A stretch of 64,000 nucleotides of DNA, from contig NZ_CP130613.1 in NCBI RefSeq assembly GCF_030623445.1, positions 2,542,001 through 2,606,000 of the forward strand, read 5' to 3'. Source of the DNA: Pseudogemmatithrix spongiicola (lineage in GTDB: Bacteria > Gemmatimonadota > Gemmatimonadetes > Gemmatimonadales > Gemmatimonadaceae). The notes beneath the pieces are model-generated. The model was not told the DNA's origin, ran no database searches, and saw only the letters and a program-made list of their open reading frames with translations. The position numbers and the translations under genes are program-made. Below are positions 1 to 64,000 of this stretch, piece after piece (position 1 is the first letter of the stretch; the number at the start of each line of letters is the position of its first letter).

Positions 1-150
1 GTGTTCATGGGGCCTCTGGCGTTGCCGGTTGAGTGGACTCGACAACCCCAGCTTGGTGAGGCTACGCCCTGTGAACAACCTCCTGAGTCACTACACCTAG
101 GCTTCCGTTGTAGGGAGGCGGGGCTGTTCCCACCCAGTATCGCCTGAGGC
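1..150 (+). ncRNA. Candidate structured RNA, possibly the 3' part of a 6S-like RNA (5' end off-window)
   Basis: No reading frame covers this stretch. It folds as a long interrupted rod: 3-7 pairs with 72-76, 9-11 with 67-69, 13-16 with 58-61, 17-19 with 48-50, 21-24 with 43-46, and 31-33 with 38-40 around a TGGA loop. A second small hairpin follows (79-83 with 114-118; 91-95 with 109-113). A long apical rod followed by a small hairpin on the 3' side resembles the architecture of 6S RNA (ssrS), whose closing stem would need bases before position 1. I recognise no SRP, tmRNA or RNase P signature. The family assignment is weak; the folding itself is seen directly. Confidence 0.3.
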
Positions 151-151
151 A

Positions 152-2014
152 ATGTCAGTCCTGATCCTCTCACTCGCGCTTGCCGCGGCCGCCGCGTGCA
201 GCGCGTGGCTCTATCGTCGCCTGCGTCGCCTCCAATCCGAGTTGGACGCGCAGACCGCCGGTGCCGCCGCGGCCCTCGTGCAAGCCGAGGGACGCCGCAT
301 CGCGCAGCGCTCCAGCGGCGAGTGGTTGCTGCTGCCGGCGCGCAGCGCGCAGGAAGCCCTGTGGGACTGGGACCTCGCCGACGATCGCATCCGCTTCTCC
401 GCGCGTTGGCGCGAGATGCTTGGGCTCCCTCCCGAAGAAGTCCTCACCGTGGCCGATGAGTGGCGCAGCCGCGTCCACCCCGCCGATCGCGCCCAGGTGC
501 TGGTCGACATCGCCGCGCAGACGGCGGGCACCGGGGACCGCTTCAGCTCCGAACATCGCGTGCGCCACCAGAGCGGGCGCTGGCTCACGCTGCAGTGGTC
601 CGGCCTCATCGTGCGCGATCACGATGGCAAGGCGATCCGCGTCGCCGGCTCGGTGCGCGACGCGACGGCGCAGCGCAGCGTGGAGGAACAGGCGCGGCGG
701 GATGCGTTCTACGACACCATTACCGGCCTGCCGAACCGTGCGCTCGGACTCGACCTGCTGCGTCGCGCCATCACGCGCACGCGGCGGCAGGGTGAACGGC
801 GCTTCGCCGCCTTGGTCGTGGACATCGATCGCTTCAAGGCCCAGAACGATGCGCTCGGCCACGGCGCGGGCGATGCCCTGCTCCAGGCTTTCGCCCGCCG
901 ACTCGGCACCGCCGTCCGTCCGGGCGACGTCGTGGCGCGGCTCGGCGCCGACGTGTTCGTGCTCGTGCTCGATGCCGTGCACGAGCCCGACGAAGCCGAA
1001 CGCGTGGCGGACCGCGTGCATCTGCTGCTGAAGGAGCCGTTGCGCGTGCTCTCGCATGACCTCGTCATCACCGCTAGCATCGGCATCGCGCTGCACGACC
1101 CGTCGACGGAGACCGCGGCCGACTACGTCCGCAACGGTGAACTCGCGATGCTCGAGGCCAAGGCGCTCGGCGGTGCGCGGCACGTGGTGTACCGTGCCGA
1201 GATGCGCGAAGGCGTGCGGCATCGGGCGTCGCTCGAGCACGACCTGCGGACGGCCATCGCGCGCGGCGAGATGATGGTGTGGTACCAACCCGTGTTCTCC
1301 GCGCGCGATGGCGCGACGACGACGCTCGCCGGCTTCGAGGCGCTGCTGCGATGGGCGCATCCGTCCCGCGGATTGCTCGGGCCGGGCGAGTTCGTGCCGG
1401 TCGCCGAGGAGACCGGGATGATCGTGCCGCTCGGGACCTGGGCGCTGGGCGAGGCCTGCCGGCACCTGATGGCGCTCGCGCCAAACGGCCCGCATGCGCC
1501 CTGGGTGAGCGTGAACCTCGCCGCCAAGCAGCTGGCGGATCCGGCCCTCATCGAGATCGTGGACCGCGCGCTGGACGTCTCAGGGCTCGAACCGCGACGC
1601 CTGCGCCTCGAAGTCACCGAGAACGTGATCCTGTCCGACGAAGACGGCGCGCGGCGCGCGCTTGAGACGCTGCGCGCGCGCGGCATCGGCATCCTCATGG
1701 ATGACTTCGGGACCGGCCACGCCTCGCTGAGCTACCTGCACCGCCTGCCGATCGGGAGCATCAAGATCGACCGCTACTTCGTCGGCCGCATGGACGTGAG
1801 CGCGGAATGCCTGGAGATCGTGCGCTCCGTGATCACCCTCGCGAAGTCGCTGTCGATGGACGTGGTCGCCGAGGGCGTCGAGCAGGAGGCGCAGCTCACG
1901 CAGCTGAAGGCCTTGGGCTGCGAGCACGTGCAGGGGTTCCTGCTTTCGCACCCGCTGCGACCGGAGGAAACGCGGGCGATGCTGGCCCCGGCGTTGCGGG
2001 TCGCGGCGAGCTAA
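152..2014 (+). CDS. PAS-GGDEF-EAL protein; probable cyclic-di-GMP phosphodiesterase with degenerate cyclase site
   Basis: 620 residues: one N-terminal membrane segment (about 1-20), a PAS-type sensor (WDWDLADDRIRFS, about 70-175), a GGDEF domain (about 185-345) and an EAL domain (about 360-610). The cyclase signature reads GADVF instead of GGDEF, so diguanylate cyclase activity is unlikely, although the RxxD inhibitory site (RPGD) five residues upstream is kept. The EAL domain keeps EALLRW, NLAAKQL, the E of LEVTEN, MDDFGTG, IKIDR, AEGVE and QGFLLS, so hydrolysis of c-di-GMP is expected. It ends 3 nt from the convergent kinase gene with no visible terminator. Specific ligand of the PAS domain unknown. 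Confidence 0.88.
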   Translation: MSVLILSLALAAAAACSAWLYRRLRRLQSELDAQTAGAAAALVQAEGRRIAQRSSGEWLLLPARSAQEALWDWDLADDRIRFSARWREMLGLPPEEVLTVADEWRSRVHPADRAQVLVDIAAQTAGTGDRFSSEHRVRHQSGRWLTLQWSGLIVRDHDGKAIRVAGSVRDATAQRSVEEQARRDAFYDTITGLPNRALGLDLLRRAITRTRRQGERRFAALVVDIDRFKAQNDALGHGAGDALLQAFARRLGTAVRPGDVVARLGADVFVLVLDAVHEPDEAERVADRVHLLLKEPLRVLSHDLVITASIGIALHDPSTETAADYVRNGELAMLEAKALGGARHVVYRAEMREGVRHRASLEHDLRTAIARGEMMVWYQPVFSARDGATTTLAGFEALLRWAHPSRGLLGPGEFVPVAEETGMIVPLGTWALGEACRHLMALAPNGPHAPWVSVNLAAKQLADPALIEIVDRALDVSGLEPRRLRLEVTENVILSDEDGARRALETLRARGIGILMDDFGTGHASLSYLHRLPIGSIKIDRYFVGRMDVSAECLEIVRSVITLAKSLSMDVVAEGVEQEAQLTQLKALGCEHVQGFLLSHPLRPEETRAMLAPALRVAAS

Positions 2015-2017
2015 GCG

Positions 2018-2908
<891 letters not shown>

Positions 2909-2914
2909 GCCTTG

Positions 2915-2920
2915 ATTCTA
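2915..2920 (-). promoter_or_regulatory. Candidate leaderless-type -10 box (TAGAAT) before the kinase gene
   Basis: TAGAAT is followed by 6 nt (CAAGGC) and then the ATG of the kinase gene. At normal -10 spacing transcription would begin at the start codon. There is no purine-rich ribosome site between. Part of a recurring TANNNT-N6-start pattern in the window. Confidence 0.4.
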
Positions 2921-2923
2921 CGA

Positions 2924-3466
2924 CTATTTCTTTCGAGCCGCACGAGGCGCCGCGCGGACCACGGCCTGGGCCGGCGGAGGTTCCGGCTTCCCCAGCAGAA
3001 AGGCATTCACCGCCGCGGCGTGGCCCTTCTCCTGCACCTTTTCCCAGACGCGTTCGACGCGGCCCTCGGCGTCAATCGCGAAGGTCGTGCGCATCACGCC
3101 CATGTACTTCGTGCCGTAGAGCTGCTTCTCCTGCCAGACCCCGTAGGCTTGGCAGACCGCCGCATCCTCGTCATTGAGCAACGGAAACGTGAGTCCCTGC
3201 GCCGCCGCGAACTTCGCCTTTGACCGCAGCGTGCCGGGCGCGACGCCGAGCACCACGGTGCGCCGGCGCTTGAGGCGCGGCAGGTGCTCCTGGAACTCGC
3301 AGGCCTCCGTGGTACAGCCGGGCGTGGAGTCCTTCGGATAGAAGTAGAGGACCACGCGCTTGCCTCGAAACGACGACAACGTGACGGGCGAGCCGTCGGG
3401 CGTGGGCAAGGTGAAGTCCGGCGCGAGATCGCCCGGACCGACATTCGAATAGCGCAGCGGCATCAC
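2924..3466 (-). CDS. bcp: Peroxiredoxin, BCP / thiol peroxidase type
   Basis: 180 residues of the AhpC/TSA superfamily. DFTLPTPDGSPVTLSSF, FYPKDSTPGCTTEACEF and VMRTTFAIDAEGRV are typical of bacterioferritin-comigratory protein. The peroxidatic Cys is in TPGC and the resolving Cys of alpha-2 BCPs is five residues on (TTEAC). It reduces hydrogen peroxide and organic hydroperoxides using thioredoxin in the cytoplasm. The C-terminal tail (PEPPPAQAVVRAAPRAARKK) is a basic extension not needed for the fold. The start overlaps the stop of the epimerase gene by 4 nt (ATGA), so the two are co-translated. Confidence 0.92.
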   Translation of the reverse strand: MMPLRYSNVGPGDLAPDFTLPTPDGSPVTLSSFRGKRVVLYFYPKDSTPGCTTEACEFQEHLPRLKRRRTVVLGVAPGTLRSKAKFAAAQGLTFPLLNDEDAAVCQAYGVWQEKQLYGTKYMGVMRTTFAIDAEGRVERVWEKVQEKGHAAAVNAFLLGKPEPPPAQAVVRAAPRAARKK

Positions 3467-4419
3467 GGTGCGCCGGCAGGGGCGCGTTCGCGTCCCCGCT
3501 GGGCCTCGGCAAAGGTCTGGAAGGCCTCGGCGGACGTCTTCTGCGGCGTGTAGCCGAAGACCTCCTTGAGGCGGCGATTGTCTAGCACGGGCCGGTAGCG
3601 CAGGAAGTCCAGCTGCTCCGGCCCGTATCGGCTGAGTCGGAAGAACCGCCCGATCCCCAGCGCCTGACGGATGACAAACGCCGGCAGCATGCGCGTCGGT
3701 TTCCCAAGCGCCTCGGCGATCTCGTGGATGGTCATGGCCCCATCCCCGGCCAGGTTGTAGACGCCGGTGCGGTCTCCCCGCACCCCGTGCAGGATCGCAC
3801 CCGCCACGTCCTCATCCCAGATGAACACGAAGCGCGAATCGCTGCCCCGCACGCCGAGGATGCGGCGCTGCTGGAACAGCGCGGTGATCTGGTTCTTGGT
3901 CGTCGCGCCGAGCACGGTGCAGATGCGCAGCACGAGCTGGCCAAGCTGCGGCGCGAGCTGGCGATACCGCGCAAGCAGCTGCTCGACGACGCGCTTGTGA
4001 TAGGCGTACGCGAAGCGCTCGCTGGCGCGCAGCGGATGATCCTCGGTGATCCACGCCGGGTTGTCGGCATGGTAGCCGTACGCGGCGCCGGAACTGGACA
4101 CCGTGAGATGCCGCACCCCTGCATCGACGGCGCACGCGACGACGTTGTTCGTGCCGCCGACGTCGATGTCGTAGTCCGTCTTGCGATCCCGACCGCCTTC
4201 GAGCACGGCCGCCAAATGGATGACGTGCGAGATGCGCAGGTCCGCCATGAGGTCGCGCAGGCGCGGGTCGCGGACGTCGAGCGCGACGATCTCGAATCCG
4301 AGGTCACTGCGCGCCCGGAGGTCCGCACCGACGACGAAGTGCTCGGCCGCCAGGCGTTCGCCGACGATACGCCCGACGTAGCCGCCGGCACCGGTGATGA
4401 GGATACGCTTCTCAGGCAC
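3463..4419 (-). CDS. NAD(P)-dependent epimerase/dehydratase (extended SDR)
   Basis: 318 residues from a GTG start at 4419. An ORF upstream to 4461 is open but the added residues (GCCSVPTGGRGRR) do not fit the fold and would overlap the transporter more deeply. The Rossmann motif GAGGYVGR lies at the N-terminus, followed by SSSGAAYG and the catalytic YxxxK (YAYHK). Such proteins act on nucleotide-sugars or related carbonyl/alcohol substrates; nothing here fixes which. The start overlaps the end of the BASS transporter by 8 nt and the stop overlaps bcp by 4 nt. Confidence 0.85.
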   Translation of the reverse strand: MPEKRILITGAGGYVGRIVGERLAAEHFVVGADLRARSDLGFEIVALDVRDPRLRDLMADLRISHVIHLAAVLEGGRDRKTDYDIDVGGTNNVVACAVDAGVRHLTVSSSGAAYGYHADNPAWITEDHPLRASERFAYAYHKRVVEQLLARYRQLAPQLGQLVLRICTVLGATTKNQITALFQQRRILGVRGSDSRFVFIWDEDVAGAILHGVRGDRTGVYNLAGDGAMTIHEIAEALGKPTRMLPAFVIRQALGIGRFFRLSRYGPEQLDFLRYRPVLDNRRLKEVFGYTPQKTSAEAFQTFAEAQRGRERAPAGAP

Positions 4420-5308
4420 GCGGCGGCCTCGCCCCCCAGTAGGCACTGAGCAGCAGCCCACTCACGAGGTGCCACACGCCCCAGAACGCGGTGATGAGCA
4501 TCATCGAGCCGGCGGTCGGGAAGAACGTGAAGAGGATCGCCAAGCCGAGGCCGGAGTTGTGGATCCCGACCTCGATGGTCACGGCGCGCGTGTCGGCGTC
4601 GTCGAGCCGGGCGAGGCGCGCGACGCCAAGGCCGATGCCCAGCGCCATGGCGTTCTGCAGCACGACGAGCCAGAAGAAGCTCCCGAAGCGCTCGACGAAC
4701 AACGCGCGGTTCTCCCAGAAGGCGCCGGCGATGAACGCGATGAGGATGAGGAAGCTGAGTTGGCGCAGGGGCCGCTCGAGGCGCTGGGCCACGCGCGGCG
4801 CCCGCGTGCCCACGAGGACACCCGCGATGACGGGCAGCGCGAGCACCAGCGCGACCTGCGCCAGGATGCCGCCCACCGGAAGCTCGACATCGCGCAGCAG
4901 CTCGCGCGTGCGCGGGTTGAGCCAGCCGTACAACGCGAAGTTGAGCGGCGTCAGCGCCGTCGCCGCGAGACTCGACACCGTCGTCATGCCCACCGAGAGC
5001 GCCACGTTGCCGCGCGACCGCCAGGTCAGCACGTTGCTCAGCGCCCCGCTCGGGCAGGCCGCGACAAGCATCATGCCCAGCGAGAGCGCGGGGTCCACCT
5101 TGAACACCCAGGTCAGCAGGCAGGTCGCAGCGGGCGTGAGTACCGCCTGCGCCGAGAGCCCCGCGAAGATTCCCGCCGGCCGGCGCACGACGCGCCGCAG
5201 GTCGTCGAGCCGTAAGTCCAGCGATGCGCCGAACACCATGAGCGCAACGATCGCGTTCAATGCGACCAGGCCCGACGGGTCGAACTTCAGCGGCAGCGCG
5301 TCGTCCAT
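4412..5308 (-). CDS. Bile acid:sodium symporter (BASS/SBF) family transporter
   Basis: 298 residues, almost entirely hydrophobic with about nine or ten membrane helices. The stretch FGASLDLRLDDLRRVVRR followed by LVAACPSGALSNVLTWRSRG is characteristic of the SBF/BASS fold, where the second segment is part of a discontinuous helix at the ion site. Bacterial members move organic anions with sodium; the substrate is not predictable here. It lies 6 nt after the flavin monooxygenase gene in reading order of the region and overlaps the epimerase start by 8 nt, so the four genes form one transcription unit. Confidence 0.85.
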   Translation of the reverse strand: MDDALPLKFDPSGLVALNAIVALMVFGASLDLRLDDLRRVVRRPAGIFAGLSAQAVLTPAATCLLTWVFKVDPALSLGMMLVAACPSGALSNVLTWRSRGNVALSVGMTTVSSLAATALTPLNFALYGWLNPRTRELLRDVELPVGGILAQVALVLALPVIAGVLVGTRAPRVAQRLERPLRQLSFLILIAFIAGAFWENRALFVERFGSFFWLVVLQNAMALGIGLGVARLARLDDADTRAVTIEVGIHNSGLGLAILFTFFPTAGSMMLITAFWGVWHLVSGLLLSAYWGARPPRA

Positions 5309-5314
5309 GCTTGC

Positions 5315-6607
5315 CTAGCCGCGCAGCGCGCGCGTGTGTCGCCGCAGCAGCTTCAGGTAGCTGTCCTTGTGCACGTAGTACGCCATGCGGTCGAGCTTCA
5401 GGTAGTTGAAGCCCCCGTCCACTCGCTCGCCGAACTTCGCGCGCTTCTCCGCCTGCAGCGCCAGCGCCGCCGGATGCCGCTCGGCCAGTCGTGCAAGGTA
5501 CAGCGCCACCAGCTCCGCCTGCTCGTAGCGCCCCTGCCAGCCCAAGCCACTGGCTTCGACCATGCCCATGAGGAAGAGCGTGTCGTCCGTCGGGTGCATG
5601 ACGTTCAGGTACAGCGATGGCGCGGCGGCCGCGGCTGGCCAGTTCAATGCCTCGCGCGCGATGAACGGATAGTGCAACGCATAGCCCGTGGCTTGGAGGA
5701 TCGTGTCGTAGTCCGCGCTCCTGCCGTCGGCAAAGGTGACGCCATGGCCCTCGACGCTCGCGACGTCTGCGCGCGGCGTGATGTCGCCGTGCGCCAGATG
5801 ATGCAGCAGCAGCGAGTTCATCACGGGATGCGACTCGTACAGCCGATACTCCGGATCCGGCAGTCCGTAATCCGACGGCTTGCCGACGACCATCCGCACC
5901 ATCAGGCCGTCGAGCCGCTGCTTCAGCGGACGTGGCAACCGGATGAGGCCGCCGAAAGTGTCGATCGGCTTTCCCTTGAGGAACTTGGGCAGGAACCAGT
6001 ATCCGCGGCGTACGCTCAGGTCCACCGACGCGGCGGCACGCACGGCGTCCACGGCGATGTCGGCCCCGGAGTTGCCGCAGCCGACGACCAACACGCGCTG
6101 GCCGCGCAGCTGCTCGGGCGACTTGTACTGCGCCGAGTGCATCACGGTGCCGGCGAATGCGCCGGGCAGCGCCGGCTGGAACGGATGATGCAGCGTACCC
6201 GTGGCGATGAGCACGCCCGCGAAGTGCCGTGTGCGCTCCGTACCACCGCACGCGGTCGTCACGTTCCAGCCGCCCTCGGCCGCCCGGGCGACGCGCAGGA
6301 CCTGCGTCGAGAACTCGTAGTGCCGCGTGAGGCCGAAGTGCGCGGCGAACTCGACGAAGTAACGCTTGAGCTCATCGTGCCGCGGGTACGGCGCCACCTC
6401 GGGCCGCATCGGAAACTCGGCGAACTCCGTCATCCGCTTCGACGAGATCAGGTGCGCACTCTCGTACACCGTGCTCTGCGGATTCGCGATGTCCCAGAGG
6501 CCGCCGACGCCGCTGTGCAGCTCGAAGCCCGTGAAGGGCAGGCCGTGCTTCTGCAGCACGCGCGCCGTCGCGAGCCCCATCGGTCCCGCGCCGATCACGG
6601 CGTACAT
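5315..6607 (-). CDS. Flavin-containing monooxygenase (class B)
   Basis: 430 residues from the ATG at 6607; the frame is open further upstream but the FAD-binding strand begins MYAVIGAGPMG. Visible: FAD motif GAGPMG, the FMO/Baeyer-Villiger fingerprint FAGTVMHSAQY (FxGxxxHxxxY, about 160-170), and a second Rossmann motif VGCGNSGADIA for NADPH. These enzymes insert one oxygen at N, S or a carbonyl using FAD and NADPH. Substrate unknown. It starts 5 nt after the argF stop, so it is in the same operon, although no metabolic link to arginine is evident. Confidence 0.88.
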   Translation of the reverse strand: MYAVIGAGPMGLATARVLQKHGLPFTGFELHSGVGGLWDIANPQSTVYESAHLISSKRMTEFAEFPMRPEVAPYPRHDELKRYFVEFAAHFGLTRHYEFSTQVLRVARAAEGGWNVTTACGGTERTRHFAGVLIATGTLHHPFQPALPGAFAGTVMHSAQYKSPEQLRGQRVLVVGCGNSGADIAVDAVRAAASVDLSVRRGYWFLPKFLKGKPIDTFGGLIRLPRPLKQRLDGLMVRMVVGKPSDYGLPDPEYRLYESHPVMNSLLLHHLAHGDITPRADVASVEGHGVTFADGRSADYDTILQATGYALHYPFIAREALNWPAAAAAPSLYLNVMHPTDDTLFLMGMVEASGLGWQGRYEQAELVALYLARLAERHPAALALQAEKRAKFGERVDGGFNYLKLDRMAYYVHKDSYLKLLRRHTRALRG

Positions 6608-6612
6608 GGCGG

Positions 6613-7530
6613 TCAGCCCAGCGGCTCGCCGCCCATCAACACCGCCATCACGGCCTTCTGCACGTGGAGGCGGTTCTCGGCTTCGTCCCACACGCGGCTC
6701 TGGGGACCGTCGATCACCTCCGCGCTCACTTCCTCGCCGCGATGCGCCGGCAAGCAATGCAGGAAGATCGCATCCTTCCGGGCGCGCGCCATCATCGGGC
6801 CGTTCACCTGGAACGGCGCGAAGGCCCGCTCGCGGATCGCCTGCTCCTTCTCCTGGCCCATCGACGCCCACACGTCCGTGGTGACGACGTGCGCACCATC
6901 GCAGGCCGCATGCGGATCGCGCAGGAGCTGCACGTTGCCTCCTGTCGTCGCACGGGCGAGAATCGTGGGGTCGGGGTCATACCCTTCCGGGCAGGCGAGG
7001 CGCAGGGTGAAGCCCAGCAGGGACGCGGCATCGCACCAGCTGTTGGCCATGTTGTTGCCGTCGCCGATCCACGTGATGGTCTTGCCTTCGAAGCTGCCGA
7101 GGTGCTGCTGCACCGTCAGCAGGTCCGCGAGGATCTGGCAGGGATGCTGCAGGTCCGTGAGCCCGTTGATGACCGGCACCTGCGAGTGGCGCGCGTACTC
7201 TTCCACGTCGGCGTGCGCAAAGGTGCGGATCATCATGCCCTGCACCATGCGGTCGAGCACGCGGGCCGTGTCTGCCACGGCCTCGCCGCGACCGAGCTGC
7301 ACGTCGCGCGGCGAGAGGAACAGCGCGTGGGCGCCGAGCTGCCAGGCGCCGACTTCGAACGAGACGCGCGTGCGCGTGCTGGACTTCATGAACAGCATCG
7401 CGAAGGCCATGCCCTCGAGCGGACGCTTGCGGTACTCGCCGCGGCGCATCGCGTCGGACAGCCGGAACAGGGCGCGCAGCTCGGCCGCCGAGAAGTCGGT
7501 CAGCGCGAGGAAGTCACGATGCGGCTTCAC
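6613..7530 (-). CDS. argF: Ornithine carbamoyltransferase
   Basis: 305 residues from a GTG at 7530 (GTGA overlap with the upstream lipoprotein stop), which gives the family's usual length; a longer open frame upstream is not conserved-looking. Carbamoyl phosphate site SSTRTR, HPCQ, ornithine-side DGNNMANSW, and the C-terminal HCLPAHRGEEV signature are all present. HCLPA distinguishes ornithine from aspartate carbamoyltransferases. It makes citrulline from ornithine and carbamoyl phosphate in arginine synthesis. No other arg genes are in the window. Confidence 0.94.
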   Translation of the reverse strand: MKPHRDFLALTDFSAAELRALFRLSDAMRRGEYRKRPLEGMAFAMLFMKSSTRTRVSFEVGAWQLGAHALFLSPRDVQLGRGEAVADTARVLDRMVQGMMIRTFAHADVEEYARHSQVPVINGLTDLQHPCQILADLLTVQQHLGSFEGKTITWIGDGNNMANSWCDAASLLGFTLRLACPEGYDPDPTILARATTGGNVQLLRDPHAACDGAHVVTTDVWASMGQEKEQAIRERAFAPFQVNGPMMARARKDAIFLHCLPAHRGEEVSAEVIDGPQSRVWDEAENRLHVQKAVMAVLMGGEPLG

Positions 7531-8182
7531 GGGAACCTGCACTCCTCGGGTTCGTCTTTCCACGTCGGTAGCGAATCGGGGTTGGGCTGGCCTTGCTGCG
7601 GGAAGCGCTCCCGCAACGAGAAACGGCGCACCGCGACGGCCGTGCGCGCCGAGAGCACCTGGCGATTGCGCAGGCGCACCGACGGCGCGTAGGTGACGGC
7701 GAGTCGCCAGTTTCCGCCGCGGTCGAACTCCACGACGGTCAGTGCGAATCCGGAGCCTTGGACGGAGAGGCAGTGCGGCGTCGCGCCCGTCTCGTTGCGC
7801 ATCTTCGTCGCGGTCTCGAACCACGCGGCCATCGCGGCGCTGTCGGACGCCAACTGCTGCGTGGCTTCGACCTCCAGCACCTGCACATCCTCACGCGGCC
7901 ACGACTCGTCGCCGGTGCCGTCGTAGCCCTGCACCGAGTACACCACGTCCCACTCCCCGATACGCTCGCGGTATCCCTCGAGCGGCGACCGCTCGACGGC
8001 CCGCCGCATCGCCCGCACCTGCCCGGCCCGCAGCTCGGCGATGTTCATGCCGCGCAGCTGGTCGTAGGGGGCCAGGTTCGCCGCCAGGTCCGCGATGTCG
8101 CGGCGCTCGCCGCAGCCCGTCGCCGCGCCCGCCGCCAGTGCCAGCGCCAGGCCGGCCAGTGCTCGCCGCTGCATCGTCGTCC

Positions 8183-8186
<4 letters not shown>
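7527..8186 (-). CDS. Predicted lipoprotein of unknown function
   Basis: 219 residues from a GTG at 8186 that overlaps the hslU stop (GTGA); an ATG four codons later (8174) is an alternative start. A signal peptide ends in a lipobox (AGAATGC), predicting a lipid-anchored Cys. The mature part is soluble, with SVQGYDGTGDESW and a terminal Arg/Pro-rich segment; I recognise no domain. Position between hslU and argF with overlaps on both sides shows co-expression but gives no functional clue. Confidence 0.65.
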
Positions 8187-9615
<1,429 letters not shown>

Positions 9616-9616
<1 letters not shown>

Positions 9617-10161
9617 CAGGCGCTGGGCTCCACGACGGTGATGTGCGTGTTGGTGTAGACGCAGATCTCGCCGGCGATGGTGAGCGCGCGCTTCACGATC
9701 TCCGTGGGCGGGAGATTCGTCTCGCGCACCAGCGCGCGGGCCGCGGCCAGCGCGTACGAGCCGCCGGAACCGATGGCGAGGATGCCGTCGTCCGGCTCGA
9801 TGAGTTCGCCGTTGCCGGAGATCACGAAGCCGTGGTTCACGTCCACCACCACGAGCAGGGCCTCGAGGCGGCGCAGCACGCGGTCGGAGCGCCATTCCTT
9901 GGCCAGCTCCACGGCAGCCTTGGGCAGGTTGCCCGGATGGCGCTCGAGCTTCTCCTCGAACTTCTCGAAAAGAGTAAAGGCATCGGCGGCGGCGCCGGCG
10001 AAGCCCGCCAGCACGCGCCCGCCCTTCAGGGCGCGCACCTTCACGGCGCCGGCCTTCATGACCGTGTCGCCGACGGAGACCTGGCCGTCGCCGCCGATGG
10101 CGACCTTGCCGTCGCGGCGAACGGCGAGGATGGTCGTGGCGTGGAACGTGGGGAGCGGCAT
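9616..10161 (-). CDS. hslV: ATP-dependent protease peptidase subunit HslV (ClpQ)
   Basis: 181 residues. The proteasome-like fold starts [19 protein letters not shown]; the catalytic N-terminal Thr is predicted to be Thr9, exposed after removal of an eight-residue leader, as in the FHATTI type rather than the MTTI type of enterobacteria. [14 protein letters not shown] and the end VVEPSA are typical. It assembles with HslU as a two-ring protease. The gene has a 22-nt gap after xerC holding a TATATT box (10171-10176) but no clear ribosome site, so it may have a near-leaderless promoter of its own. Confidence 0.96.
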
Positions 10162-10170
10162 AAGAGGGGA

Positions 10171-10176
10171 AATATA
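10171..10176 (-). promoter_or_regulatory. Candidate -10 box (TATATT) just upstream of hslV
   Basis: The only AT-rich hexamer in the xerC-hslV gap; 9 nt separate it from the hslV ATG. Transcription from it would give a leader of at most about 3 nt. No convincing -35 element is visible. Confidence 0.3.
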
Positions 10177-10183
10177 CTCCCGC

Positions 10184-11104
10184 CTACGCCCGCGGATGCG
10201 CCCCGCGGTACACCTGCTTGAGCCGCTCCACGCTGGTATGCGTGTAGATCTGCGTCGTGCTCACGCTGGCATGCCCGAGCAGCTCCTGGACCGCCCGCAG
10301 GTCCGCCCCGCCGTCCAGAAGGTGCGTGGCGAAGGTATGCCGCAGCGCGTGGGCCGAGAGCCCCGCGCCCTCGTCCACCTCGCCGAGCGCGGCGGTGACG
10401 GCGTTGTGCAGCGTCTTCTGGCTCATGCGCTTGCCGCGGCTGCTCAAGAAGAACGCCACGCGATCCGCCTTGGGGCCCACCTGCGCGATGAGCTGGTCAC
10501 GCAGGCGCTCGTACTCGCGTAGCGCGCGCTGCGCCGGTCCGCCCACGGGCACGATGCGCTCCTTGCGTCCCTTGCCGCGCACCTTCACGGAGCCGGCAAG
10601 CAAGTCGAGGTCGCGCCGATCGATGCCGCGCAGCTCCGAGAGGCGGAGACCCGTGGAGTAGAACAGCTCGAGGATCGCCAGGTCCCGCACGTCGTTGAAG
10701 CGCCCCTCCTGCGCCCGCGTCGCGGCCGCCTGGAGTAGCGTCTCGACCTGCGCACGGTCCAGGTGCCCCGGGAGATGCTTCTCGAGCTTGGGGGAACTCA
10801 CCGCGCGCGCGGGGTTCGCCTCGACGAGATCGTTGCGATGCAGCCAGCGGAAGAACGAGCGCGCCGCCGAGAGCGCCCGCGCACTGGACCTCTTCGAGAG
10901 TCCGCGGCGCGAGAGATGCGCCAGCCATGCGCGAAGGGCGAGCCGGTCCACCGTCGCCCAGTCCACGCGCTCCACGCCGAGGTGCCGCGCCAGCACGGAC
11001 GCCAGCTCGTCGAGGTCGCGCGCGTACGCCGTCACCGTGTGCGGCGAGACGTCGCGCTCCTTCTCGAGATGCGTCAGGAACTCGGCGACGAGTGCGTCAG
11101 CCAT
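10184..11104 (-). CDS. xerC: Site-specific tyrosine recombinase XerC/XerD
   Basis: 306 residues: SAM-like N-terminal core-binding domain (about 1-90) and catalytic domain (about 110-295). Catalytic residues are visible: Arg in STGLRLSEL, Lys in KGRKERIVP, HxxR in [14 protein letters not shown], His in [14 protein letters not shown] and the Tyr of that motif. It resolves chromosome dimers at dif with FtsK. Its place between trmFO and hslV matches the Bacillus codV position. Start overlaps the SRPBCC stop by 8 nt. Confidence 0.94.
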
Positions 11105-11621
11105 GCCGCGGCGTCGCCGACTCGCCGAAGTGCGCCCCGAGCGACGAGAGGAACGAGTCGATCGTGCGATGCTTGCCGCGCAGCTGCATCACCGTGCGGA
11201 AGATCGGCGAGTCTACCCAGCCTTCCTCGGTGATCGTCACTTCCGTGCCGGAGGGCGTGTCGCGCACCTCGTAGTACCAGGTGCCGCCCCACCCCTGCGC
11301 CTCGGCGTTGAGGATGTTCACGACCATCTCGCGCGGCGGATTCACGCTGGTGATCTCGATCTCGATGCTGCCCATGGCGCCCATGTCCTCACGCCACGAT
11401 TCCCGCGGCGCGCCCTTGATGCGCTCCACCGACACGACGTCGTTCCACCACGTCGGCGACGCCTCGATGTTGCGGATCACCTTGAACACCGTATCCGCCG
11501 GCGTGACGAGCACCAGGGTGCTCGTCACCACATGTTCGCGCGGCAAGCGGCGTCCGTAGAGGTACGCGCCCCCGACGACCACCAGGGCGACGACCAGCAC
11601 CAGCTTGATGAGGAACTTCAT
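11097..11621 (-). CDS. SRPBCC/START-fold protein with N-terminal membrane anchor
   Basis: 174 residues from the ATG at 11621 (ATGA overlap with the trmFO stop). A single membrane segment (about 4-22, FLIKLVLVVALVVVGGAYLY) is followed by an SRPBCC-type domain: ADTVFKVIRNIEASPTWWN, then alternating strands and the C-terminal helix. Such helix-grip folds bind hydrophobic ligands or lipids; no catalytic residues can be named. Interesting mainly for its position, inserted into the otherwise conserved topA-trmFO-xerC-hslVU gene order. Confidence 0.7.
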   Translation of the reverse strand: MKFLIKLVLVVALVVVGGAYLYGRRLPREHVVTSTLVLVTPADTVFKVIRNIEASPTWWNDVVSVERIKGAPRESWREDMGAMGSIEIEITSVNPPREMVVNILNAEAQGWGGTWYYEVRDTPSGTEVTITEEGWVDSPIFRTVMQLRGKHRTIDSFLSSLGAHFGESATPRHG

Positions 11622-12991
11622 ACCGAGGCTCCGGAGGGAGAGAGCGAGACCACGCCATACTCCTGACGCCACGAGGCCAGTTCCTGTAACGCCCGCTCGG
11701 CGTACCGCTCCCGCTTCAGGGCCTTGTCGCGCGGCGGGTCGGCGAGCTCCTCGAGCAGCCCGAAGTTGGCGTTCATCGGCTGGAAGTGCGCCGGGTCGGC
11801 CTCGCGCAGGTGTCGGTACAGCGCCCCCAGCATCGTGGTCGGCGGGGGCAGCACGGGCCGCTCACCCCGCAGCAGGCGGTCGAGGTTGATGCCCGCCATG
11901 ATGCCGGTGGCCGTGCTCTCCGTGTACCCCTCCACACCCGTGATCTGCCCGGCGAAGAGCGTCGTCTCCGAGTCCTTGAGCGAGAGATGTGGTGAGAGCG
12001 CCTGCGGCGCATTCAGGTACGAGTTCCGATGGATGCTGCCGAAGCGCAGGAACTCCGCGTTGCCCAAGCCGGGCACGAGGCGGAACACCTTCGTCTGCTC
12101 CGGATACCGCATGCGCGTCTGGCAGCCCACGAGGTTCCACATGCGCCCCGCCCGATCCTCCTGGCGCAGCTGCAGCACCGCCCACGGCCGCTTGCCGCTG
12201 CGCGGGTCGCGCAGCCCCACGGGCCGCATCGGGCCGTGGCGCAGCGTCTCGGCCCCGCGGCGCGCCATCTCCTCGACGGGCATGCAGCCCTCGAAGTACG
12301 GGATGTCCTCGAACTCGTGCGAGTGATACAGGTCCGCCTCGACCATCGCCGCGATGAAGGCGTCGTACTCCTCCTTCGTCATCGGGCAATTGAGATACGC
12401 GCCCTCCGGACCGGCCTCGGCCATCGTCTCCTTGCCCCAGCGCGCGGCGCGGAAGGCGATGCTCGTATCGATCGACTCGGACGATATCACCGGCGCAATC
12501 GCATCGTAGAAGGCCAGCGACTTGGCACCCAAGCGCGACGCGATGCTTGCGGCCAACCCATCGCTCGTCAGCGGGCCCGTCGCGATGATGCCAACCTCCG
12601 GCAGCGCCGTGATCTCGTCGCGCACGACGGTGATGTTGGGATGCGCCAGGATCCGCGCCTGCACGGCCGCCGAGAAGATGTCGCGGTCCACTGCGAGCGC
12701 CGTGCCGGCCGGAATGCGCGCCGCATCCGCGCACTCGAGGATCACCGAGCCCAGCGCGCGCATCTCCGCCTTGAGCAAGCCGTGCGCGTTCGTCGCGTCC
12801 GTGCTCTTGAAGGTGTTCGAGCACACGAGCTCGGCCAAACTCTCCGTGCGATGCGCCGGCGTGCCTTGGTTGCCCGGCGCACCGCGCATCTCGTGCAGCA
12901 CCACGCGGTGCCCACGCTCCGCCAACTGAAAGGCGGCCTCGCTGCCTGCGAGGCCGCCTCCAATGACGTGGATCTCCGTCCGCGTCGTCAC
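11618..12991 (-). CDS. trmFO: Folate-dependent tRNA (uracil-54) methyltransferase TrmFO
   Basis: 457 residues from a GTG that overlaps the topA stop (GTGA). FAD-binding motif VIGGGLAGSEAAFQLAERG at the N-terminus, then the family signature HRTESLAELVCSNTFKS with the catalytic-region Cys, TEGPLTS-like ATGPLTSDG, and GQITGVEGYTESTATGIM near the C-terminus. It makes ribothymidine at position 54 of tRNA using methylene-tetrahydrofolate and FADH2. This enzyme (Gid) replaces SAM-dependent TrmA in many non-proteobacteria. Confidence 0.95.
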   Translation of the reverse strand: MTTRTEIHVIGGGLAGSEAAFQLAERGHRVVLHEMRGAPGNQGTPAHRTESLAELVCSNTFKSTDATNAHGLLKAEMRALGSVILECADAARIPAGTALAVDRDIFSAAVQARILAHPNITVVRDEITALPEVGIIATGPLTSDGLAASIASRLGAKSLAFYDAIAPVISSESIDTSIAFRAARWGKETMAEAGPEGAYLNCPMTKEEYDAFIAAMVEADLYHSHEFEDIPYFEGCMPVEEMARRGAETLRHGPMRPVGLRDPRSGKRPWAVLQLRQEDRAGRMWNLVGCQTRMRYPEQTKVFRLVPGLGNAEFLRFGSIHRNSYLNAPQALSPHLSLKDSETTLFAGQITGVEGYTESTATGIMAGINLDRLLRGERPVLPPPTTMLGALYRHLREADPAHFQPMNANFGLLEELADPPRDKALKRERYAERALQELASWRQEYGVVSLSPSGASV

Positions 12992-15402
12992 GCCGTCGCC
13001 GCCTCCGTGGCCTCAGTGCCTTCCGGCGCTTCCACATCCCACTCGTTCGCGCACTTCAGGCACTTTCGGTAGTGACCGCGGGTCTTGTTGCTCTTCGCTT
13101 CCGCGCCCACGTTGCCGCACTCCGCGCACTTCTCGGCCACCGGCTTGTCCCAGCAGACGAAATCGCAGTTCGGATAGTTCTCGCAGCCGTAGAAGGCCTT
13201 GCCGCGCTTCTTCGAGCGCCGCGCCGCGATGTCGCCGCCGTCCTTCGGGCACATGACACCCGTCGGCATGGACTTCGTGCCCTTGCACTTCGGGAAGGTC
13301 GAGCAGCCGAGGAACTCGCCCGAGCGCGAACGACGGATGACCATCGGCTTGCCGCAGATCGGGCAGGCGTACTTGGTCATCACCGGCGGTTCCTTCTTGC
13401 CCTTCAGCGGGCGCGTGAACTTGCAGGTCTTGGGATGGTTCTCGCAGGCCACGAACGGCCCGAAGAAGCCACCCTTCGGCAGCAGGCGTCCGCCGCACTC
13501 CGGGCACTTCTCGTTGTCGAGCGCCGAGAGATCGTGCGCCTCGCGAATCAACGCCTCGGCGTCCACGCTCTCCAGCGAGTGCTCGAAGGGCCCCCAGAAC
13601 TCCTCGAGGACGTCCTTCCAGCCCATCTCGCCTTCCTCGACCTTGTCGAGTTCGCCTTCCATCTGCGCGGTGAAGCCCACGTCGAACTCACGCGGGAACT
13701 GCTTCACCATCACCTTCTCGACGCTCTCGCCGAGTTCGGTGGGGAAGAAGCGCCGCTGCTGCAGCTCGGCGTAGTGCCGCTCGGTGAGCGTCGAGATGAT
13801 GCTCGCGTAGGTGGACGGACGCCCGATGCCGCGCTTTTCCAGCTCCTTCACGAGCGAGGCTTCGGAGTAGCGCGGCGGCGGCTCGGTGAAGTGCTGCGAG
13901 GGATCGATGCCGCGCACCGGCGCGTGCTCGCCCGGTTCGATGGCCGGCAGCGCCTGCTCGTCTTCGAGCGCCTTCGAGTCGCCTTCTTCACGCGCTTCCT
14001 TGTAGAGCGCAAGGAAGCCCTGGAACTTGATGACCGAGCCCGTGGCGCGGAACAAGTAGCGCCCGAGGTCGAAGTCCACCGTGGTGGTGTCGAACACGGC
14101 CGGCGCCATCTGCGAAGCCATGAAGCGCTGCCAGATCAGCGTGTAGAGCTTGAGCTGTTCGGGCGAGAGGTACTTGGCCACGCTCTCCGGCGTGCGGGCC
14201 GGATCCGTGGGGCGGATGCCTTCGTGCGCGCCCTGGGCGGCGTCATCCTTGCCGGCGGGGAAGAGCCGCGGGGCGTCGGCGAGGAACTCCTTGGGATAAT
14301 GCTTGCCAAGGTAGTCACGCGCGGCCGCAGCGGCGGTCTCCGCCACGCGCACGTGGTCCGTGCGCATGTAGGTGATGAGACCGACCGCACCTTCGCTCTT
14401 CCCGAGTTCGACGCCTTCGTAGAGGTTCTGCGCGAGACGCATCGTGCGCTTGGAGCCGAAGCCCAGCTTCTTGGCGGCTTCCTGCTGAAGCGTGGACGTC
14501 TTGAACGGCGCCTCGGGGTTCTTGCGACGCTCGCGCCGCTTGATGTCCGTGACGTCGAAGTGCTTGCGACCTGCGAGGTCCTTGAGGATGGCGTTGGCCG
14601 CGGCTTCGTTCGGGATCTCGGGCTTCTCGCCGTCGAGATGGTGCAGCTTCGCGACGAATTCCTGCCCCTCATGCTCGAGGCGCGCGGCGATCGTCCAGTA
14701 CTCCTTCGGCTTGAACGCGCGGATCTCGCGCTCACGCTCCACGAGCAGGCGCAGCGCCACGGTCTGCACGCGACCGGCGGAGAGGCCCTTCTTCACGGTC
14801 TTCCACAGCACGGGCGAGGCCTTGTAGCCCACCAAGCGATCGAGCACGCGCCGCGCCTGCTGTGCGTCCACCTTCTTGCTGTCGATCGCGCGGGCCTCGG
14901 TCAGCGCCTTGCTCACCGCGTCCTTGGTGATCTCATAGAACAGCGCGCGCTTGATCGGCGCGCCGGTCTTCTTGATCTGCGACTCCACGTGCCAGGCAAT
15001 CGCCTCACCCTCGCGGTCAGGGTCGGTCGCGATGAACACGGCCTTGGCCGTCTTGGCCGCGCTCTTGAGCTCGGCGACCGTCTTCTCCTTGCCCGGGATC
15101 GTCACGTATTCCGGCTCGAACCCATTCTCGGGGTCGATGCCGATGCTCTTCACCGGCAGGTCGCGGATGTGGCCGACCGTGGCCTTCACCGCGTAGGCGG
15201 AGCCCAGGTACTTGCCGATCGTCTTGGCCTTGGCCGGCGACTCAACGATGACGAGCGACTTGCCGGCCGCCGCGCGGGCGGCCTCCTCGTCATGGGGAAG
15301 CTCGGGCTCCGCGCTGCGGCGCCGCGCCTTTGTGGGGGCGCGCTTCGCGACGGCCTTCGTCTTGGTCGCCTTCTTGGCGGTGGTTTTCTTGGTCGTTGCC
15401 AT
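12988..15402 (-). CDS. topA: DNA topoisomerase I (type IA)
   Basis: 804 residues. The first 30 residues are a Lys/Ala-rich histone-like tail (KKTTAKKATKTKAVAKRAPT). A Toprim domain follows (VIVESPAKAKTIGKYLG; acidic DPDREGEAIAWH), then the core domains with the active Tyr in GLITYMRTDH (about residue 345). The C-terminus carries four Cys-rich zinc-ribbon repeats (for example CPECGGRLLPKGGF and CPICGKPMVIRRS), the last adjusted to CAECGN...CLKC. It relaxes negative supercoils. The residue after the conserved RTD is His rather than the usual Ser. There is 35 nt to aroK upstream and a GTGA overlap with trmFO downstream. Confidence 0.96.
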   Translation of the reverse strand: MATTKKTTAKKATKTKAVAKRAPTKARRRSAEPELPHDEEAARAAAGKSLVIVESPAKAKTIGKYLGSAYAVKATVGHIRDLPVKSIGIDPENGFEPEYVTIPGKEKTVAELKSAAKTAKAVFIATDPDREGEAIAWHVESQIKKTGAPIKRALFYEITKDAVSKALTEARAIDSKKVDAQQARRVLDRLVGYKASPVLWKTVKKGLSAGRVQTVALRLLVEREREIRAFKPKEYWTIAARLEHEGQEFVAKLHHLDGEKPEIPNEAAANAILKDLAGRKHFDVTDIKRRERRKNPEAPFKTSTLQQEAAKKLGFGSKRTMRLAQNLYEGVELGKSEGAVGLITYMRTDHVRVAETAAAAARDYLGKHYPKEFLADAPRLFPAGKDDAAQGAHEGIRPTDPARTPESVAKYLSPEQLKLYTLIWQRFMASQMAPAVFDTTTVDFDLGRYLFRATGSVIKFQGFLALYKEAREEGDSKALEDEQALPAIEPGEHAPVRGIDPSQHFTEPPPRYSEASLVKELEKRGIGRPSTYASIISTLTERHYAELQQRRFFPTELGESVEKVMVKQFPREFDVGFTAQMEGELDKVEEGEMGWKDVLEEFWGPFEHSLESVDAEALIREAHDLSALDNEKCPECGGRLLPKGGFFGPFVACENHPKTCKFTRPLKGKKEPPVMTKYACPICGKPMVIRRSRSGEFLGCSTFPKCKGTKSMPTGVMCPKDGGDIAARRSKKRGKAFYGCENYPNCDFVCWDKPVAEKCAECGNVGAEAKSNKTRGHYRKCLKCANEWDVEAPEGTEATEAATA

Positions 15403-15437
15403 TAACTCGGAGGGTCGAACGGAACAGGGAGGTCATC

Positions 15438-15986
15438 CTAGTTCCGAGTTCTCCCCGTCGCAAGCGCAACTATATAAGAGGCGACCTCGTCCGGCGACAT
15501 CGAATCTACGCTAACTGTATGCTGCGATTGCAGATACAGCCGCTCTCGCCGCGCCAGAAGTTCGCGCAGCTTTTCGAGGGGATTCGGGCCCCCGACCAGC
15601 GGCCGCCCCCCACCCTGGGCCGAAATCCGCGCCGCTGCGACCTCCGGCGAGACCTGCAAATACACAGCGATTGACCGGTGAAGCATCTCCGCCACCGCGT
15701 CCTTCAACTCGATCCAGCCGCCCCCAGTCGCCACCACGATCCGGCCGCTCGCCGCGACCTCCCGCGACACCGCCCGCTCCAGCTTCCGGAACGCCGCCTC
15801 GCCCTGCCGCGCGAAGATCTCCGGGATCGTTCGGCCAGCCTTCGCCTCGATCTCCGCGTCGAGATCCACGAAGCCCCAGTCATGCTCGCCCGCCGCGTCC
15901 AGCTGTGCGCAGACCAGCGGCCCCACCGTGCTCTTCCCCGCGCCCGAGAGCCCGACGAGCACGATGCGCTCCGGCGCAGGAATCAT
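15438..15986 (-). CDS. aroK: Shikimate kinase
   Basis: 182 residues. P-loop LVGLSGAGKSTVGPL, shikimate-binding Asp in FVDLDAEIE, GEAAFRKLER, VATGGG and the lid region GGGRPLVGG are in the expected order and the length fits. It phosphorylates shikimate with ATP. It overlaps the end of aroC by 4 nt, pairing steps five and seven of the chorismate pathway; aroA is not here. Confidence 0.94.
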   Translation of the reverse strand: MIPAPERIVLVGLSGAGKSTVGPLVCAQLDAAGEHDWGFVDLDAEIEAKAGRTIPEIFARQGEAAFRKLERAVSREVAASGRIVVATGGGWIELKDAVAEMLHRSIAVYLQVSPEVAAARISAQGGGRPLVGGPNPLEKLRELLARRERLYLQSQHTVSVDSMSPDEVASYIVALATGRTRN

Positions 15987-17182
15987 CCCAGCCGCTCGGC
16001 GACGCGCTGCAAGTAGCTCGCGTGGTTGCGCTGCAACTCACCGAGGGAGTCACCGCCGAACTTCTCCAGCACCGCGTCGGCGAGCACCAGCGCGGCCATC
16101 GCCTCGGCGATCACGCCCATTGCCGGCACCGCCGTCACGTCACTGTGCTCCGCCGCAGCGGCCGCCGTCTCGCCGGACTTCACGTCCACCGTCTGCAGCG
16201 GACGCATGAGAGTCGAGATCGGCTTCATCGCCACGCGCAGCACCAAGGGCTCGCCAGTGGTCATGCCGCCTTCGAGCCCGCCGGCGCGATTCGTCACGCG
16301 CCGCACGTTGCCCGTGCGGGGATTCCCCGGTGCGGGAACGATCTCGTCGTGCACCTCCGCACCCGTGCGCCGCGCCGCCTCGAAGCCCATGCCCATCTCC
16401 ACGCCCTTCACGGCCGGAATCGAGCAGATGGCGGCGGCGAGGCGACCGTCCAGCTTGCGGTCCCAGCTCACGTGCGCGCCGAGTCCGACAGGCAACCCAG
16501 TGACGACGACTTCGCAGATGCCGCCCAGCGTATTGCCGTCCTTCTTGGCCGCATCGATGCGCGCGATCATCTCCTGCTCGGCGATGGTATCGAGGCAGCG
16601 CAGCGGCGAGGCGTCCGCGGCGGCATTCAAGTCCACCGGGAGTTCGGCGGGCACGGCGGCGTCTACGCCGCCGAGGTGCACCAGATGGCTGCCGATGCGC
16701 ACGCCGAGCGCGGCCAGCAACTGTCGCGCAACGGCGCCCGCGGCGACCCGAGCGGTGGTCTCGCGAGCCGAGGCGCGTTCGAGGATGTCGCGGGCGTCGT
16801 CACGGTCGAACTTGAGCAGGCCCGTGAGGTCCGCGTGCCCGGGCCGCACGCGCGTCACCTGGCGCTTCCGGCCCTCCGGCGTGTCGTCCTCTGGCCGCGG
16901 CGCGGGATCCATGATGGCTTCCCAGTTGGCCCAATCCTTGTTGCGCACCAGCAGTGCGATGGGCGAGCCCAGCGTCTCGCCGGCGCGGACGCCCGCGAGG
17001 AACTCGACGTGGTCCGTCTCGATCACCATGCGCCGCCCGCGGCCGTAGCCCTGCTGGCGCCGCGCGAGCTCTTGGTCGATGTGCGCGGCGAGCAGCGGCA
17101 GCCCGGCCGGCACGCCTTCGACCAGCGCGACCAGGGCGGGGCCGTGCGATTCGCCGGCGGTGGAGAAACGGAGGTGGGGCAT
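15983..17182 (-). CDS. aroC: Chorismate synthase
   Basis: 399 residues from the ATG at 17182 (MPHLRFSTAGESHG, the canonical N-terminus; an in-frame extension upstream runs through the terminator hairpin and is rejected). RRQQGYGRGRRM, HAD-like RPGHADLTG, RASARETTARVAAGAVA and GGMTTGEPLVLRVAMKP are family signatures. It converts EPSP to chorismate using reduced FMN. The 15 nt before the ATG are pyrimidine-rich, with no Shine-Dalgarno sequence. Confidence 0.96.
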   Translation of the reverse strand: MPHLRFSTAGESHGPALVALVEGVPAGLPLLAAHIDQELARRQQGYGRGRRMVIETDHVEFLAGVRAGETLGSPIALLVRNKDWANWEAIMDPAPRPEDDTPEGRKRQVTRVRPGHADLTGLLKFDRDDARDILERASARETTARVAAGAVARQLLAALGVRIGSHLVHLGGVDAAVPAELPVDLNAAADASPLRCLDTIAEQEMIARIDAAKKDGNTLGGICEVVVTGLPVGLGAHVSWDRKLDGRLAAAICSIPAVKGVEMGMGFEAARRTGAEVHDEIVPAPGNPRTGNVRRVTNRAGGLEGGMTTGEPLVLRVAMKPISTLMRPLQTVDVKSGETAAAAAEHSDVTAVPAMGVIAEAMAALVLADAVLEKFGGDSLGELQRNHASYLQRVAERLG

Positions 17183-17197
17183 GGAAGAAAGGAGGAA

Positions 17198-17229
17198 GGG
17201 GCCGCCCCGCAATATCGCGGAGCGGCCCC
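17198..17229 (-). terminator. Hairpin between pilQ and aroC
   Basis: 8-bp outer stem (17198-17205 with 17222-17229) and a 4-bp inner stem (17207-17210 with 17217-17220) around an AATATC loop. It lies 22 nt after the pilQ stop in reading direction and 15 nt before the aroC start. It lacks a long T tail, so termination may be partial or it may act as an mRNA boundary. Confidence 0.6.
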
Positions 17230-17251
17230 CGGTCCTGCCATCGGGACTGCG

Positions 17252-19204
17252 TCAGGGACGCGGCGTCATCGCATTGTTGCGGACCGCTTCGCCTTCGTCG
17301 ACGATGTGCGGCGTGACGAGGATCAACAGGTCCTGCTTGCGCTCGATGGTGCGGTCCTCGCGGAAGAGGCGACCGATCCACGGCAGCTTCATGAGGTACG
17401 GGATGCCGCTCTCGAAGCGCGACACCTGCGTCTGCGTAAGGCCGGCGATGACCGCGGTCTCACCGTCGCCGACGAGCACTTCGTTCGTCGACTGGCGCTC
17501 CGAGATTTCCGGACCGGCCACGGTGATGCCGAGCACCGACTGCTGGATGGCCTTGATCTCCATCGTAATCTGACGGTTGGCCGTCACGCGCGGCGTGACT
17601 TCGAGCGTGATGCCGACCTTCTGGCGATTGATCGTCGGCGTTACCGGCGCGATCTGGCCGGGAATCACCGGCGGCGTGAGCAGGTACGCGATTTCCGTAC
17701 CGGCAAACAGCGTCGCCTTGCGGTTATCGATGGTCGTCGTGCTCGGCTCGGCCTGCACGTCCGACAGATTCTGCGAACTGAGGGCGTCGAGGAACGTCGT
17801 CAGGCTGTTACCGCCCATCACGACGTTGTAGATGAGGTTCAGCGAGCTGGTTCCGGAGAACGACCGGTTGGCGTTCGCCACGCCGATGAAGGCATCGCCG
17901 CCCAGGCCGATAGTGAACTCGCCCGTCGACCCCGGCCGCGTGAACACCTGGTTGCTGAAGTTCGTCGGCGAGCCGAAATCGTAGCTGATGCCGAGTTCCT
18001 GCGTCGCCGTGCGGTCCACGGCGATGATCTTCGCCTTGATGGCGACCTGCGGCGTGCGGAAGTCGAGGTCACGCACGTAGCTGACGATCTCCGGGAGGCG
18101 CGAGACCGTCTCGGTGATCAGGAGGACGTTGGTCTTCTCGTCGAAGGTCACGACGCCGCGGCCGCAGGTCTGCGGCTGGGCGGGGTTGGCAGAGCCGGCC
18201 GCGGCGGGCGCCGCCCCGGCGGCAGCAGCTGCCGGATCGGGCGTCGCCGCGACGTCGACGACCGTGCTTTCGGCGCCGACGGAACCCGACGAGCAGGCCG
18301 CGATGAGCTGACGGATGGTCGCGGCGAGGGCCGATGCGCGCGCGTAGTTCACCGGCACCATCTGGGTGACCAGCGGCTCGGCTGCGACGCGCTGTGCGAG
18401 GTTGCGGTAGCTATCGACCGTGATGATGCCCGTCGAGTCCTGCACGGCCTGCAGCCCATTGGCCTGCAGGACCTTGCTGAGCGCGACGTCCCACGGCTGG
18501 TTGACGATCTCAGTGAAGCGCACGGTGCCGGTGACGCCCGACCCCGTGATGAACGTCCGGCCCGAGAACGCGGAGAAGTGGGCGAGGACGTCGAAGATGC
18601 TCATGTTGCTGAACGTCACCGTGATGCGCGGCTGCTCGGTGGCCTGCTGCACCGGGGTGGCGGCGCGCAGCGGCTCGATCATCGGTGCACTGGCCACCTC
18701 GCGCACCGGCGCGGGTGCCACCGGCGACGGCGCCACCGGCACCTGCGGGACCGCACGGGCGGCCTCGATGCCGCTGGACCACGGCGAGAAGCTGTCGCCT
18801 CCCCGCACGCTCACACGCACTTCGGAGTCGGTCCGTGTCACCTCGTAGGCGCGCGGGCCGTCGACATCGAGCACGAGGCGGACGACGTTCGCATCGAACT
18901 GGCCGAGGCGCACGTTGCGGATGCCCGCGCGATCGACGCGGTCGTAGGCCGGCGCCCGCGTCTGCAGCGTGGCGCCGCGGAGATCGACGACGATGCGGTG
19001 CGGGCCCTCGAGCGTGAAGTGGGCGACGTCGAGCTCGCCGGCGAAGGACAGCACCACGTCGGCGCTGCCGGCACCGGGCACGACCGTCACGGCCGTCACC
19101 CGCGCGGCGGCGTCCGAACGCGCCGGCGGGGCCGCGGACAGCGCGGTCGCGCCGAACAGGAGTGCACCGGCCGCAAGCGCGGACAGCGAATGATTGCGCC
19201 TCAT
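17252..19204 (-). CDS. pilQ: Type IV pilus secretin PilQ
   Basis: 650 residues: signal peptide (about 1-27), AMIN domain (about 35-135) that binds peptidoglycan, a Pro/Ala-rich linker, a secretin/TonB short N-terminal domain (ITVTFSNMSIFDVLAHFSAF), an N1-type domain and the secretin beta-domain ending VLIGDGET-like VLVGDGETAVIAGL. It forms the outer-membrane channel for the pilus. An Ala-rich segment with a CSSGSVG region (about 300-340) interrupts the N domain. It overlaps the PilP-like gene by 4 nt and is the last gene of the pilMNOPQ operon. Confidence 0.95.
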   Translation of the reverse strand: MRRNHSLSALAAGALLFGATALSAAPPARSDAAARVTAVTVVPGAGSADVVLSFAGELDVAHFTLEGPHRIVVDLRGATLQTRAPAYDRVDRAGIRNVRLGQFDANVVRLVLDVDGPRAYEVTRTDSEVRVSVRGGDSFSPWSSGIEAARAVPQVPVAPSPVAPAPVREVASAPMIEPLRAATPVQQATEQPRITVTFSNMSIFDVLAHFSAFSGRTFITGSGVTGTVRFTEIVNQPWDVALSKVLQANGLQAVQDSTGIITVDSYRNLAQRVAAEPLVTQMVPVNYARASALAATIRQLIAACSSGSVGAESTVVDVAATPDPAAAAAGAAPAAAGSANPAQPQTCGRGVVTFDEKTNVLLITETVSRLPEIVSYVRDLDFRTPQVAIKAKIIAVDRTATQELGISYDFGSPTNFSNQVFTRPGSTGEFTIGLGGDAFIGVANANRSFSGTSSLNLIYNVVMGGNSLTTFLDALSSQNLSDVQAEPSTTTIDNRKATLFAGTEIAYLLTPPVIPGQIAPVTPTINRQKVGITLEVTPRVTANRQITMEIKAIQQSVLGITVAGPEISERQSTNEVLVGDGETAVIAGLTQTQVSRFESGIPYLMKLPWIGRLFREDRTIERKQDLLILVTPHIVDEGEAVRNNAMTPRP

Positions 19205-19686
19205 GGCGTCCTACCTCCCCCAGCGGAAACGTTGATCGACAGGGTCTCCTGCCGCGTGTTGCCAAACTCATCGATCGCCAGCACGACCTCGCGCTGGCGG
19301 ATCGCCACCACGCGCATGCGCCCGAACACCGAACCGACGCGCACACGGTAGATCTCGCTGCTCGACACATCGCGGAGCGTCGCGATCGACTGGCGATCCG
19401 TCGGCGCGAGCGTGATGGCGACGACTTCGAGGTCCTGCAGCATCGGGCGGATGTCCCCGCTCTCGATCAGCGACGAGAACGGGTCGCGGCGTCCGGACAG
19501 CGGGTAGCTGTAGACTTCGCGGTTGAAGATCACGTTGCCCGCCGAATCGCGCTTCAGGCCGTCGGTCGGCACTTCCACGCGCGCGCTCGCCGCAGCCGCC
19601 GGACGACGGCCACCCTGGGCGCCGCCGAGCATGGGGACGGCCACGGCGACGAGCACGGCGGCGATCGCCAGAATGCGACGGTTCAT
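19201..19686 (-). CDS. pilP: PilP-like pilus assembly protein
   Basis: 161 residues with a signal peptide (ILAIAAVLVAVAVPMLGG) but no lipobox Cys, unlike proteobacterial PilP lipoproteins. The motif GRRDPFSSL (about 67) and the small beta-domain after it (LEVVAITLAP ... YRVRVGSVFGRMRVVAI) match the PilP/GspC homology region that links PilNO to the secretin. The assignment rests on this and on its exact position between pilO and pilQ, overlapping each by 4 nt. Confidence 0.8.
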   Translation of the reverse strand: MNRRILAIAAVLVAVAVPMLGGAQGGRRPAAAASARVEVPTDGLKRDSAGNVIFNREVYSYPLSGRRDPFSSLIESGDIRPMLQDLEVVAITLAPTDRQSIATLRDVSSSEIYRVRVGSVFGRMRVVAIRQREVVLAIDEFGNTRQETLSINVSAGGGRTP

Positions 19687-20291
19687 GGGGTCCCCCCGTC
19701 TTCGGCGTCTGCGGCACGGAGGACGTAGGTCTGGATGTCGAAGTTCGCACTCAAGACCTGCTGCCCGCTGGCGACGCGCAGGCGCGAGCTGCCCTGCGGG
19801 GCCGGCGTCAGACTCACGCCCACCGGGGCCATGATGCGGCGCAGCGACCCGACCGCCGTGAGCATCTCGGCGATCTGGTGATAGGTCCCGTTGAACGAGA
19901 ACCGGTAGCGGTAGGTATCGAAGGTCTCACCGCGGACGACGGCGCCTGGCACGAAGCTATCCTGCTCGAGCCCGACGCGACGAGCCGCCGCGAGGATCTG
20001 GTCCAGCAACGCCGGCACTTCGTTGCCCGCGGGGATCAGTGTGCGAATGAGCGCGAGGTTGTCGCTGAGTACCTTCGCCTCCTCGCGCATCTGTTCCACC
20101 GTGCCGCGGGCCAGCATCGCCTTGGCACGGTTGTTGGTCTGGTCGAGCTTCTCGAGGCGCGCTTCCTGGGTCGCCAAGGTCTCGGCCTTGGGCGTGTAGA
20201 CGAAGTTCCAATACGCGGCAGCGCCGAGGATCCCGACGATGCCCACGACGAGCATCACCTGGTCGCGCTGATTGGTCGGCATTCCGGCCAT
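19683..20291 (-). CDS. pilO: Type IV pilus inner-membrane platform protein PilO
   Basis: 202 residues: a short cytoplasmic N-terminus, one membrane helix (VMLVVGIVGILGAAAYWNFV), a coiled coil (about 40-85) and a ferredoxin-like periplasmic domain with the ALLDQILAAARRVGL helix. It forms heterodimers with PilN. It follows pilN by 3 nt and overlaps pilP by 4 nt. Confidence 0.9.
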   Translation of the reverse strand: MAGMPTNQRDQVMLVVGIVGILGAAAYWNFVYTPKAETLATQEARLEKLDQTNNRAKAMLARGTVEQMREEAKVLSDNLALIRTLIPAGNEVPALLDQILAAARRVGLEQDSFVPGAVVRGETFDTYRYRFSFNGTYHQIAEMLTAVGSLRRIMAPVGVSLTPAPQGSSRLRVASGQQVLSANFDIQTYVLRAADAEDGGTP

Positions 20292-20294
20292 GGC

Positions 20295-20987
20295 TTACCT
20301 CACCGCGATCGAAAGGGGAACCGTGCGGATCGCGGTCGAATCCGGCTTCTGGTACATCAGGTCGAGCTGGAACTGGTGGACATCCTTTCCATCCACCGTC
20401 GCCGACTCCGAACTCGAGATCACCACGTTCTCGAGGAACGGCGAGGCCTCGAGGTTCTTCATGAAGATGGTGACGGCCTGCAGGTCCACGGTGTACGCGA
20501 GGATGCGGATGGCGACCCGCCCGCCCCCATTGGCCGCGACGTCTTCCGGCGAGGCGGCAGCCGTCTGGTTGGACTGCTGCAGCTGACGCAACCACGTGTA
20601 CGTCGGAAGCGCGCGCGCCACCTCGTCCAGCACGTGCGGCCAGACGAAGCGGTCACCATCGATCGCGGAGATGATGGCGATCTGACGCAGCAGCGAGTCG
20701 CGCTGCGCCTCTGCGGCACTGCGCTGGGCCAGCACCGCCGCGTAGCGCGTCGAGTCCTGGACGGCGATGCGTTCGCGCTCGGCGAGATCGGCCGTCTTGG
20801 TGTTCTGTGAATACCACATGAAGCCGGTGATGGCGACACCGAGAAGCAGCCCACCGACCGCGACCATCAGCCACGGATCCTTGAAGCGTCCACGCAGCTG
20901 CTCGAGGAGCGCCCCGACGTTGATGGAGGCACCCTTCGACGCGCCCTTCTTCCGGCGCGCGCCTGGGAGGAGATTGATCTCGATCAT
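20295..20987 (-). CDS. pilN: Type IV pilus inner-membrane platform protein PilN
   Basis: 230 residues. The N-terminus carries the conserved PilM-binding motif (EINLLPGAR). A basic spacer, one membrane helix (WLMVAVGGLLLGVAITGFMW, about 42-62), a coiled coil and a ferredoxin-like domain follow. It couples cytoplasmic PilM to PilO and PilP. The basic insert KKGASKGASINVG between motif and helix is longer than in proteobacteria. Confidence 0.92.
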   Translation of the reverse strand: MIEINLLPGARRKKGASKGASINVGALLEQLRGRFKDPWLMVAVGGLLLGVAITGFMWYSQNTKTADLAERERIAVQDSTRYAAVLAQRSAAEAQRDSLLRQIAIISAIDGDRFVWPHVLDEVARALPTYTWLRQLQQSNQTAAASPEDVAANGGGRVAIRILAYTVDLQAVTIFMKNLEASPFLENVVISSSESATVDGKDVHQFQLDLMYQKPDSTAIRTVPLSIAVR

Positions 20988-21003
20988 CGGCTCGTCCAGT
21001 CCA

Positions 21004-22047
21004 TCATGCGGGCGTCCGCAGGGCCAGGCCCAACGGCAGCATCAGCAGGGGGGCTACCTCGTCCGTGACGAGCGATCCGAAAGCGCCGTCACGCACCACG
21101 AGGTTGGCCAAAGGGTTCGCCGGCTGCACCGGCAGCCGCAGCCGGTCGCCGAGTGCATCCACGAGTCCCGGCGCGCGCGAGCCGCCACCGCAGACGAAAA
21201 CGCTCGCCAGCTGGCCACCCGACCGCGACGACGACGCGAGGAACGCGACGGCGCGCTCGATGCCCACGGCGATCTCTTCGCCGCGCGCCTCGAGCACCGC
21301 ATCCAGATGCTCCGACCGGTCGAAGCCGCGCAGCAGCGCCTCGGCTTCATCCGACCCCAGGCCGCGGTCGCGCTGCAGGTCCTCGCGCATGCGCCGCGTG
21401 CCGGTGGAGATGTCGCGCGTGAGGATCGGGATGCCGTCCTCGACGATGTTCACGTTGGTGACTTCGTGCCCGATGTTCACGAGTGCGACCGTCCCGGTCA
21501 TCGCATCGGGATGGTTCATCTCGAAGGCGTTGTGCAGCGCGAAGGCATCCACGTCCACGGCCACGGGGGTGAGCCCCGCGTCCGTCAGCACGCGCACCTT
21601 GCCTTCCACCAGTTCTCGCTTCGCGGCCACGAGGAGCACGCTCATTTCCGGATCCGTCCCGTCGGGATCGAGGATCTGGAAGTCGAGTTCCACGGATTCC
21701 ATGTCGAAGGGCACGTGCTGCTCGGCCTCCCAGCGCATCAACTCACGCGCCTGGGACTCCTTCACGCGCTCAATCTGGATCTTCTTGATGATGACGTCGC
21801 GGCCACCCACGGCCGTGACCACGTCCTTGGTGGTCACGCCGGCCTCGGCCAGGGCCGCCGTGATGGCGTCGGCCACGATCCCGGGATCCATGATCTCGCC
21901 TTCGACGATCGCGTCGGCAAGCAGCGGCGCCACGGCCAGCCGCACGAGCTCCGGCTGCGCCTTGGAGTGGTCGATCACCGCGACCTTGATCAGGCCGGAA
22001 CCGATGTCGAGACCGACGGTTGTCTTCTTGCGACCGAAAAGCGCCAT
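21004..22047 (-). CDS. pilM: Type IV pilus actin-like ATPase PilM
   Basis: 347 residues from the ATG at 22047; the open frame upstream lacks conserved sequence. It begins MALFGRKKTTVGLDIGSGLI, the PilM signature, with FtsA/actin-type phosphate loops and a C-terminal VFVCGGGSRAPGL adenosine motif. PilM forms a cytoplasmic ring docked on the N-terminus of PilN. It is the first gene of pilMNOPQ; the 166 nt upstream hold two hairpins and presumably the operon promoter. Confidence 0.94.
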   Translation of the reverse strand: MALFGRKKTTVGLDIGSGLIKVAVIDHSKAQPELVRLAVAPLLADAIVEGEIMDPGIVADAITAALAEAGVTTKDVVTAVGGRDVIIKKIQIERVKESQARELMRWEAEQHVPFDMESVELDFQILDPDGTDPEMSVLLVAAKRELVEGKVRVLTDAGLTPVAVDVDAFALHNAFEMNHPDAMTGTVALVNIGHEVTNVNIVEDGIPILTRDISTGTRRMREDLQRDRGLGSDEAEALLRGFDRSEHLDAVLEARGEEIAVGIERAVAFLASSSRSGGQLASVFVCGGGSRAPGLVDALGDRLRLPVQPANPLANLVVRDGAFGSLVTDEVAPLLMLPLGLALRTPA

Positions 22048-22137
22048 GGTGTTCCCGTCACCGACAGGGGCAGAGAGACTTGGGTCGCCTAAGTTGCGGA
22101 CGTCCCCGGTCAGGGTCAATGCGACACGGCCATACGT

Positions 22138-22209
22138 CTTGCGGAATAACACGAGTGGCCGTGCCGCAAGGTAACGGCCGACCGCGACTTCGTGGTCGGG
22201 GGATGGCCG
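22138..22209. repeat. Two adjacent inverted repeats between the PilX-like gene and pilM
   Basis: First hairpin: 22138-22144 with 22164-22170 (7 bp) plus 22150-22153 with 22160-22163 (4 bp). Second: 22175-22179 with 22205-22209 enclosing 22178-22183 with 22194-22199. Neither is followed by a T run. They sit just after the stop of the minor-pilin gene, so weak termination, or operator sites for pilM, are both possible. Confidence 0.4.
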
Positions 22210-22213
22210 ACGG

Positions 22214-22684
22214 TCAGCCTTCGGGATGTCCGCCCAGCCAGTCGGTGCCGGCCGGCAGCAGGCGCGTCGCGCGCGGGCAGCCCACCCACGGCTCGGCCGC
22301 ATCTATGGTATCTGGCCGCATCCAGCCGAGGCGACGGTGCCGGGCCCCGTGCATTCCCACGCCCACGAGTTCCACCCGGACGACGCCAGGGGCAACCGCC
22401 CACCAGCGGCGCTCGACCCGCCGTCCGTCGGCGAATCGCTCCACCGCCTCCACAGGGTGCATCGGCGGTTGCAGGCACAGCCAAGCGAGATCTGGGGGAT
22501 TGCCGAGCCCGTCGATGCCCTGGAGTACGGCGGCGCGCGCGCGAGCTTCGTCTTCGGCGAGCGTCGCGGCGCGCGAGACCTGCAGGGCGTCGGTCAGCGC
22601 GAGCGCGCTGAGCAGGGCGAGCGCCACGAGCACCAGCAGCGCCATCGGGAGCGCGATGCCCCGCCGCAGGCGCAGGACACTCAC
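22214..22684 (-). CDS. PilX-like minor pilin / pilus assembly protein
   Basis: 156 residues from a GTG at 22684 that overlaps the upstream stop (GTGA). It begins VSVLRLRRGIALPMALLVLVA: a short basic leader, Gly, then a hydrophobic helix as in PilX-type proteins. The Glu5 of ordinary pilins is absent (Pro at the corresponding place). The C-terminal half has the paired Cys expected in a minor-pilin beta-domain. Assignment rests on the leader plus position third in a V-W-X-like trio. Confidence 0.65.
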   Translation of the reverse strand: MSVLRLRRGIALPMALLVLVALALLSALALTDALQVSRAATLAEDEARARAAVLQGIDGLGNPPDLAWLCLQPPMHPVEAVERFADGRRVERRWWAVAPGVVRVELVGVGMHGARHRRLGWMRPDTIDAAEPWVGCPRATRLLPAGTDWLGGHPEG

Positions 22685-23469
22685 GGCCACACCAGCGCGC
22701 CGGCACCCCGTCCGCCCACACCCATGGCCCGGAGCTCCCATCCATTATTAGTGAGTGCGTGCGCTGCGGAGACGCGGAAGCCGCCCGCACCCGCCGAGCG
22801 GAGGGGACCCGCCACGGGCTGGATGGGCCCGCAGGCTCCGGACCACGGGTGGCAGCGCCGCCAGCCGAGCATCCATTCGCCGCGGCCCGCGTGGTACAGC
22901 GCGAAGCGACCGCGGCGGTAGAAGCGCACCTCGGCGCCGGGTTCGATATCCACGGGCACCGAATCGACAAGCACGACGCGCAGTAGGGGCTGCGCCTCTG
23001 CCAACGGCGATCGCCAGCCGTCGGCCGCGCGACAGCTTCCGCTCACCACGCGCGGCCCGCTGGAGTCCACGACGGCGTAGTGCCAGTCCTCGGCCGCCAC
23101 AGGCCTGTTCCGCACGGCCACGAGATCGTCGGCGGTGGGCATCGTCGGCAGCGTCGTAAGGCCGGCCGCTGCTGGCCACGGCAGCAGGAGCTCGCGCGCC
23201 CCGACAGCGCAGGCGACGCCGGCACCAAGGAGCAAGTCCAGCTCGACGGCGGTGTCACCGCGCGCGAGCACCGCCGCCCCGGTGGCGAGGGCGCGGCGCA
23301 CGACGGCCACCGCCTCGCGCTCGGCGCGGCCCCCGATGTCACGCGCTTCGGCACGCTCCAGCGCCGATCGCGTGGCCCCCAGCGTGAGGGCGGACGACAC
23401 CGCAAGCAGGCCGCCGAGCGTGAGGGCGCAGAGCGCCTCAACGAGCGTGTGCCCGTGCTTCAATCGCAT
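22681..23469 (-). CDS. PilW-like minor pilin
   Basis: 262 residues. Prepilin leader MRLKHG is cleaved before HTLVEALCALTLGGLLAVSS, with Glu5 present. The large C-terminal domain (SCRAADGWRS, EPGAEVRFYRRGRFALY) resembles PilW, including the phrase on arrays of beta strands, but no motif is diagnostic. It probably helps prime pilus assembly with its neighbours. It overlaps both neighbours (10 nt and 4 nt). Confidence 0.7.
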   Translation of the reverse strand: MRLKHGHTLVEALCALTLGGLLAVSSALTLGATRSALERAEARDIGGRAEREAVAVVRRALATGAAVLARGDTAVELDLLLGAGVACAVGARELLLPWPAAAGLTTLPTMPTADDLVAVRNRPVAAEDWHYAVVDSSGPRVVSGSCRAADGWRSPLAEAQPLLRVVLVDSVPVDIEPGAEVRFYRRGRFALYHAGRGEWMLGWRRCHPWSGACGPIQPVAGPLRSAGAGGFRVSAAHALTNNGWELRAMGVGGRGAGALVWP

Positions 23470-23807
23470 GGGCGGCTCGTCACGATATGGGTCCGCGCGG
23501 TGCGCGCCCTGCTCCCGCGCGAGCCGTCGAGCGTCAGGACGCGCAGGTTGCCGACCGCCTGCACGCCCCAGCGGGCCTCGGGCCCGTCGGCGAGGCGCGT
23601 CACACCCGCGGTGTCGCCACCGGCGCAGGCCGCAGCTTCGAACCAGGCCAACCGATCGAGCAACATGCCCACCAAGGCTTCGCGACGGTCCGCGTCCAGT
23701 CGGAGGCGCGCACTCGCCAGGAGCGCGTGCAGCGTGCCCGCCACGCCGACCGCCAAGAGCGTGGCGGCCACGAGCACTTCAACCAGGGAGACTCCGCGGC
23801 GTTGCAT
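23460..23807 (-). CDS. PilV-like minor pilin
   Basis: 115 residues. Leader MQRRG then VSLVEVLVAATLLAVGVAGT, a type III prepilin signal with Glu5. The short body has a helix and a Cys pair (AAACAGG ... RPCD). Its length and place before a PilW-like gene fit PilV. Transcription from the pilin gene upstream should stop at the strong terminator at 23866-23903, so these minor pilins need another promoter, possibly read-through. Confidence 0.72.
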   Translation of the reverse strand: MQRRGVSLVEVLVAATLLAVGVAGTLHALLASARLRLDADRREALVGMLLDRLAWFEAAACAGGDTAGVTRLADGPEARWGVQAVGNLRVLTLDGSRGSRARTARTHIVTSRPCD

Positions 23808-23865
23808 GCCCCAAGCTCGGGCCTGCGCCGCGAAGCACCGCCATCATTTCCGTTCAGCTAGGCGT

Positions 23866-23903
23866 GAAAAAACGGTGGGCCGGGGAGGAATCCCCGGCCC
23901 ACC
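23866..23903 (-). terminator. Strong rho-independent terminator after the major pilin gene
   Basis: A perfect 13-bp stem (23874-23886 with 23891-23903), GC-rich, with a 4-nt loop, followed on the minus strand by a run of six T (23867-23872). It lies 23 nt after the pilin stop. It isolates the pilin mRNA from the minor-pilin genes. Confidence 0.92.
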
Positions 23904-23926
23904 GCCCAACTGACGGGATCGTCAGA

Positions 23927-24289
23927 TCAGTTGCAGACCGGCTCGCCGTCACGGGTGCCCGTGCCGACTTCGATCGTGCAGGACACGCCGGTCGCCGTGT
24001 GGTCGACCGTGGCGATGAAGTAGCCCGTGCCCACGGCGATCGTGAGGTTGGTCACGCCCGTCGAGGTGCGGTACTGATCGGCCGTCAGCGTCGTCGTGTA
24101 GACGGCGTTGTCGGAGAAGTACGCCTCTTCAGCGGTCACGAGGTTACGCAGGTCGGCCTTCATGGCGGCGACGTAGGCCTTCTCCTTCGTGTTCGAGAAC
24201 TTCGGGATCGCGATCGCGGCGAGAATGCCGATGATCACGACCACGATCAACAGCTCAATCAGGGTAAAGCCCTTGCGAGACTTCATCAT
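23927..24289 (-). CDS. pilA: Major type IV pilin PilA
   Basis: 120 residues from the tandem ATGATG at 24289, with GGAG about 10 nt upstream. Leader MMKSRKG, then FTLIELLIVVVIIGILAAIA, the canonical pilin N-terminus with Glu5. The globular part is small, with a C-terminal disulfide loop (Cys in VSCTIEV and EPVCN). The small size is typical of short pilins in deltaproteobacteria-like groups. It is monocistronic: sigma-54-type promoter upstream, strong terminator downstream. Confidence 0.93.
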   Translation of the reverse strand: MMKSRKGFTLIELLIVVVIIGILAAIAIPKFSNTKEKAYVAAMKADLRNLVTAEEAYFSDNAVYTTTLTADQYRTSTGVTNLTIAVGTGYFIATVDHTATGVSCTIEVGTGTRDGEPVCN

Positions 24290-24365
24290 GTGGAGAACTC
24301 CAGGTACGGGAAGGTGAGGGACGACGACCAAACCGCCATCGCGGTGTGGGACGAGCTTACTACAG

Positions 24366-24380
24366 GCAAATATCAGGCCA
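24366..24380 (-). promoter_or_regulatory. Sigma-54-type -24/-12 promoter of pilA
   Basis: On the minus strand TGGC (24380-24377) and TTGC (24369-24366) have the exact GG-N10-GC spacing of sigma-54 promoters. The predicted start site near 24354 leaves a leader of about 65 nt before the pilin ATG, which includes its ribosome site. pilA in other bacteria is sigma-54/PilR dependent, and a PilR-like activator with a GSFTGA loop is encoded 4 kb upstream. Confidence 0.75.
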
Positions 24381-24417
24381 CAGAAAGAAAACGCACAACC
24401 CGTTCAAAAGTAACGAC

Positions 24418-26244
24418 TTACGGAGCACGTCCTGTGCTGGCCTGGTTGTCCGGTACCGCAGTTGCCTGCATCTCTTGCAGTCTGCGGCGTAGGGAAGCTG
24501 ACCAGACGCGACCCCGGGCCATCGTCAGGAGAAACCGCCGCTCGCTGCGGTCGAAGGGCCGGCCCTCGCGCGCCCAGCGGTTGCGCGCATCGATCGTGTC
24601 GGTCGCCACGAGCAGCGAGTCGGTACTCCGGCGGAGACGCCGAAAGAGCCCGTAATTGATGTCCTGGGCCTGCGCGTCGAGGATCGCCAGCCGCGCACTG
24701 CTGTACTGCCGGGTCGCCAACAGACAGGAGACCAAGCCCAGGTGCGCGGACGTCGCATCGGGCATCACCTCCAGGAAGCGCCGGAAGATCGGTGCCGCCT
24801 CGTCGAAGCGGCCCACCCCTTGGAGGAACAGGCCGTAGTTCAGCTCGATGAGCCGATGCCCGGGGTCGAGTTCCATCGCCTTGCGATACATCGAGTCGGC
24901 AGGCTCGGCCCGAGCCACCATGTTGTAGTACTCGGCAAGTGCCGCCCAGGCGCGGGCATTGGTCGGCGTGTCGACGGTCATCTGGGCGAACACGGCGGCG
25001 TTGTCCTCCCACGCCGGAATGCGCTCCAACGTCCGGGCGCCGCCGAGCACGAGGACGCAGCCGGCGACGGCGACGACCGTCATGCGGAGCACGCGGAGCG
25101 GGGCGAGGAGGCGCAACACCGCAGGCGTGAGCGCCCCGAGCGCGAGCGCGATGCCGAAGCTCGGCAGGAACAGCGTGCGCTCCGCGATCAGCACACCGCT
25201 GCGGAAGAAGATGTTGGAGACGGGCAGCCAGGCAATCGCCGCCCACAGGATGCCGACCGTGATCGCCGGCGCCCGTCGGGCCGCATACCACGCGCCGACG
25301 ACCAACCCAAGGAGGATCGCCGCGCCGGCCGCGAACGCCCCGTCGAGGTCCGTCGTGGCGCTGATGAACTGCGGGGAATAGTCCGCGGCGAGATGGGCCG
25401 GCCAGAGCAGCAGCCGCATGATCGTCGGCAAGAGCCGCAGCATCACGATGCTGCGCTCGACGACCCCGAAGTCGCGGATGTCCCACTGCGAGCTGTCGCC
25501 GGTGGAGATCTCCGCGCGGACGGCGACGAACACGGCGGCCGCGATACCCGACGCCAGCACGATGACGCGCGCCGACGTCGCCTCCGGGCGCAGGAGTCTC
25601 CGCCAGCCGACGCCGTAGCCGCACTCGTACGCGAGTAGCAGCGCGGGCAGGACAATGGCGTGTTCCTTGAACGTGAGCGACACCGCGTACGCGCCGACGA
25701 TCGCCGCGAGGCGCATCGGCCGCAGCGTCGGTTCCCGGCGCGCCTCGACGTAGAGCAGGAACGCAATCGCCGTCCATGCGAACACCCAGAGTTCGGCCTG
25801 TCCGACCACGTTCGCGACCGCCTCGACGTGCAGCGGCGTCACGGTGAACGCGAGTGCCGCGACCGCCGCGCCCACCGGGGCGAGCATGCTGCGCGCCATC
25901 CCGTAGGCCAACGCGCAGCAGATGCCGTACAGGACGGTCGCGACGAAATGGAATGGCCAGGGAGAACCCGAGCCGATCATCCATTGCACCGCGAAGACCC
26001 GCAGCGTCATCGGGCGATACGCCGACTCGACGCTGGTGCTCGGCCCCCAGTAGCTCGAGCTGAAGTAGCGCAGCAGCCCCTCGAGCTCCCGCACGATCGG
26101 GTTGTTCGCGATGATGGGGATGTCGTCGAACGCGAAGCCGTTCCGCAGGCTCGTCGCGTAGAGACCCGCGCCGAGCGCGAGACAGGCGGCCGTGAGCCAG
26201 CTGTCGACGCGCCGGTGCTCCGCGGCGTCCACGAAGGCCTTCAT
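24418..26244 (-). CDS. Multi-span membrane protein with C-terminal TPR repeats (TMTC / O-mannosyltransferase-like)
   Basis: 608 residues from the ATG at 26244 (ATGA overlap). The N-terminal two thirds hold about ten membrane helices; GFAFDDIPIIANNPIVREL is the first-loop DD motif of GT-C glycosyltransferases. The C-terminal third has tetratricopeptide-like repeats (NARAWAALAEYYNMVARAEPADS, shortened here; RLIELNYGLFLQGVGRF). This combination is that of TMTC-type proteins. Likely transfers a lipid-linked sugar outside the inner membrane; acceptor unknown. It ends 38 nt before the sigma-54 promoter of pilA. Confidence 0.75.
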   Translation of the reverse strand: MKAFVDAAEHRRVDSWLTAACLALGAGLYATSLRNGFAFDDIPIIANNPIVRELEGLLRYFSSSYWGPSTSVESAYRPMTLRVFAVQWMIGSGSPWPFHFVATVLYGICCALAYGMARSMLAPVGAAVAALAFTVTPLHVEAVANVVGQAELWVFAWTAIAFLLYVEARREPTLRPMRLAAIVGAYAVSLTFKEHAIVLPALLLAYECGYGVGWRRLLRPEATSARVIVLASGIAAAVFVAVRAEISTGDSSQWDIRDFGVVERSIVMLRLLPTIMRLLLWPAHLAADYSPQFISATTDLDGAFAAGAAILLGLVVGAWYAARRAPAITVGILWAAIAWLPVSNIFFRSGVLIAERTLFLPSFGIALALGALTPAVLRLLAPLRVLRMTVVAVAGCVLVLGGARTLERIPAWEDNAAVFAQMTVDTPTNARAWAALAEYYNMVARAEPADSMYRKAMELDPGHRLIELNYGLFLQGVGRFDEAAPIFRRFLEVMPDATSAHLGLVSCLLATRQYSSARLAILDAQAQDINYGLFRRLRRSTDSLLVATDTIDARNRWAREGRPFDRSERRFLLTMARGRVWSASLRRRLQEMQATAVPDNQASTGRAP

Positions 26245-26993
26245 CGGGTGAAGGACGCTCGCAGGATGTGCCAGAAGGCGGCCACGCCGTCGCGCCACCC
26301 GATCTTCTTGCCTTCCGCGTAGGTACGGCCCGCGTACGAGATCGGCACTTCGTAGATGCGCGCCTTCGCCTGCGCGAGGCGTGCCGTGACCTCCGGTTCG
26401 AATCCGAAGCGGTCCGACGTGAGCGTCAGGCTCCGAGCCAAGTCCCCGCGGATGGCCTTGTAGCAGGTCTCCATGTCCGTGAGGTTCAGGTCCGTCATCA
26501 TGTTGCTGAACGTCGTGAGGACGCGGTTCCCCACCGAGTGCCAGAAGTGCAGCACGCGATGCTGCCCGCCGAGGAACCGGGAGCCGAACACCGCGTCGGC
26601 GCGGCCATCGACGATGGGCGCCAGCAGCACCGACCAGTCGGCCGGGTCATACTCGAGGTCGGCGTCCTGCACGATGACGACGTTGCCGGTGCTCGCCGCG
26701 AGCGCGGTGCGTATGGCCGCGCCCTTGCCGCGATTCACCTCGTGCAGGCGCAGGACATCGATCTTCCCGGCGGCAGACAGGCGCTGGAGCTCCTCGCGCG
26801 TGCCGTCCGTCGAGCAGTCGTCGACGCAGATCACCTGCGTGCGGATCGGCACCGCACGCACGGCGTCGAGGATCGTCTCGATCGTGGAGCGCTCGTTGTA
26901 GACGGGGATCAGCACCGACAGCACGATCTCATCGAGCGGCAACGGCGTGCGTCCCCGGATGTGGGACGGGACGGGCGGGAGTGACATCATCAT
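26241..26993 (-). CDS. Family 2 glycosyltransferase (polyprenyl-phosphate sugar synthase type)
   Basis: 250 residues of the GT-A fold: LSVLIPVYNERSTIETIL, IVQDADLEYDPADW with the metal-binding DxD-like acid, and GSRFLGG. There is no membrane anchor. This is the pattern of dolichyl-phosphate mannose synthase-like enzymes, which make the lipid-linked sugar used by GT-C enzymes such as both neighbours. It overlaps each neighbour by 4 nt, so one pathway is likely. Confidence 0.88.
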   Translation of the reverse strand: MMMSLPPVPSHIRGRTPLPLDEIVLSVLIPVYNERSTIETILDAVRAVPIRTQVICVDDCSTDGTREELQRLSAAGKIDVLRLHEVNRGKGAAIRTALAASTGNVVIVQDADLEYDPADWSVLLAPIVDGRADAVFGSRFLGGQHRVLHFWHSVGNRVLTTFSNMMTDLNLTDMETCYKAIRGDLARSLTLTSDRFGFEPEVTARLAQAKARIYEVPISYAGRTYAEGKKIGWRDGVAAFWHILRASFTR

Positions 26994-28585
26994 GGTTCGT
27001 TGACCAGGAGGAAGGCACGCACCCGGAAGCCCCGGGGCGTGAGTTCGAGAAACCTACGGGACGGGCCGAACGACGTCTGGGCGTAGGCCTGCATCTGCGG
27101 ACTCGTGGCCATCACCACGTAGGCATCGGGGGCGTAGAGGCGATCGATGGCTTGCAGCATCGCGCCGTGGTCCTCGACGGACTTCTGCCGGAGGTGATCG
27201 CGCACGTCGAGGCGGTCGATCGGCAGCACTTGCTGGCCGGTGTAGAGCGCGACCATCGGGGCATACTCCGTCGCCAGGCGCCTGCCTTGCAGCCGCGTGT
27301 CGGCATTGACGTAGCGCACGAGGATCTCGGCGTAGGCCGACACTTCATGGGACGCATTGCTCGCCCAGCCGAGCGCGAGCCCCCGTCCGTTGTAGGTGCC
27401 GTATCCCACCAACAGGAGCGCGCCGACGCCGACGAGCCCGACGGCGGCGCGCGGCCGCCCGGCGCCCCGCAACTCCCGCAGGGCTTCGCGGAACCCGACG
27501 AAGGCCAGCGCGACGACGATCGGCCACAACGTCCAGACGAAGCGATGCACGGTGAACGGCCACACGAGGACGATGGCCATGTAACCGGCGAACGCGAGCG
27601 TGACCACGCGCGACGGCGAACGGCGAAGTCCGAGCGCCAGCCCCCCGAGCGCCAGCGCGAACGCGATGATGCCGGCACCCGTCCCGAGCGCGCTCGCCTC
27701 GAGTGTCGAGGTCAGGACCACCTTGGCGTACCACCAGAGGTCGCCGACGTTCTTTTCGAAGACGGCCGCGACGAACGGCAGCCCGTTCTCGCGGTACCCG
27801 GCACCGACCCATGACAGGTAGTTGCCGTAGGCGCCGACGAGTTCGGGCGGGTACGCACCCGCATGCTTCGCCACGAACAGCTGCCACGGCAGGAGCAGGA
27901 TGCCGACGAGCAGCCCATAGCCGAACAGCGCGCGCCACCGGCGCTCGAGCACGAAGACCATCGACGCCGCCATCACCACCGACGCACCGATGGTGCGCGT
28001 CAGGATCAACGCGGCGGCGAGCGCGGCCGCGAGGAGGATGGCGGGCAGGTCGTCCCGGCGGCGCAGGCGCTCGGCGGCGAAGACCGTCGGCGCGAAGAGG
28101 GCCACGAACATCGGCTCGGAGATCACGACGTTCGTGAGCACCAGCATCGGCAGGCTCACGGTCGAGGCGAGCATCACCACCGCGGCAACCCACGGCGCGA
28201 GACCGAACCAGCGGATGATCCCGAGCGTCATGCCGTACGCCGCGATGGCGAGCAGCACCGGATTCACGAACTTGATCCAGGCCAGTCCCGCCGCGAACGA
28301 CGGCGCGAGCTTGAGCACGCCGGCGAGCAGCAACGGGAAGAGCGGGGGGAAGTGGATCGCCGCCGGCGTGCCCGGGAGGTGCGGGTTCACGAAACCCTGC
28401 CCTTCGGCCACGGCCTTGCCGATCAGCACGTAGACGGCATCGTCGTGAAAGACGCCGATCAGGTCCGTGGTCAGGGTCAGCAGTCCCGCGAGCAGGGTGA
28501 TCACCGCCGTGAGCAGCGCGGCGCGCGTCGGGGTCACCTGGTCGAGACGCGCGCGGATGCTCCCCGCCATCATGGCGATCCTCAC
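26990..28585 (-). CDS. GT-C fold glycosyltransferase (GT39/PMT-like membrane protein)
   Basis: 531 residues from a GTG at 28585 (GTGA overlap with the regulator stop; GGAGG six nt upstream); ATGATG at 28573 is an alternative start. About eleven to thirteen membrane helices; the first periplasmic loop has FHDDAVYVLIGKAVAEG, the acidic DD motif of GT-C enzymes, followed by HFPPLFPLLLAG. The C-terminal soluble tail is short. Probable use of a polyprenyl-phosphate sugar donor. Second GT-C enzyme in the same operon. Confidence 0.8.
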   Translation of the reverse strand: MRIAMMAGSIRARLDQVTPTRAALLTAVITLLAGLLTLTTDLIGVFHDDAVYVLIGKAVAEGQGFVNPHLPGTPAAIHFPPLFPLLLAGVLKLAPSFAAGLAWIKFVNPVLLAIAAYGMTLGIIRWFGLAPWVAAVVMLASTVSLPMLVLTNVVISEPMFVALFAPTVFAAERLRRRDDLPAILLAAALAAALILTRTIGASVVMAASMVFVLERRWRALFGYGLLVGILLLPWQLFVAKHAGAYPPELVGAYGNYLSWVGAGYRENGLPFVAAVFEKNVGDLWWYAKVVLTSTLEASALGTGAGIIAFALALGGLALGLRRSPSRVVTLAFAGYMAIVLVWPFTVHRFVWTLWPIVVALAFVGFREALRELRGAGRPRAAVGLVGVGALLLVGYGTYNGRGLALGWASNASHEVSAYAEILVRYVNADTRLQGRRLATEYAPMVALYTGQQVLPIDRLDVRDHLRQKSVEDHGAMLQAIDRLYAPDAYVVMATSPQMQAYAQTSFGPSRRFLELTPRGFRVRAFLLVNEP

Positions 28586-29958
28586 GCCTCGCCTCCGTAC
28601 CGCGACAGCTTGCGGTGCAGCGTGGACGGATCGATGCCCAACACCTCGGCCGCGCGGGTCTTGTTGCCCCCCTCGCTCTGCAGCACCCATTGGATGTACG
28701 CCCGCTCGATCAACTCCAGCGTCGGGTTGGCCGCGATGCGGTCGGCGATCAGCGGCTCGCTGCGGCGTTCGGTGATGCGTTCCGGCAGGGCGCTGAGTTG
28801 GATGGTCGGCCCATGCGTGAGGATGAGCGCGCGCTCCAGCGCGTTCTCGAGCTCGCGCACGTTACCCGGCCAGTTGTACTCGCGCAGCGCGTCACCCGCC
28901 TCTTGGCTCAGCTGCTTCGTCTCGCCCCCGCGCAGCGCGGCGCCGCGGCGGAGGAAGGCCTCGGCGAGCAGCGGGATGTCCTCCCGGCGCTCGCGCAGCG
29001 GCGGCAGGTGGATGGCGATGACGTTGAGGCGATAGAACAGGTCGCGGCGGAACGCCCCGCGCCGGATCTCCTCCTCAAGGTCGCGGTTCGTCGCGGCGAT
29101 GATGCGCGTGTCGATGGGCACCGCTTCGGTGGCGCCGACGGGAATCACTTCGCGGTGCTGCAGCACGCGCAGCAGCTTCACTTGGGTGGCTGGCGTGGTC
29201 TCGCCGATCTCGTCGAGGAAGAACGTGCCGCCGGCCGCCGCGGTGAACAGGCCCTCCTTGTCCTTCACGGCGCCGGTGAACGAGCCCTTCACGTGCCCGA
29301 ACAGTTCGCTCTCGAGCAGGCCCTCGGGCAACGCGCCGCAATTGATGGACGCGAACGTCGCCTCGGCGCGCATCGAGAGCTCGTGGATGTAGCGCGCCAC
29401 GACCTCCTTGCCCGTGCCGGACTCGCCGGTGATCAGTACCGTCGACTCCGTGTGCGCCACCGCCTCGGCGAGCGACAGCGCCTCGATCCACGCCGGGTGC
29501 GCGCCGACCGGGGCCGGTGCGTTCTTCCGCTCGCGCCGCTTCATCTCGCGCTTCAGCGACTTGTTCTCGAGGCGCAGCGCGCGATGCTCCGCCGCCCGCC
29601 GCAGGATGGCCAGCAGCTCGTCGTTGCGGAACGGCTTCTGGATGTAGTAGAACGCGCCGGCATTCACCGCCTGCATCGCCGTCTGCAGCGTGGCCTGCGC
29701 GGTCATGAGGATGACGGGCACCTCGGCGTCGTGCTCGCGCGCGGCGTTCAGCACCTCGACGCCGCCGACTCCGGGCATGCGCACGTCCGAGATGATGATG
29801 TCCGGCGTGAGCTGCGGGATGCGCTCGAGCGCGGCCTTGCCGCCGTGGGCGGTGTGCACGTCGAAGCCCTCGGCGCGCAGCAGGATCTCGAGCGTCTGCA
29901 GGATGCCTGTCTCGTCATCGACGACGAGCACGGTGGGGCGGCGGGATGGATCGGTCAT
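28582..29958 (-). CDS. pilR: Sigma-54-dependent response regulator, PilR-like
   Basis: 458 residues from the ATG at 29958 (ATGA overlap with the kinase gene). Receiver domain with phosphoacceptor Asp in DIIISDVRMPG and Lys in YIQKPF; AAA+ domain with Walker A GESGTGKE, the sigma-54 contact loop GSFTGA (Ser for Ala in GAFTGA), and FFLDEIGE; a Fis-type HTH at the end (NKTRAAEVLGIDPSTLHRKL). It activates sigma-54 RNA polymerase. The name PilR is inferred from the six-helix sensor partner and the nearby pilA sigma-54 promoter; other NtrC-family roles are possible. Confidence 0.82.
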   Translation of the reverse strand: MTDPSRRPTVLVVDDETGILQTLEILLRAEGFDVHTAHGGKAALERIPQLTPDIIISDVRMPGVGGVEVLNAAREHDAEVPVILMTAQATLQTAMQAVNAGAFYYIQKPFRNDELLAILRRAAEHRALRLENKSLKREMKRRERKNAPAPVGAHPAWIEALSLAEAVAHTESTVLITGESGTGKEVVARYIHELSMRAEATFASINCGALPEGLLESELFGHVKGSFTGAVKDKEGLFTAAAGGTFFLDEIGETTPATQVKLLRVLQHREVIPVGATEAVPIDTRIIAATNRDLEEEIRRGAFRRDLFYRLNVIAIHLPPLRERREDIPLLAEAFLRRGAALRGGETKQLSQEAGDALREYNWPGNVRELENALERALILTHGPTIQLSALPERITERRSEPLIADRIAANPTLELIERAYIQWVLQSEGGNKTRAAEVLGIDPSTLHRKLSRYGGEA

Positions 29959-31592
29959 AGGGACGCTCCCGAGGGGTCGTCGTCGGTGGGCAGATACACG
30001 GTGAAGCGGGTCCCGGCGCGATCGCTGTCGACGAGGATCACACCGCGATGCGCTTCGATGGCGCGATGCACGACGGCGAGGCCGAGGCCGCTGCCGCCGG
30101 ACTTGGTCGTCGCGAACGGTTCGAAGAGGCGGTCCTGGATGTCCGGCGGGATGCCCGGTCCGTCGTCGTGGACCTCGAGGGCGTACGAGGCGCCGGCGAA
30201 GGGCAGCCCCGCCAAGCGATCGGCCTCGCGCACGGCGCGCAATGAAACCGCGACATGGCCGTGGTCGCCCACGGCTTGGCACGCGTTCAGCACGAGGTTG
30301 AAGACCGCGCGATGCAACAGGTCTTCATCCCCAGCCAGCGGCGTCGGCTCGGACGGCAGGTCCACGTCCACGGCGACGGTCGCGCTGCGATCGGGATGCG
30401 TTCCGGCCAGCGCGACGGCCGACCGCACGACGTCGCGGAGGTCCAGCTCTTCGCGCCGTTCCGCCTGCACGCGCGAGAAATCGAGGAACTCCGAGAGCAG
30501 GCGCGACAGGCGGTCGGACTCGCGTGTGATCAAGGCCCCGAGGGTGCGCTCATCGTCGGTAGCCGTGGCGCGGCGGGCGAGCTGCTCCACCGAGGAGCGG
30601 ATGCTCGCGAGCGGATTCTTGATCTCGTGCGCCAGCGAGGCGCTGAGTTCGGCGACGGCTTCGAGGCGCTGGGCGCGCAGGCGCAGCGCCTCGAGGCGCT
30701 TCTCGTCCGAGATGTCCTGCACGATCACGGTCGTCGCACCCCCGACGGGACGCAGGTCGCCCGAGACGGCCGTCGTGGTGATGCCGAGGGGGATGGTCCG
30801 GCCCTCACGGGCGAGCGCCCCTTCGATGCGGGCGGCCCCGTGCCGGCCGGCAATCGTGGCCTCGACCGCGTCGGCGACGGCGGGCGAGACCGTCTGCAGC
30901 TGCCGCAGCACGGGCTGCCCCCCCAACGCCTCGAAGGGCACGCCGAGCAACCGCGACGCCGCCGGATTGGCGTAGAGCAAGCGCCCGAGGTCGTCGACCG
31001 TGATGATGGCCGCGCGGATGTTCGCGAGGATGTCCGCGGCGCGCACCTGCGCGCTGGCCAGTTCCGCCTCGAGTTGCTCGCGCCCCTGCCCCGCTTCCTG
31101 CAGCTGCCCGGCGATGTAGCTCGTCCCGACCACGACGAGCACGAACACCACCAATTGCAGCAACAGGGCGATCGAGATCTCCCCGCCGCTCACCAAGAAG
31201 GCATCGCCCGCGTACAGCACGCTGCCGAGCAGCGCGAGCAGCAACGAGCTGCCGATCGGCAGCAGCAGCGCGGCGGTGGCGTTCACCAGGATGTAGAGCG
31301 CGGCGAACTGCGAGTCACCGCCGCCGGTGAGGTGCACGACCACGGTCACCAGCAGGAGGTCGTGGACGAACTGCGCGTACAGGAAGCCGGGCCCGGCGTG
31401 CCGACGGTTGATTTCCGTGCGGATATAGGACGTCGCCGTGAGCGCCATCGCCGCGACGAATGCCGTAGCGGCGATGACGGTGTTCATCGGGTTCGCGAAC
31501 AGCGCGAACATCACCGCCCACGCGAAGTTGGCACTCGCGACGAGCAGTCGACCGACGTATATCCCGTTCAGCAGACGCCGCGGATCCAGCAC
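29955..31592 (-). CDS. pilS: Sensor histidine kinase with six-helix membrane domain, PilS-like
   Basis: 545 residues. About six membrane helices in the first 190 residues, a PAS domain (about 210-320; ILANIRAAIITVDDLGRLLY), HisKA with SLAHEIKNPLASIRSS (phospho-His), and a HATPase domain with NLVLNACQA, DDGPGI and GGSGLGLAVVHR. The layout is that of PilS, which in Pseudomonas senses pilin levels in the membrane. Start codon is GTG at 31592 with a poor ribosome site. Heads the operon with the PilR-like regulator and three glycosyltransferases. Confidence 0.82.
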   Translation of the reverse strand: MLDPRRLLNGIYVGRLLVASANFAWAVMFALFANPMNTVIAATAFVAAMALTATSYIRTEINRRHAGPGFLYAQFVHDLLLVTVVVHLTGGGDSQFAALYILVNATAALLLPIGSSLLLALLGSVLYAGDAFLVSGGEISIALLLQLVVFVLVVVGTSYIAGQLQEAGQGREQLEAELASAQVRAADILANIRAAIITVDDLGRLLYANPAASRLLGVPFEALGGQPVLRQLQTVSPAVADAVEATIAGRHGAARIEGALAREGRTIPLGITTTAVSGDLRPVGGATTVIVQDISDEKRLEALRLRAQRLEAVAELSASLAHEIKNPLASIRSSVEQLARRATATDDERTLGALITRESDRLSRLLSEFLDFSRVQAERREELDLRDVVRSAVALAGTHPDRSATVAVDVDLPSEPTPLAGDEDLLHRAVFNLVLNACQAVGDHGHVAVSLRAVREADRLAGLPFAGASYALEVHDDGPGIPPDIQDRLFEPFATTKSGGSGLGLAVVHRAIEAHRGVILVDSDRAGTRFTVYLPTDDDPSGASL

Positions 31593-31711
31593 GGCGAGTA
31601 TGCGCTCCGGGGTGCGGACTCGGTTAGGCGTCAGGTCGGGCTCCGGTATTGCATTTCACAAGAGTTCTAAGGTGACGATTACTCTCGCATTCTGCAACAC
31701 CAGGTGGCCTC

Positions 31712-32164
31712 GTGGCGACGCCTGATCTCTGGGACGAGGAGGGACGCCTCTTCGTCAACGCCCGTGTCCGGATACCCGCACAGGAACTGGTGGTCCGTGC
31801 CACCAAGTCCGGCGGGCCGGGAGGCCAGCACGTCAACACCAGCTCCACGCGCGTCGAAGTCCAGTGGAACCTGCGCCAGTCCACGGCGCTCGACGACGAC
31901 CAGCGCCAGCGGCTCGAGGCCCGCCTCGCGACCAAGCTCGATGCCCGGGGCGGTCTGCGCGTCGTCGCGTCCGATACGCGGAGCCAGACCCAGAACCGGG
32001 CCCTCGCCCTCGGTCGGCTGGCGGCCCTGGTCCGCAACGGCCTGACGGTGCCCAAGGCGCGGCGGGCCACCAAACCCAGCCGCGGTCAGCGCGAGCAGCG
32101 GCTCGACGAAAAGAAGCGGCGCTCGGGCGTGAAGCGCGAGCGCCGCTGGCGAACGGACGACTGA
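31712..32164 (+). CDS. arfB: Alternative ribosome-rescue factor ArfB (YaeJ/ICT1 type)
   Basis: 150 residues from a GTG. The GGQ motif of class I release factors is in TKSGGPGGQHVNTSSTRVEV, but no codon-recognition domain is present. A C-terminal basic tail (KARRATKPSRGQREQRLDEK) is what enters the empty mRNA channel of stalled ribosomes. It hydrolyses peptidyl-tRNA on non-stop complexes. Monocistronic, divergent from the pilS-like gene. Confidence 0.93.
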   Translation: MATPDLWDEEGRLFVNARVRIPAQELVVRATKSGGPGGQHVNTSSTRVEVQWNLRQSTALDDDQRQRLEARLATKLDARGGLRVVASDTRSQTQNRALALGRLAALVRNGLTVPKARRATKPSRGQREQRLDEKKRRSGVKRERRWRTDD

Positions 32165-32176
32165 TCCGGGACAGCC

Positions 32177-32872
32177 TCAGCGACGTCGCTGCCCGTCGAA
32201 GCGGAAGGTGACGCCGATCGTGATCGTGAGCAGGTCGGCACGCGTGTTCTTCGGCTTGATGAGGATGTTGCCGCCCGCATCCTCGGAGATGCCGCCGGGT
32301 GTCAGGTAACGCACCGACTCGCCATTCCACGTGTAGCGACCGCCGATGTCGAAGAGCACTTCACCGCCCTTCAGCGGCAGGTACAGGCCCGCGAGCACAT
32401 GCTTCGAGAACGCGTTGTCCGAGGAGTTCGTCGTCGACGCGAACGGCTCATCCTCCGAGTTCGAGCCCTCGGCGCGCGTCACCGTATTGAAGTTCGAGAA
32501 CCCGAGCATCCCGGCCAGATAGGGCTTCGCGCGGCCGCTGGGCATGCCGACTTGCGCGCCGACGCTGCCGCCGACGATCGCGTTCGTGGTGGTCACGTCC
32601 ACCAGGATCAAGCCGAGCACACCGCCGCCCAACGGCACGCGCCGTGACTCGCTGCCGTAAATCTGGAGGTCGAAGCCCGCCCGGACGCCGAACTCCGACG
32701 CGAGCGGAAAGAGACCGGCCACGCCGAAGCCACCGGCGATGCTGACGTTGTTCGCAAACTCCCCTTGTGGGAGACCGACCTGGAGATTGACCGGGAGTCC
32801 GCCTTGGGCCGCGGCAGGAACTGACGAGCAGACGAGGGCGGCGAGGGCCGCGAGGGGACGCAGGGCGCGCAT
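32177..32872 (-). CDS. Predicted outer-membrane beta-barrel protein
   Basis: 231 residues. A signal peptide ends in PAAAQGG; the rest alternates polar and hydrophobic residues with Gly-rich turns and ends in aromatic/hydrophobic VTFRFDGQRRR, close to the C-terminal strand expected for a barrel. Eight to ten strands would fit. No family recognised beyond this. It lies 12 nt from the convergent arfB gene and 30 nt after the TolC-family gene, possibly in the same operon. Confidence 0.65.
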   Translation of the reverse strand: MRALRPLAALAALVCSSVPAAAQGGLPVNLQVGLPQGEFANNVSIAGGFGVAGLFPLASEFGVRAGFDLQIYGSESRRVPLGGGVLGLILVDVTTTNAIVGGSVGAQVGMPSGRAKPYLAGMLGFSNFNTVTRAEGSNSEDEPFASTTNSSDNAFSKHVLAGLYLPLKGGEVLFDIGGRYTWNGESVRYLTPGGISEDAGGNILIKPKNTRADLLTITIGVTFRFDGQRRR

Positions 32873-32902
32873 GGGCGGAGTTGAGGGGCGGTCGAATCCG
32901 TC

Positions 32903-34363
32903 CTACCGTGGAGTCCGACCCGGTGTTTCACCCAGCGAAAGTTGCGGGGTTCCCGTCGCCACCGCGAGCGTGCCGAGCGCCCGGGCGCGCCGCGCCACCA
33001 ACGCCGCAAGCCGCAACCGCTCGTCGAGCAGCGCGCGCTCGCGCAGGTTCACGACGAGCAGCGTGCTCTCGCCGGCGGCGAAGCGCTGCTGCTCCGCCGC
33101 GAGCAGCCGCTCCTGCAGCGTGACCAAGCTCTCCTGCCGCACCAACTGCGAATCCACCGTGGTGAGCTCGAGCAGGGCGCGGCCCGCCTCGATCTCCACG
33201 TCGCGTCGCACGCGATCGCGTTCGAGCTGCAGCACGCGGGTCCGCTCCTCCGCTGCCCGCAGGCGACCGACCTCGCGCCGCGGGAACAGCGGAAGCCGCA
33301 CGTTGCCGCTGAACTTGCTCTCCTCGCCGCTCAGCGACGGGGGATTGATGTCCCCGAGCGTGCCGCCGGCCGACAGGCCGCTCAGCTCGACGCTGGCGCT
33401 CGGCAGGATGCTCACCGCCGCGAGACGACGCGCCGCCTCGGCCTGCCGCCACCGCGCGGTCGCCTGTTGCACGAACGGATGCCGCGCGACCAAGAAGCGC
33501 AGGCCATCGCCCGAGACGCGGTCCTGCAGCATCGTTTCCTGCGCGAGCATCGCCCGCGGCGCCGCGACCGCGCCGTCCGGCAACCGATCTGGCGTACCGT
33601 CCGGCCGCCACAGCCATCCCTCGGCGACGAGCCGCGCCGCGGCCGCGGCGGCCTGTGCATCGAGCCGCAGGACTTCGCGCGAACGCACTTCGGCCAACGC
33701 TTCGATCGTGTCGATGGCAGCGGCATCGCCGGTCTCCACGCGCCGCCGCAGCGCCTCCAGCCGGAAGCGCGCCAACGACACGCCCTCGGCCGTGATGCGG
33801 GCCCGGCGTTCCATCTCGGACCACAGCCCCCAGTCCCGTGCGGCCGACTGCAGCACGCGCGCCACCGCCGCGTCGCGGTCCGCGTCCGCAGCCTCTTGGG
33901 CGATCTCCGCCTGACGCAGGGCGGTGCGACGCTCGTCGGTCAGGATCCGCGGACCGATCGGCAGCGAGACGCCGAACGACAACAAGCCTTCAGTCGGCGT
34001 GGCGCGCTCGGGGTTGATGATCTGGCCCGCCGCGCGCTCCCACCCGAGCTTGAAATCGACGCCCCAGGGCGTAGGCAGCACCAGACGCGCGTCCAATTCA
34101 TCGTAATAGCCGATGCCCTTGAAACGCTTGGTGTCCCACATCGCGCTCAGGTAGGGGTCGAACCCTCCGCGCGCGGTGAGCGCATCCGCGTCCGCCTGCC
34201 GGCGCGCGGCCTCGGCCTGCCGCACCTGCGGATGCTGCGCGATGACGCGGGCCAGGAAGGCTTCGAGCGTGATCTCCGGACCAGCGGAGGCCGCAGCCTG
34301 CGCCCGCGCCGTCGCCGACGCGAGCAGCAGGCCCACCACCGCGGCCAACGCCGCGCGTCTCAC
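32903..34363 (-). CDS. TolC-family outer-membrane efflux/secretion protein
   Basis: 486 residues from a GTG at 34363 (GTGA overlap). A signal peptide (AALAAVVGLLLASATARAQ) is followed by two repeats of long amphipathic helices with short strands. ITLEAFLARVIAQHPQVRQAE and LERDRVRRDVEIEAGRALLEL are the typical OEP helix starts. It would form the trimeric duct across the periplasm for the HlyD/ABC pair encoded just upstream. Confidence 0.88.
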   Translation of the reverse strand: MRRAALAAVVGLLLASATARAQAAASAGPEITLEAFLARVIAQHPQVRQAEAARRQADADALTARGGFDPYLSAMWDTKRFKGIGYYDELDARLVLPTPWGVDFKLGWERAAGQIINPERATPTEGLLSFGVSLPIGPRILTDERRTALRQAEIAQEAADADRDAAVARVLQSAARDWGLWSEMERRARITAEGVSLARFRLEALRRRVETGDAAAIDTIEALAEVRSREVLRLDAQAAAAAARLVAEGWLWRPDGTPDRLPDGAVAAPRAMLAQETMLQDRVSGDGLRFLVARHPFVQQATARWRQAEAARRLAAVSILPSASVELSGLSAGGTLGDINPPSLSGEESKFSGNVRLPLFPRREVGRLRAAEERTRVLQLERDRVRRDVEIEAGRALLELTTVDSQLVRQESLVTLQERLLAAEQQRFAAGESTLLVVNLRERALLDERLRLAALVARRARALGTLAVATGTPQLSLGETPGRTPR

Positions 34364-35712
34364 GGGGCGGACTTGGCTGGCGCCGGGCTCGCCGCGTTGC
34401 GCGTGCCCGAGTACCCGCTGCCGCCGCTGGTCGGCGTGAGCCCCGACTGCGGCACCGCCGGCGGAAAGCCGTTGATCGTGCGCCAGACCTCGAACCACAC
34501 GCGCACCTCGCGGAGCATCGCCCAGCCGCGCACGCCCGACCCCATGAGCAGCTCCCGCGGCCACGCGGGCTGCGCGGAATCGGGCGCAACGAGCACGCGG
34601 TAGTAGCCGTTGGGCAACGCCACCTGATCCACGACGGCGACGCGGCCGCCAAAGGTGCCGAGCGAGGCGTTGGGCCAGCCGCTGAACTGCAGCGCCGGCC
34701 AGCCCGCAAACTCCAGCCGCACCTCGTCACCGACGCGAATCAGCGGCACGTCGCGCGCGTTCACCTGCAGCGCCACCGCGAGTTCGGGGTTCGCGGCCTG
34801 CACGGTCGCGACCGCTTCGCCGTCCTTCACGACTTCGCCGATGCCCGCCCGCAACGCCCGCACGACGATGCCGTCGCGCGGGGCGCGCACCATCAGGAGG
34901 TCCTGGCGCTCGGACATGTTCGCCTCACCCGTCGCGAGCTTGGCGATCTCGGCGATGCCGTCCGCCACCTCGGCCAACGTCGCGCGGCGATCGCTCTCCA
35001 CCTTGGCGATCTTCTCGGCATAGTCGGCATCGACCGCCGACCGTTCGGCGCGCACCGTGAGCAACGCGGCGCGCTGCTCGATGGCCAGCGCCGCCGCACG
35101 CTGCTGCCGCTGACGGGCCATCTCCAGCTCCGCGCGCGACCGCAAGCCCTCGCGCTCCAGCTGCTGGATGCGCTCGGCCTGCACGGTCGCGATCGAGTCC
35201 TCGAGCTGCGCCGCCGCCAGCGACGCCGTGATCTGCTGGATGCGGTTGTCCGCGCGGATGCGGGCCAGCGTGCGCAACGAGTCCAGCGCGATGGCCTGGT
35301 CGGCGAGGGCGGCGGCCTTGGCCCGCTTCTCCTCGACGGAGCGCCGCTTGGCCGCCACCTGCTCGCCGAGCCGGTCGAGCGTGAGCGGATCGAGATACTC
35401 CTGCTTCACCTCGGCGAGGGCGACGATCGGATCGCCCACCTTCACCGAGTCGCCTTCCTGCACGTACCACTCGCTGATGCGCCCACCGATGGCCGCGACG
35501 GCCTCCTGCGGACGGTCGGCCGGCTGCAGTGCCGTCACCTCGCCCGCGCCCGCGACGTTCTGCTGCCACGGCAGGAACGCGACGATGAGCATGATGCCGA
35601 GCACGCCGCCGATCCACATCAGCAGCGTGCGCAGCGAGGGCTGGCGCGCGAGCAAGCGCACGCTCTCGAGCGAGGCGTCGCGGCGGTCGAGGAGGTCAGA
35701 GGTGGTGGCCAT
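34360..35712 (-). CDS. HlyD-family periplasmic adaptor (membrane fusion protein)
   Basis: 450 residues from the ATG at 35712 (TGATG overlap with the ABC gene). One N-terminal membrane helix (LLMWIGGVLGIMLIVAFLPW), a biotinyl-lipoyl half-motif (IGGRISEWYVQEGDSVKVGD), a long coiled coil (about 130-270, rich in Ala/Arg/Glu), the second lipoyl half (VRAPRDGIVVRALRAGIGEVVKDG) and a beta-barrel. It bridges the ABC protein and TolC. Confidence 0.9.
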   Translation of the reverse strand: MATTSDLLDRRDASLESVRLLARQPSLRTLLMWIGGVLGIMLIVAFLPWQQNVAGAGEVTALQPADRPQEAVAAIGGRISEWYVQEGDSVKVGDPIVALAEVKQEYLDPLTLDRLGEQVAAKRRSVEEKRAKAAALADQAIALDSLRTLARIRADNRIQQITASLAAAQLEDSIATVQAERIQQLEREGLRSRAELEMARQRQQRAAALAIEQRAALLTVRAERSAVDADYAEKIAKVESDRRATLAEVADGIAEIAKLATGEANMSERQDLLMVRAPRDGIVVRALRAGIGEVVKDGEAVATVQAANPELAVALQVNARDVPLIRVGDEVRLEFAGWPALQFSGWPNASLGTFGGRVAVVDQVALPNGYYRVLVAPDSAQPAWPRELLMGSGVRGWAMLREVRVWFEVWRTINGFPPAVPQSGLTPTSGGSGYSGTRNAASPAPAKSAP

Positions 35713-37904
35713 CAGGCGACGCTCCGGCTGCTGGGCACGAGCTCGCGCACGAAGATGTCGCTCGCGAGGTCCTTCCAGGGCTTGGCCGCATGCGTCACGC
35801 CATCGCGAAGCACCAACACCGTTTCCACCGAGGCGAAGACCTCGGGATCGTGCGACACGATGAACAGCGTCCACGGGGCGTTCGGTCCCGTCAGCACCTG
35901 GATGAGTTCGTGGCGCGCCGCCGGCTCAACCGTCGCGAGCACCTCGTCGAGGACGATGAGCCGCGGGCGCGCCACGATGGCGCGCGCAATGAGCAGGCGC
36001 ACGCGCAGGGTGGACGGCAGCCCGCGCCCGCCGCTCGCCAACGGCGTGCGCAGCCCCAGCGCCAAGGCCTGGACGTCATCGGCCGCGCCGACCGCTTCGA
36101 GCGCGCGCATCACATCGGCCGTGCTGATGCCCGCACGCCCCAGCGACACGTTCTCCTCGACCGAACCTTCGAACACCTCGCCCGGGCCGAGCACGAGCCC
36201 GATGCGGTCGCGTAGCGTCGCCGGATCGACATCGCGGAGCGTGATGCCACCGACCTGCACGACGCCGCCGTAGTGCGGCAGCAAGCCGGCCACGATGCCG
36301 AGGACCGTGGACGATCCCGCACCGTCCGAGCCGGTGATCGCCACCTTGCCACCCGGGCGCACGTCGAGCGAGATGCCCGACAGCGCCGGCCGGTTGGCCG
36401 CGGGATAGCTGTACGAGACATCCTGCAGCTTCACGGCGATGCCCGTGCCGTCGTCCGGCAGGGTAAGTCCGCCCACCGGCTCCAGCGGCAGATCCGTCAC
36501 GCCGCCGAGCTTGTAGACCGCGGTGAGCAGGTCGTAGACCTCGTCGAGCGAGTCGACGAGCTTCTCGACGCCCGCCAGCACCGTCACCACCACCAACTCG
36601 GCCGCCACGAACTGGCCCAGCGTGATCTGGCCCTGGATCACCAGCACGCTGCCGATGATCAGCAGCGAGCCGGTGATGAGCGCCTTGAGGCCCACGGCCG
36701 AGAGTGCCTGCCACACCAGCACCTTGAAATGCTTCTGGCGGTACTTGAGGTAGCCGCTCACGTGCTCGTCCATGCGGGCCAGCGCCGGCGTCGCGCGGCC
36801 GGCCGCCTTGAACGAGGCCACCGTGCGCGCCAACTCCTCGAGCCAGTGCACGGCGCGGTACTTGAACTTGCTCTCCATGAGGCTCGTCTCGAGCCCCTTG
36901 GGATACGTCAGTTTCAGCACGCCCCAGAGCAGCACCACCATGCCGATCCAGAAGAACGTGAAGTAGTAGTGGTAGAACGTGAGCAACAGCAGGCCGAAGA
37001 GCACCTGCAGCAGCGCCGTCGTCGCGCCGGTGAGCAGCTTGCCCAACGACTTCTGGATGGTCACCACTTCGAAGAAGCGGTTCATGCGCTCCGGCAAGTC
37101 GTCCTTGAGCCACTGCTCCACACTCACGCGCGGCACGCGCAGCGAGAACTCCAGCGCGATGCGGGCGAAGATGCGCTGCTGGATGCGCTCGACCGCGCTC
37201 AGCTGCAGCACTTGCAGCACGCCGGTCGCCGCGGTGCCGAGGATGACGAAGGCGATGAGGATGACGATCGGCTGCAGGAACAGGCCGCCCGACACGAGCC
37301 CGATGATCGCCTGCACGCCGAGCGGCAGCGTGAGCGAGAACAGGCCGACCAGCGTGGCGTAGGCGTAGACCAGGCCGATGTTCCCCTTCTCGAGGACCAG
37401 CAGCTCCCAGAGGCGCTCCATCGGCGTGCGGTCCGCGGCATCGGCGCTGGGGCCCAGCACCGCTTCCGGCAACACCTTGGCGGGGAACAGCACGCCGACA
37501 ACGCCGCTGCTGCCGGCAAGCCGCTCGAACAGGGCATCCCAGCCGAAGCGCTCCTGCTCACCGATCCCATCGGTCGTGAGGATCCGGGCAATCGCGACGT
37601 CACCGTCGACGGCATCGACCACGGCACCGCAGACGCCGCTCGTCGGCTGCTGCGCCACGATGGCCAGCGGCGCGGTGACGTCACGCATCGCGGAGCGGAA
37701 CTCCGCCGCCGCGTACGATTGGCGGAGGAACGCGACGCCGCAGCGCCGGCCACTCTCCACGATGGCCTCGGCGAGGTCTGCGGCGCTCTCTTCCGGGAGG
37801 TGCAGGCGACGGAGATCCTCGCGCCAGGCGGCACCGGGATCGTCGAGCCCAAGACGCTGGGCGATGTGCTGTGTCAGGCGCACAGCGCGCGGAAGGGTCC
37901 TCAT
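35712..37904 (-). CDS. ABC exporter, transmembrane plus ATPase, with degenerate Walker A
   Basis: 730 residues: an N-terminal domain of about 150 residues resembling a peptidase-like domain without an obvious catalytic Cys, a six-helix membrane domain (about 165-450) and an ATPase domain (about 480-720). The P-loop reads GSDGAGSST: the invariant Lys is Ser (codon TCG). The signature loop reads ASGGRGLPS rather than LSGGQ. Walker B LIVLDE and the switch IVSHD are intact. The neighbours suggest type I secretion-like export, but ATP hydrolysis is doubtful. First gene of a three-gene operon; the 155 nt upstream should carry its promoter. Confidence 0.85.
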   Translation of the reverse strand: MRTLPRAVRLTQHIAQRLGLDDPGAAWREDLRRLHLPEESAADLAEAIVESGRRCGVAFLRQSYAAAEFRSAMRDVTAPLAIVAQQPTSGVCGAVVDAVDGDVAIARILTTDGIGEQERFGWDALFERLAGSSGVVGVLFPAKVLPEAVLGPSADAADRTPMERLWELLVLEKGNIGLVYAYATLVGLFSLTLPLGVQAIIGLVSGGLFLQPIVILIAFVILGTAATGVLQVLQLSAVERIQQRIFARIALEFSLRVPRVSVEQWLKDDLPERMNRFFEVVTIQKSLGKLLTGATTALLQVLFGLLLLTFYHYYFTFFWIGMVVLLWGVLKLTYPKGLETSLMESKFKYRAVHWLEELARTVASFKAAGRATPALARMDEHVSGYLKYRQKHFKVLVWQALSAVGLKALITGSLLIIGSVLVIQGQITLGQFVAAELVVVTVLAGVEKLVDSLDEVYDLLTAVYKLGGVTDLPLEPVGGLTLPDDGTGIAVKLQDVSYSYPAANRPALSGISLDVRPGGKVAITGSDGAGSSTVLGIVAGLLPHYGGVVQVGGITLRDVDPATLRDRIGLVLGPGEVFEGSVEENVSLGRAGISTADVMRALEAVGAADDVQALALGLRTPLASGGRGLPSTLRVRLLIARAIVARPRLIVLDEVLATVEPAARHELIQVLTGPNAPWTLFIVSHDPEVFASVETVLVLRDGVTHAAKPWKDLASDIFVRELVPSSRSVA

Positions 37905-38030
37905 GACGTCGTCGGCATTTCAGGGACTAAAAATGTCGGTCTTGCAATTTGTTCCCATGGCACGGCTTTCCCAAGAGGGGAAAATCCGTTCCGTCGGGGA
38001 GAAATCTGCGCTTGTACCGCCCAGAGGCCG

Positions 38031-38046
38031 CCCGGGTTCCCCCGGG
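38031..38046 (-). terminator. Short GC hairpin downstream of the 38060-38581 lipoprotein gene
   Basis: CCCGGG (38031-38036) pairs with CCCGGG (38041-38046) across a 4-nt loop; flanking CCGCC/GGCGG bases can extend it. No T tail. The remaining intergenic sequence (37905-38030) is relatively AT-rich and probably holds the promoter of the ABC exporter operon; I could not fix boxes. Confidence 0.35.
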
Positions 38047-38059
38047 ACCGCCCCCAGCG

Positions 38060-38581
38060 CTACGGGATGACGGGGAGGCCGGCCTGGATCGCGAGCGCGA
38101 TGCGCTCGTGATTCGTGAGGCGGCCGCCCGTAATGACGACGACCAGGTTGTTGTTCGTCACCATGAGCATCGGAGGCGCGAACGGCGTGGTCTGCCCCGG
38201 AGGCGCGGCCGTGAGCGAATCCAGCCGGTCGGTGATGCGTCGGCGGGCCACGGAGTCCGGGTAGATCCACGCATAGACCGTCCCGCCCCCGGCCAGCAGC
38301 CGAATCGGCGGCTGTCCCATCCAGGCGGCGTCCGGCGCGGGGTCGGGGTTCGCGCGTGGCGCGACGCCGGCGCGCAGGAGGCGATCCATCACGTGCGCCT
38401 CCGTCCACAGCCCGTCGCTCGGCAGCGCCGCCGCTTGCCGCGCCGTGGTCTCCGCGGCGGCCATCTCCTGGCGCACGGCGCGCTCGGCCGCGGCCTGTTC
38501 CGCGGCGGGATCGCCGCAGGCACCCAACCCGAACAGACCCGATACGAGCACGGCACGGCGAACGCCCGCGGCCGTCAGCAT
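38060..38581 (-). CDS. Predicted lipoprotein of unknown function
   Basis: 173 residues from the ATG at 38581; longer starts would run into the divergent Hsp15 gene. Signal peptide with lipobox (FGLGAC) gives a lipid-anchored Cys. An Ala/Glu-rich helix follows, then a compact domain (LLAGGGTVYAWIYPDS, MVTNNNLVVVITGG). I recognise no family. Only 12 nt separate its start from that of the divergent S4 gene. Confidence 0.65.
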   Translation of the reverse strand: MLTAAGVRRAVLVSGLFGLGACGDPAAEQAAAERAVRQEMAAAETTARQAAALPSDGLWTEAHVMDRLLRAGVAPRANPDPAPDAAWMGQPPIRLLAGGGTVYAWIYPDSVARRRITDRLDSLTAAPPGQTTPFAPPMLMVTNNNLVVVITGGRLTNHERIALAIQAGLPVIP

Positions 38582-38587
38582 TAGCTT
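38582..38587 (+). promoter_or_regulatory. Candidate leaderless-type -10 box (TAGCTT) before the Hsp15 gene
   Basis: TAGCTT is followed by exactly 6 nt and the ATG at 38594. The same TAGCTT-N6-ATG arrangement occurs before the APC permease and an M28 peptidase. No ribosome site lies between. Confidence 0.45.
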
Positions 38588-38593
38588 GCATTC

Positions 38594-38998
<405 letters not shown>

Positions 38999-39078
38999 GA
39001 TGCCGCCGTCCCCAGTGGCGGGAACGCCCCGTCAGTCGTTAGCATTCGGCTCCTGAACCTCCTCACGTGGAGCTGCGA

Positions 39079-39240
39079 ATGTCGAACAGCGGGACTGCGC
39101 ACGATCCCAACAAGCTCGGGTGGGGCTTCGCCGCCGCCATCATCGTGCTCGCGATCGTCGCCAACGTGGCTGCGTTCTCGATTCACAAGGCCACCTACCA
39201 GAAGCCCGACAAGCCGAAGGCCGAGGCCGCGGCGCACTAA
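39079..39240 (+). CDS. 53-residue single-span membrane protein
   Basis: A small gene: ATG at 39079 with GGAG 7 nt upstream, TAA at 39238. The product has a polar N-terminus (MSNSGTAHDPNKLGWG), one membrane helix (FAAAIIVLAIVANVAAFSI) and a Lys/Ala/Pro-rich tail (QKPDKPKAEAAAH). The codon use matches its neighbours. A strong terminator follows 43 nt later. No family is recognised; a small accessory subunit of a membrane complex would fit but is a guess. Confidence 0.7.
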   Translation: MSNSGTAHDPNKLGWGFAAAIIVLAIVANVAAFSIHKATYQKPDKPKAEAAAH

Positions 39241-39283
39241 GCCGCTGGACCGCGCGTTCGGTCGTCATAGCCGGTAAGCGATG

Positions 39284-39315
39284 AGGGGCGCGCATCCATG
39301 CGGATGCGCGCCCCT
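39284..39315. terminator. Bidirectional terminator between the 53-residue gene and infA
   Basis: A perfect 14-bp stem (39284-39297 with 39302-39315) with an ATGC loop. On the plus strand it ends CCCCTTTCGCGTT, a modest T tract. It serves the small plus-strand gene and the convergent infA. Confidence 0.85.
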
Positions 39316-39337
39316 TTCGCGTTCCCGGTGGCGTCGA

Positions 39338-39559
39338 TCAGTTCTTGTGGCGGAACGTGATGCGGCCGCGGCTCAGATCGTACGGTGAGACCTCGACCGT
39401 GACGCGATCGCCCTGGAGGACCCGGATGCGGAACCGCCGCATCTTGCCGGCCATCGTCGCGAGCACGTCGTGCCCGTTCGACAGCAGGACGCGAAAGGTC
39501 GCGCTGGGCAACACTTCGCTGACGGTCCCTTCGAGTTCGATCGCTTCTTCTTTCGCCAT
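39338..39559 (-). CDS. infA: Translation initiation factor IF-1
   Basis: 73 residues, the normal length. The OB fold shows [56 protein letters not shown] and ends FRHKN. Residues for 30S A-site binding are conserved. It is monocistronic here, not in the usual ribosomal-protein cluster, with its own promoter and terminator. Confidence 0.96.
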
Positions 39560-39586
39560 ACGGTCCGGTTGGAGTGGGAACCCCTC

Positions 39587-39616
39587 AATCTAGTCGGAGG
39601 CGCGGGGGGGATTCAA
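39587..39616 (-). promoter_or_regulatory. Candidate housekeeping promoter of infA
   Basis: TTGAAT (39616-39611) and TAGATT (39592-39587) on the minus strand with an 18-nt spacer. The predicted start near 39580 gives a leader of about 20 nt, so this gene is not leaderless. Confidence 0.5.
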
Positions 39617-39630
39617 CGCCACGGCTTGAT

Positions 39631-40302
39631 TTACTGACGGGTCTGCCCTGCCCCGAGGTCACATCCGCGGGTGCCCGCGGCGGCCCGCTCGAGCAGGCCG
39701 ACGACCTCCGCGACCGTGCTCGCACCGGCATCCGACGCGTACCAACTCGCCTTCTGGGCGGCGAAGGCGGCGGTGCCGCCCCCGGCGCCAGCGGCCATGG
39801 CGATGGCCTGCAACGCCGCAGGCCGTTCGATCCAGCATCCCGCCTCGGCCCCCGACTCGTCGAGGACGATGACCGTGGGCGTCGCGGCTCGTCCATCGGG
39901 CGTGCGCCGTGCCTCCATCAGCGCGCGGCCGGCGCGAGGCGAGATCACGCGCATGTCGAGTTGCGGGACGGCCGCCACCAACTGCGCGAGGAACGGGATC
40001 GTGTTGACGGAGTCGCTGCAGGAGTCCACGGCGACCACGAGCAGACGCCAGCGGCCCGGCAGCGCGCGCGCCCGCGCCACGGCATCGGCCGGCGCCAGCG
40101 GACGCGCGGCATTCTCGAGCCACTGCGCCCGCCGGGCTCGCGCCGCGCCGAGGAACTCCGTCCACGGCTGACCCGCGTCGTAGAGCGCGACGAGCGTGGA
40201 GTCCCGGGTCTCGTCGGCCGACGGCGCGGGCGCAGGCTCGCAGCGGACCGCGACGGTGGGGGACGCCATCGAGAGGGAGAGCAGCAACGCCAGCGACAGC
40301 AC
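39631..40302 (-). CDS. Secreted thioredoxin-fold protein of unknown role
   Basis: 223 residues from a GTG at 40302 with GAGG seven nt upstream. A signal peptide (LALLLSLSMASPTVA) precedes a helical segment and a thioredoxin-like core: LLVVAVDSCSDSVNTIPFLAQL, then ATPTVIVLDESG with the cis-Pro. The active-site pair is reduced to a single Cys (CSDS), so it is not an ordinary dithiol oxidoreductase. A further Cys pair (AGCWIE, RGCDLG) may form a structural bridge. Likely periplasmic. Confidence 0.7.
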   Translation of the reverse strand: MLSLALLLSLSMASPTVAVRCEPAPAPSADETRDSTLVALYDAGQPWTEFLGAARARRAQWLENAARPLAPADAVARARALPGRWRLLVVAVDSCSDSVNTIPFLAQLVAAVPQLDMRVISPRAGRALMEARRTPDGRAATPTVIVLDESGAEAGCWIERPAALQAIAMAAGAGGGTAAFAAQKASWYASDAGASTVAEVVGLLERAAAGTRGCDLGAGQTRQ

Positions 40303-40378
40303 GCAGGACCTCGGCGGGAATGGACGCGCGGAAGATGCCGCCTCCCGCGACGCCTTGTAAACGGGGCCCGACGGGGAT

Positions 40379-40384
40379 TAGCCT
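40379..40384 (+). promoter_or_regulatory. Candidate leaderless-type -10 box (TAGCCT) before pnuC
   Basis: TAGCCT, 6 nt, then the pnuC ATG at 40391. TTGTAA lies 18 nt upstream of the box and could act as a -35 element. No ribosome site is present. Confidence 0.4.
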
Positions 40385-40390
40385 CCGCGC

Positions 40391-40966
40391 ATGGATCCCC
40401 TCGAGTGGGTCGCCGCCGGCTTCGGCGTCGTGAGCGTCTGGCTCAGCACCCGCGAGCACATCGCGAGCTGGCCGACGGCCCTGGTCAACACGGCGCTGTA
40501 CTTCGTGGTCCTGGGGCGGGCCCAGCTCTACGCCAACGCCGGACTGCAGGTGTTCTACTTCGCGCTCTCGCTCTACGGCTGGTACGCGTGGAAGTTCGGC
40601 GGCGCCACGCACACCGGCGTGCAGGTGACGCGCACCCCGGCGCGCCTCGGCGCGTTGCTGGTGGGCATCGCCGTGATCGCGACGCTGGCGCTGGGCGCGG
40701 GACTCGCACGCTTCACGGATGCGGCCTCGCCGTGGCTCGACGCGGGCACGACGGCCGTGAGTCTCGTGGCGCAGTGGATGCTCACGCGGAAGCTGCGCGA
40801 GAACTGGGCCGTGTGGGCGGTGGTGAACGTCGTGTACATCGGCTTGTACGCGTCGCAAGGCTTGTGGCCGACCGTGCTGCTGTACATCGCGTTCTTCGGG
40901 CTCGCGCTGCAGGGCTGGCGGCGCTGGGGCGCGACGTTGGCGGCACGCGAGGGGGCGCTGGCCTGA
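40391..40966 (+). CDS. pnuC: Nicotinamide riboside transporter PnuC
   Basis: 191 residues with about seven membrane helices. WLSTREHIASWPTALVNTAL, ADAGLQ-like YANAGLQVFYFALSLYGWY and WKFGG are PnuC hallmarks, including the aromatic substrate cage. It moves nicotinamide riboside by facilitated diffusion, with trapping by phosphorylation. The stop overlaps the start of a NadR-kinase-like gene by 1 nt, which supplies that step. Confidence 0.93.
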   Translation: MDPLEWVAAGFGVVSVWLSTREHIASWPTALVNTALYFVVLGRAQLYANAGLQVFYFALSLYGWYAWKFGGATHTGVQVTRTPARLGALLVGIAVIATLALGAGLARFTDAASPWLDAGTTAVSLVAQWMLTRKLRENWAVWAVVNVVYIGLYASQGLWPTVLLYIAFFGLALQGWRRWGATLAAREGALA

Positions 40967-41499
40967 TGGCACACGGCGGCACGCAACATGTCACGATCAT
41001 CGGCCCGGAGAGCAGTGGCAAGACGACGCTTGCCGCGGCGCTCGCCGCGCAGTTCGGGGCGCCGTGGGTACCCGAGGCGGCCCGCCGATTCGTCGAGACC
41101 GACCCCACGCCGCTCTCCGCCGCGACGGTCGAGCCGATCGCGCGCCTCGCGATGGCGCTCGACGACGCGGCGCGAGCGGCGGATCCGCCGCTGCTCTTCC
41201 ATGACACCGACCTGGTGAGCACGGTCGTCTACGCGCGGCATTACTACGGGAGTTGTCCGCCGTGGATCGTCGCGGAAGCACAGCGGCGGCGTGCGCAGCT
41301 GTACCTGCTCTGCCTGCCGGACCTCCCGTGGGAGGCGGACGGCGTGCGCGACCAGCCGCATGCCCGCGCGGAGTTGTTCGCGACATTCCGCGAACAACTG
41401 GACGCGATGGAGGCCGCGTATACGGTGATCGGCGGCAGCGGACCGGCGCGTGAAGCGGCGGCGGCCGCCGCCGTCCGGCGTCGGCTGGTGACGGCCTAG
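40966..41499 (+). CDS. AAA-type ATPase, nicotinamide riboside kinase-like (NadR C-terminal domain)
   Basis: 177 residues from the ATG at 40966 (TGATG overlap with pnuC). P-loop VTIIGPESSGKTTLAAALA, then VPEAARRFVE, HDTDLVSTVVYARHYYG and LCLPDLPWEADGVRD, all as in the kinase domain of NadR. The repressor HTH and adenylyltransferase domains of enterobacterial NadR are absent. It should convert imported nicotinamide riboside to NMN. The end overlaps the convergent peptidase gene by 4 nt. Confidence 0.88.
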   Translation: MAHGGTQHVTIIGPESSGKTTLAAALAAQFGAPWVPEAARRFVETDPTPLSAATVEPIARLAMALDDAARAADPPLLFHDTDLVSTVVYARHYYGSCPPWIVAEAQRRRAQLYLLCLPDLPWEADGVRDQPHARAELFATFREQLDAMEAAYTVIGGSGPAREAAAAAAVRRRLVTA

Positions 41500-42443
41500 C
41501 GCGGCGGCCAGCCGGCGACCGCGACGTCGAGACGCGTCACGAACGCCGCGATCGTGCGGGCGGCGTTGTAGTACCAGCCGGCATTGACCTTCTCGGGATC
41601 GTCCGTCGGCTCGTGATAGTCGGCGTGGTCTTCGACGCCGAAGTACACGAAGGGAATGCCCTGCGCGTGGAACGCACCCTGGTCGGAGAGGGAGGTCCAG
41701 TTGTCGCGGCCGGTCCCGGTGTCGTAGCCCATCTTCACCGTGACGCCGCTCGCCGGGACGAGGGCCTCGACGATCGGCTTCATCACCGGATGCGGATTGG
41801 TCCCGACCGCCCAGAGCGTGCCGTTATCGCCGCGGGCGACCATGTCCATGTTGACGTTCGCGGCGATCTGCGCGAGCGGCACGGGCGGGTTCGCCACGAA
41901 GGCGCGGGCCCCGAGCAGGCCCATCTCCTCGGCGTCGAAGAACGCGAAGATCAGCGTGTGCTCCGGCTTGTGGCGCTGGAAGTGCGCGGCGAGTTGCAGC
42001 AGCGCGGCGGTGCCGGAGGCGTTGTCGTCCGCCCCGTTGTAGATGTTGCCGTTGCGCGGCGCGACGTGGTCGAAGTGCGCGCTCACGACGATGGCGCGCT
42101 CGGGGAAGCGCGTGCCGCGCACCTGCGCGACGACGTTCACGCCCCGCACGCTATCGGGCCGGTTGCGCCGCGGCATCGCGAAGGGCTGCTCGAACGACGC
42201 GCCCACCGGCGCGAGCCCGAGCCGACGCATCTCGGAGACGAGGTAGGCCCGCGCCTTCGCGTTCTCCGGCGTCATCGCCGCACGCCCGGCCATCGAGTCG
42301 TGCGAAAGCCGGAAGAGGTCGCCGAGCAGCTTGGCCGAATCGAGCGCGGGAATCGCATCGCGCGCGGCAGCCGGCGTGGACGAGGCCTGGGCACCGGCGC
42401 AGCCGGCGACGACGAGGGCGAGGAGGACCGAGGGGAGGCGCAT
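41496..42443 (-). CDS. M28-family zinc aminopeptidase, lipoprotein
   Basis: 315 residues. Lipobox LVVAGCAG at the N-terminus. Metal ligands and catalytic residues of the M28 fold: His/Asp in VSAHFDHV and YNGADDNASGTAALLQ, catalytic Glu in FFDAEEMGLLGARAF, Asp in NVNMDMVARG, and a C-terminal HADYHEPTDD His. It should cleave N-terminal residues from peptides in the cell envelope. The gene may start leaderless: TAGCTT lies 6 nt before the ATG. Confidence 0.9.
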   Translation of the reverse strand: MRLPSVLLALVVAGCAGAQASSTPAAARDAIPALDSAKLLGDLFRLSHDSMAGRAAMTPENAKARAYLVSEMRRLGLAPVGASFEQPFAMPRRNRPDSVRGVNVVAQVRGTRFPERAIVVSAHFDHVAPRNGNIYNGADDNASGTAALLQLAAHFQRHKPEHTLIFAFFDAEEMGLLGARAFVANPPVPLAQIAANVNMDMVARGDNGTLWAVGTNPHPVMKPIVEALVPASGVTVKMGYDTGTGRDNWTSLSDQGAFHAQGIPFVYFGVEDHADYHEPTDDPEKVNAGWYYNAARTIAAFVTRLDVAVAGWPPR

Positions 42444-42449
42444 TGGAGG

Positions 42450-42455
42450 AAGCTA
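42450..42455 (-). promoter_or_regulatory. Candidate leaderless-type -10 box (TAGCTT) before the M28 peptidase
   Basis: TAGCTT, then CCTCCA (6 nt), then ATG. The hexamer directly abuts the heptamer-phased hairpin element at 42456-42528. Confidence 0.45.
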
Positions 42456-42528
42456 AGTGACGGATGACGAAAGGCGGAAGGCGGGGAGGAGCCAAGCTCC
42501 CCCCCGCCTTCCGTCGTCCGTCTTCACT
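42456..42528. repeat. Heptamer-phased hairpin element A
   Basis: The left arm reads in 7-nt units (AGTGACG GATGACG, then AAAGGCG GAAGGCG); the right arm reads CCGCCTT, CCGTCGT, CCGTCTT. The arms are largely complementary around a GAGC/GCTC loop stem. The element runs from just upstream of the M28 peptidase -10 box to the stop codon of the porin gene. Same design as elements B and C. Confidence 0.75.
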
Positions 42529-43829
42529 CAGAACGCGAGGACCGCTTCGATCATGAAGCCCTTGAACTTGCCGCCGTTGCGGGTGTCCGCGGCGCCGACG
42601 AAGCCCTTGTACTCCTGGTTGACCCACTCGGCCTTCATGAGGAGGCTCGGGGTGACGTACCAGCCGCCGCCGAAGTTGATGCGGGTGACGTCGGCGTCCG
42701 GCGCGGCCGCGCCGAGGTCGCCCGAGACGTTGTTCCAGCGTGCGGCGAGGTACGTGCTTTCGGTGCGGCCGAAGCGGTACACACCTTCCGCCATCAGCTG
42801 CGTCACCTCACGCTCCGTGGTCTCGGCCGCCGAGCGGCCCTGCGCCTGCTCGTACATGCCGAAGAACTCGGCGCCGCGGAACTTCACGAAGGGGTTGATC
42901 ATGAAGCCGCTCTGCTTGTCCGTGAACCCCGGGTCGACGCGGCCCGACGTGGCCTGGGCCGATTCGGTGGCCGCGGTGTTCTCGAGGACGTAGTAGTAGC
43001 GCGAGCCGGCGCGGTCGCCCGAGTAGATCGAGTTGTTGATCGACGAGGCGGTCGTGCGATACGAGCCGCTGAGGCGGACGCGCAGGTCGTCGTTGAGCTG
43101 GCGATCGAAGCCACCCTTCACCATGTAGGCGGGGGCACGGTTGTCCGGCAGGTCCACGCGGCCCTTGATCTCACCGCCCGTCGCGGCGACGACGCCGAAG
43201 AGGCCGTTCTTCTGCACGATCGCCTCGACGCCGACTTCCGTCGTGAAGGCATCCATCAGGGCGTTGCCGACCAGCGGGTTGTACATCGCGTTGCCGTTGT
43301 CCGTACGGCGGAACTGGAAGTCGCCGTAGTTCACCTGGAAGTGACCGATCTTGAGCGTGGTCACCTTCATGATCTCATGGAACAGCGGCACGTCGAGCGG
43401 CGAGGCGTCCACCTGCAGGAAGCCGTCCTTGACGTACGTCTCCGGGTGGCGGCGCGACGAGAGGTAGGTCGTCAGCTGCACGCGGATGCCCGGGGCCACC
43501 TGGGCGTTCATGTACAGGTTGGCCGTGGCGTTGTTGAAGCCGTTACCAATCGGCTTGAGCGCCGTCGAGCTGGCCGTCTCGTGGCTGAGGCCCTGGAACT
43601 GCTGCGTGAAGGCCGCGCCCCACTGCAGCGCGAAGCCCGTGTAGGGCACGTTCTCGACCTTCGGGGTCTCGAACATGTTGATGCCGCGCTTGTCGTAGGG
43701 GCGCAGGTACTGGACGACGGTCGGCGGCTGGAACCGCGCTTCGTCGGTGGCCGGGGCCTGCTGCGCGGCGAGCGGCGCGGCAAACGCGAGGGCGGCGAGG
43801 GCGGGGAGGAAGTTGCGACGCGAGAGCAT
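42528..43829 (-). CDS. Outer-membrane porin-like beta-barrel protein
   Basis: 433 residues from the ATG at 43829; a GTG five codons upstream is the alternative. A signal peptide (LPALAALAFAAPLAAQ) precedes a barrel of about 16 amphipathic strands with long polar loops, ending in FMIEAVLAF with the terminal Phe used for Bam recognition. It resembles phosphate-selective porins O and P in length and in PLFHEIMKVTTLKIGHFQVNYGD, but the substrate is unclear. Possibly co-transcribed after the YceI gene. Confidence 0.78.
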   Translation of the reverse strand: MLSRRNFLPALAALAFAAPLAAQQAPATDEARFQPPTVVQYLRPYDKRGINMFETPKVENVPYTGFALQWGAAFTQQFQGLSHETASSTALKPIGNGFNNATANLYMNAQVAPGIRVQLTTYLSSRRHPETYVKDGFLQVDASPLDVPLFHEIMKVTTLKIGHFQVNYGDFQFRRTDNGNAMYNPLVGNALMDAFTTEVGVEAIVQKNGLFGVVAATGGEIKGRVDLPDNRAPAYMVKGGFDRQLNDDLRVRLSGSYRTTASSINNSIYSGDRAGSRYYYVLENTAATESAQATSGRVDPGFTDKQSGFMINPFVKFRGAEFFGMYEQAQGRSAAETTEREVTQLMAEGVYRFGRTESTYLAARWNNVSGDLGAAAPDADVTRINFGGGWYVTPSLLMKAEWVNQEYKGFVGAADTRNGGKFKGFMIEAVLAF

Positions 43830-43869
43830 TGTGAGAGTCCTCACTGGATGTAAATCGGCAGACCGCCGA

Positions 43870-44466
43870 TCAGGGTTGGAGCAAGAGGTCGAAGTTCACG
43901 GTGATGGTGTCACCGACTTTCAGCGTGCCCATCATGAGGCGCGGGGGTTGCACGCCCCACTGCGTCATCGCGAGCGGATAGCGGCCGGTCACGCGCAGCG
44001 CCCCGGCGGCGTTGGCGAACTGCACCGGCACGGTGATGGCGCGCGTCTGGCCGTTGATCGTCAACTGGCCCTGGAGTGCACCCGTCGTGTTCGCCGCGCG
44101 GGCGAGGGTGTAGTCCGTCAGCTGGAAGCGGATCGTCTGGTGCTGCGTGGCGTTCAGCGCGTTCCGCATGTGGTTGTTCATCGTCCGGTTGCCGTCCTGG
44201 CAATCGAGCGACGCCACCGGGAAGACCATCTCCACCGTGCGCACCGCCTTGCGCCCGTCGAGGACGGCGGCGGGAGCCGCAGCCTCGCCATCGATGGTCG
44301 CCTGCATCTGCGTCGCCTTGCAGCTCCAGTCGCGAACGGTTGACGTCCCGTCGAACCACAGGCGGCTTTCGGGCTTGAGGCGGAGGCTATCGAGCATGGG
44401 CGTCGCCGCCGCCACGAGGACGAGGGCGGCGATCGCGAGGGGCCAGCGAGGGGTCGGGACGCGCAT
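43870..44466 (-). CDS. YceI-domain lipid-binding periplasmic protein
   Basis: 198 residues from the ATG at 44466 with GGAG upstream. N-terminal signal/anchor (PLAIAALVLVAAATPML) then a YceI-type lipocalin fold: RLWFDGTSTVRDWSCKATQM, NNHMRNALNATQHQTIRFQL, GQLTINGQTRAITVPV. Members bind polyisoprenoid chains; some act in envelope stress or adhesion. It lies 40 nt before the porin gene in reading direction. Confidence 0.88.
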   Translation of the reverse strand: MRVPTPRWPLAIAALVLVAAATPMLDSLRLKPESRLWFDGTSTVRDWSCKATQMQATIDGEAAAPAAVLDGRKAVRTVEMVFPVASLDCQDGNRTMNNHMRNALNATQHQTIRFQLTDYTLARAANTTGALQGQLTINGQTRAITVPVQFANAAGALRVTGRYPLAMTQWGVQPPRLMMGTLKVGDTITVNFDLLLQP

Positions 44467-44590
44467 TGGGAAGACTCCAGTCGGGGGACTGCGTGGCGAA
44501 TCACCGATGCTGCGTGATTCGTGGATGGAGTATCCGCTCGGGACCGACCCCCGGCAGTAAGGCGCTACCGGAACCTTGGTGAGGTCAGAG

Positions 44591-44611
44591 ATTGCCTTAC
44601 AGTAGGGCAAT
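44591..44611. repeat. Inverted repeat upstream of the YceI gene
   Basis: ATTGCC (44591-44596) and GGCAAT (44606-44611) with a 9-nt centre. It sits between the DUF3108 stop and the YceI start and could be an operator or a short terminator. The rest of 44467-44614 shows nothing I can name. Confidence 0.4.
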
Positions 44612-44614
44612 CCC

Positions 44615-45382
44615 CTATGTGTCGCATGGCATCGCGCCAGGGTACCGGGGCGGACTCACCCATCCCTTCAGCAGTAGCGTGGTCGTGCCGAGCACGGGCA
44701 TGCGGCTGACGATGCGCACCGGCACCCGGCAGTCCGCAGTATCGAAGTTCATCCGGATCGTCCCTACCCCGCGGAATCGCTTGGGGTCCCGCACATCCAT
44801 TTCTACGATTCGGGTCCGGAAGACCCCCACGGGCGTCTCGACCAACTCCTCACCGCGGACGCGGATGACGGTCGGATTCCGGGCCGCGTCGAAGTGTCGC
44901 GAGACCTCGAAGGTCGTATCGCGGTCGAGCGGCAGCGTGCGCAGGAAGTAGATGAACGAGAGTTCGTCGAGCGGCGCGCGGGAGCCGAGCTCATGCTGCT
45001 GGTTCTCGACCTCGTCGCGCCAGGTGCCGGTGGCCTGTTCGATCGAGACCCGCTCCTCGCTGCGGCTCAGCGGGTGCCGCTCGGTCTTCTCGAAGCGCGT
45101 GATGCGGAAGCGCTGCGGCTCCAGCCACGAGACGGTGCGGTCCACCGCGCGGATCGGCCCGCGCCCGGCCTGCATGTCGAAGACGAGCTTCCACGTCACG
45201 ACATCGCGTTCGACCACGGGGCCCTCGACGCGCATCTGCCCGCTGCCGACCGTGCCGCCCACGGACACGTGGACGCTATAGTCGAGCGCCTCGCCGACGG
45301 GAAACGGCGGACGGGTCGACGCGACCTGGGCCGCCGCACCGAGCGGCGCGAGCAGCAACAACGCGCAGGAAAGGACTCTCAC
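44615..45382 (-). CDS. DUF3108-type secreted protein
   Basis: 255 residues from a GTG at 45382. A signal peptide (LSCALLLLAPLGAAAQ) precedes a beta-rich domain: PFPVGEALDYSVHVSVGG, then SFIYFLRTLPL and GRGEEL-like VRGEELVETPVGVFRTR, the pattern of DUF3108. Function unknown; these domains are often found in periplasmic proteins near envelope genes. Sits between the pilus motor genes and the YceI gene, separated from pilC by the heptamer element B. Confidence 0.78.
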   Translation of the reverse strand: MRVLSCALLLLAPLGAAAQVASTRPPFPVGEALDYSVHVSVGGTVGSGQMRVEGPVVERDVVTWKLVFDMQAGRGPIRAVDRTVSWLEPQRFRITRFEKTERHPLSRSEERVSIEQATGTWRDEVENQQHELGSRAPLDELSFIYFLRTLPLDRDTTFEVSRHFDAARNPTVIRVRGEELVETPVGVFRTRIVEMDVRDPKRFRGVGTIRMNFDTADCRVPVRIVSRMPVLGTTTLLLKGWVSPPRYPGAMPCDT

Positions 45383-45451
45383 AGCCGAAGGTTGGAGTTC
45401 GGGCAACGGTTCTGCCAGCGGGCAGGCGCCTGACGGCGCGTAGGGAAATGG

Positions 45452-45597
45452 AGGAGCGAGGAGCGAAGGAGACGCGCGAGGGAAGAAAAGCGAAGGGTGA
45501 AGGTCGGAAGGTCTGAGGGGGTCTCCCTCCTGCCTTCGGACCTTCACCCTTCGCGCTTCGGACTTCGCTCTTCCCTTTCGCTCTTCGCTGTTCTCCG
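45452..45597. repeat. Heptamer-phased hairpin element B
   Basis: The core is a 22-bp stem with one mismatch (45490-45511 with 45533-45554) and an inner GAGGG/CCCTC stem. Both arms run in 7-nt phase: on the right GGACCTT, CACCCTT, CGCGCTT, CGGACTT, CGCTCTT from 45538. The outer parts pair imperfectly to near 45452/45597. It ends 2 nt before the pilC stop codon. Confidence 0.82.
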
Positions 45598-45599
45598 TG

Positions 45600-46796
45600 C
45601 TACTGCACGGCGTTGATCATGTCGAAGATCGGCAGGTACATGGCGACGACCATGCCGCCGACGACGACGCCGAGGAACACGATCATCATCGGCTCCATGA
45701 GGGCGAGGAGGCCGCCGACGGCGGCATCCACTTCTTCGTCATAGAAGTCGGCGATCTTGCCGAGCATCTCGTCGAGGCCGCCGGTCTGCTCACCGACGGC
45801 GATCATCGAGATCACCATGGGCGGGAACACGCCCGACTTGGCCAGCGGGGCGGAGATCGTGTCACCGCCGGCGATCGAGGCGCGCGAGGCCATGATGGCG
45901 TCGGAAATCACGCGGTTGCCGGCCGTCTTCGCCGTGATCTCGAGGCCGTCGAGGATGCTCACGCCCGAGCTGATGAGCGTGCCGAGCGTCCGCGTGAACC
46001 GCGACACCGCCGACTTCTTGATGACGTCGCCGAGCACGGGGGCCTTGAGCAGCAGGGCGTCGATGTTGAGCTGGCCGTTGCTGGTGGCGTAGTAGCTCTT
46101 GAACGAGCGGAACGCGATGACACCGCCGGCGATGAGCGCCCACCAGTACGACTGCAGGAACTCCGAGAGGTTGATGACGATGCGGGTCGGCAGCGGGAGC
46201 GCGAGGCCCACCGACGCGAACATGCGTTGGAAGGTCGGGATCACGAAGAGCAACAGCACCGTGATGGCCGTGCCGGCCACGCCCATGATGACGCCCGGGT
46301 AGATCATGGCGCCCTTCACCTTGCGGACGAGGGCGTCGTTCTTTTCCATGAAGGTCGCGAGGCGCAGCAGGATGGTGTCGAGGATACCGCCCGCCTCTCC
46401 CGCCGCCACCATGTTCACGTAGAGCTCGGTGAAGGCGTTGGGATGCTTGGCCAGCGCGTCGGCCACCGTGTGACCCGACTCGACGTCGAACACCACCTGT
46501 CGCGTGACCGCCTGCAGCACGGGGTTCTCCGACTGCTTCGACAGGATGTCGAGGGCCTGCACGAGCGGCAGGCCCGAGTTGATCATGGTCGAGAACTGGC
46601 GGGTGAAGATCACGATGTCGCGCATCGCGATCGACCCCTTGGTCTTGGGCGCCGTCTTGGACTGTTCCTCGACCTTGACGACGTTCATGCGCAGCCGCTT
46701 GAGCTGGTTGACGACGTCTTCCTTGTTCGCGGCCTCGATGGTCGCGGACTTGAGCTCGCCGGTGGCGGTGCGCGCGGTGTAGACGAATGCTGGCAT
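45600..46796 (-). CDS. pilC: Type IV pilus inner-membrane platform protein PilC
   Basis: 398 residues of the GspF/PilC family: two homologous halves, each a cytoplasmic helical bundle followed by membrane helices. FTRQFSTMINSGLPLVQALD and FTRTLGTLISSGVSILDGLE are the paired F-domain signatures; GEQTGGLDEMLGKIADFYDEE closes the second. It anchors the PilB/PilT motors. GGAGG lies 8 nt before the ATG; 26 nt separate it from pilT. Confidence 0.95.
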   Translation of the reverse strand: MPAFVYTARTATGELKSATIEAANKEDVVNQLKRLRMNVVKVEEQSKTAPKTKGSIAMRDIVIFTRQFSTMINSGLPLVQALDILSKQSENPVLQAVTRQVVFDVESGHTVADALAKHPNAFTELYVNMVAAGEAGGILDTILLRLATFMEKNDALVRKVKGAMIYPGVIMGVAGTAITVLLLFVIPTFQRMFASVGLALPLPTRIVINLSEFLQSYWWALIAGGVIAFRSFKSYYATSNGQLNIDALLLKAPVLGDVIKKSAVSRFTRTLGTLISSGVSILDGLEITAKTAGNRVISDAIMASRASIAGGDTISAPLAKSGVFPPMVISMIAVGEQTGGLDEMLGKIADFYDEEVDAAVGGLLALMEPMMIVFLGVVVGGMVVAMYLPIFDMINAVQ

Positions 46797-46822
46797 CTGG
46801 TATCCTCCTCAGGTCCTGACGA

Positions 46823-47977
46823 TCAACGCCGCGTTCCCGCCACGGGCGCGGCCTTGGCCGCACCCGTGGGGCCTTCCTCGACCACCGACTTGCCGATCAT
46901 GCGCAGGAACTCGTTGGGGTCGCCGGAGACGCGCAGGCACTCCTCCTCCGACACCTCGCGCGACTGGTACAGCGAGTAGAGGGCGTCGTTCAGCGTCTGC
47001 ATGCCGTGCTTCTTGCCCGACTGCATCATCGAGTACACCTGGTGGATCTTGTCGTCGCGGATCAGCGCGCGGATGGCCGGCGTCACGACGAGGATCTCGG
47101 CGGCCATCACGCGGCCCTTGCCCGTCCGCTTGGGCAGCAGGGTCTGCGTGATGATGCCTTCCAGCACGAAGGCCAGCTGGGCGCGGACCTGCGCCTGCTG
47201 GTGGCTGGGGAAGACGTCGATGATGCGGTTGATCGCCTCGGCCGCCGAGTTGGTGTGCAGCGTGGCGAAGGCCAGGTGACCCGTCTCGGCGATGGTGAGC
47301 CCGGCGTGGATGGTCTCGTGGTCGCGCATTTCGCCGACGAGCACGACGTCCGGGTCCTCACGCAGCGCGTACTTGAGCGCCGAGCCGAAGCTCTTCGTGT
47401 CGGCGCCGACCTCGCGCTGGTTGACGATGCAGCCCTGGTGCTTGTGGATGAACTCGATCGGGTCTTCCACCGTCAGGATGTGGCCGCGGCGTTCGCGGTT
47501 GATCTTGTCGATCATCGCGGCGAGCGTCGTGGACTTACCCGAGCCGGTGGGGCCGGTGACGAGCACCAGGCCGCGCGGCTTCTCGGCCAGCTTGGCGATC
47601 ACCGGCGGCAGGTTCAGGTCGGCGAAGGTCTTGATGGAGAACGGGATCTGTCGGAGCACGATCGACACGCAGCCGCGCTGCTTGAAGCAGTTGCCGCGGA
47701 AGCGCGCGAGGTTCTGGATGCCGAACGAGAAGTCGAGCTCGTCCTCCATCTCGAAGCGCTTCTTCTGGTTCTCGGTGAGCACCGAGTAGGCCAGTTGGAG
47801 GGTGTCCTTGGGCTGGAGGACGACCTCCTGCTTGGAGGGCACGATGTCGCCGTCCACGCGCATCATCGGCCGGGCGCCGGCAGTGATGTGCAGGTCGGAG
47901 GCGCCGCGCTCGATCATTTCTTCGAGCAGGGTGCGGAGGTTGACCTGCTGGGCGGCGGCGGGGGTGGGGGAGGTCAT
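46823..47977 (-). CDS. pilT: Type IV pilus retraction ATPase PilT
   Basis: 384 residues. PAS-like N-terminal domain, Walker A GPTGSGKSTTLAAMIDK, Asp box and Walker B region LREDPDVVLVGEMRDHETI, His box TGHLAFATLHTN, and the AIRxLIRxxK motif (AIRALIRDDKIHQ) that is specific to PilT. It powers retraction, twitching and DNA uptake. The start is 9 nt from heptamer element C. Confidence 0.96.
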   Translation of the reverse strand: MTSPTPAAAQQVNLRTLLEEMIERGASDLHITAGARPMMRVDGDIVPSKQEVVLQPKDTLQLAYSVLTENQKKRFEMEDELDFSFGIQNLARFRGNCFKQRGCVSIVLRQIPFSIKTFADLNLPPVIAKLAEKPRGLVLVTGPTGSGKSTTLAAMIDKINRERRGHILTVEDPIEFIHKHQGCIVNQREVGADTKSFGSALKYALREDPDVVLVGEMRDHETIHAGLTIAETGHLAFATLHTNSAAEAINRIIDVFPSHQQAQVRAQLAFVLEGIITQTLLPKRTGKGRVMAAEILVVTPAIRALIRDDKIHQVYSMMQSGKKHGMQTLNDALYSLYQSREVSEEECLRVSGDPNEFLRMIGKSVVEEGPTGAAKAAPVAGTRR

Positions 47978-47985
47978 CTAACGGC

Positions 47986-48069
47986 AGTTGCGAGTTGTGA
48001 GTTATGAGTTACGAGTCACTGCCAACTACCAACTACCAACTACCAACTGCCAACTACCAACTGCCAACT
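47986..48069. repeat. Heptamer-phased repeat element C (12 units)
   Basis: Twelve consecutive 7-mers in perfect phase: five of the type AGTTGCG, AGTTGTG, AGTTATG, AGTTACG, AGTCACT (47986-48020), then seven of the type [G/A]CCAACT (48021-48069). The second set is roughly the reverse complement of the first, so a hairpin with G-U pairs can form. It fills the gap between the pilB stop and the pilT start. Confidence 0.88.
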
Positions 48070-48076
48070 GCAGTTG

Positions 48077-49906
48077 TCAGGCTGAGGTCTCGGTGATCAC
48101 CTGCTCCAGCGACGTGATGCCCTTCCACACCTTCACCAACCCGTCCATGCGCAGCGTGAGCATGCCTTCCTCGATCGCGAAGTCCTTGATCTCGGCGGCG
48201 CCGACGTTGCTGAGGATGAGCCGGCGCAGGCCGGGCGTCATGTTCATGACTTCATAGGCGCCCTGGCGGCCGCGCGAGCCGGAGCCCTTGCACTGGTCGC
48301 AGCCCTTGCCGCGGAAGAACGGCATGTCCACGCAGCGGGTGTCGAGCGTGATGTTGGCGAGCAGGGGCTTCACGTCGTCCGGTGCACGCGCCTTGAGGCC
48401 GTCGATGGCATCCTGCTTGAAGCGCAGTTCGCGCAGCGTGGTCGTCTCCGTCCACTTGGCGCCGGCGACTTCGTCGGGCGTCAGCTTGTACTGCTCCTTG
48501 CAGTTGCCGCAGACGCGGCGCAGCAGGCGCTGGGCGAGCACGAGGTTGAGCGCCGAGCTGACGTTGAAGGGCTCGAGGCCCATGTCCAGCAGGCGCGTCA
48601 CCGTCTCGGCGGTCGAGTTCGTGTGCAGCGTCGAGAGCACGAGGTGGCCGGTGAGCGCGGCCTTGATGGCGATGCCGCCCGTCTCGAGGTCGCGGATCTC
48701 GCCGACCATGATGATGTTCGGGTCCTGCCGGAGGAAGGCCTTCAGCGCGGCCGCGAACGTCATGCCGATCTCGTTGCGCACCAGCACCTGGTTGACGCCG
48801 AAGAGGTTGTACTCGACGGGGTCCTCGGCCGTCATGATGTTCGTCTCGACCTTGTTGATGAGCTTGATGCTCGAGTACAACGTGGTCGTCTTGCCCGAGC
48901 CCGTGGGCCCGGTGACGAGCACCATGCCGTAGGGGCTGCGCACCGCCGCCATCAGGTCGCGCTCGGCCGCCGGCTCGATGCCGAGCTTGTCGAGGTCCAT
49001 CAGGTTGCTCTGGCTCAGGATGCGGAGCACCACCTTCTCGCCGAACAGCGTGGGCAGCGTGGACACGCGGAAGTCCACGACCTTGCTGGCGCTGAGCTTG
49101 AGCTTGATGCGGCCGTCCTGCGGGACGCGGCGCTCGGCGATGTTGAGCGCCGACATGATCTTGAAGCGCGAGATCAGCGCCGGCTGCATCTTCTTGGGCG
49201 GCTTCATCACTTCCTCGAGGTGCCCGTCGATGCGATACCGCACGCGGAGCTCCTTCTCGAAGCACTCGAAGTGGATGTCCGAGGCGCCCATCTTCACGGC
49301 GTTCGTGAGGATCGCGTTGATGAGCTTCACGACGGGCGCATCGTCCACCGCGGCGGCCAGCGCCGTGGCGGACATCTCCTCTTCCTTCTCCTCGACGATC
49401 TCGACCTCGCCGTCCTCGAGGCTCTCGATCTCGCTGAGCAGCGCCGACATCTGCTGCTCGTTCGACTCGTAGTGCTTCTCGATGACGTTGCGCAGCGTGA
49501 ACTCGCCGGCGATCACCGGGAAGATGTCGTAGCGCGTGATGAACTTGAGGTCCTCGATGACGCCGAGGTTGGTCGGGTCGGCCATCGCGACGGTGAGCGT
49601 ACGGCCGTCGCGCTTCAGCGGCAGCACGAGGTTCTTCGTCGCGAGGTCCGTCGGGACCAGCTTGATGATCTTGGTGTCGACCTCGAACTTCGACAGGTCC
49701 ACGGCCGGCATCTTGAACTGCCGCGCCAGCGTGCGTGTGAGTTCGTTCTCCTGGATGAAGCCGAGCTTCACGAGGTTGTAGCCGACGCGTGTGCCGTTCT
49801 GGCGTTGCTCGGCGAGCGCCTGTTGGAGCTGCTCCCGCGTGATCAGCCCCTCCTTGACCAGGAGGTCGCCGATCCGTTCACCACCAGGATTCGCCGCTGC
49901 GGTCAT
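48077..49906 (-). CDS. pilB: Type IV pilus extension ATPase PilB
   Basis: 609 residues from the ATG at 49906; the open frame upstream is not PilB-like. N-terminal GSPII_E_N domain (RIGDLLVKEGLITREQLQQA), linker, then Walker A GPTGSGKTTTLYSSIKL, LRQDPNIIMVGEIRDLETG and TGHLVLSTLHTNST. A Cys4 zinc site (CGNCKEQY ... CDQCKGSG) marks PilB/GspE rather than PilT. An acidic segment (EEKEEEM, about 200) is a local feature. It drives pilus polymerisation. Confidence 0.96.
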   Translation of the reverse strand: MTAAANPGGERIGDLLVKEGLITREQLQQALAEQRQNGTRVGYNLVKLGFIQENELTRTLARQFKMPAVDLSKFEVDTKIIKLVPTDLATKNLVLPLKRDGRTLTVAMADPTNLGVIEDLKFITRYDIFPVIAGEFTLRNVIEKHYESNEQQMSALLSEIESLEDGEVEIVEEKEEEMSATALAAAVDDAPVVKLINAILTNAVKMGASDIHFECFEKELRVRYRIDGHLEEVMKPPKKMQPALISRFKIMSALNIAERRVPQDGRIKLKLSASKVVDFRVSTLPTLFGEKVVLRILSQSNLMDLDKLGIEPAAERDLMAAVRSPYGMVLVTGPTGSGKTTTLYSSIKLINKVETNIMTAEDPVEYNLFGVNQVLVRNEIGMTFAAALKAFLRQDPNIIMVGEIRDLETGGIAIKAALTGHLVLSTLHTNSTAETVTRLLDMGLEPFNVSSALNLVLAQRLLRRVCGNCKEQYKLTPDEVAGAKWTETTTLRELRFKQDAIDGLKARAPDDVKPLLANITLDTRCVDMPFFRGKGCDQCKGSGSRGRQGAYEVMNMTPGLRRLILSNVGAAEIKDFAIEEGMLTLRMDGLVKVWKGITSLEQVITETSA

Positions 49907-50036
49907 GCGTTGGGCACGGGACGGGGCGCGTCCGGCCCCCCGGCGTCTCCCCAGGCGGTCCCGACGGCGCGTGACTGGGTGAAGGTGGACGGCGGGAGGT
50001 ACAAGTGTCAAGGATGTGGGACGTCGCGTTGCCGAC

Positions 50037-50522
50037 TCATCGCGTCGGCGCCTGACGCGGCACGCCGGAGAAGGTCACGAGCGGTGCCAAACGCGCGGCC
50101 AACGCAGGCCCGATGCCGCGCACCCGCTGGAGGCCATCGACGGAGCCAAAGGGGCCGTTGGCCTCGCGATCCTCGACAATCCGGCGCGCGAGCGCGGGCC
50201 CGATGCCGGGCAAGCGGTCCAGGGCATCGACGTCGGCCTGGTCGACGTCTAAGACGGCGCTGTCCCGCGAGAGCGGGGCCTGGGGGGCCTTGAGGGCCTG
50301 CGGGCCGGTGCGCGGTGGCGCGGCTTTCGCGCGCCGCGGCCGTCCGCCAGTCGACACGGCGGAGTCCACCGCCGCGATCTGCGCGGCGAGCGCCGCCGCG
50401 GGCGTCGCGGGTCCCTGCCCCGCCGCGACAACGCGCAGGCCGCGGACGCCGAGCCCGAGGGCGGCGACCGCCGCGACGAACAGCAGCGCGCGACGCTCGG
50501 AAGGGGTGGGCACCCCTGACAC
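50037..50522 (-). CDS. comEA: ComEA-like helix-hairpin-helix DNA-binding protein
   Basis: 161 residues from a GTG. One membrane helix (LLFVAAVAALGLGVRGL), a Pro/Ala-rich periplasmic linker and two HhH motifs: VDQADVDALDRLPGIGPALARRIV (split here as VDQADVDALDRL and PGIGPALARRIV) and LQRVRGIGPALAARL. ComEA binds incoming DNA in transformation, consistent with the pilB/T/C genes next to it. 49907-50036, between this gene and pilB, holds no feature I can name. Confidence 0.88.
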   Translation of the reverse strand: MSGVPTPSERRALLFVAAVAALGLGVRGLRVVAAGQGPATPAAALAAQIAAVDSAVSTGGRPRRAKAAPPRTGPQALKAPQAPLSRDSAVLDVDQADVDALDRLPGIGPALARRIVEDREANGPFGSVDGLQRVRGIGPALAARLAPLVTFSGVPRQAPTR

Positions 50523-50570
50523 TCTCGATGCGCGGCACGCCGGCCCGCATCACCGCATCGCGACCCGCAG

Positions 50571-50602
50571 CGGCATCACGCCGCGGCATCACGCCGCGGC
50601 GT
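50571..50602. repeat. Two and a half copies of a 13-bp tandem repeat
   Basis: CGGCATCACGCCG occurs at 50571-50583 and 50584-50596, and CGGCG starts a partial third copy. The end overlaps the stop of the M28-type gene. It may have expanded by slippage. Confidence 0.6.
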
Positions 50603-51555
50603 CAGAGCCCGCGGAGCACCGCGACGGCAACGTCGCCCACCGCCTGCAGCGTCTCTTGCGAGACCTTGTCCTCCGTGTCCTGCGGCGTGTGGTGATAGGC
50701 GTAGTTGAGGTCGATGACGTCGATCACCTTGAAGCCCTTCTCGATGAACGGCAGGTGATCGTCCGTGATGGGCTGGTACTCGCGCGTCGGAAAGTACGCC
50801 CCGTAGCCGAGCCGCTGCGCGGTGCTCCACACGCGCTGGATCACGTCCGGGGCGGCGCGCATCGAGTACGTCTCGTACAGGAACTGCGCGTCCGCCTTGC
50901 CGACCATGTCGAAGAGCACGCCGAACTCGGGCGCGAAGCCAGCCGGGAGGTTCGCGACGAAGTAGCGCGACCCGATCAGCACGTCCGTGAGGGTGTCGAA
51001 GTCGCCCCAGTCTTCGCCATCCACGAAGAGCAGGTCGACGCCCACGGTTGCCGGCTGCCGCTTCAGCGCATCGGCGACGCCGAGGAGGATGGCGACTCCC
51101 GAGGCGCCGTCGTTCGCGCCCGGCGTCGGCTGCGTCTGGGCCACGGCGTCCACCGCCTTCTCGGCGATCGGGCGCGAGTCCCAGTGGGCGAGATACAGCA
51201 CGCGCCTGGTGGCCGTCGGATTGATCCGGGCCAAGATGTTCCGCATCGGCAGCCGCTGGCCGTCCGCCGTGGTGTGCGTCCACGCTTGGACGATGACCGT
51301 ATCGGCGCGGCTCCGGAGCTCGGCGACGAGCCAGTCGCCCGTGGCGCGATGGGCCGCCGTGCCCGGCACCCGCGGTCCGAAGGCCATCTGCCGCCGCACG
51401 TAGCCCATGGCCGCCGCCCCATCGAACTCGCGCGCGGAGAGCGGCAGGGGTGTGGCCTCGGCCGTGTCTGCGGCCTCAGTGCCGCCGCAGGCGATGGTCA
51501 GGGTACCGGCCACGATCGCGGCCAGGCGACGGAACGGGAGCGAAACAGGCGTCAT
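50602..51555 (-). CDS. M28-type metalloprotein, glutaminyl cyclase-like, lipoprotein
   Basis: 317 residues. Lipobox LTIACGG. The fold is that of M28 peptidases but the motifs LYLAHWDSRP, GANDGASGVAILL, FVDGEDWGDF and a late NYAYHHTPQD His match the glutaminyl-peptide cyclotransferase branch (single zinc). It would form N-terminal pyroglutamate on exported peptides, or act as an aminopeptidase; I favour the first. It is divergent from lptF with a shared 19-nt start region. Confidence 0.82.
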   Translation of the reverse strand: MTPVSLPFRRLAAIVAGTLTIACGGTEAADTAEATPLPLSAREFDGAAAMGYVRRQMAFGPRVPGTAAHRATGDWLVAELRSRADTVIVQAWTHTTADGQRLPMRNILARINPTATRRVLYLAHWDSRPIAEKAVDAVAQTQPTPGANDGASGVAILLGVADALKRQPATVGVDLLFVDGEDWGDFDTLTDVLIGSRYFVANLPAGFAPEFGVLFDMVGKADAQFLYETYSMRAAPDVIQRVWSTAQRLGYGAYFPTREYQPITDDHLPFIEKGFKVIDVIDLNYAYHHTPQDTEDKVSQETLQAVGDVAVAVLRGL

Positions 51556-51561
51556 CTGGGG

Positions 51562-51568
51562 TAATATA
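51562..51568. promoter_or_regulatory. Back-to-back -10 boxes for the M28-type gene and lptF
   Basis: TAATAT (51562-51567, plus) lies 7 nt before the lptF GTG; TATATT (51568-51563, minus) lies 7 nt before the M28-type ATG. One 7-bp AT block thus serves both directions, and both transcripts would begin at the start codon. Confidence 0.55.
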
Positions 51569-51574
51569 CGCCTC

Positions 51575-53068
51575 GTGAAGATCGTGCATCGTTACGTCCT
51601 GAAGGAGCATCTCGGACCGTTGCTCTTCGCCGTCTCGGCGTTGACCTCGCTCATGATGCTCAACTTCATCGCCAAGAAGTTCCCCGACCTCGTCGGCAAG
51701 GGACTGCCGTGGACGGTCATCGGCGAGTTCCTGATGCTCTCGTTGCCCTTCACGCTGGCGATGACCCTGCCGATGGCCGTGCTCGTGGCCACGCTGCACG
51801 CGTTCTCGCGCTTCGCGTCGGAGAACGAGATCACGGCGTTCAAGGCCAGTGGCGTGAGCATGCAGGTGCTGGTGCGTCCGGTGATCCTCTCGGCGGTGGT
51901 GCTGGCGCTGGGCATGGTGTGGTTCAACGACCAAGTCATGCCGCGGGCCAACCATCGCCTCGCGCAGCTGCAGCAGGACATCGCGCGCGTGAAGCCGACG
52001 CTGGCGCTCAACGAGCAGGTGATCAACGAGGTGGTGCGCGGCTCGTTGTACCTGCGTGCGGCCCGCATCGAGAGCGGCTCGAACCGCATGCACGACGTGA
52101 CCATCTACGACCTCAGCGACCCAACCACGCGGCGGAGCATCCTCGCCGACAGCGGCCAGCTGGCGTTCTCGCGCAGCGGCACGGACCTCATCCTCACGCT
52201 GTACGACGGCCACTCGATGGAAAGCCAGGCCAACTCGCCCCAACGGCTGCAGCGGAGCTTCTTCGAGGAAGACCGGATCGCCGTGCGCGGCATCGCGGCC
52301 GGCCTGGACCGCGGCAGCTCGAACATCGGCTACAAGTCGGACCGCGAGTACACCATCTGCGAGCTCAACGACCGCGTGCGCGCCGCGCGCGAGCCGCGCG
52401 ACATCGCGTGGCGCCGGCTGCACCTCGCGCGGAATCCCGGCGACTCGCTCGCCACGCCGCCGCGTGAGCGCTGGCCGCTGGCGGATTGGTACTGCGCCCT
52501 GCAGACGCGGCTGAGCGGGATCGGCGAGGTGAAGGAGGCGCAGGCCGCGACGCTCGCCGGCCCCGCCGCAGCGGCCTCGCTTGGCATCCTCCGCGCGGTG
52601 CAGGACCCGCCCAGCCGCAACGATGCCCCGCCGCCCGACTACGACTCCGTGGTCCTCGAGGGCCTGCGCTTCGAGTACAGCTCGGCGCAGTCGCAGATCG
52701 ACCGCTATCGCGTGGAGATCGAGAAGAAGTTCTCGATCGCCGCGTCCTGCGTCGTGTTCGCCCTGCTCGGGGCGCCGATCGCGCTGCGGTTCCCGCGGGG
52801 CGGCGTGGGCCTCACGATCGGCGTCAGCCTCGGCGTGTTCGCCATCTACTACGTCGGCCTGCTCGTGGGCGAATCGCTCTCCGACCGCGGCTTGGTGGAC
52901 CCCGCCATCGCGATGTGGGCCGCCAACGCGCTGCTGGGCGTGGTCGGCATCACCCTGACCGCGCGGCTCGGCAGCGAAGGCAGTACGCATCGCGGCAGCG
53001 AGTCGAGTGAATGGTGGGGACGGCTGGTCGAAGGCGTGAAGACGAAGTTCGCGCGGAAGGCGGCATGA
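51575..53068 (+). CDS. lptF: LPS export permease LptF
   Basis: 497 residues from a GTG at 51575. Layout of LptF/LptG: two or three N-terminal helices (GPLLFAVSALTSLMMLNFIA ... LMLSLPFTLAMTLPMAVLVA), a large periplasmic jellyroll, and C-terminal helices (FSIAASCVVFALLGAPIALR). It is about 130 residues longer than usual owing to an insert (about 255-375) rich in Arg/Ala/Pro between jellyroll and helices. With LptG and the ATPase LptB (not in the window) it extracts lipopolysaccharide from the inner membrane. Confidence 0.9.
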   Translation: MKIVHRYVLKEHLGPLLFAVSALTSLMMLNFIAKKFPDLVGKGLPWTVIGEFLMLSLPFTLAMTLPMAVLVATLHAFSRFASENEITAFKASGVSMQVLVRPVILSAVVLALGMVWFNDQVMPRANHRLAQLQQDIARVKPTLALNEQVINEVVRGSLYLRAARIESGSNRMHDVTIYDLSDPTTRRSILADSGQLAFSRSGTDLILTLYDGHSMESQANSPQRLQRSFFEEDRIAVRGIAAGLDRGSSNIGYKSDREYTICELNDRVRAAREPRDIAWRRLHLARNPGDSLATPPRERWPLADWYCALQTRLSGIGEVKEAQAATLAGPAAAASLGILRAVQDPPSRNDAPPPDYDSVVLEGLRFEYSSAQSQIDRYRVEIEKKFSIAASCVVFALLGAPIALRFPRGGVGLTIGVSLGVFAIYYVGLLVGESLSDRGLVDPAIAMWAANALLGVVGITLTARLGSEGSTHRGSESSEWWGRLVEGVKTKFARKAA

Positions 53069-54171
53069 GCACGGGCCACACCCGGCGGCGGCACTGGCTG
53101 CGGCCGCTCGACCGCTACGTCCTCAGCGAGTTCTGGAAGGTGCTGTTCGCCACGGCGCTGGGCTTCCCCCTGCTGGTCATCATCGTCGACCTCTCGGAGA
53201 AGCTCGACAACTACCTCGCGCGCGAGATCTCCGCCGGGGACATCGCCTTCGCCTACGTGCTGGGCATCCCCGAGACGATGTTCCTCGTCCTCCCGGCCGC
53301 GGTGCTGTTCGCGACCGTGTTCACGGTCGGCGGCTTCACGCGGCACAGCGAGATCACGGCGGCGAAGGCCTCCGGCGTGTCCTTCCACCGCTTCATCGCG
53401 CCGATCTTCGGCGGCGCGGTCGTCTCGACGATCCTCGGACTCGGGCTCGCCGAGGTCATCCCGCCGTTCAACGCGCGACGCCTCGAGCTCTTGCAGGAGA
53501 AGTCGGTGCGCGCCGCGAACCAGCGCTCGAACTTCGCATACGCGGCGGAAGAGGCGCGCGTGTACAAGATTGCCTATGCCGACGTGAACTCGGCGTCCAT
53601 GCAGGGCGTGGAGGTCGAGCGTCGCGGCACGGGGCCGGACTTCCCGACCGTGCTCATCAAGGCCGAGGCCGGCACGTACCGGGAGGGCGAGGGCTGGACG
53701 CTCACCAACGGCTACGTGCACATCCTCCCGGATTCGCTCTCGAACCTGAGCATCCAGTTCGACTCGCTCCGGGACCGCTATTTCACCGAGCGTCCGCAAC
53801 TGCTGATGGCGAACCCGAAGGCCCCCGCCGAGATGGGCTTCCGTGACCTCGGCAAGTTCATCGTGGCGATGGAGCGTTCCGGGGCCGACGTGAAGAAGCT
53901 GCGCGTGGAGCGCATGCTGAAGATCGCCATCCCGGTGACCTGCGTGATCATCATGCTCATCGGCGCACCGCTGGCGACGAGCACGCAGCGCGGCGGGACC
54001 GCCTACGGCGTGGCCATCTCGCTGGCGACGACGGTTATCTTTCTGGTGTTGCTGCAGTTGACGCAGGCCATCGGCGCCGGAGGCTTGGTGATGCCGGAGC
54101 TGGCCGCGTGGATGCCGGGGGCGCTATTCACGGCCATCGGCACCTTTCTCCTGGTCAAGGTCCGCACCTAA
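53065..54171 (+). CDS. lptG: LPS export permease LptG
   Basis: 368 residues from the ATG at 53065 (ATGA overlap with lptF). RPLDRYVLSEFWKVLFATAL starts the first helix; SEITAAKASGVSFHRF is the conserved coupling-helix region that contacts LptB; the jellyroll covers about 130-270. Normal length for the family. Partner of LptF. Confidence 0.9.
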   Translation: MSTGHTRRRHWLRPLDRYVLSEFWKVLFATALGFPLLVIIVDLSEKLDNYLAREISAGDIAFAYVLGIPETMFLVLPAAVLFATVFTVGGFTRHSEITAAKASGVSFHRFIAPIFGGAVVSTILGLGLAEVIPPFNARRLELLQEKSVRAANQRSNFAYAAEEARVYKIAYADVNSASMQGVEVERRGTGPDFPTVLIKAEAGTYREGEGWTLTNGYVHILPDSLSNLSIQFDSLRDRYFTERPQLLMANPKAPAEMGFRDLGKFIVAMERSGADVKKLRVERMLKIAIPVTCVIIMLIGAPLATSTQRGGTAYGVAISLATTVIFLVLLQLTQAIGAGGLVMPELAAWMPGALFTAIGTFLLVKVRT

Positions 54172-54197
54172 GGTGCATTCTCGCGTGGTCCCATAGC

Positions 54198-55028
54198 GTG
54201 GCTGGTCGTCCCACCGAGCAGTTTCCGATCGTGCAGCGCTCCGGGCTGCGGGCGTTCCGTGGCGTCGGCCGCGGGACGCTGGCGTTGTTCGGTGGCATCG
54301 GGGCGCGCGTGCTGTTCGCGCGCGAGCTGTGGCGGGCGCTCAAGGAGTGGCGCACGTGGAGTCGCGAGGTCATCCACCAGATGCGCGCCATCGGCGTGGA
54401 CTCGCTGCCGCTGGCCATCATGGTCGCGGCGTTCATCGGCGGCGTCATCACCATCCAGATCCGCTACCAGCTGTTCCCGGGCATCCAGCTGAGCATCGTC
54501 GGCCTGAGCTCGCGGCAGATCGTCATCCTCGAGACGGGTCCGCTGCTCACCGGCTTGGTGCTGGCCGGGCGCGTCGGTGCGAAAATGACCGCCGAGATCG
54601 CCACGATGCGCGTCACGGAGCAGATCGACGCGCTGGAGACGCTGGCCTTCGACCCCGTGGCCTACCTGATCATCCCGCGGCTCATCGCGGCGATCATCAT
54701 GCTGCCGATCCTCACGGTGTTTGCCGACGTCTTCGGCGTGCTGAGCGGTCTCATGGCGGCGGTGACGATCACGGACGTGAAGTACGCGCAGTTCATGGAA
54801 GGCGTGCGCCTCGGCTATGAGCAGTTCCAGGTGACCTATTCGCTGATCAAGGCGACGCTGTTCGGCGGCGCGATCGCGTACCTGTGCACCTACGAGGGCT
54901 ACACCACGCGTGGCGGCGCCGAGGGCGTCGGCCAGAGCACGGCGAAGGCCGTGGTGGTGTCGTCCATCGCCATCCTCATCCTGGACGCCATCACGGCGAT
55001 CCTCCTCGCCCCCTATCTTCAGGCATGA
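54198..55028 (+). CDS. mlaE: MlaE-family phospholipid-transport permease
   Basis: 276 residues from a GTG at 54198. Helices with the family motifs LVLAGRVGAKMTAEIATMRV, TEQIDALETLAFDPVAYLI and RLIAAIIMLPILTVFADVFG. MlaE dimerises in the inner membrane and passes phospholipids to or from the MCE protein. It starts 26 nt after lptG and ends in an ATGA overlap with mlaD. The MlaF ATPase is not adjacent. Confidence 0.93.
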   Translation: MAGRPTEQFPIVQRSGLRAFRGVGRGTLALFGGIGARVLFARELWRALKEWRTWSREVIHQMRAIGVDSLPLAIMVAAFIGGVITIQIRYQLFPGIQLSIVGLSSRQIVILETGPLLTGLVLAGRVGAKMTAEIATMRVTEQIDALETLAFDPVAYLIIPRLIAAIIMLPILTVFADVFGVLSGLMAAVTITDVKYAQFMEGVRLGYEQFQVTYSLIKATLFGGAIAYLCTYEGYTTRGGAEGVGQSTAKAVVVSSIAILILDAITAILLAPYLQA

Positions 55029-55906
55029 AGCGTCGCGACGAAGTCCTCGTGGGAATCGTGGCCACCGTGGCGTTGGTGCTCGGGGTCATCGGGTCCCTGC
55101 TGCTGGCCCGGGGTGGGCTGACCTCCGGGTATCCGGTCTATTCGGTGTTCGCCTGGGGCAGCGGCCTGCGGCCGGGCCAGCCCGTGCTGTTCTCCGGGGT
55201 GACGGTGGGCTACGTCGGCGACGTCAGCATGCGCCGGGACGGCTTCCTCGTCGTGGAGATGCGCATCGACAAGGAGTACCAGCTGCCGACGACCACGACG
55301 GCCCGCATCGTGCCCAACGGGGTGTTCGGCGACATGATGGTGGCGCTGACCGTGGGCGGGATGACGGAGGACGATTTCGCCGTCGGCGACACGCTCCCCG
55401 CAGGCCCGCCGGCCCTCGGCATCGGCGACGTGCTGGCCCGGGTGGACTCGATCGGCCGCGACGTGCAGTCGCTGACCACCGGGCTGAACCAGGAGCTCGT
55501 GCAGAACGGCGGCCTCGCCGAGCTGCGCGCGACGGTGCGCAACGCGAATGTCTTCCTCACGGAACTCACGCGGATCGCGCAGGCGCAGAGCGCCGAGCTG
55601 TCGCGTACGCAGGCGGCGGTGCGCAAGGTGGTGAGCGCCGTGGACTCGGCGGTCGTGGACAGCACTGTGAAGGCGCTTTCCGGCGCCGCCACGGCCATGG
55701 GCGCGCTGGCGACGGACCTGCAGGCGACGACGCAGCAGTTGAACGGCGTGCTGGCCAAGCTCGAGGGTACGGAGGGCTCGGCGGGCCTGCTGCTCAACGA
55801 CCCGGGGCTTTACCGCGACACGCGGGCGCTGCTCACGCGGCTGGACTCGCTGACGGCGGACTTCCAGCGGAATCCGAAGAAGTACGTGAAGCTGTCGATT
55901 TTCTAA
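55025..55906 (+). CDS. mlaD: MCE (MlaD) family substrate-binding protein
   Basis: 293 residues: one N-terminal membrane helix (VGIVATVALVLGVIGSLLLA), one MCE domain (about 38-115; GLRPGQPVLFSGVTVGYVGD) and a long helical C-terminal region (about 135-285) likely to form a coiled-coil tunnel. Longer than E. coli MlaD (about 180 residues), so the helices may span more of the periplasm. Final gene of lptF-lptG-mlaE-mlaD. Confidence 0.92.
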   Translation: MKRRDEVLVGIVATVALVLGVIGSLLLARGGLTSGYPVYSVFAWGSGLRPGQPVLFSGVTVGYVGDVSMRRDGFLVVEMRIDKEYQLPTTTTARIVPNGVFGDMMVALTVGGMTEDDFAVGDTLPAGPPALGIGDVLARVDSIGRDVQSLTTGLNQELVQNGGLAELRATVRNANVFLTELTRIAQAQSAELSRTQAAVRKVVSAVDSAVVDSTVKALSGAATAMGALATDLQATTQQLNGVLAKLEGTEGSAGLLLNDPGLYRDTRALLTRLDSLTADFQRNPKKYVKLSIF

Positions 55907-56124
55907 CGGCAACTGCTTTCACCACGAAGGCACGAACGACACGAAGAGCTGCAACCGCATGTACTGGGGGTCCGCACCGACGTATCGGTGCGGACCCCCT
56001 AGTCTTTGTGGTGGTCGTGTACGCGGCAGCTGCTGTGCGCCCTGCGACCTCCGTAACGCCGTGCCTCTGCGGCAAATCCGTGCCGGTCCTTCGTGTGCTT
56101 CGTGCCTTCGTGGTGATTGCCGTT
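55905..56124. repeat. Nested palindromic element between convergent mlaD and TonB receptor genes (intact copy)
   Basis: Outer arms of about 36-42 nt (55905-55946 and 56089-56124) are reverse complements apart from a 6-nt insert. Inside, a perfect 15-bp stem (55966-55980 with 55985-55999) lies within a weaker stem. Each arm contains the 14-mer TCGTGCCTTCGTGG (minus at 55922-55935, plus at 56100-56113), which is the target of the IS110 element near 63 kb. Confidence 0.85.
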
Positions 56125-56140
56125 GCAGTCGGGGAGCAAA

Positions 56141-56184
56141 ACAGACCGCCCCGGTAGCCAGCGTCGGCTACCGGGGCGGTCTGT
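56141..56184 (-). terminator. Rho-independent terminator of the TonB receptor gene
   Basis: A perfect 19-bp stem (56141-56159 with 56166-56184), six-base loop, followed on the minus strand by TTTT. It lies 22 nt after the receptor stop codon. It could also stop plus-strand transcripts that pass the palindrome. Confidence 0.88.
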
Positions 56185-56205
56185 GTTACGGTCCTGCAAT
56201 CGGCC

Positions 56206-59200
56206 TTAGTTGAACGTGTAGCGGAGGCCGAGCTGCATGCGCCAGACGTCACCCGTGCCGGCGTTCTTCTGGAACGTGCGGTTGAGGAGCTGGCCGTTGA
56301 CGACGCGCATGGTGTAGATCGCGCGGCCGCTGGCGTCTGCCGGACCGTTGCAAGGCGCCGCCGTCGAGCACGGCACGCCACCGACCGTACCCGTGGTCTG
56401 GAACGGACGCGGAATCAGCGGAGACGTGTTGATCACGCTCTGGGAAAGGCCCCAGTCGCTGTTGATCATGTTGGTGAAGTTCAGGATGTCGAGACGGACC
56501 TGCAGGGAGTTCTTCTTCCCGGCGAACATCGCGCTCAAGTCCTGGGCGATGCTGAGGTCCATGCGCGTCACCTGCGGCAGGATCAGGCCGCCACGCAGCG
56601 CGAACTGGCCGCGGCGCGTGCGGAGATGCGGGTCCTGGTTGATGTAGGCCTCGAAGGCGGCCTGCTGCTGCGCGACGGTGAACGGCGTCGTGCCGGTGAT
56701 GGGCGCGAAGTTCATTTCGGACGCATCGCGCGGCACGTAGATGAGGTCGTTCGAGGTGCCGCCGTCGCCGTTGAGGTCGCCGCCGAACACGTAGCTGGTC
56801 TGGCCCGTCGTGAAGTTCTCGAGGAAGGCCGAGACCGTCGTGTTGCCCCAGCCGAACCAGTCCCGCGTGTAGCTCGAGACGAGGAAGGCACGGCGGCCCT
56901 GGTAGCCCGCCGCGTTGCCGATGCCCGGGTTGTTCGGGTCGCCCGGGTGCTGGTTGTTGTTCCACGAGCCAAAGGCGATCGAGCCGGCGTCCACCGTGTT
57001 CGAGGCGGTGCCGTAGGCGAGGGCGCCCTTGGTGTAGAAGCCGTTGCGGAACGAGCGCTCGATCGAGACCGAGGCGTTGTATGTCTCGCCGACGTTCTGG
57101 TTCTTGAGGACGATGGCGCTCGTGATGTTGCAGTTGAGGCGGTTGGTCTGCGTGCCGGTGAACTGCGGGGGAATCGGACCGGCCCCGTCCGGATCGACGG
57201 TCGGGCACTTGTCGCTGACCCAGCGCGGGCGGGCGCCCGGGCCGGTAAAGGCCGCGTCGGCCTCCGGCAGGTTGGCGTTGATGTAGTACACGCCGTTCAC
57301 GTCACGGCCCCAGAGGAACTCGGTCGTCACGAGCCAGCCGCTCTCGAAGCGGTGGTCGACGGCGAGGTTGGAGCGCCAGACCTGCGGAAACTTGAAGTTC
57401 TTGTCCGTGAGCGCGAGTTCATAAGACAGCGCGGGAGATCCATTGACTGTCGCCGGCTTGTACCGCTCGGTGTTCGGGTTGAACGGGAAATTGGTCATCT
57501 CCGTACCGCCCGGACCGTCCTCCGAGGTGAAGCCCGTCAGGATGCCGTTGTTACCGATCTGGTTGGAGATCCAGACGTAGGCCGGGCGACCAGTGAAGAT
57601 GCCGGTACCGCCGCGGACGATGGTCTGGCCGTTGCCGCGCACGTCGTAGTTGAAGCCGAGGCGGGGCGAGATGAGCGGTGTGGCGTCTGGCAGCTTCGCG
57701 GTGTTGTACTGCACCGTCCGGCCGTCCTCGTCGCGGAAGTTCAGGCCGTTGACCTGGGTATTCTCTGCTGCCGTGTTGCCGAAGCTCACGACATCGACGC
57801 GCACGCCGCCGGTGACCGTGAGGCCACGGCCGACGCGCCACTCATCCTGCACGTAGGCGCCCATGAAGTTCACTTCGAGCGGCTGCACCGGCTTCACCTG
57901 GCCCGGGATGTTCGTGTAGCGGACCTGGAAGCGGCGCGGGCCGATGCCGGCCGGCGAGGCCGCATACGCGGTGCAGGGCGTCGTCGGCACGCCGGTGCCG
58001 CAGGCGTTCACATAGCCGCGGGCGTCGGCGTAGAAGTCACCCAGCGTGTTGTACACGTACGCCGACTGCTTGCCCGGGAAGAACACGTTCTCGGACTCAT
58101 ACCCCTCGATGTTCACGCCGAAGGTGAGGTCGTGGCGGTTGCCGTAGATCGTGAAGTTGTTCTGCAGCTGCCAGTTGCTGTAGCGCAGCTCGTTGTTCGG
58201 CGTGAACGGCTCGGAGCCGAACGAGATGTAGGTCTGGCCGGCGCCGTTCAGGATGTCGACGAAGGGGAACAGGTTGCTGATCGCGCCGCGCGACTCGTCC
58301 TGCGCGGTGTACGTGAACAGCAGCTGATTCGACATGCGGTCGGTGATCAGCGAGTTCCACTCCGCCGCGTACGAATCGATGTTCTCGAGGATGGTGTAGT
58401 TCGACCCCGTATAGCTCATCGACTGCGCACGGTTGCGACCGAAGCCCAGCGAGCTGGAGGTCGACACCAGCACGTCCGTCTCGGACGCGAGGTTGGTGTA
58501 GCGGAACGAGAACTTGTTGCGGTTGCTGAGCGCGTAGTCGACGCGCGCCGTGAGGCGGCTCGACGGCGTCAGGCCCGGGTACCCCTCGAACTCGCCGGGG
58601 TTGTAGCCGAACAGCGCCTGCAGCGTGTCGCGCACGGCGACGAGATCCGAGCGCAGCACCGGCGTGATGTTGCCGCCGGCGGCCTGCGTCGCGTCGCGCG
58701 GCAGGAAGGTGTTACCCGGCTGCTCGTTCTCGTCCTGCTCGTACGACACGAAGAAGAACAGCTTGTCCTTGAGGATCGGGCCGCCGAGGCGGAAGCCGAT
58801 CTGGTCGAAGGAGAACGTGCCGGGGTTGAACGTGCGGCGGCCGGCGTTGCGGCCGACGTAGTCCTGGTCGCGGACATTGTAGTAGAGCGAGCCCTGGAAC
58901 TCGTTGGTGCCCGAGCGCGTGACGGTGTTGATCGCCGCGCCGACGAAGCCGCCCTGGCGGACGTCGAACGGCGCGATGTTCACCTGCACCGCCTCGATGG
59001 CGTCGAGCGAGATCGGGGCGACGCCGGTGCGGTCACCGGGCTGGCCGCCGAGGCCGAACGAGTTGTTGAAGGCCGCACCGTCGATCGTGATGTTGTTGAG
59101 ACGGTTGTCCTGGCCGGCGAAGTTGTTGCCGGAGGCCTGCGGCGTGAGGCGCGTGAAGTCCGAGATGCGGCGCGAGATCGTCGGCAGCTGCTCGAGCGCC

Positions 59201-59637
59201 TCGCGGCGGACCTGCGTCGCGGCGCCGGTGCGGGTCGAGCTGAGCTCGCCGCCTTCCGAAGTCACCGTGACGGCCGAGAGCTGCGTCGCCACCGCGTCCA
59301 TCTTGAAGACGAGGTCGGCGGCGGCACCGAGCGCGACCTGGATGTCGTCGCGGCTCTGGCGGGCGAAGCCGATCATCGTGGCCGACACCTGGTAGGGGCC
59401 GCCGACGCGGACGCCGGGGATCGTGAAACGGCCATCCGCGCGCGTCGCACCGATGTACTGGGTGCCGGACGGCAGGTGGATGGCCGTGACCCGGGCGCCC
59501 TCGAGCGGCCGGTTGTCGCTGTCGGTCACGAGACCGCGGATCGAACCCGTGGTCACCTGTGCCGACGCGATCGTGGCGGACGCCGCGACGGCGATTGCCG
59601 CCAGCGCAGTCGTCAACCGGAGGATCCAACGCTTCAT
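56206..59637 (-). CDS. TonB-dependent outer-membrane receptor, Oar-like
   Basis: 1143 residues from the ATG at 59637 with AGAGGAAA upstream. A signal peptide ends at ASAQ; a carboxypeptidase-regulatory-like domain follows (VTTGSIRGLVTDSDNRPLEG, about 28-110), then a plug (about 120-235; LNNITIDGAAFNNSFG) and a 22-strand barrel ending in WRMQLGLRYTFN. This is the OmpA-related Oar architecture. It probably imports or secretes a large substrate; identity unknown. The 154 nt upstream (59638-59791) should contain its promoter, but I cannot fix boxes. Confidence 0.9.
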   Translation of the reverse strand: MKRWILRLTTALAAIAVAASATIASAQVTTGSIRGLVTDSDNRPLEGARVTAIHLPSGTQYIGATRADGRFTIPGVRVGGPYQVSATMIGFARQSRDDIQVALGAAADLVFKMDAVATQLSAVTVTSEGGELSSTRTGAATQVRREALEQLPTISRRISDFTRLTPQASGNNFAGQDNRLNNITIDGAAFNNSFGLGGQPGDRTGVAPISLDAIEAVQVNIAPFDVRQGGFVGAAINTVTRSGTNEFQGSLYYNVRDQDYVGRNAGRRTFNPGTFSFDQIGFRLGGPILKDKLFFFVSYEQDENEQPGNTFLPRDATQAAGGNITPVLRSDLVAVRDTLQALFGYNPGEFEGYPGLTPSSRLTARVDYALSNRNKFSFRYTNLASETDVLVSTSSSLGFGRNRAQSMSYTGSNYTILENIDSYAAEWNSLITDRMSNQLLFTYTAQDESRGAISNLFPFVDILNGAGQTYISFGSEPFTPNNELRYSNWQLQNNFTIYGNRHDLTFGVNIEGYESENVFFPGKQSAYVYNTLGDFYADARGYVNACGTGVPTTPCTAYAASPAGIGPRRFQVRYTNIPGQVKPVQPLEVNFMGAYVQDEWRVGRGLTVTGGVRVDVVSFGNTAAENTQVNGLNFRDEDGRTVQYNTAKLPDATPLISPRLGFNYDVRGNGQTIVRGGTGIFTGRPAYVWISNQIGNNGILTGFTSEDGPGGTEMTNFPFNPNTERYKPATVNGSPALSYELALTDKNFKFPQVWRSNLAVDHRFESGWLVTTEFLWGRDVNGVYYINANLPEADAAFTGPGARPRWVSDKCPTVDPDGAGPIPPQFTGTQTNRLNCNITSAIVLKNQNVGETYNASVSIERSFRNGFYTKGALAYGTASNTVDAGSIAFGSWNNNQHPGDPNNPGIGNAAGYQGRRAFLVSSYTRDWFGWGNTTVSAFLENFTTGQTSYVFGGDLNGDGGTSNDLIYVPRDASEMNFAPITGTTPFTVAQQQAAFEAYINQDPHLRTRRGQFALRGGLILPQVTRMDLSIAQDLSAMFAGKKNSLQVRLDILNFTNMINSDWGLSQSVINTSPLIPRPFQTTGTVGGVPCSTAAPCNGPADASGRAIYTMRVVNGQLLNRTFQKNAGTGDVWRMQLGLRYTFN

Positions 59638-59791
59638 CGGGATTTCCTCTGTGGGGTGGGAACCTTCAACGCGCCCTTGCCGGGCCGAGACAAGCCGTGG
59701 GGGGCGGCGGTACAACCTGGGAAAATGTAACGAAAACCTCGCCGGGCCGCCGCACCTGGGTCAACGGCGGTCCGGGACGGTTACGGAACCG

Positions 59792-61147
59792 TTATCTCTT
59801 GCGCCCGACTGTCAGGTGATACATCGGAATGCCCACGAGGCAGACGCCCAGGACGCCCGCGGTCTGCCAGCGGCTGGACTCGGCAATCAGCGCATTCGCC
59901 AGCAAGTAGAGGACCGCCGCCATGAAGAGCAGCGGCACCACGGGGTAGAGCGGCACCCGGAAGGTCGGCTGGTAATCCGCGCGCTTGCGGAGCCGGAAGA
60001 TCGAGGCGACGGCCAGGAAGTAGAACGGGAGGAAGGCCGTCACGAACGCATCCGCGAGCTGTTCGAAGCTGCGCGTGAGGACGAAGATCGCGCCCAGCGT
60101 GGCGGTCATCGCGATCGCCACCCACGGCGTGCCCCAGGTGGGGTGCACCGCGGCCACGGGCTTGAAGAACAGCCCGTCCGCCGCCATGGCGAAGAAGATC
60201 CGCGGACTGGTGAACAGCACGGCGTTCAGGGTGCCGAAGGTCGAGATCATGACCGTCACGGACACGAACACCACGCCGGCGGGACCGATGACCCGCTGCG
60301 CCACGTCGGCGGCGACCAGCCGGCTGACCCGCATCTCGTCGATCGTCAGGACGCTCAGGTACGCGAGATTCGCCGCGAGGTAGATGGCCATCACGAGCAG
60401 GGTGCCGCCGATCAGCGCCTTGGGCAGGTTCTTCTGCGGGTCCCGGATCTCGCCGGCGTTGTTCGACACGTCGGCCCAGCCGTCGAAGGCCCACAGCGTG
60501 CTCACCAACGCCAGCCCGAAGGCGCTGATGCTCAGGCTGCCGGGCGGCAGCATGGGCGTGTAGTGCGCCACGCCGTTGTTCGGCACCCCCCAGGCGAACG
60601 CCACGATCACGATGAACAGCAGGCCGCCGTACTTGGCCAGCACCGTGAAGTTGGTGAACGCCGCACCGATCTTCGCACCGCGGATATTGAAGAAGGCGGT
60701 GAGCAGGATCGCCCCCGCCGCGGTGTAGCGCACCGGCATCGGGTCGCCCAAGTCCCAGCCCATGACGCGGAAGAAGTACTCGGCGCAGGTAATCGAGATG
60801 CCGCCCAGCGACGAGGCGCGGATCATCGCGAACTGCGACCAGCCGAACGTGAACGCCGTGCGGTCGCTCCAGCCTTCCTTGAGGAAGACGTAGATGCCAC
60901 CGGTTTTCGGGATCGCGCTGGCGAGCTCGGCGATGGTGAGCGCGCCGCAGATGGCGAAGATACCGCCGGCCACCCACGCCATGAGCATGGGCAGGGGACC
61001 GGGCAGTTTGTCGGCGATGCCGGCCGGGGAGCGGAAGATGCCGGAGCCGATGGTCGACCCGATGACGACGGCCATCGCACTCCAGAGCCCGATGCTGCGA
61101 GCCAGCGTCGGCGACGGTGTCTGCTGCGGCGCAGTGCTGTTTGCCAT
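59792..61147 (-). CDS. APC-superfamily amino acid permease
   Basis: 451 residues, twelve predicted helices. WSAMAVVIGSTIGSGIFRSP is the unwound first-helix substrate motif; GGIYVFLKEGW and FAWDGW-like WAFDGWADVSNNAGEI are typical of the LAT branch. It is a proton- or exchange-driven amino acid transporter; specificity unknown. A TAGCTT box lies 6 nt before the ATG and there is no ribosome site. Confidence 0.9.
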   Translation of the reverse strand: MANSTAPQQTPSPTLARSIGLWSAMAVVIGSTIGSGIFRSPAGIADKLPGPLPMLMAWVAGGIFAICGALTIAELASAIPKTGGIYVFLKEGWSDRTAFTFGWSQFAMIRASSLGGISITCAEYFFRVMGWDLGDPMPVRYTAAGAILLTAFFNIRGAKIGAAFTNFTVLAKYGGLLFIVIVAFAWGVPNNGVAHYTPMLPPGSLSISAFGLALVSTLWAFDGWADVSNNAGEIRDPQKNLPKALIGGTLLVMAIYLAANLAYLSVLTIDEMRVSRLVAADVAQRVIGPAGVVFVSVTVMISTFGTLNAVLFTSPRIFFAMAADGLFFKPVAAVHPTWGTPWVAIAMTATLGAIFVLTRSFEQLADAFVTAFLPFYFLAVASIFRLRKRADYQPTFRVPLYPVVPLLFMAAVLYLLANALIAESSRWQTAGVLGVCLVGIPMYHLTVGRKR

Positions 61148-61153
61148 CCCGCG

Positions 61154-61159
61154 AAGCTA
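61154..61159 (-). promoter_or_regulatory. Candidate leaderless-type -10 box (TAGCTT) before the APC permease
   Basis: TAGCTT, then CGCGGG (6 nt), then the ATG at 61147. In the same gap GATAAT (61194-61199) points the other way, 12 nt before the start of the small membrane gene. Confidence 0.45.
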
Positions 61160-61211
61160 CGCGCGGCCACTGCCAACGGGGAGTGGAACAGGCGATAATT
61201 CTTGTCGGAAT

Positions 61212-61466
61212 ATGCCCAGCGCCCTCGCCACCGCCCTCTTCTGGTCCGCCGTCCTCGCCGTCGTGGCGGGGCAGGTCGGCATCCTGCGCTCGACGCAGCG
61301 GGCCTGGCGGCGCTCGGCCGCCGGCGTCCCGCTCGTGGAGCGGGTGTTCGCCTGGGCCCCCGCACTGGCGCTGGTCGCGGTGCTGTACCTCGCGTGGGCC
61401 GAGGCCACGCGGCCGCCGAGGATCGAGATCCAGATCGATCCGACGTCGCGCGAGATCCGGCTGTGA
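61212..61466 (+). CDS. Small two-helix membrane protein upstream of ctaB
   Basis: 84 residues from the ATG at 61212. Two membrane helices (ATALFWSAVLAVVAGQVGIL, about 6-25, and VFAWAPALALVAVLYLAWAE, about 48-67) and a short polar tail (IEIQIDPTSREIRL). The hairpin topology resembles the membrane part of cytochrome oxidase subunit II but there is no copper domain. The GTGA overlap with ctaB suggests a role in oxidase assembly; that is inference. Confidence 0.62.
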   Translation: MPSALATALFWSAVLAVVAGQVGILRSTQRAWRRSAAGVPLVERVFAWAPALALVAVLYLAWAEATRPPRIEIQIDPTSREIRL

Positions 61467-62353
61467 GCGCGGTGATGGCCGACGCGCCGCTCGCCAAGGA
61501 CCTGATCGCCCTCACGAAGCCGCGCATCATCTCGCTGCTGCTCGTGACCACGGTGGCCCCGATGTACGTCGCGGGCGTCCCGAGTGTGCTGACGGTGCTG
61601 TTGGTGATGCTGGGCGGCTACCTGATGGCCGGCGGCGCGAATGCGGTCAACATGTACATCGACCGCGACATCGATGACGTGATGGCCCGCACGAAGTTGC
61701 GGCCGATCCCGAGCGGGCGCATGCATGCCACGGCGGTGCTGGCCTTCGGCGTGGGCATTGCGACCGCCGCGACGTGGATGCTGGCCGTGTACGTGAACGT
61801 GCTCACGGCGGCGCTGGCCTTGGCGGGCTTCTATTTCTACGTCTTCATCTACACGCGCTGGCTCAAGCGCAGCTCGCCGCAGAACATCGTGATCGGCGGT
61901 GCGGCCGGCGCCTTCCCGCCACTGGTGGGCTGGGCGGCCGTGGCGGGCCAGCTCGACCTCACGGCCTGGCTGCTGTTCCTGATCGTGTTCTATTGGACGC
62001 CCCCGCACTTCTGGGCCTTGGCGCTCAACAAGCAGCGCGACTATGGCAACGCCGGCGTGCCGATGGCGCCGCTGGTGTGGGGCGAGGAGGAGACCATCGC
62101 GCAGATGTGGTGGTACTCGGTGCTGCTGGTCGGTCTCACGGTGCTGCCGGTGGCGTTCGGTGCCTTCGGGCCCATCTACCTCGTGAGCGCCCTCGTCCTC
62201 GGCGGGCTGCTGCTGTGGGGTGTGTGGAAGGTGCGCGCCGCCGCGACGCCCGAGGCCCGCGTGAAGCCGTCGTGGTGGGTGTACGGTTATTCCCTGCTCT
62301 ATCTCGCGTTGCTGTTCCTCGCGATGGCGATCGATCGGCGGGTGTTCGCGTAA
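61463..62353 (+). CDS. ctaB: Heme O synthase (protoheme IX farnesyltransferase)
   Basis: 296 residues from a GTG at 61463 (GTGA overlap); ATG at 61475 is an alternative. UbiA-type prenyltransferase with about nine helices. ANAVNMYIDRDIDDVMARTK is the Mg-farnesyl-diphosphate site; YTRWLKRSSPQNIVIGG and YWTPPHFWALAL complete the signature. It adds the hydroxyethylfarnesyl group to heme b for terminal oxidases. The stop is 2 nt before the palindrome arm that the IS110 element entered. Confidence 0.95.
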   Translation: MSAVMADAPLAKDLIALTKPRIISLLLVTTVAPMYVAGVPSVLTVLLVMLGGYLMAGGANAVNMYIDRDIDDVMARTKLRPIPSGRMHATAVLAFGVGIATAATWMLAVYVNVLTAALALAGFYFYVFIYTRWLKRSSPQNIVIGGAAGAFPPLVGWAAVAGQLDLTAWLLFLIVFYWTPPHFWALALNKQRDYGNAGVPMAPLVWGEEETIAQMWWYSVLLVGLTVLPVAFGAFGPIYLVSALVLGGLLLWGVWKVRAAATPEARVKPSWWVYGYSLLYLALLFLAMAIDRRVFA

Positions 62354-62394
62354 CTGCGTTCACCACGAAGCAACCGTGTCTCGAAGGTGAGGAG

Positions 62395-64000
<1,606 letters not shown>

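Follow-up and report, generated by a model that had tools for sequence, protein, structure and literature searches.

An ATPase is the defining feature of ABC transporters. The type I exporters of the HlyB, PCAT1 and LapB-LssB kinds share with the locus described here the operon order ABC-HlyD-TolC and a fold of six transmembrane (TM) helices, but here the Walker A Lys and the signature have been lost, and six relatives have no nucleotide-binding domain (NBD) at all. Degenerate residues on an intact NBD fold are likewise found in heterodimeric exporters (TM287/288, TmrAB, BmrCD, TAP and ABCG5/G8), which keep one canonical site supplied by the partner. In the tripartite pumps EmrAB-TolC (MFS) and AcrAB-TolC (RND), a proton-driven inner membrane pump works with an adaptor and TolC. 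Work on proton coupling by the ABC exporters LmrA and MsbA reportedly comes from a single school and is contested. NBD-less LmrA and MsbA are reported to catalyze proton-coupled drug transport (PMC2704374, PMC4979069), for which LmrA uses Glu314 in TM6. Deletion of the Walker A Lys alone is reported to have abolished cellular efflux by MsbA whereas the NBD-less protein still worked, so that an NBD that is inactive yet still attached can block transport.

The locus lies in a 64,000-nucleotide stretch of the Pseudogemmatithrix spongiicola genome (here called the window). We consider that there is about an even chance that its ABC-like protein serves as the inner-membrane component of a functioning tripartite exporter and that the ATPase domain has turned into a pseudo-ATPase, with no ATP hydrolysis at its own NBDs. 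Among open-access PMC papers, we found no description of an ABC exporter that naturally lacks its NBD or of one that is dead across a whole family.

RESULTS

An intact tripartite operon with a degenerate ATPase domain

The ABC-like gene is an open reading frame with exactly the limits given in the note, and it overlaps the HlyD gene by one base (TGATG), and the HlyD gene in turn overlaps the TolC gene by four bases (GTGA) (Table 1). Both partners match their Pfam families, in agreement with an earlier note on this DNA that had described them as intact and overlapping. No secreted-substrate family, such as RTX or leader peptide, was matched when Pfam was run on the immediate neighbor genes.

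Table 1. Features of the export operon, numbered by position in the window
Feature	Position	Strand	Remarks
ABC-exporter-like inner membrane protein	35712..37904	(-)	730 aa; N-terminal domain, 6-TM domain and degenerate NBD
N-terminal domain	37476..37904	(-)	Residues 1-143; from the model; sits where HlyB/PCAT1 have a C39-like domain
Transmembrane domain (TMD)	36495..37433	(-)	Residues 158-470; ABC_membrane fold; best conserved part of the family
Glu436 codon, predicted TM6	36597..36599	(-)	Candidate proton-coupling residue
Degenerate NBD	35730..36473	(-)	Residues 478-725; fold kept in model
Walker A remnant GSDGAGSST	36306..36332	(-)	Lys position is TCG (Ser531) at 36314-36312
LSGGQ signature position, reads LPSTL	36006..36020	(-)	Alignment and DNA
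Walker B Asp-Glu, retained	35943..35948	(-)	DNA and alignment
Switch (H-loop) His, retained	35850..35852	(-)	DNA and alignment
HlyD-family periplasmic adaptor	34360..35712	(-)	ATG overlaps ABC stop; Pfam match
TolC-family outer membrane protein (OEP)	32903..34363	(-)	GTG overlaps HlyD stop; Pfam match

The window protein passes the Pfam cut-offs for ABC_membrane (29.8 bits, cut-off 28) and, in its NBD, for PF00005 (ABC_tran; 53.9 bits, cut-off 25), and residues 158 to 727, covering both domains, align to ABC exporters with a VIA-align Z of ~30. Its best full-length Foldseek matches were PCAT1 and HlyB/D, with alignments to PCAT1 and HlyB of 736 to 744 columns. The VIA-align rows mostly begin at residues 154 to 171, beyond the N-terminal domain, which leaves the C39-like assignment unsupported there; this domain is absent from many Bacteroidota relatives. 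The best NCBIfam matches were the NHLM and LssB exporters (191.5 bits against a cut-off of 853.3 and 168.7 against 693.1, respectively), and the protein fell far below the cut-off of all of the T1SS permease/ATPase models listed.

The P-loop is encoded by ggc tcg gac ggt gcg gga tcg tcc acg, so the earlier note was right to report GSDGAGSST with a Ser codon at the Lys position. It was also right that the Walker B and switch His residues are kept, a feature of the window protein that is not family-wide and that counts against reading its motor as dead. The note had, however, placed the signature at ASGGRGLPS, which proved to be out of register. In an alignment with 24 ordinary exporters, it is GRGLPSTLRVRL that aligns on GxxLSGGQRQRL, which puts LPSTL at the signature, with the Ser, both Gly residues and the Gln all replaced; SGGRG is thereby ruled out, and LSGGQ has therefore been lost in addition to the Walker A Lys. 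The Q-loop has Gly in place of Gln in the same alignment.

The Ser at the Walker A Lys position is itself not conserved, being present in only 3 of 48 Gemmatimonadota rows, in which the site reads R19, Q12, E9, S3, T2, A1, K1 and V1. Because the site is so variable, we take it to be a lost residue; a new catalytic Ser is ruled out, the position varying freely. The earlier note had suggested that Lys in all close homologues would point to a sequencing error or recent decay, and no aligned close relative has Lys. Such an origin for the Ser is barely credible. TCG differs from AAG and AAA by two or more bases, so a single miscalled base would not suffice; an independent genome encoding a 92% identical protein (locus L002 of genome G002) has the same GSDGAGSST, as does locus L031 of the MAG Gemmatimonas sp. 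PR.013. Every relative is degenerate, the operon is intact with overlapping genes, and dN/dS of the window lineage against L002 is far below 1 in both the TMD (0.039) and the NBD (0.074); both domains are evidently under purifying selection. The one point in favor of decay is a relative elsewhere (L194) that is truncated at an IS3 insertion. The two-base difference, the second genome, the family-wide pattern and the dN/dS values rule out error or decay.

Catalytic motifs have been lost throughout the family

We collected 168 loci with a family open reading frame and kept 159, the other 9 being repeats with identical last 300 residues. These 159 relatives form a clade spanning Gemmatimonadota (48 rows), Bacteroidota (96 NBD-bearing and 6 NBD-less rows) and Sphingomonadales (9 rows, including the truncated L194); 114 of the 153 NBD-bearing members fall in the core clade of the window protein (120 rows) and 39 outside it. 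Of 395 genomes sampled in each phylum, 97 in Bacteroidota and 46 in Gemmatimonadota carried the family, although its members are not all equally degenerate. The operon of ABC-like, HlyD and TolC genes is kept, with HlyD adjoining in 153 of 156 testable loci and TolC present in 84 of 88. The comparison set comprised all 24 ordinary exporter candidates tried; a Walker A motif was required of them, so that 24/24 have the Lys by construction.

Without recourse to alignment, Walker A and LSGG were found together in none of the 159 family members, compared with 18 of the 24 ordinary exporters. LSGG was missing from the aligned signature of all 153 NBD-bearing members (0/114 core and 0/39 others); the pattern SGG does occur in three family members (L109, L128 and L183), none of them at the signature column, and L109 has no NBD. 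The Q-loop Gln was retained in 13 of 153. The combination of Walker A Lys, Walker B Asp-Glu and switch His occurred in none of the 114 core members, while 21 of the 39 others retained all four residues.

What has been lost differs by lineage. Gemmatimonadota have largely given up the Walker A Lys (1/48) and kept the Walker B Asp (48/48) and switch His (42/48); NBD-bearing Bacteroidota keep the Lys (94/96) and mostly lack the Asp (30/96) and His (21/96); and the nine Sphingomonadales rows have no Walker A, LSGG, Walker B Asp or switch His. As read from the aligned genes, the loss of catalytic motifs thus extends through the whole clade. Because long branches (Sphingomonadales versus the outgroup) make the deep branching order and the root unsure, the order of loss can only be suggested: the signature may have gone first, then either Walker A or Walker B with the switch His, and lastly, in one Bacteroidota lineage, the NBD itself.

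The NBD was more identical than the TMD in just 356 of 11,476 family pairs but in 272 of 276 ordinary pairs, indicating that the family NBD changes more quickly than the TMD, whereas ordinary exporters show the opposite. The TMD has family-specific invariant polar residues (Asn275, Lys285, Ser345 and Lys348, each in 159/159), and the Glu436 site is acidic in 158 of 159 members (157 E and 1 D) and in none of the 24 ordinary exporters.

One sub-lineage has no NBD

Six Bacteroidota members consist of a transmembrane protein of 332 to 339 aa followed directly by HlyD and TolC, which adjoin it in all six. The HlyD start lies 66 or 34 nucleotides past the stop codon, or 8 nucleotides before it, in five of them; in L110, the remaining one, the stop is overlapped by the frame that bears HlyD. 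The model of the NBD-less protein is a clean 6-TM exporter domain (pLDDT 92.5, pTM 0.85) with ABC exporters as its best structural matches. In two trees, the six form one clade nested among NBD-bearing relatives. From the gene sequences, then, the NBD has been lost altogether in one sub-lineage that still has the TMD, HlyD and TolC.

We searched these six genomes for a displaced family NBD and found none: the best matches (28 to 29%, E of ~1e-23 to 1e-27) were comparable to those that ordinary exporters gave in two control genomes.

Gln399 is present in none of the six, compared with 151 of the other 153 members, and the identity of the coupling helix 2 region is 45% in them versus 61% in the sister sequences. 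All six keep a basic residue in this region, and ICL1 around coupling helix 1 is conserved even here. Since relaxation of coupling helix 2 is only partial, which counts against NBD-independent operation, we take its decay as a weak indication, and not as proof, that no NBD docks.

DISCUSSION

Weighing the explanations

The suggestion in the earlier note of a non-hydrolytic role or an unusual mechanism has held up well, because catalytic losses run clade-wide and six members have no NBD. Its other proposal, pairing with a second ATPase, has fared poorly. Pairing in trans, whether with a free NBD or with an ABC half-transporter that is itself intact, encoded elsewhere in either case, would fit the degenerate sites that are normal in heterodimeric exporters, a P. 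spongiicola genome rich in ABC_tran matches (45 reported) and the conserved ICL1 of the NBD-less members; in ABCG5/G8 (PMC7756269), a changed signature accompanies replacement of the Walker A Lys by Arg, which is the commonest change here. Unlike in heterodimeric exporters, however, no partner gene is adjacent and both sites of a homodimer would be dead. Among 81 loci with at least 3 kb of flanking sequence on both sides, an open reading frame with Walker A and an LSGG-like motif was found near one, on the opposite strand, by a strict pattern that misses divergent ABCs such as one near L109. Moreover, the window protein has no close paralogue in its own genome, where the other exporters are only remotely related (76 bits at best), and the NBD-less genomes have no family NBD, their members having lost Gln399 and relaxed the coupling helix 2 region. 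Pairing in trans therefore strikes us as unlikely. Slow ATP hydrolysis by the remaining residues of a noncanonical ATPase is more doubtful again: Walker B and the His are intact in the window protein, Gemmatimonadota and NBD-bearing Bacteroidota each have their well-kept residues, the NBD is under purifying selection, and the 21 non-core members with all four residues could be true ATPases, but the aligned LSGG is lost from every NBD, the Q-loop Gln from nearly all, the retained set varies by lineage and six members have no NBD to hydrolyze with.

Two further explanations dispense with hydrolysis. A complex that is no active exporter, and instead regulates or scaffolds the HlyD-TolC channel or is a passive conduit, would explain why every energy-coupling motif is dispensable in the lineage; we think it improbable, given the conservation of the TMD and of its invariant, family-specific polar residues, Glu436 in 157/159 members, a full tripartite operon and, upstream of 48 of 101 testable Bacteroidota loci, a TetR gene, as is usual for efflux pumps. 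A shade less probable still is a switch in which nucleotide binding without hydrolysis lets an NBD sensor open or close the TMD. Most Bacteroidota preserve the Lys and the shape of the P-loop, which is consistent with a switch, as are the well-predicted fold and constrained sequence of the window NBD, but 47 of 48 Gemmatimonadota have lost the P-loop Lys, Sphingomonadales have lost all motifs, and a switch alone provides no energy. Nucleotide binding may nonetheless matter in the family, because 94 of the 96 NBD-bearing Bacteroidota rows keep the Lys.

A possible ion-driven exporter

If the window protein is a working exporter with a pseudo-ATPase domain, two identical degenerate subunits would form the usual 12-helix exporter, dock on the two partner proteins, and go through their cycle with no ATP hydrolyzed at their own NBDs. 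Such an exporter may run on another energy source, the likeliest engine, in our analysis, being the proton motive force, for which the engineered NBD-less LmrA and MsbA offer precedents. Glu436, a family-specific carboxylate in predicted TM6, would be the first candidate for the coupling site and is a possible counterpart of Glu314 of LmrA. It cannot by itself mark a change of engine, because it also occurs in members keeping most catalytic residues. The remnant NBD, where kept, might act as a structural or nucleotide-sensing clamp. EmrAB-TolC and AcrAB-TolC would be working analogues of a proton-driven exporter of this kind, although the fold of the present inner membrane protein is that of an ABC exporter and unrelated to MFS and RND.

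It is possible, though we lean slightly against it, that the family is a natural, widespread class of tripartite exporter whose ABC component has evolved into a secondary transporter driven by ions. The ABC membrane domain itself could then serve as a working pump, and evolution would have produced in this family a natural counterpart to the engineered constructs LmrA-MD and MsbA-MD. Those are likewise ABC exporter TMDs without an NBD, but they are laboratory truncations lacking HlyD and TolC, whereas the loss in this family is natural and has been kept in six species. The long-disputed proton coupling of ABC exporter membrane domains would become testable on natural proteins.

The cargo might be a small molecule rather than a protein, as suggested by the ligand-binding-type TetR regulators that adjoin many copies. 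With 48/101 Bacteroidota and 0/39 Gemmatimonadota loci having TetR upstream (in searches with four Bacteroidota TetR queries, which could miss distant TetR genes), TetR does not qualify as a family-wide partner. Public records label the family genes "ABC transporter ATP-binding protein," and their energy source is therefore probably misannotated.

The ABC subunit of the operon has lost several ATP-contacting motifs

An earlier note had described an ABC exporter gene whose P-loop reads GSDGAGSST, with a TCG codon (Ser) in place of the Walker A Lys, whose Walker B motif and switch His are kept, and whose overlapping HlyD and TolC partners are intact. The window DNA bore out each of these points: the Ser is residue 531 of a 730-residue protein that retains the Walker B Asp-Glu pair and the switch His, and the ABC gene is followed by the HlyD gene (1-base overlap) and then the TolC gene (4-base overlap), the products of which match their respective Pfam families. 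The signature that the note read as ASGGRGLPS proved to be out of register, since alignment with 24 ordinary ABC exporters, each picked for its Walker A motif, places it at LPSTL. In the same alignment, the Q-loop position is Gly, not Gln. Thus, two more ATP-contacting motifs have been lost (Gln to Gly and LSGGQ to LPSTL). In a structural model (pLDDT 86.9, pTM 0.80), the fold of the nucleotide-binding domain (NBD) is predicted to be intact despite the motifs that it has lost; the top Foldseek matches were PCAT1 and HlyB/D, and VIA-align gave Z scores of ~30 to many ABC exporters across residues 158 to 727.

Coordinates of the operon, its neighbors, and features at two other loci
Feature	Sequence	Coordinates	Strand	Remark
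Putative lipoprotein ORF	window	38060-38902	-	small; just upstream of operon; no Pfam match
ABC-exporter-like ORF	window	37904-35712	-	730 aa
Walker A remnant	window	36332-36306	-	within ABC ORF
HlyD gene	window	35712-34360	-	
TolC gene	window	34363-32903	-	
Uncharacterized ORF	window	32177-32872		between TolC and PilS-like kinase genes
PilS-like sensor histidine kinase gene	window	29955-31592	-	downstream of TolC gene
Sphingobium locus with family operon	L047	1362-5664		comes after a DUF2309 gene
ABC ATPase gene	L109	10236-11084		282 aa; normal Walker A

Motif loss is lineage specific across a conserved family

When 60 related genomes were searched with the window protein, full-length relatives (43 to 92% identity) were found in 9 of the 16 genomes from the same genus and 3 of the 20 from the same family, and the rest yielded distant exporters only (≤112 bits). 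The second-best match within the P. spongiicola genome itself (3.26 Mb, one contig) scored 76 bits, and the nearest named relative is a Gemmatimonas sp. MAG (92% protein identity). The earlier note had allowed for sequencing error or recent decay if close homologues all carried Lys; none of the readable orthologues does. Nor is the Ser conserved, as the position is occupied by Ser, Gln, Glu, Ala, or Arg.

A wider search, in which the Mesonia oceanica relative L032 served as query, gave matches (E ≤ 1e-30) in 46 of 395 Gemmatimonadota and 97 of 395 Bacteroidota genomes. Plasmid and chromid records added members from Persicobacter, Aureibacter, and Riemerella, together with 15 Sphingomonadales records, 9 of which were taken into the analysis. 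Once repeats were dropped, the 159 members, aligned with the 24 ordinary exporters, were monophyletic against them (support, 99). At testable loci, HlyD adjoins the family gene in 46/46 Gemmatimonadota, 99/101 Bacteroidota, and 8/9 Sphingomonadales, and TolC was found in 8/8, 68/71, and 8/9, respectively.

Without recourse to alignment, G4xGK[ST] and an LSGG-type motif occurred together in 0/159 family members versus 18/24 ordinary exporters. By alignment column, the 48 Gemmatimonadota keep the Walker B Asp (48) and switch His (42) and only once the Walker A Lys; the 96 NBD-bearing Bacteroidota keep the Lys (94) more often than the Asp (30) or His (21); and all three are absent from the nine Sphingomonadales. 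The window gene falls in a core clade of 120 members (support, 100, also in a mixture-model tree of 68 rows), and among its 114 NBD-bearing members, neither the combination of Lys, Asp, Glu, and His nor LSGG was found. Outside this clade, LSGG is likewise absent (0/39), but 21 of the 39 members keep all four residues and may be working but altered ATPases. The losses were thus stepwise and differ by lineage; they do not trace to one accident.

No HlyD or TolC gene adjoins two of the Bacteroidota family genes (L123 and L159), which keep the Walker A Lys and Asp-Glu. One genome (G449) carries two complete family operons (L115 and L116), in each of which the Walker A Lys is kept and Walker B is degenerate (ND). 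The copy on Sphingopyxis sp. 113P3 plasmid NZ_CP009453.1 (L194) is a broken family member, cut off within the NBD, immediately ahead of an IS3 transposase gene; HlyD and TolC genes were looked for nearby and not found.

Six members have lost the NBD

In six Bacteroidota genomes (G771, G566, G649, G763, G661, and G480; loci L109 to L114), the protein terminates at the linker between the transmembrane domain (TMD) and the NBD. The HlyD gene begins 66, 34, −8, −8, and −8 nt from the stop codon at five of these loci, an HlyD-bearing reading frame overlaps the stop at L110, and TolC lies downstream at all six. The six form one clade (support, 99) that is sister to an NBD-bearing member, L128 (support, 98), a nesting seen in both trees, so the absence of the NBD is secondary, not ancestral. 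The NBD of another sister, L117, used as a query, recovered the family NBD in two control genomes (E values of 2e-175 and 8e-101); elsewhere in the six TMD-only genomes, it found no family NBD, only matches at the level of ordinary exporters (best E, 5e-27). The L111 protein is modeled (pLDDT 92.5, pTM 0.85) with six long helices and some short ones; structural comparison matched it to ABC exporters, among them TmrAB, PCAT1, and HlyB. At L109, a separate ABC ATPase gene lies beyond TolC, with one gene between, and looks like part of another transporter.

The TMD is now the more constrained domain

Between the window gene and that of a separate genome encoding a 92% identical protein (L002), dN/dS was 0.039 for the TMD and 0.074 for the NBD (Nei-Gojobori). 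NBD identity exceeded TMD identity in only 356 of 11,476 family pairs but, among ordinary exporters, in 272 of 276 pairs. Constraint thus still acts on the NBD, but the TMD is now held more tightly. Within the TMD, the family-specific residues Asn275, Lys285, Ser345, and Lys348 are present in 159/159 members and Glu436 in 157/159; position 436 is acidic in 158/159 members versus 0/24 ordinary exporters and, in the window protein model, is predicted to lie close to the start of TM6 (helix 431 to 470).

Energization of the exporter

These results show a tripartite export operon that is under selection; in none of the members examined does its ABC subunit have a canonical ATPase, and in six it has no NBD. 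This strengthens the earlier proposal of a nonhydrolytic role. The usual setting of degenerate sites is a heterodimer with a canonical partner (PMC7756269), and pairing with another ATPase had also been proposed here. We found little support for it: a nearby ORF with a strict Walker A and LSGG-like pattern occurred at 1 of 81 loci (3 kb on each side), and the TMD-only members have lost Gln399 (0/6, versus Gln in 151/153 other members) and are less conserved than their sisters in the coupling-helix-2 region (45% versus 61% identity; whole TMD, 60% versus 63%). Some NBD may still dock on them, however, as all six keep a basic residue in coupling helix 2 and conservation of coupling helix 1 is maintained.

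We infer instead that the membrane domain would pump without ATP hydrolysis at its own NBDs. Precedents are NBD-less LmrA, a homodimeric ethidium-proton symporter in which Glu314 in TM6 is required for pH-gradient dependence (PMC2704374), and NBD-less MsbA, which effluxes ethidium with a pH gradient (PMC4979069). In the latter study, MsbA from which just the Walker A Lys had been removed gave no ethidium efflux, a result that cuts both ways for pumping independent of the protein's own NBDs: it shows that transport can be blocked by an NBD that is inactive but still attached, and it would explain the decay of the other nucleotide-contacting motifs in the family. The window system has the fold and operon of the ABC exporter/type I secretion kind and lacks its catalytic features; it is a variant of that kind and may represent a new energetic class.

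What the first reader, a model, noticed from the sequence alone, without database searches (positions are those of the whole stretch)
55905..56124. Family of long nested palindromes with conserved outer arms and unrelated inner stems
Two elements (55905-56124 and the split one at 62356-62370 plus 63550-63665) share the outer arm (TTCACCACGAAGGCACGAA and complement) but have different inner hairpins. Both lie exactly between convergent stop codons, 0-4 nt from a stop. Shared arms with variable cores suggest a mobile or gene-converting repeat used as a two-way terminator, not a simple terminator.
Basis: seen in the sequence. Interest (0 to 1): 0.68.

Follow-up and report, generated by a model that had tools for sequence, protein, structure and literature searches.

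The report
Nested palindromes targeted by RNA-guided transposons
A soil-type bacterium (Gemmatimonadaceae) carries about 45 copies of a long hairpin-forming DNA repeat at the ends of genes, and two different jumping genes that choose their landing site with a guide RNA have inserted eight times at the same spot in its arms, with guides that spell out the arm sequence.

Summary
The arm TTCACCACGAAGGCACGAA occurs 78 times (up to 3 mismatches) in this 3.26-Mb genome; the reversed control gives 1. These arms form 31 intact palindromes of 62-222 bp plus split or decayed ones. Cores are not random: 16 share a ~124-bp core and several others share a GGGGGTCCGCACCGA hairpin. Element 62357-63665 is a 124-bp-type palindrome interrupted by an IS110 element. 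All 5 copies of that IS and all 3 copies of a second IS110 lie at the same arm position (CGTGC-CT-YCGTGG). The IS noncoding region carries a bridge-RNA target loop matching this site. Across 16 related IS lineages, guides match their own targets better than permuted ones (0 of 20,000), and the right guide follows each genome's arm type (CACGAAG versus CACAGAG). Palindromes are patchy. At six loci, relatives have either nothing or a palindrome with other arms or cores, so the family turns over while reusing sites. No REP-associated (RAYT) transposase was found in the 13 congeners searched, so how the palindromes spread is unknown. The two-way-terminator role is weakly supported. IS110 targeting of palindromic repeats is known; this repeat family and its arm-matched guides look undescribed in the literature I could search.

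The parts
55906..56129 (.). Palindromic element 1 (CACGAAG outer arms, GGGGGTCCGCACCGA core, remnant of a CACAGAG-type arm at about 56050-56080)
   Evidence: Inverted repeat; fold z -10.6; related element in G002, other palindromes in G005 and G015, none with these arms in the other congeners read
55966..55999 (.). Core hairpin GGGGGTCCGCACCGA / TCGGTGCGGACCCCC of element 1, shared with other elements of the genome and of congeners
   Evidence: Perfect 15-bp inverted repeat; same core in several elements of G000 and at orthologous loci of G002 and G005
56138..56187 (.). Separate hairpin beside the stop of the outer-membrane protein gene; a hairpin at this place is kept in congeners that lack the palindrome (likely that gene's own terminator; not part of the repeat)
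   Evidence: 22-nt arms, 95% complementary; hairpins at the same place in G013, G004, G009, G001, G012 and others
62357..62370 (.). Outer end of palindromic element 2, left of the IS110 insertion; last two bases (AG, = CT on the minus strand) are the presumed recombination core
   Evidence: 14-nt perfect complement of 63652-63665; junction comparison of five copies
62371..63549 (-). IS110-B insertion sequence (1179 nt plus one CT core), one of 5 near-identical copies, all inserted at the same arm position
   Evidence: Alignment of copies, 97-100% identity; junctions
62398..63342 (-). IS110-family DEDD transposase/recombinase, 315 aa
   Evidence: Pfam PF01548 E=3e-21 and PF02371 E=4e-20
63343..63548 (-). 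Noncoding region upstream of the transposase: predicted bridge RNA (seekRNA)
   Evidence: Position typical of IS110; conserved layout across relatives; but the single sequence does not fold better than shuffles
63489..63497 (-). Predicted left target guide GTCGTGCCT (8 of 9 identical to target TTCGTGC-CT)
63465..63474 (-). Predicted right target guide CGCCACGGAG; pairs with CT-TCGTGGTG (2 G-T wobbles) and exactly with the CT-CCGTGGCG site of copy L077
63418..63426 (-). Predicted left donor guide GGACGGTTG (matches IS right end ACGGTTG-CT)
   Evidence: Sequence comparison; inference
63393..63401 (-). Predicted right donor guide GACGTGGAG (pairs with IS left end TTCTATGTC, with G-T wobbles)
   Evidence: Sequence comparison; inference
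63550..63665 (.). Rest of palindromic element 2 (core GGCCCCGC subfamily of the ~124-bp type), right of the IS110 insertion

Best explanation
The two features belong to one dispersed family of intergenic palindromic repeats of a Gemmatimonadaceae genus. The arms are tandem 8-nt units (CACGAAG + 1) in inverted orientation around a hairpin core. There are about 45 copies in this genome, mostly starting within 4-15 nt of a stop codon. The family turns over quickly: it is present or absent at orthologous intergenic sites, and related genomes use other unit 'dialects' (CACAGAG, CACGGAG) at the same sites. The second element is split because an IS110-family element inserted into its arm by bridge-RNA-guided recombination at a CT core. 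The IS's RNA carries a left guide (GTCGTGCCT) and a right guide (CGCCACGGAG) that read the arm. Shown: repeat family, patchiness, site reuse with different arms or cores, 8 of 8 IS110 copies at one arm position, guide-target match beyond permutation. Inferred: that the RNA is made and used, that the palindromes spread by transposition or by conversion between copies, and any effect on transcript ends.
For: 78 arm copies in G000 vs 1 control; 31 intact palindromes with two main core subfamilies. Core helix keeps pairing through two-sided changes (13 cells vs 5.4 shuffled, 0/500). Five IS110-B copies share exact junctions ...CGTGCCTT|CTATGTC ... CGGTTGC|T(T/C)CGTGG and three IS110-A copies sit at the same place; one palindrome holds A in one arm and B in the other. 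A 70%-identical IS110 in a Gemmatimonadaceae MAG (L093, matching G008 locus L162) is inserted in the same kind of palindrome at the same position. Guides at a constant place in the noncoding region match each element's own target: sum 210.5 vs permuted mean 159.7, sd 6.6, 0/20000. Right guide follows arm type: TCACGAAG in G000 IS110-A, TCACAGAG in its G015 relative inserted at CTCTGTGC-CT-CTGTGG. Presence/absence and dialect change at six loci; arms in 36 of 149 relatives, counts 0-129. 30 of 44 facing stop codons lie within 15 nt of the arm; 15 convergent, 14 tandem, 2 divergent.
Against: The noncoding region of IS110-B does not fold better than shuffled sequence (z +0.44). Guides of some relatives match poorly (L095, L170, L186). 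No expression or insertion data. Gene calls around the elements are a crude codon-usage method. No target-site duplication and no transposase for the palindromes were found, so their mobility is indirect.
Confidence: 0.88

Rival explanations
1. The palindromes are dedicated bidirectional transcription terminators that arose independently at convergent gene pairs, and IS110 simply finds a safe landing site in them.
For: Gene 3'-end position, 15 of 31 between convergent genes and only 2 divergent; very stable hairpins.
Against: Shared arms in 78 copies are not expected from independent terminators; no U-tract beyond chance; 14 of 31 lie between tandem genes; most congeners have no palindrome at the element 2 locus; a separate conserved hairpin serves the gene right of element 1.
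Confidence: 0.15
2. The palindromes are REP-type elements moved by a RAYT (TnpA_REP, Y1 transposase).
For: Intergenic, palindromic, dispersed, IS110 target, as REPs are (PMC1525189, PMC2817692).
Against: No Y1_Tnp in this genome or in the 12 congeners searched, including palindrome-rich G002, G008 and G015, while the control genomes score; length 62-222 bp rather than 20-40; no GTAG or CGTC tag in the arm consensus.
Confidence: 0.07
3. The palindromes are old, vertically inherited elements at fixed sites whose arms are homogenised within each genome by gene conversion (concerted evolution), rather than newly inserted mobile elements.
For: Where readable, palindrome-rich congeners G002, G005 and G015 carry a palindrome at 10 of 16 sites occupied in G000, with other arms or cores; G000 and G002 share the core and its place at element 1.
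Against: Clean empty sites in most congeners need many losses; hot-spot insertion explains the same pattern; within-element arm homogenisation is weak or absent.
Confidence: 0.35
4. The match of IS110 guides to the arm is chance in GC-rich sequence.
For: Short guides; GC-rich region; poor fold score.
Against: Permutation test 0/20000 and constant guide positions; shuffled targets reach the own score in 0/200 for IS110-A and IS110-B.
Confidence: 0.02

Closest known systems
IS621 and other IS110-family elements that insert in REP palindromes by bridge RNA (PMC11208160; Tobes and Pareja 2006, PMC1525189)
   Same: DEDD recombinase of the IS110 type, noncoding region upstream of the gene, left then right target guide, CT core, target is a dispersed intergenic palindrome
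   Different: Different palindrome family (longer, unit-repeat arms); two IS110 lineages of one genome converge on the same arm position; right guide differs between genomes in step with the arm dialect
Natural redirection of seekRNAs (ISEc11/ISXne4; ISEc21/ISMch6; PMC11187229)
   Same: Relatives differ in guide and target together
   Different: Here the change follows variants of one repeat family in related hosts rather than unrelated targets
ERIC / intergenic repeat units (127 bp RU-1, PMC2759123)
   Same: About 124-bp imperfect palindrome, intergenic, dispersed, no known transposase
   Different: Different sequence as far as recalled; nested arms of 8-nt units; dialects differ between congeners; found in Gemmatimonadaceae
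REP / GTAG- and CGTC-tagged palindromes with RAYTs (PMC3733652, PMC2817692)
   Same: Dispersed extragenic palindromes
   Different: No RAYT, no tag, longer

Membership tests
IS110 family insertion sequence | DEDD_Tnp_IS110 plus Transposase_20 domains | tested here: met
   Both over Pfam cut-off
IS110 family insertion sequence | Noncoding region upstream of the transposase with target guides in the order left (bottom strand) then right (top strand) | tested here: met
   Left guide near position 51, right guide near 76 of the region in most relatives; own vs permuted 0/20000
IS110 family insertion sequence | Site-specific insertion at a short core without terminal inverted repeats or duplication beyond the core | tested here: met
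   Five identical junctions; removal joins a continuous palindrome
IS110 family insertion sequence | Bridge RNA is transcribed and binds the recombinase | not testable with these tools
   Needs RNA sequencing or co-purification
REP element of the RAYT system | Y1 (TnpA_REP) transposase in the genome | tested here: not met
   None in G000 and none in 12 congeners; control genomes positive
REP element of the RAYT system | 20-40 bp with a GTAG or CGTC tag | tested here: not met
   62-222 bp; arm consensus TTCACCACGAAGGCACGAAGG has no such tag
ERIC / intergenic repeat unit | Sequence similarity to the enterobacterial consensus | not tested
   No ERIC consensus was compared; the Rfam scan of the window gave no match
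Intrinsic bidirectional terminator | GC-rich hairpin followed by a T-tract on both strands | tested here: not met
   One plus-strand match in element 1 (0.7 expected by chance); none marking the palindrome of element 2
MITE | Terminal inverted repeats shared with an autonomous transposon, and target-site duplication | tested here: inconclusive
   No autonomous partner: the IS481-like element inside one palindrome has 7 identical copies, mostly elsewhere. Target-site duplication was not analysed systematically

The most novel reading that the evidence does not exclude
A family of nested palindromes without a RAYT occupies the same gene-end sites across a genus but rewrites its arm 'dialect' genome by genome, and IS110 bridge-RNA guides are retuned to each host's dialect, so that repeat and RNA-guided transposon change together.
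Probability: 0.35. Interest if true: 0.72.

Novelty: new variant of a known kind. Interest (0 to 1): 0.55.

Why it matters
It gives a natural series of IS110 elements whose guides differ in step with variants of one target family, useful for learning how bridge RNAs are retargeted in nature and how much G-T wobble they tolerate. It also exposes a palindromic repeat family with no recognised mover that reuses the same gene-end sites with different arms in related genomes, an accessible case of repeat turnover.

Tried and rejected
RAYT search: none in the genus. An IS481-like element between two arms looked like an autonomous partner but has 7 identical copies, mostly elsewhere. Arm-to-arm conversion within elements: not supported for the 124-bp type, marginal for the others (213/5000); left/right asymmetry of the 124-bp type makes that test weak. 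Literature search for the arm strings found no paper on the repeat. Rfam: no match in the window. No similar sequence in the plasmid collection; 11 viral contigs hold a triple CACGAAG unit, not followed. One structure string was rejected for a typing error and rerun. An unrestricted guide search was replaced by a position-restricted permutation test.

Full report
Observation. The arm occurs three times in the window and 78 times in the genome with up to three mismatches, against one for the reversed pattern. Pairing the arms gives 31 intact palindromes of 62-222 bp and about 14 split, single or decayed ones. Sixteen of the intact ones share a ~124-bp core; several others share the hairpin GGGGGTCCGCACCGA, sometimes with a further layer of CACAGAG arms inside; a few are bare arms of 62-66 bp. 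In the 124-bp type the inner stem keeps its pairing through two-sided changes, notably a G-C / C-G switch in 8 versus 7 copies.

What the split element is. Between its halves lies a gene with both IS110-family domains. The genome has 14 IS110-type genes in three groups. Five are near-identical copies of the window's IS (group B) and all five have the same junctions. Three (group A, about 50% identical in protein) sit at the same position in the arm. The remaining six (group C) are not in palindromes. One palindrome carries an A copy in one arm and a B copy in the other. Arms make up well under 0.1% of the genome, so eight of eight is not chance. Joining the flanks restores a continuous palindrome.

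How the site is chosen. In IS621 a bridge RNA from the noncoding region reads the target with a left guide (bottom strand) and a right guide (top strand), both including the CT core (PMC11208160). The region upstream of this transposase holds GTCGTGCCT and, 25 nt on, CGCCACGGAG. The first equals the left target and core at 8 of 9 positions; the second pairs with CT-TCGTGGTG with two G-T wobbles, and exactly with CT-CCGTGGCG, the site of copy L077. For 16 IS lineages from this and other genomes, boundaries and targets were read from the junctions. With guide positions restricted to one narrow place, own targets score 210.5 in sum against 159.7 (sd 6.6) for permuted targets, none of 20,000 permutations reaching it. 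The test is conservative because several lineages share the target. The right guide follows the arm dialect: TCACGAAG in G000 group A and in L093, TCACAGAG in the G015 relative, which sits in a CACAGAG arm. The weak points are that the single noncoding region folds no better than shuffles and some relatives match poorly.

The palindromes in relatives. The exact arm type occurs in 3 of 17 genomes of the genus. The generalised arm CCACRRAGNCACRRAG occurs in 36 of 149 relatives, in equal numbers on both strands, from 0 to 129 copies, with controls near zero. G015 has 129 such arms but none within two mismatches of the G000 arm. Six orthologous intergenic sites were read. At the element 2 site G005 and G002 carry palindromes with CACAGAG-type arms and the GGGGGTCCGC core, while the other congeners read have short gaps between the stops. 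At the element 1 site G002 carries the same core with an extra layer of arms, G005 and G015 carry palindromes with other arms, and the rest carry only short hairpins. The other four sites show the same mixture. Among readable sites in G002, G005 and G015, 10 of 16 are occupied, far above the few per cent expected if sites were independent; this expectation is a rough estimate from copy number, not a computed null. Hot-spot insertion and concerted evolution of old elements both fit.

Position and function. With codon-usage-scored gene calls, 15 intact elements lie between convergent, 14 between tandem and 2 between divergent genes; 30 of 44 facing stop codons are within 15 nt of the arm. The hairpins are very stable, so effects on RNA 3' ends are plausible, but there is no T-tract signal beyond chance, and at element 1 a separate hairpin beside the neighbouring gene persists in congeners without the palindrome. 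I therefore treat termination as possible but not shown.

What moves the palindromes. No Y1 (RAYT) transposase is present in this genome or in the 12 congeners searched. An IS481-like element inside one palindrome is an unrelated, multi-copy IS. The mechanism remains open.

Known or new. IS110 elements that target REP palindromes are known (PMC1525189, PMC11208160, PMC11187229), and natural redirection of guides has been described (PMC11187229). The repeat family itself was not found in the literature I could search, which excludes most subscription journals and preprints. The organism is placed by a same-genus record (G008; L162 and L093 show the same locus) titled Gemmatimonadaceae bacterium.

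Noticed in passing
G000 C1:3080973-3083406 (L071, L078): One palindrome carries an IS110-A insertion in one arm and an IS110-B insertion in the other, at the mirror positions.
   Followed up: partly
G000 C1:1140254-1141425 (L045): An IS481-like insertion sequence with 7 identical copies in the genome lies inside the core of one palindrome.
   Followed up: yes
L079-L084: A third IS110/IS1111-type group, 6 copies with CGTTA ends, not in palindromes; target not worked out.
   Followed up: no
L094, L097, L098, L099: IS110 relatives in other phyla sit in other palindromic repeats (for example TCACCCTGAGGAGC types in Alphaproteobacteria).
   Followed up: partly
L164, L165, L166, L167, L170, L171, L174, L176, L180: A group of IS110 relatives shares the right target CT-AAC(G/T), which resembles one end of integron attC sites.
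   Followed up: no
G000 C1:299793-299850 and 2076771-2076820: The GGGGGTCCGCACCGA hairpin also matches at places without a CACGAAG arm hit.
   Followed up: no
window 56138-56187: Strong hairpin beside the stop of the outer-membrane protein gene; hairpins at the same place in congeners suggest the gene's own terminator.
   Followed up: partly
L258-L268: Eleven IMG/VR viral contigs carry triple CACGAAG units, two of them as inverted pairs.
   Followed up: no
G029 C2:382645-382708: A run of seven or more tandem CCACAGAG units in a same-family genome, suggesting arm growth by unit duplication.
   Followed up: no
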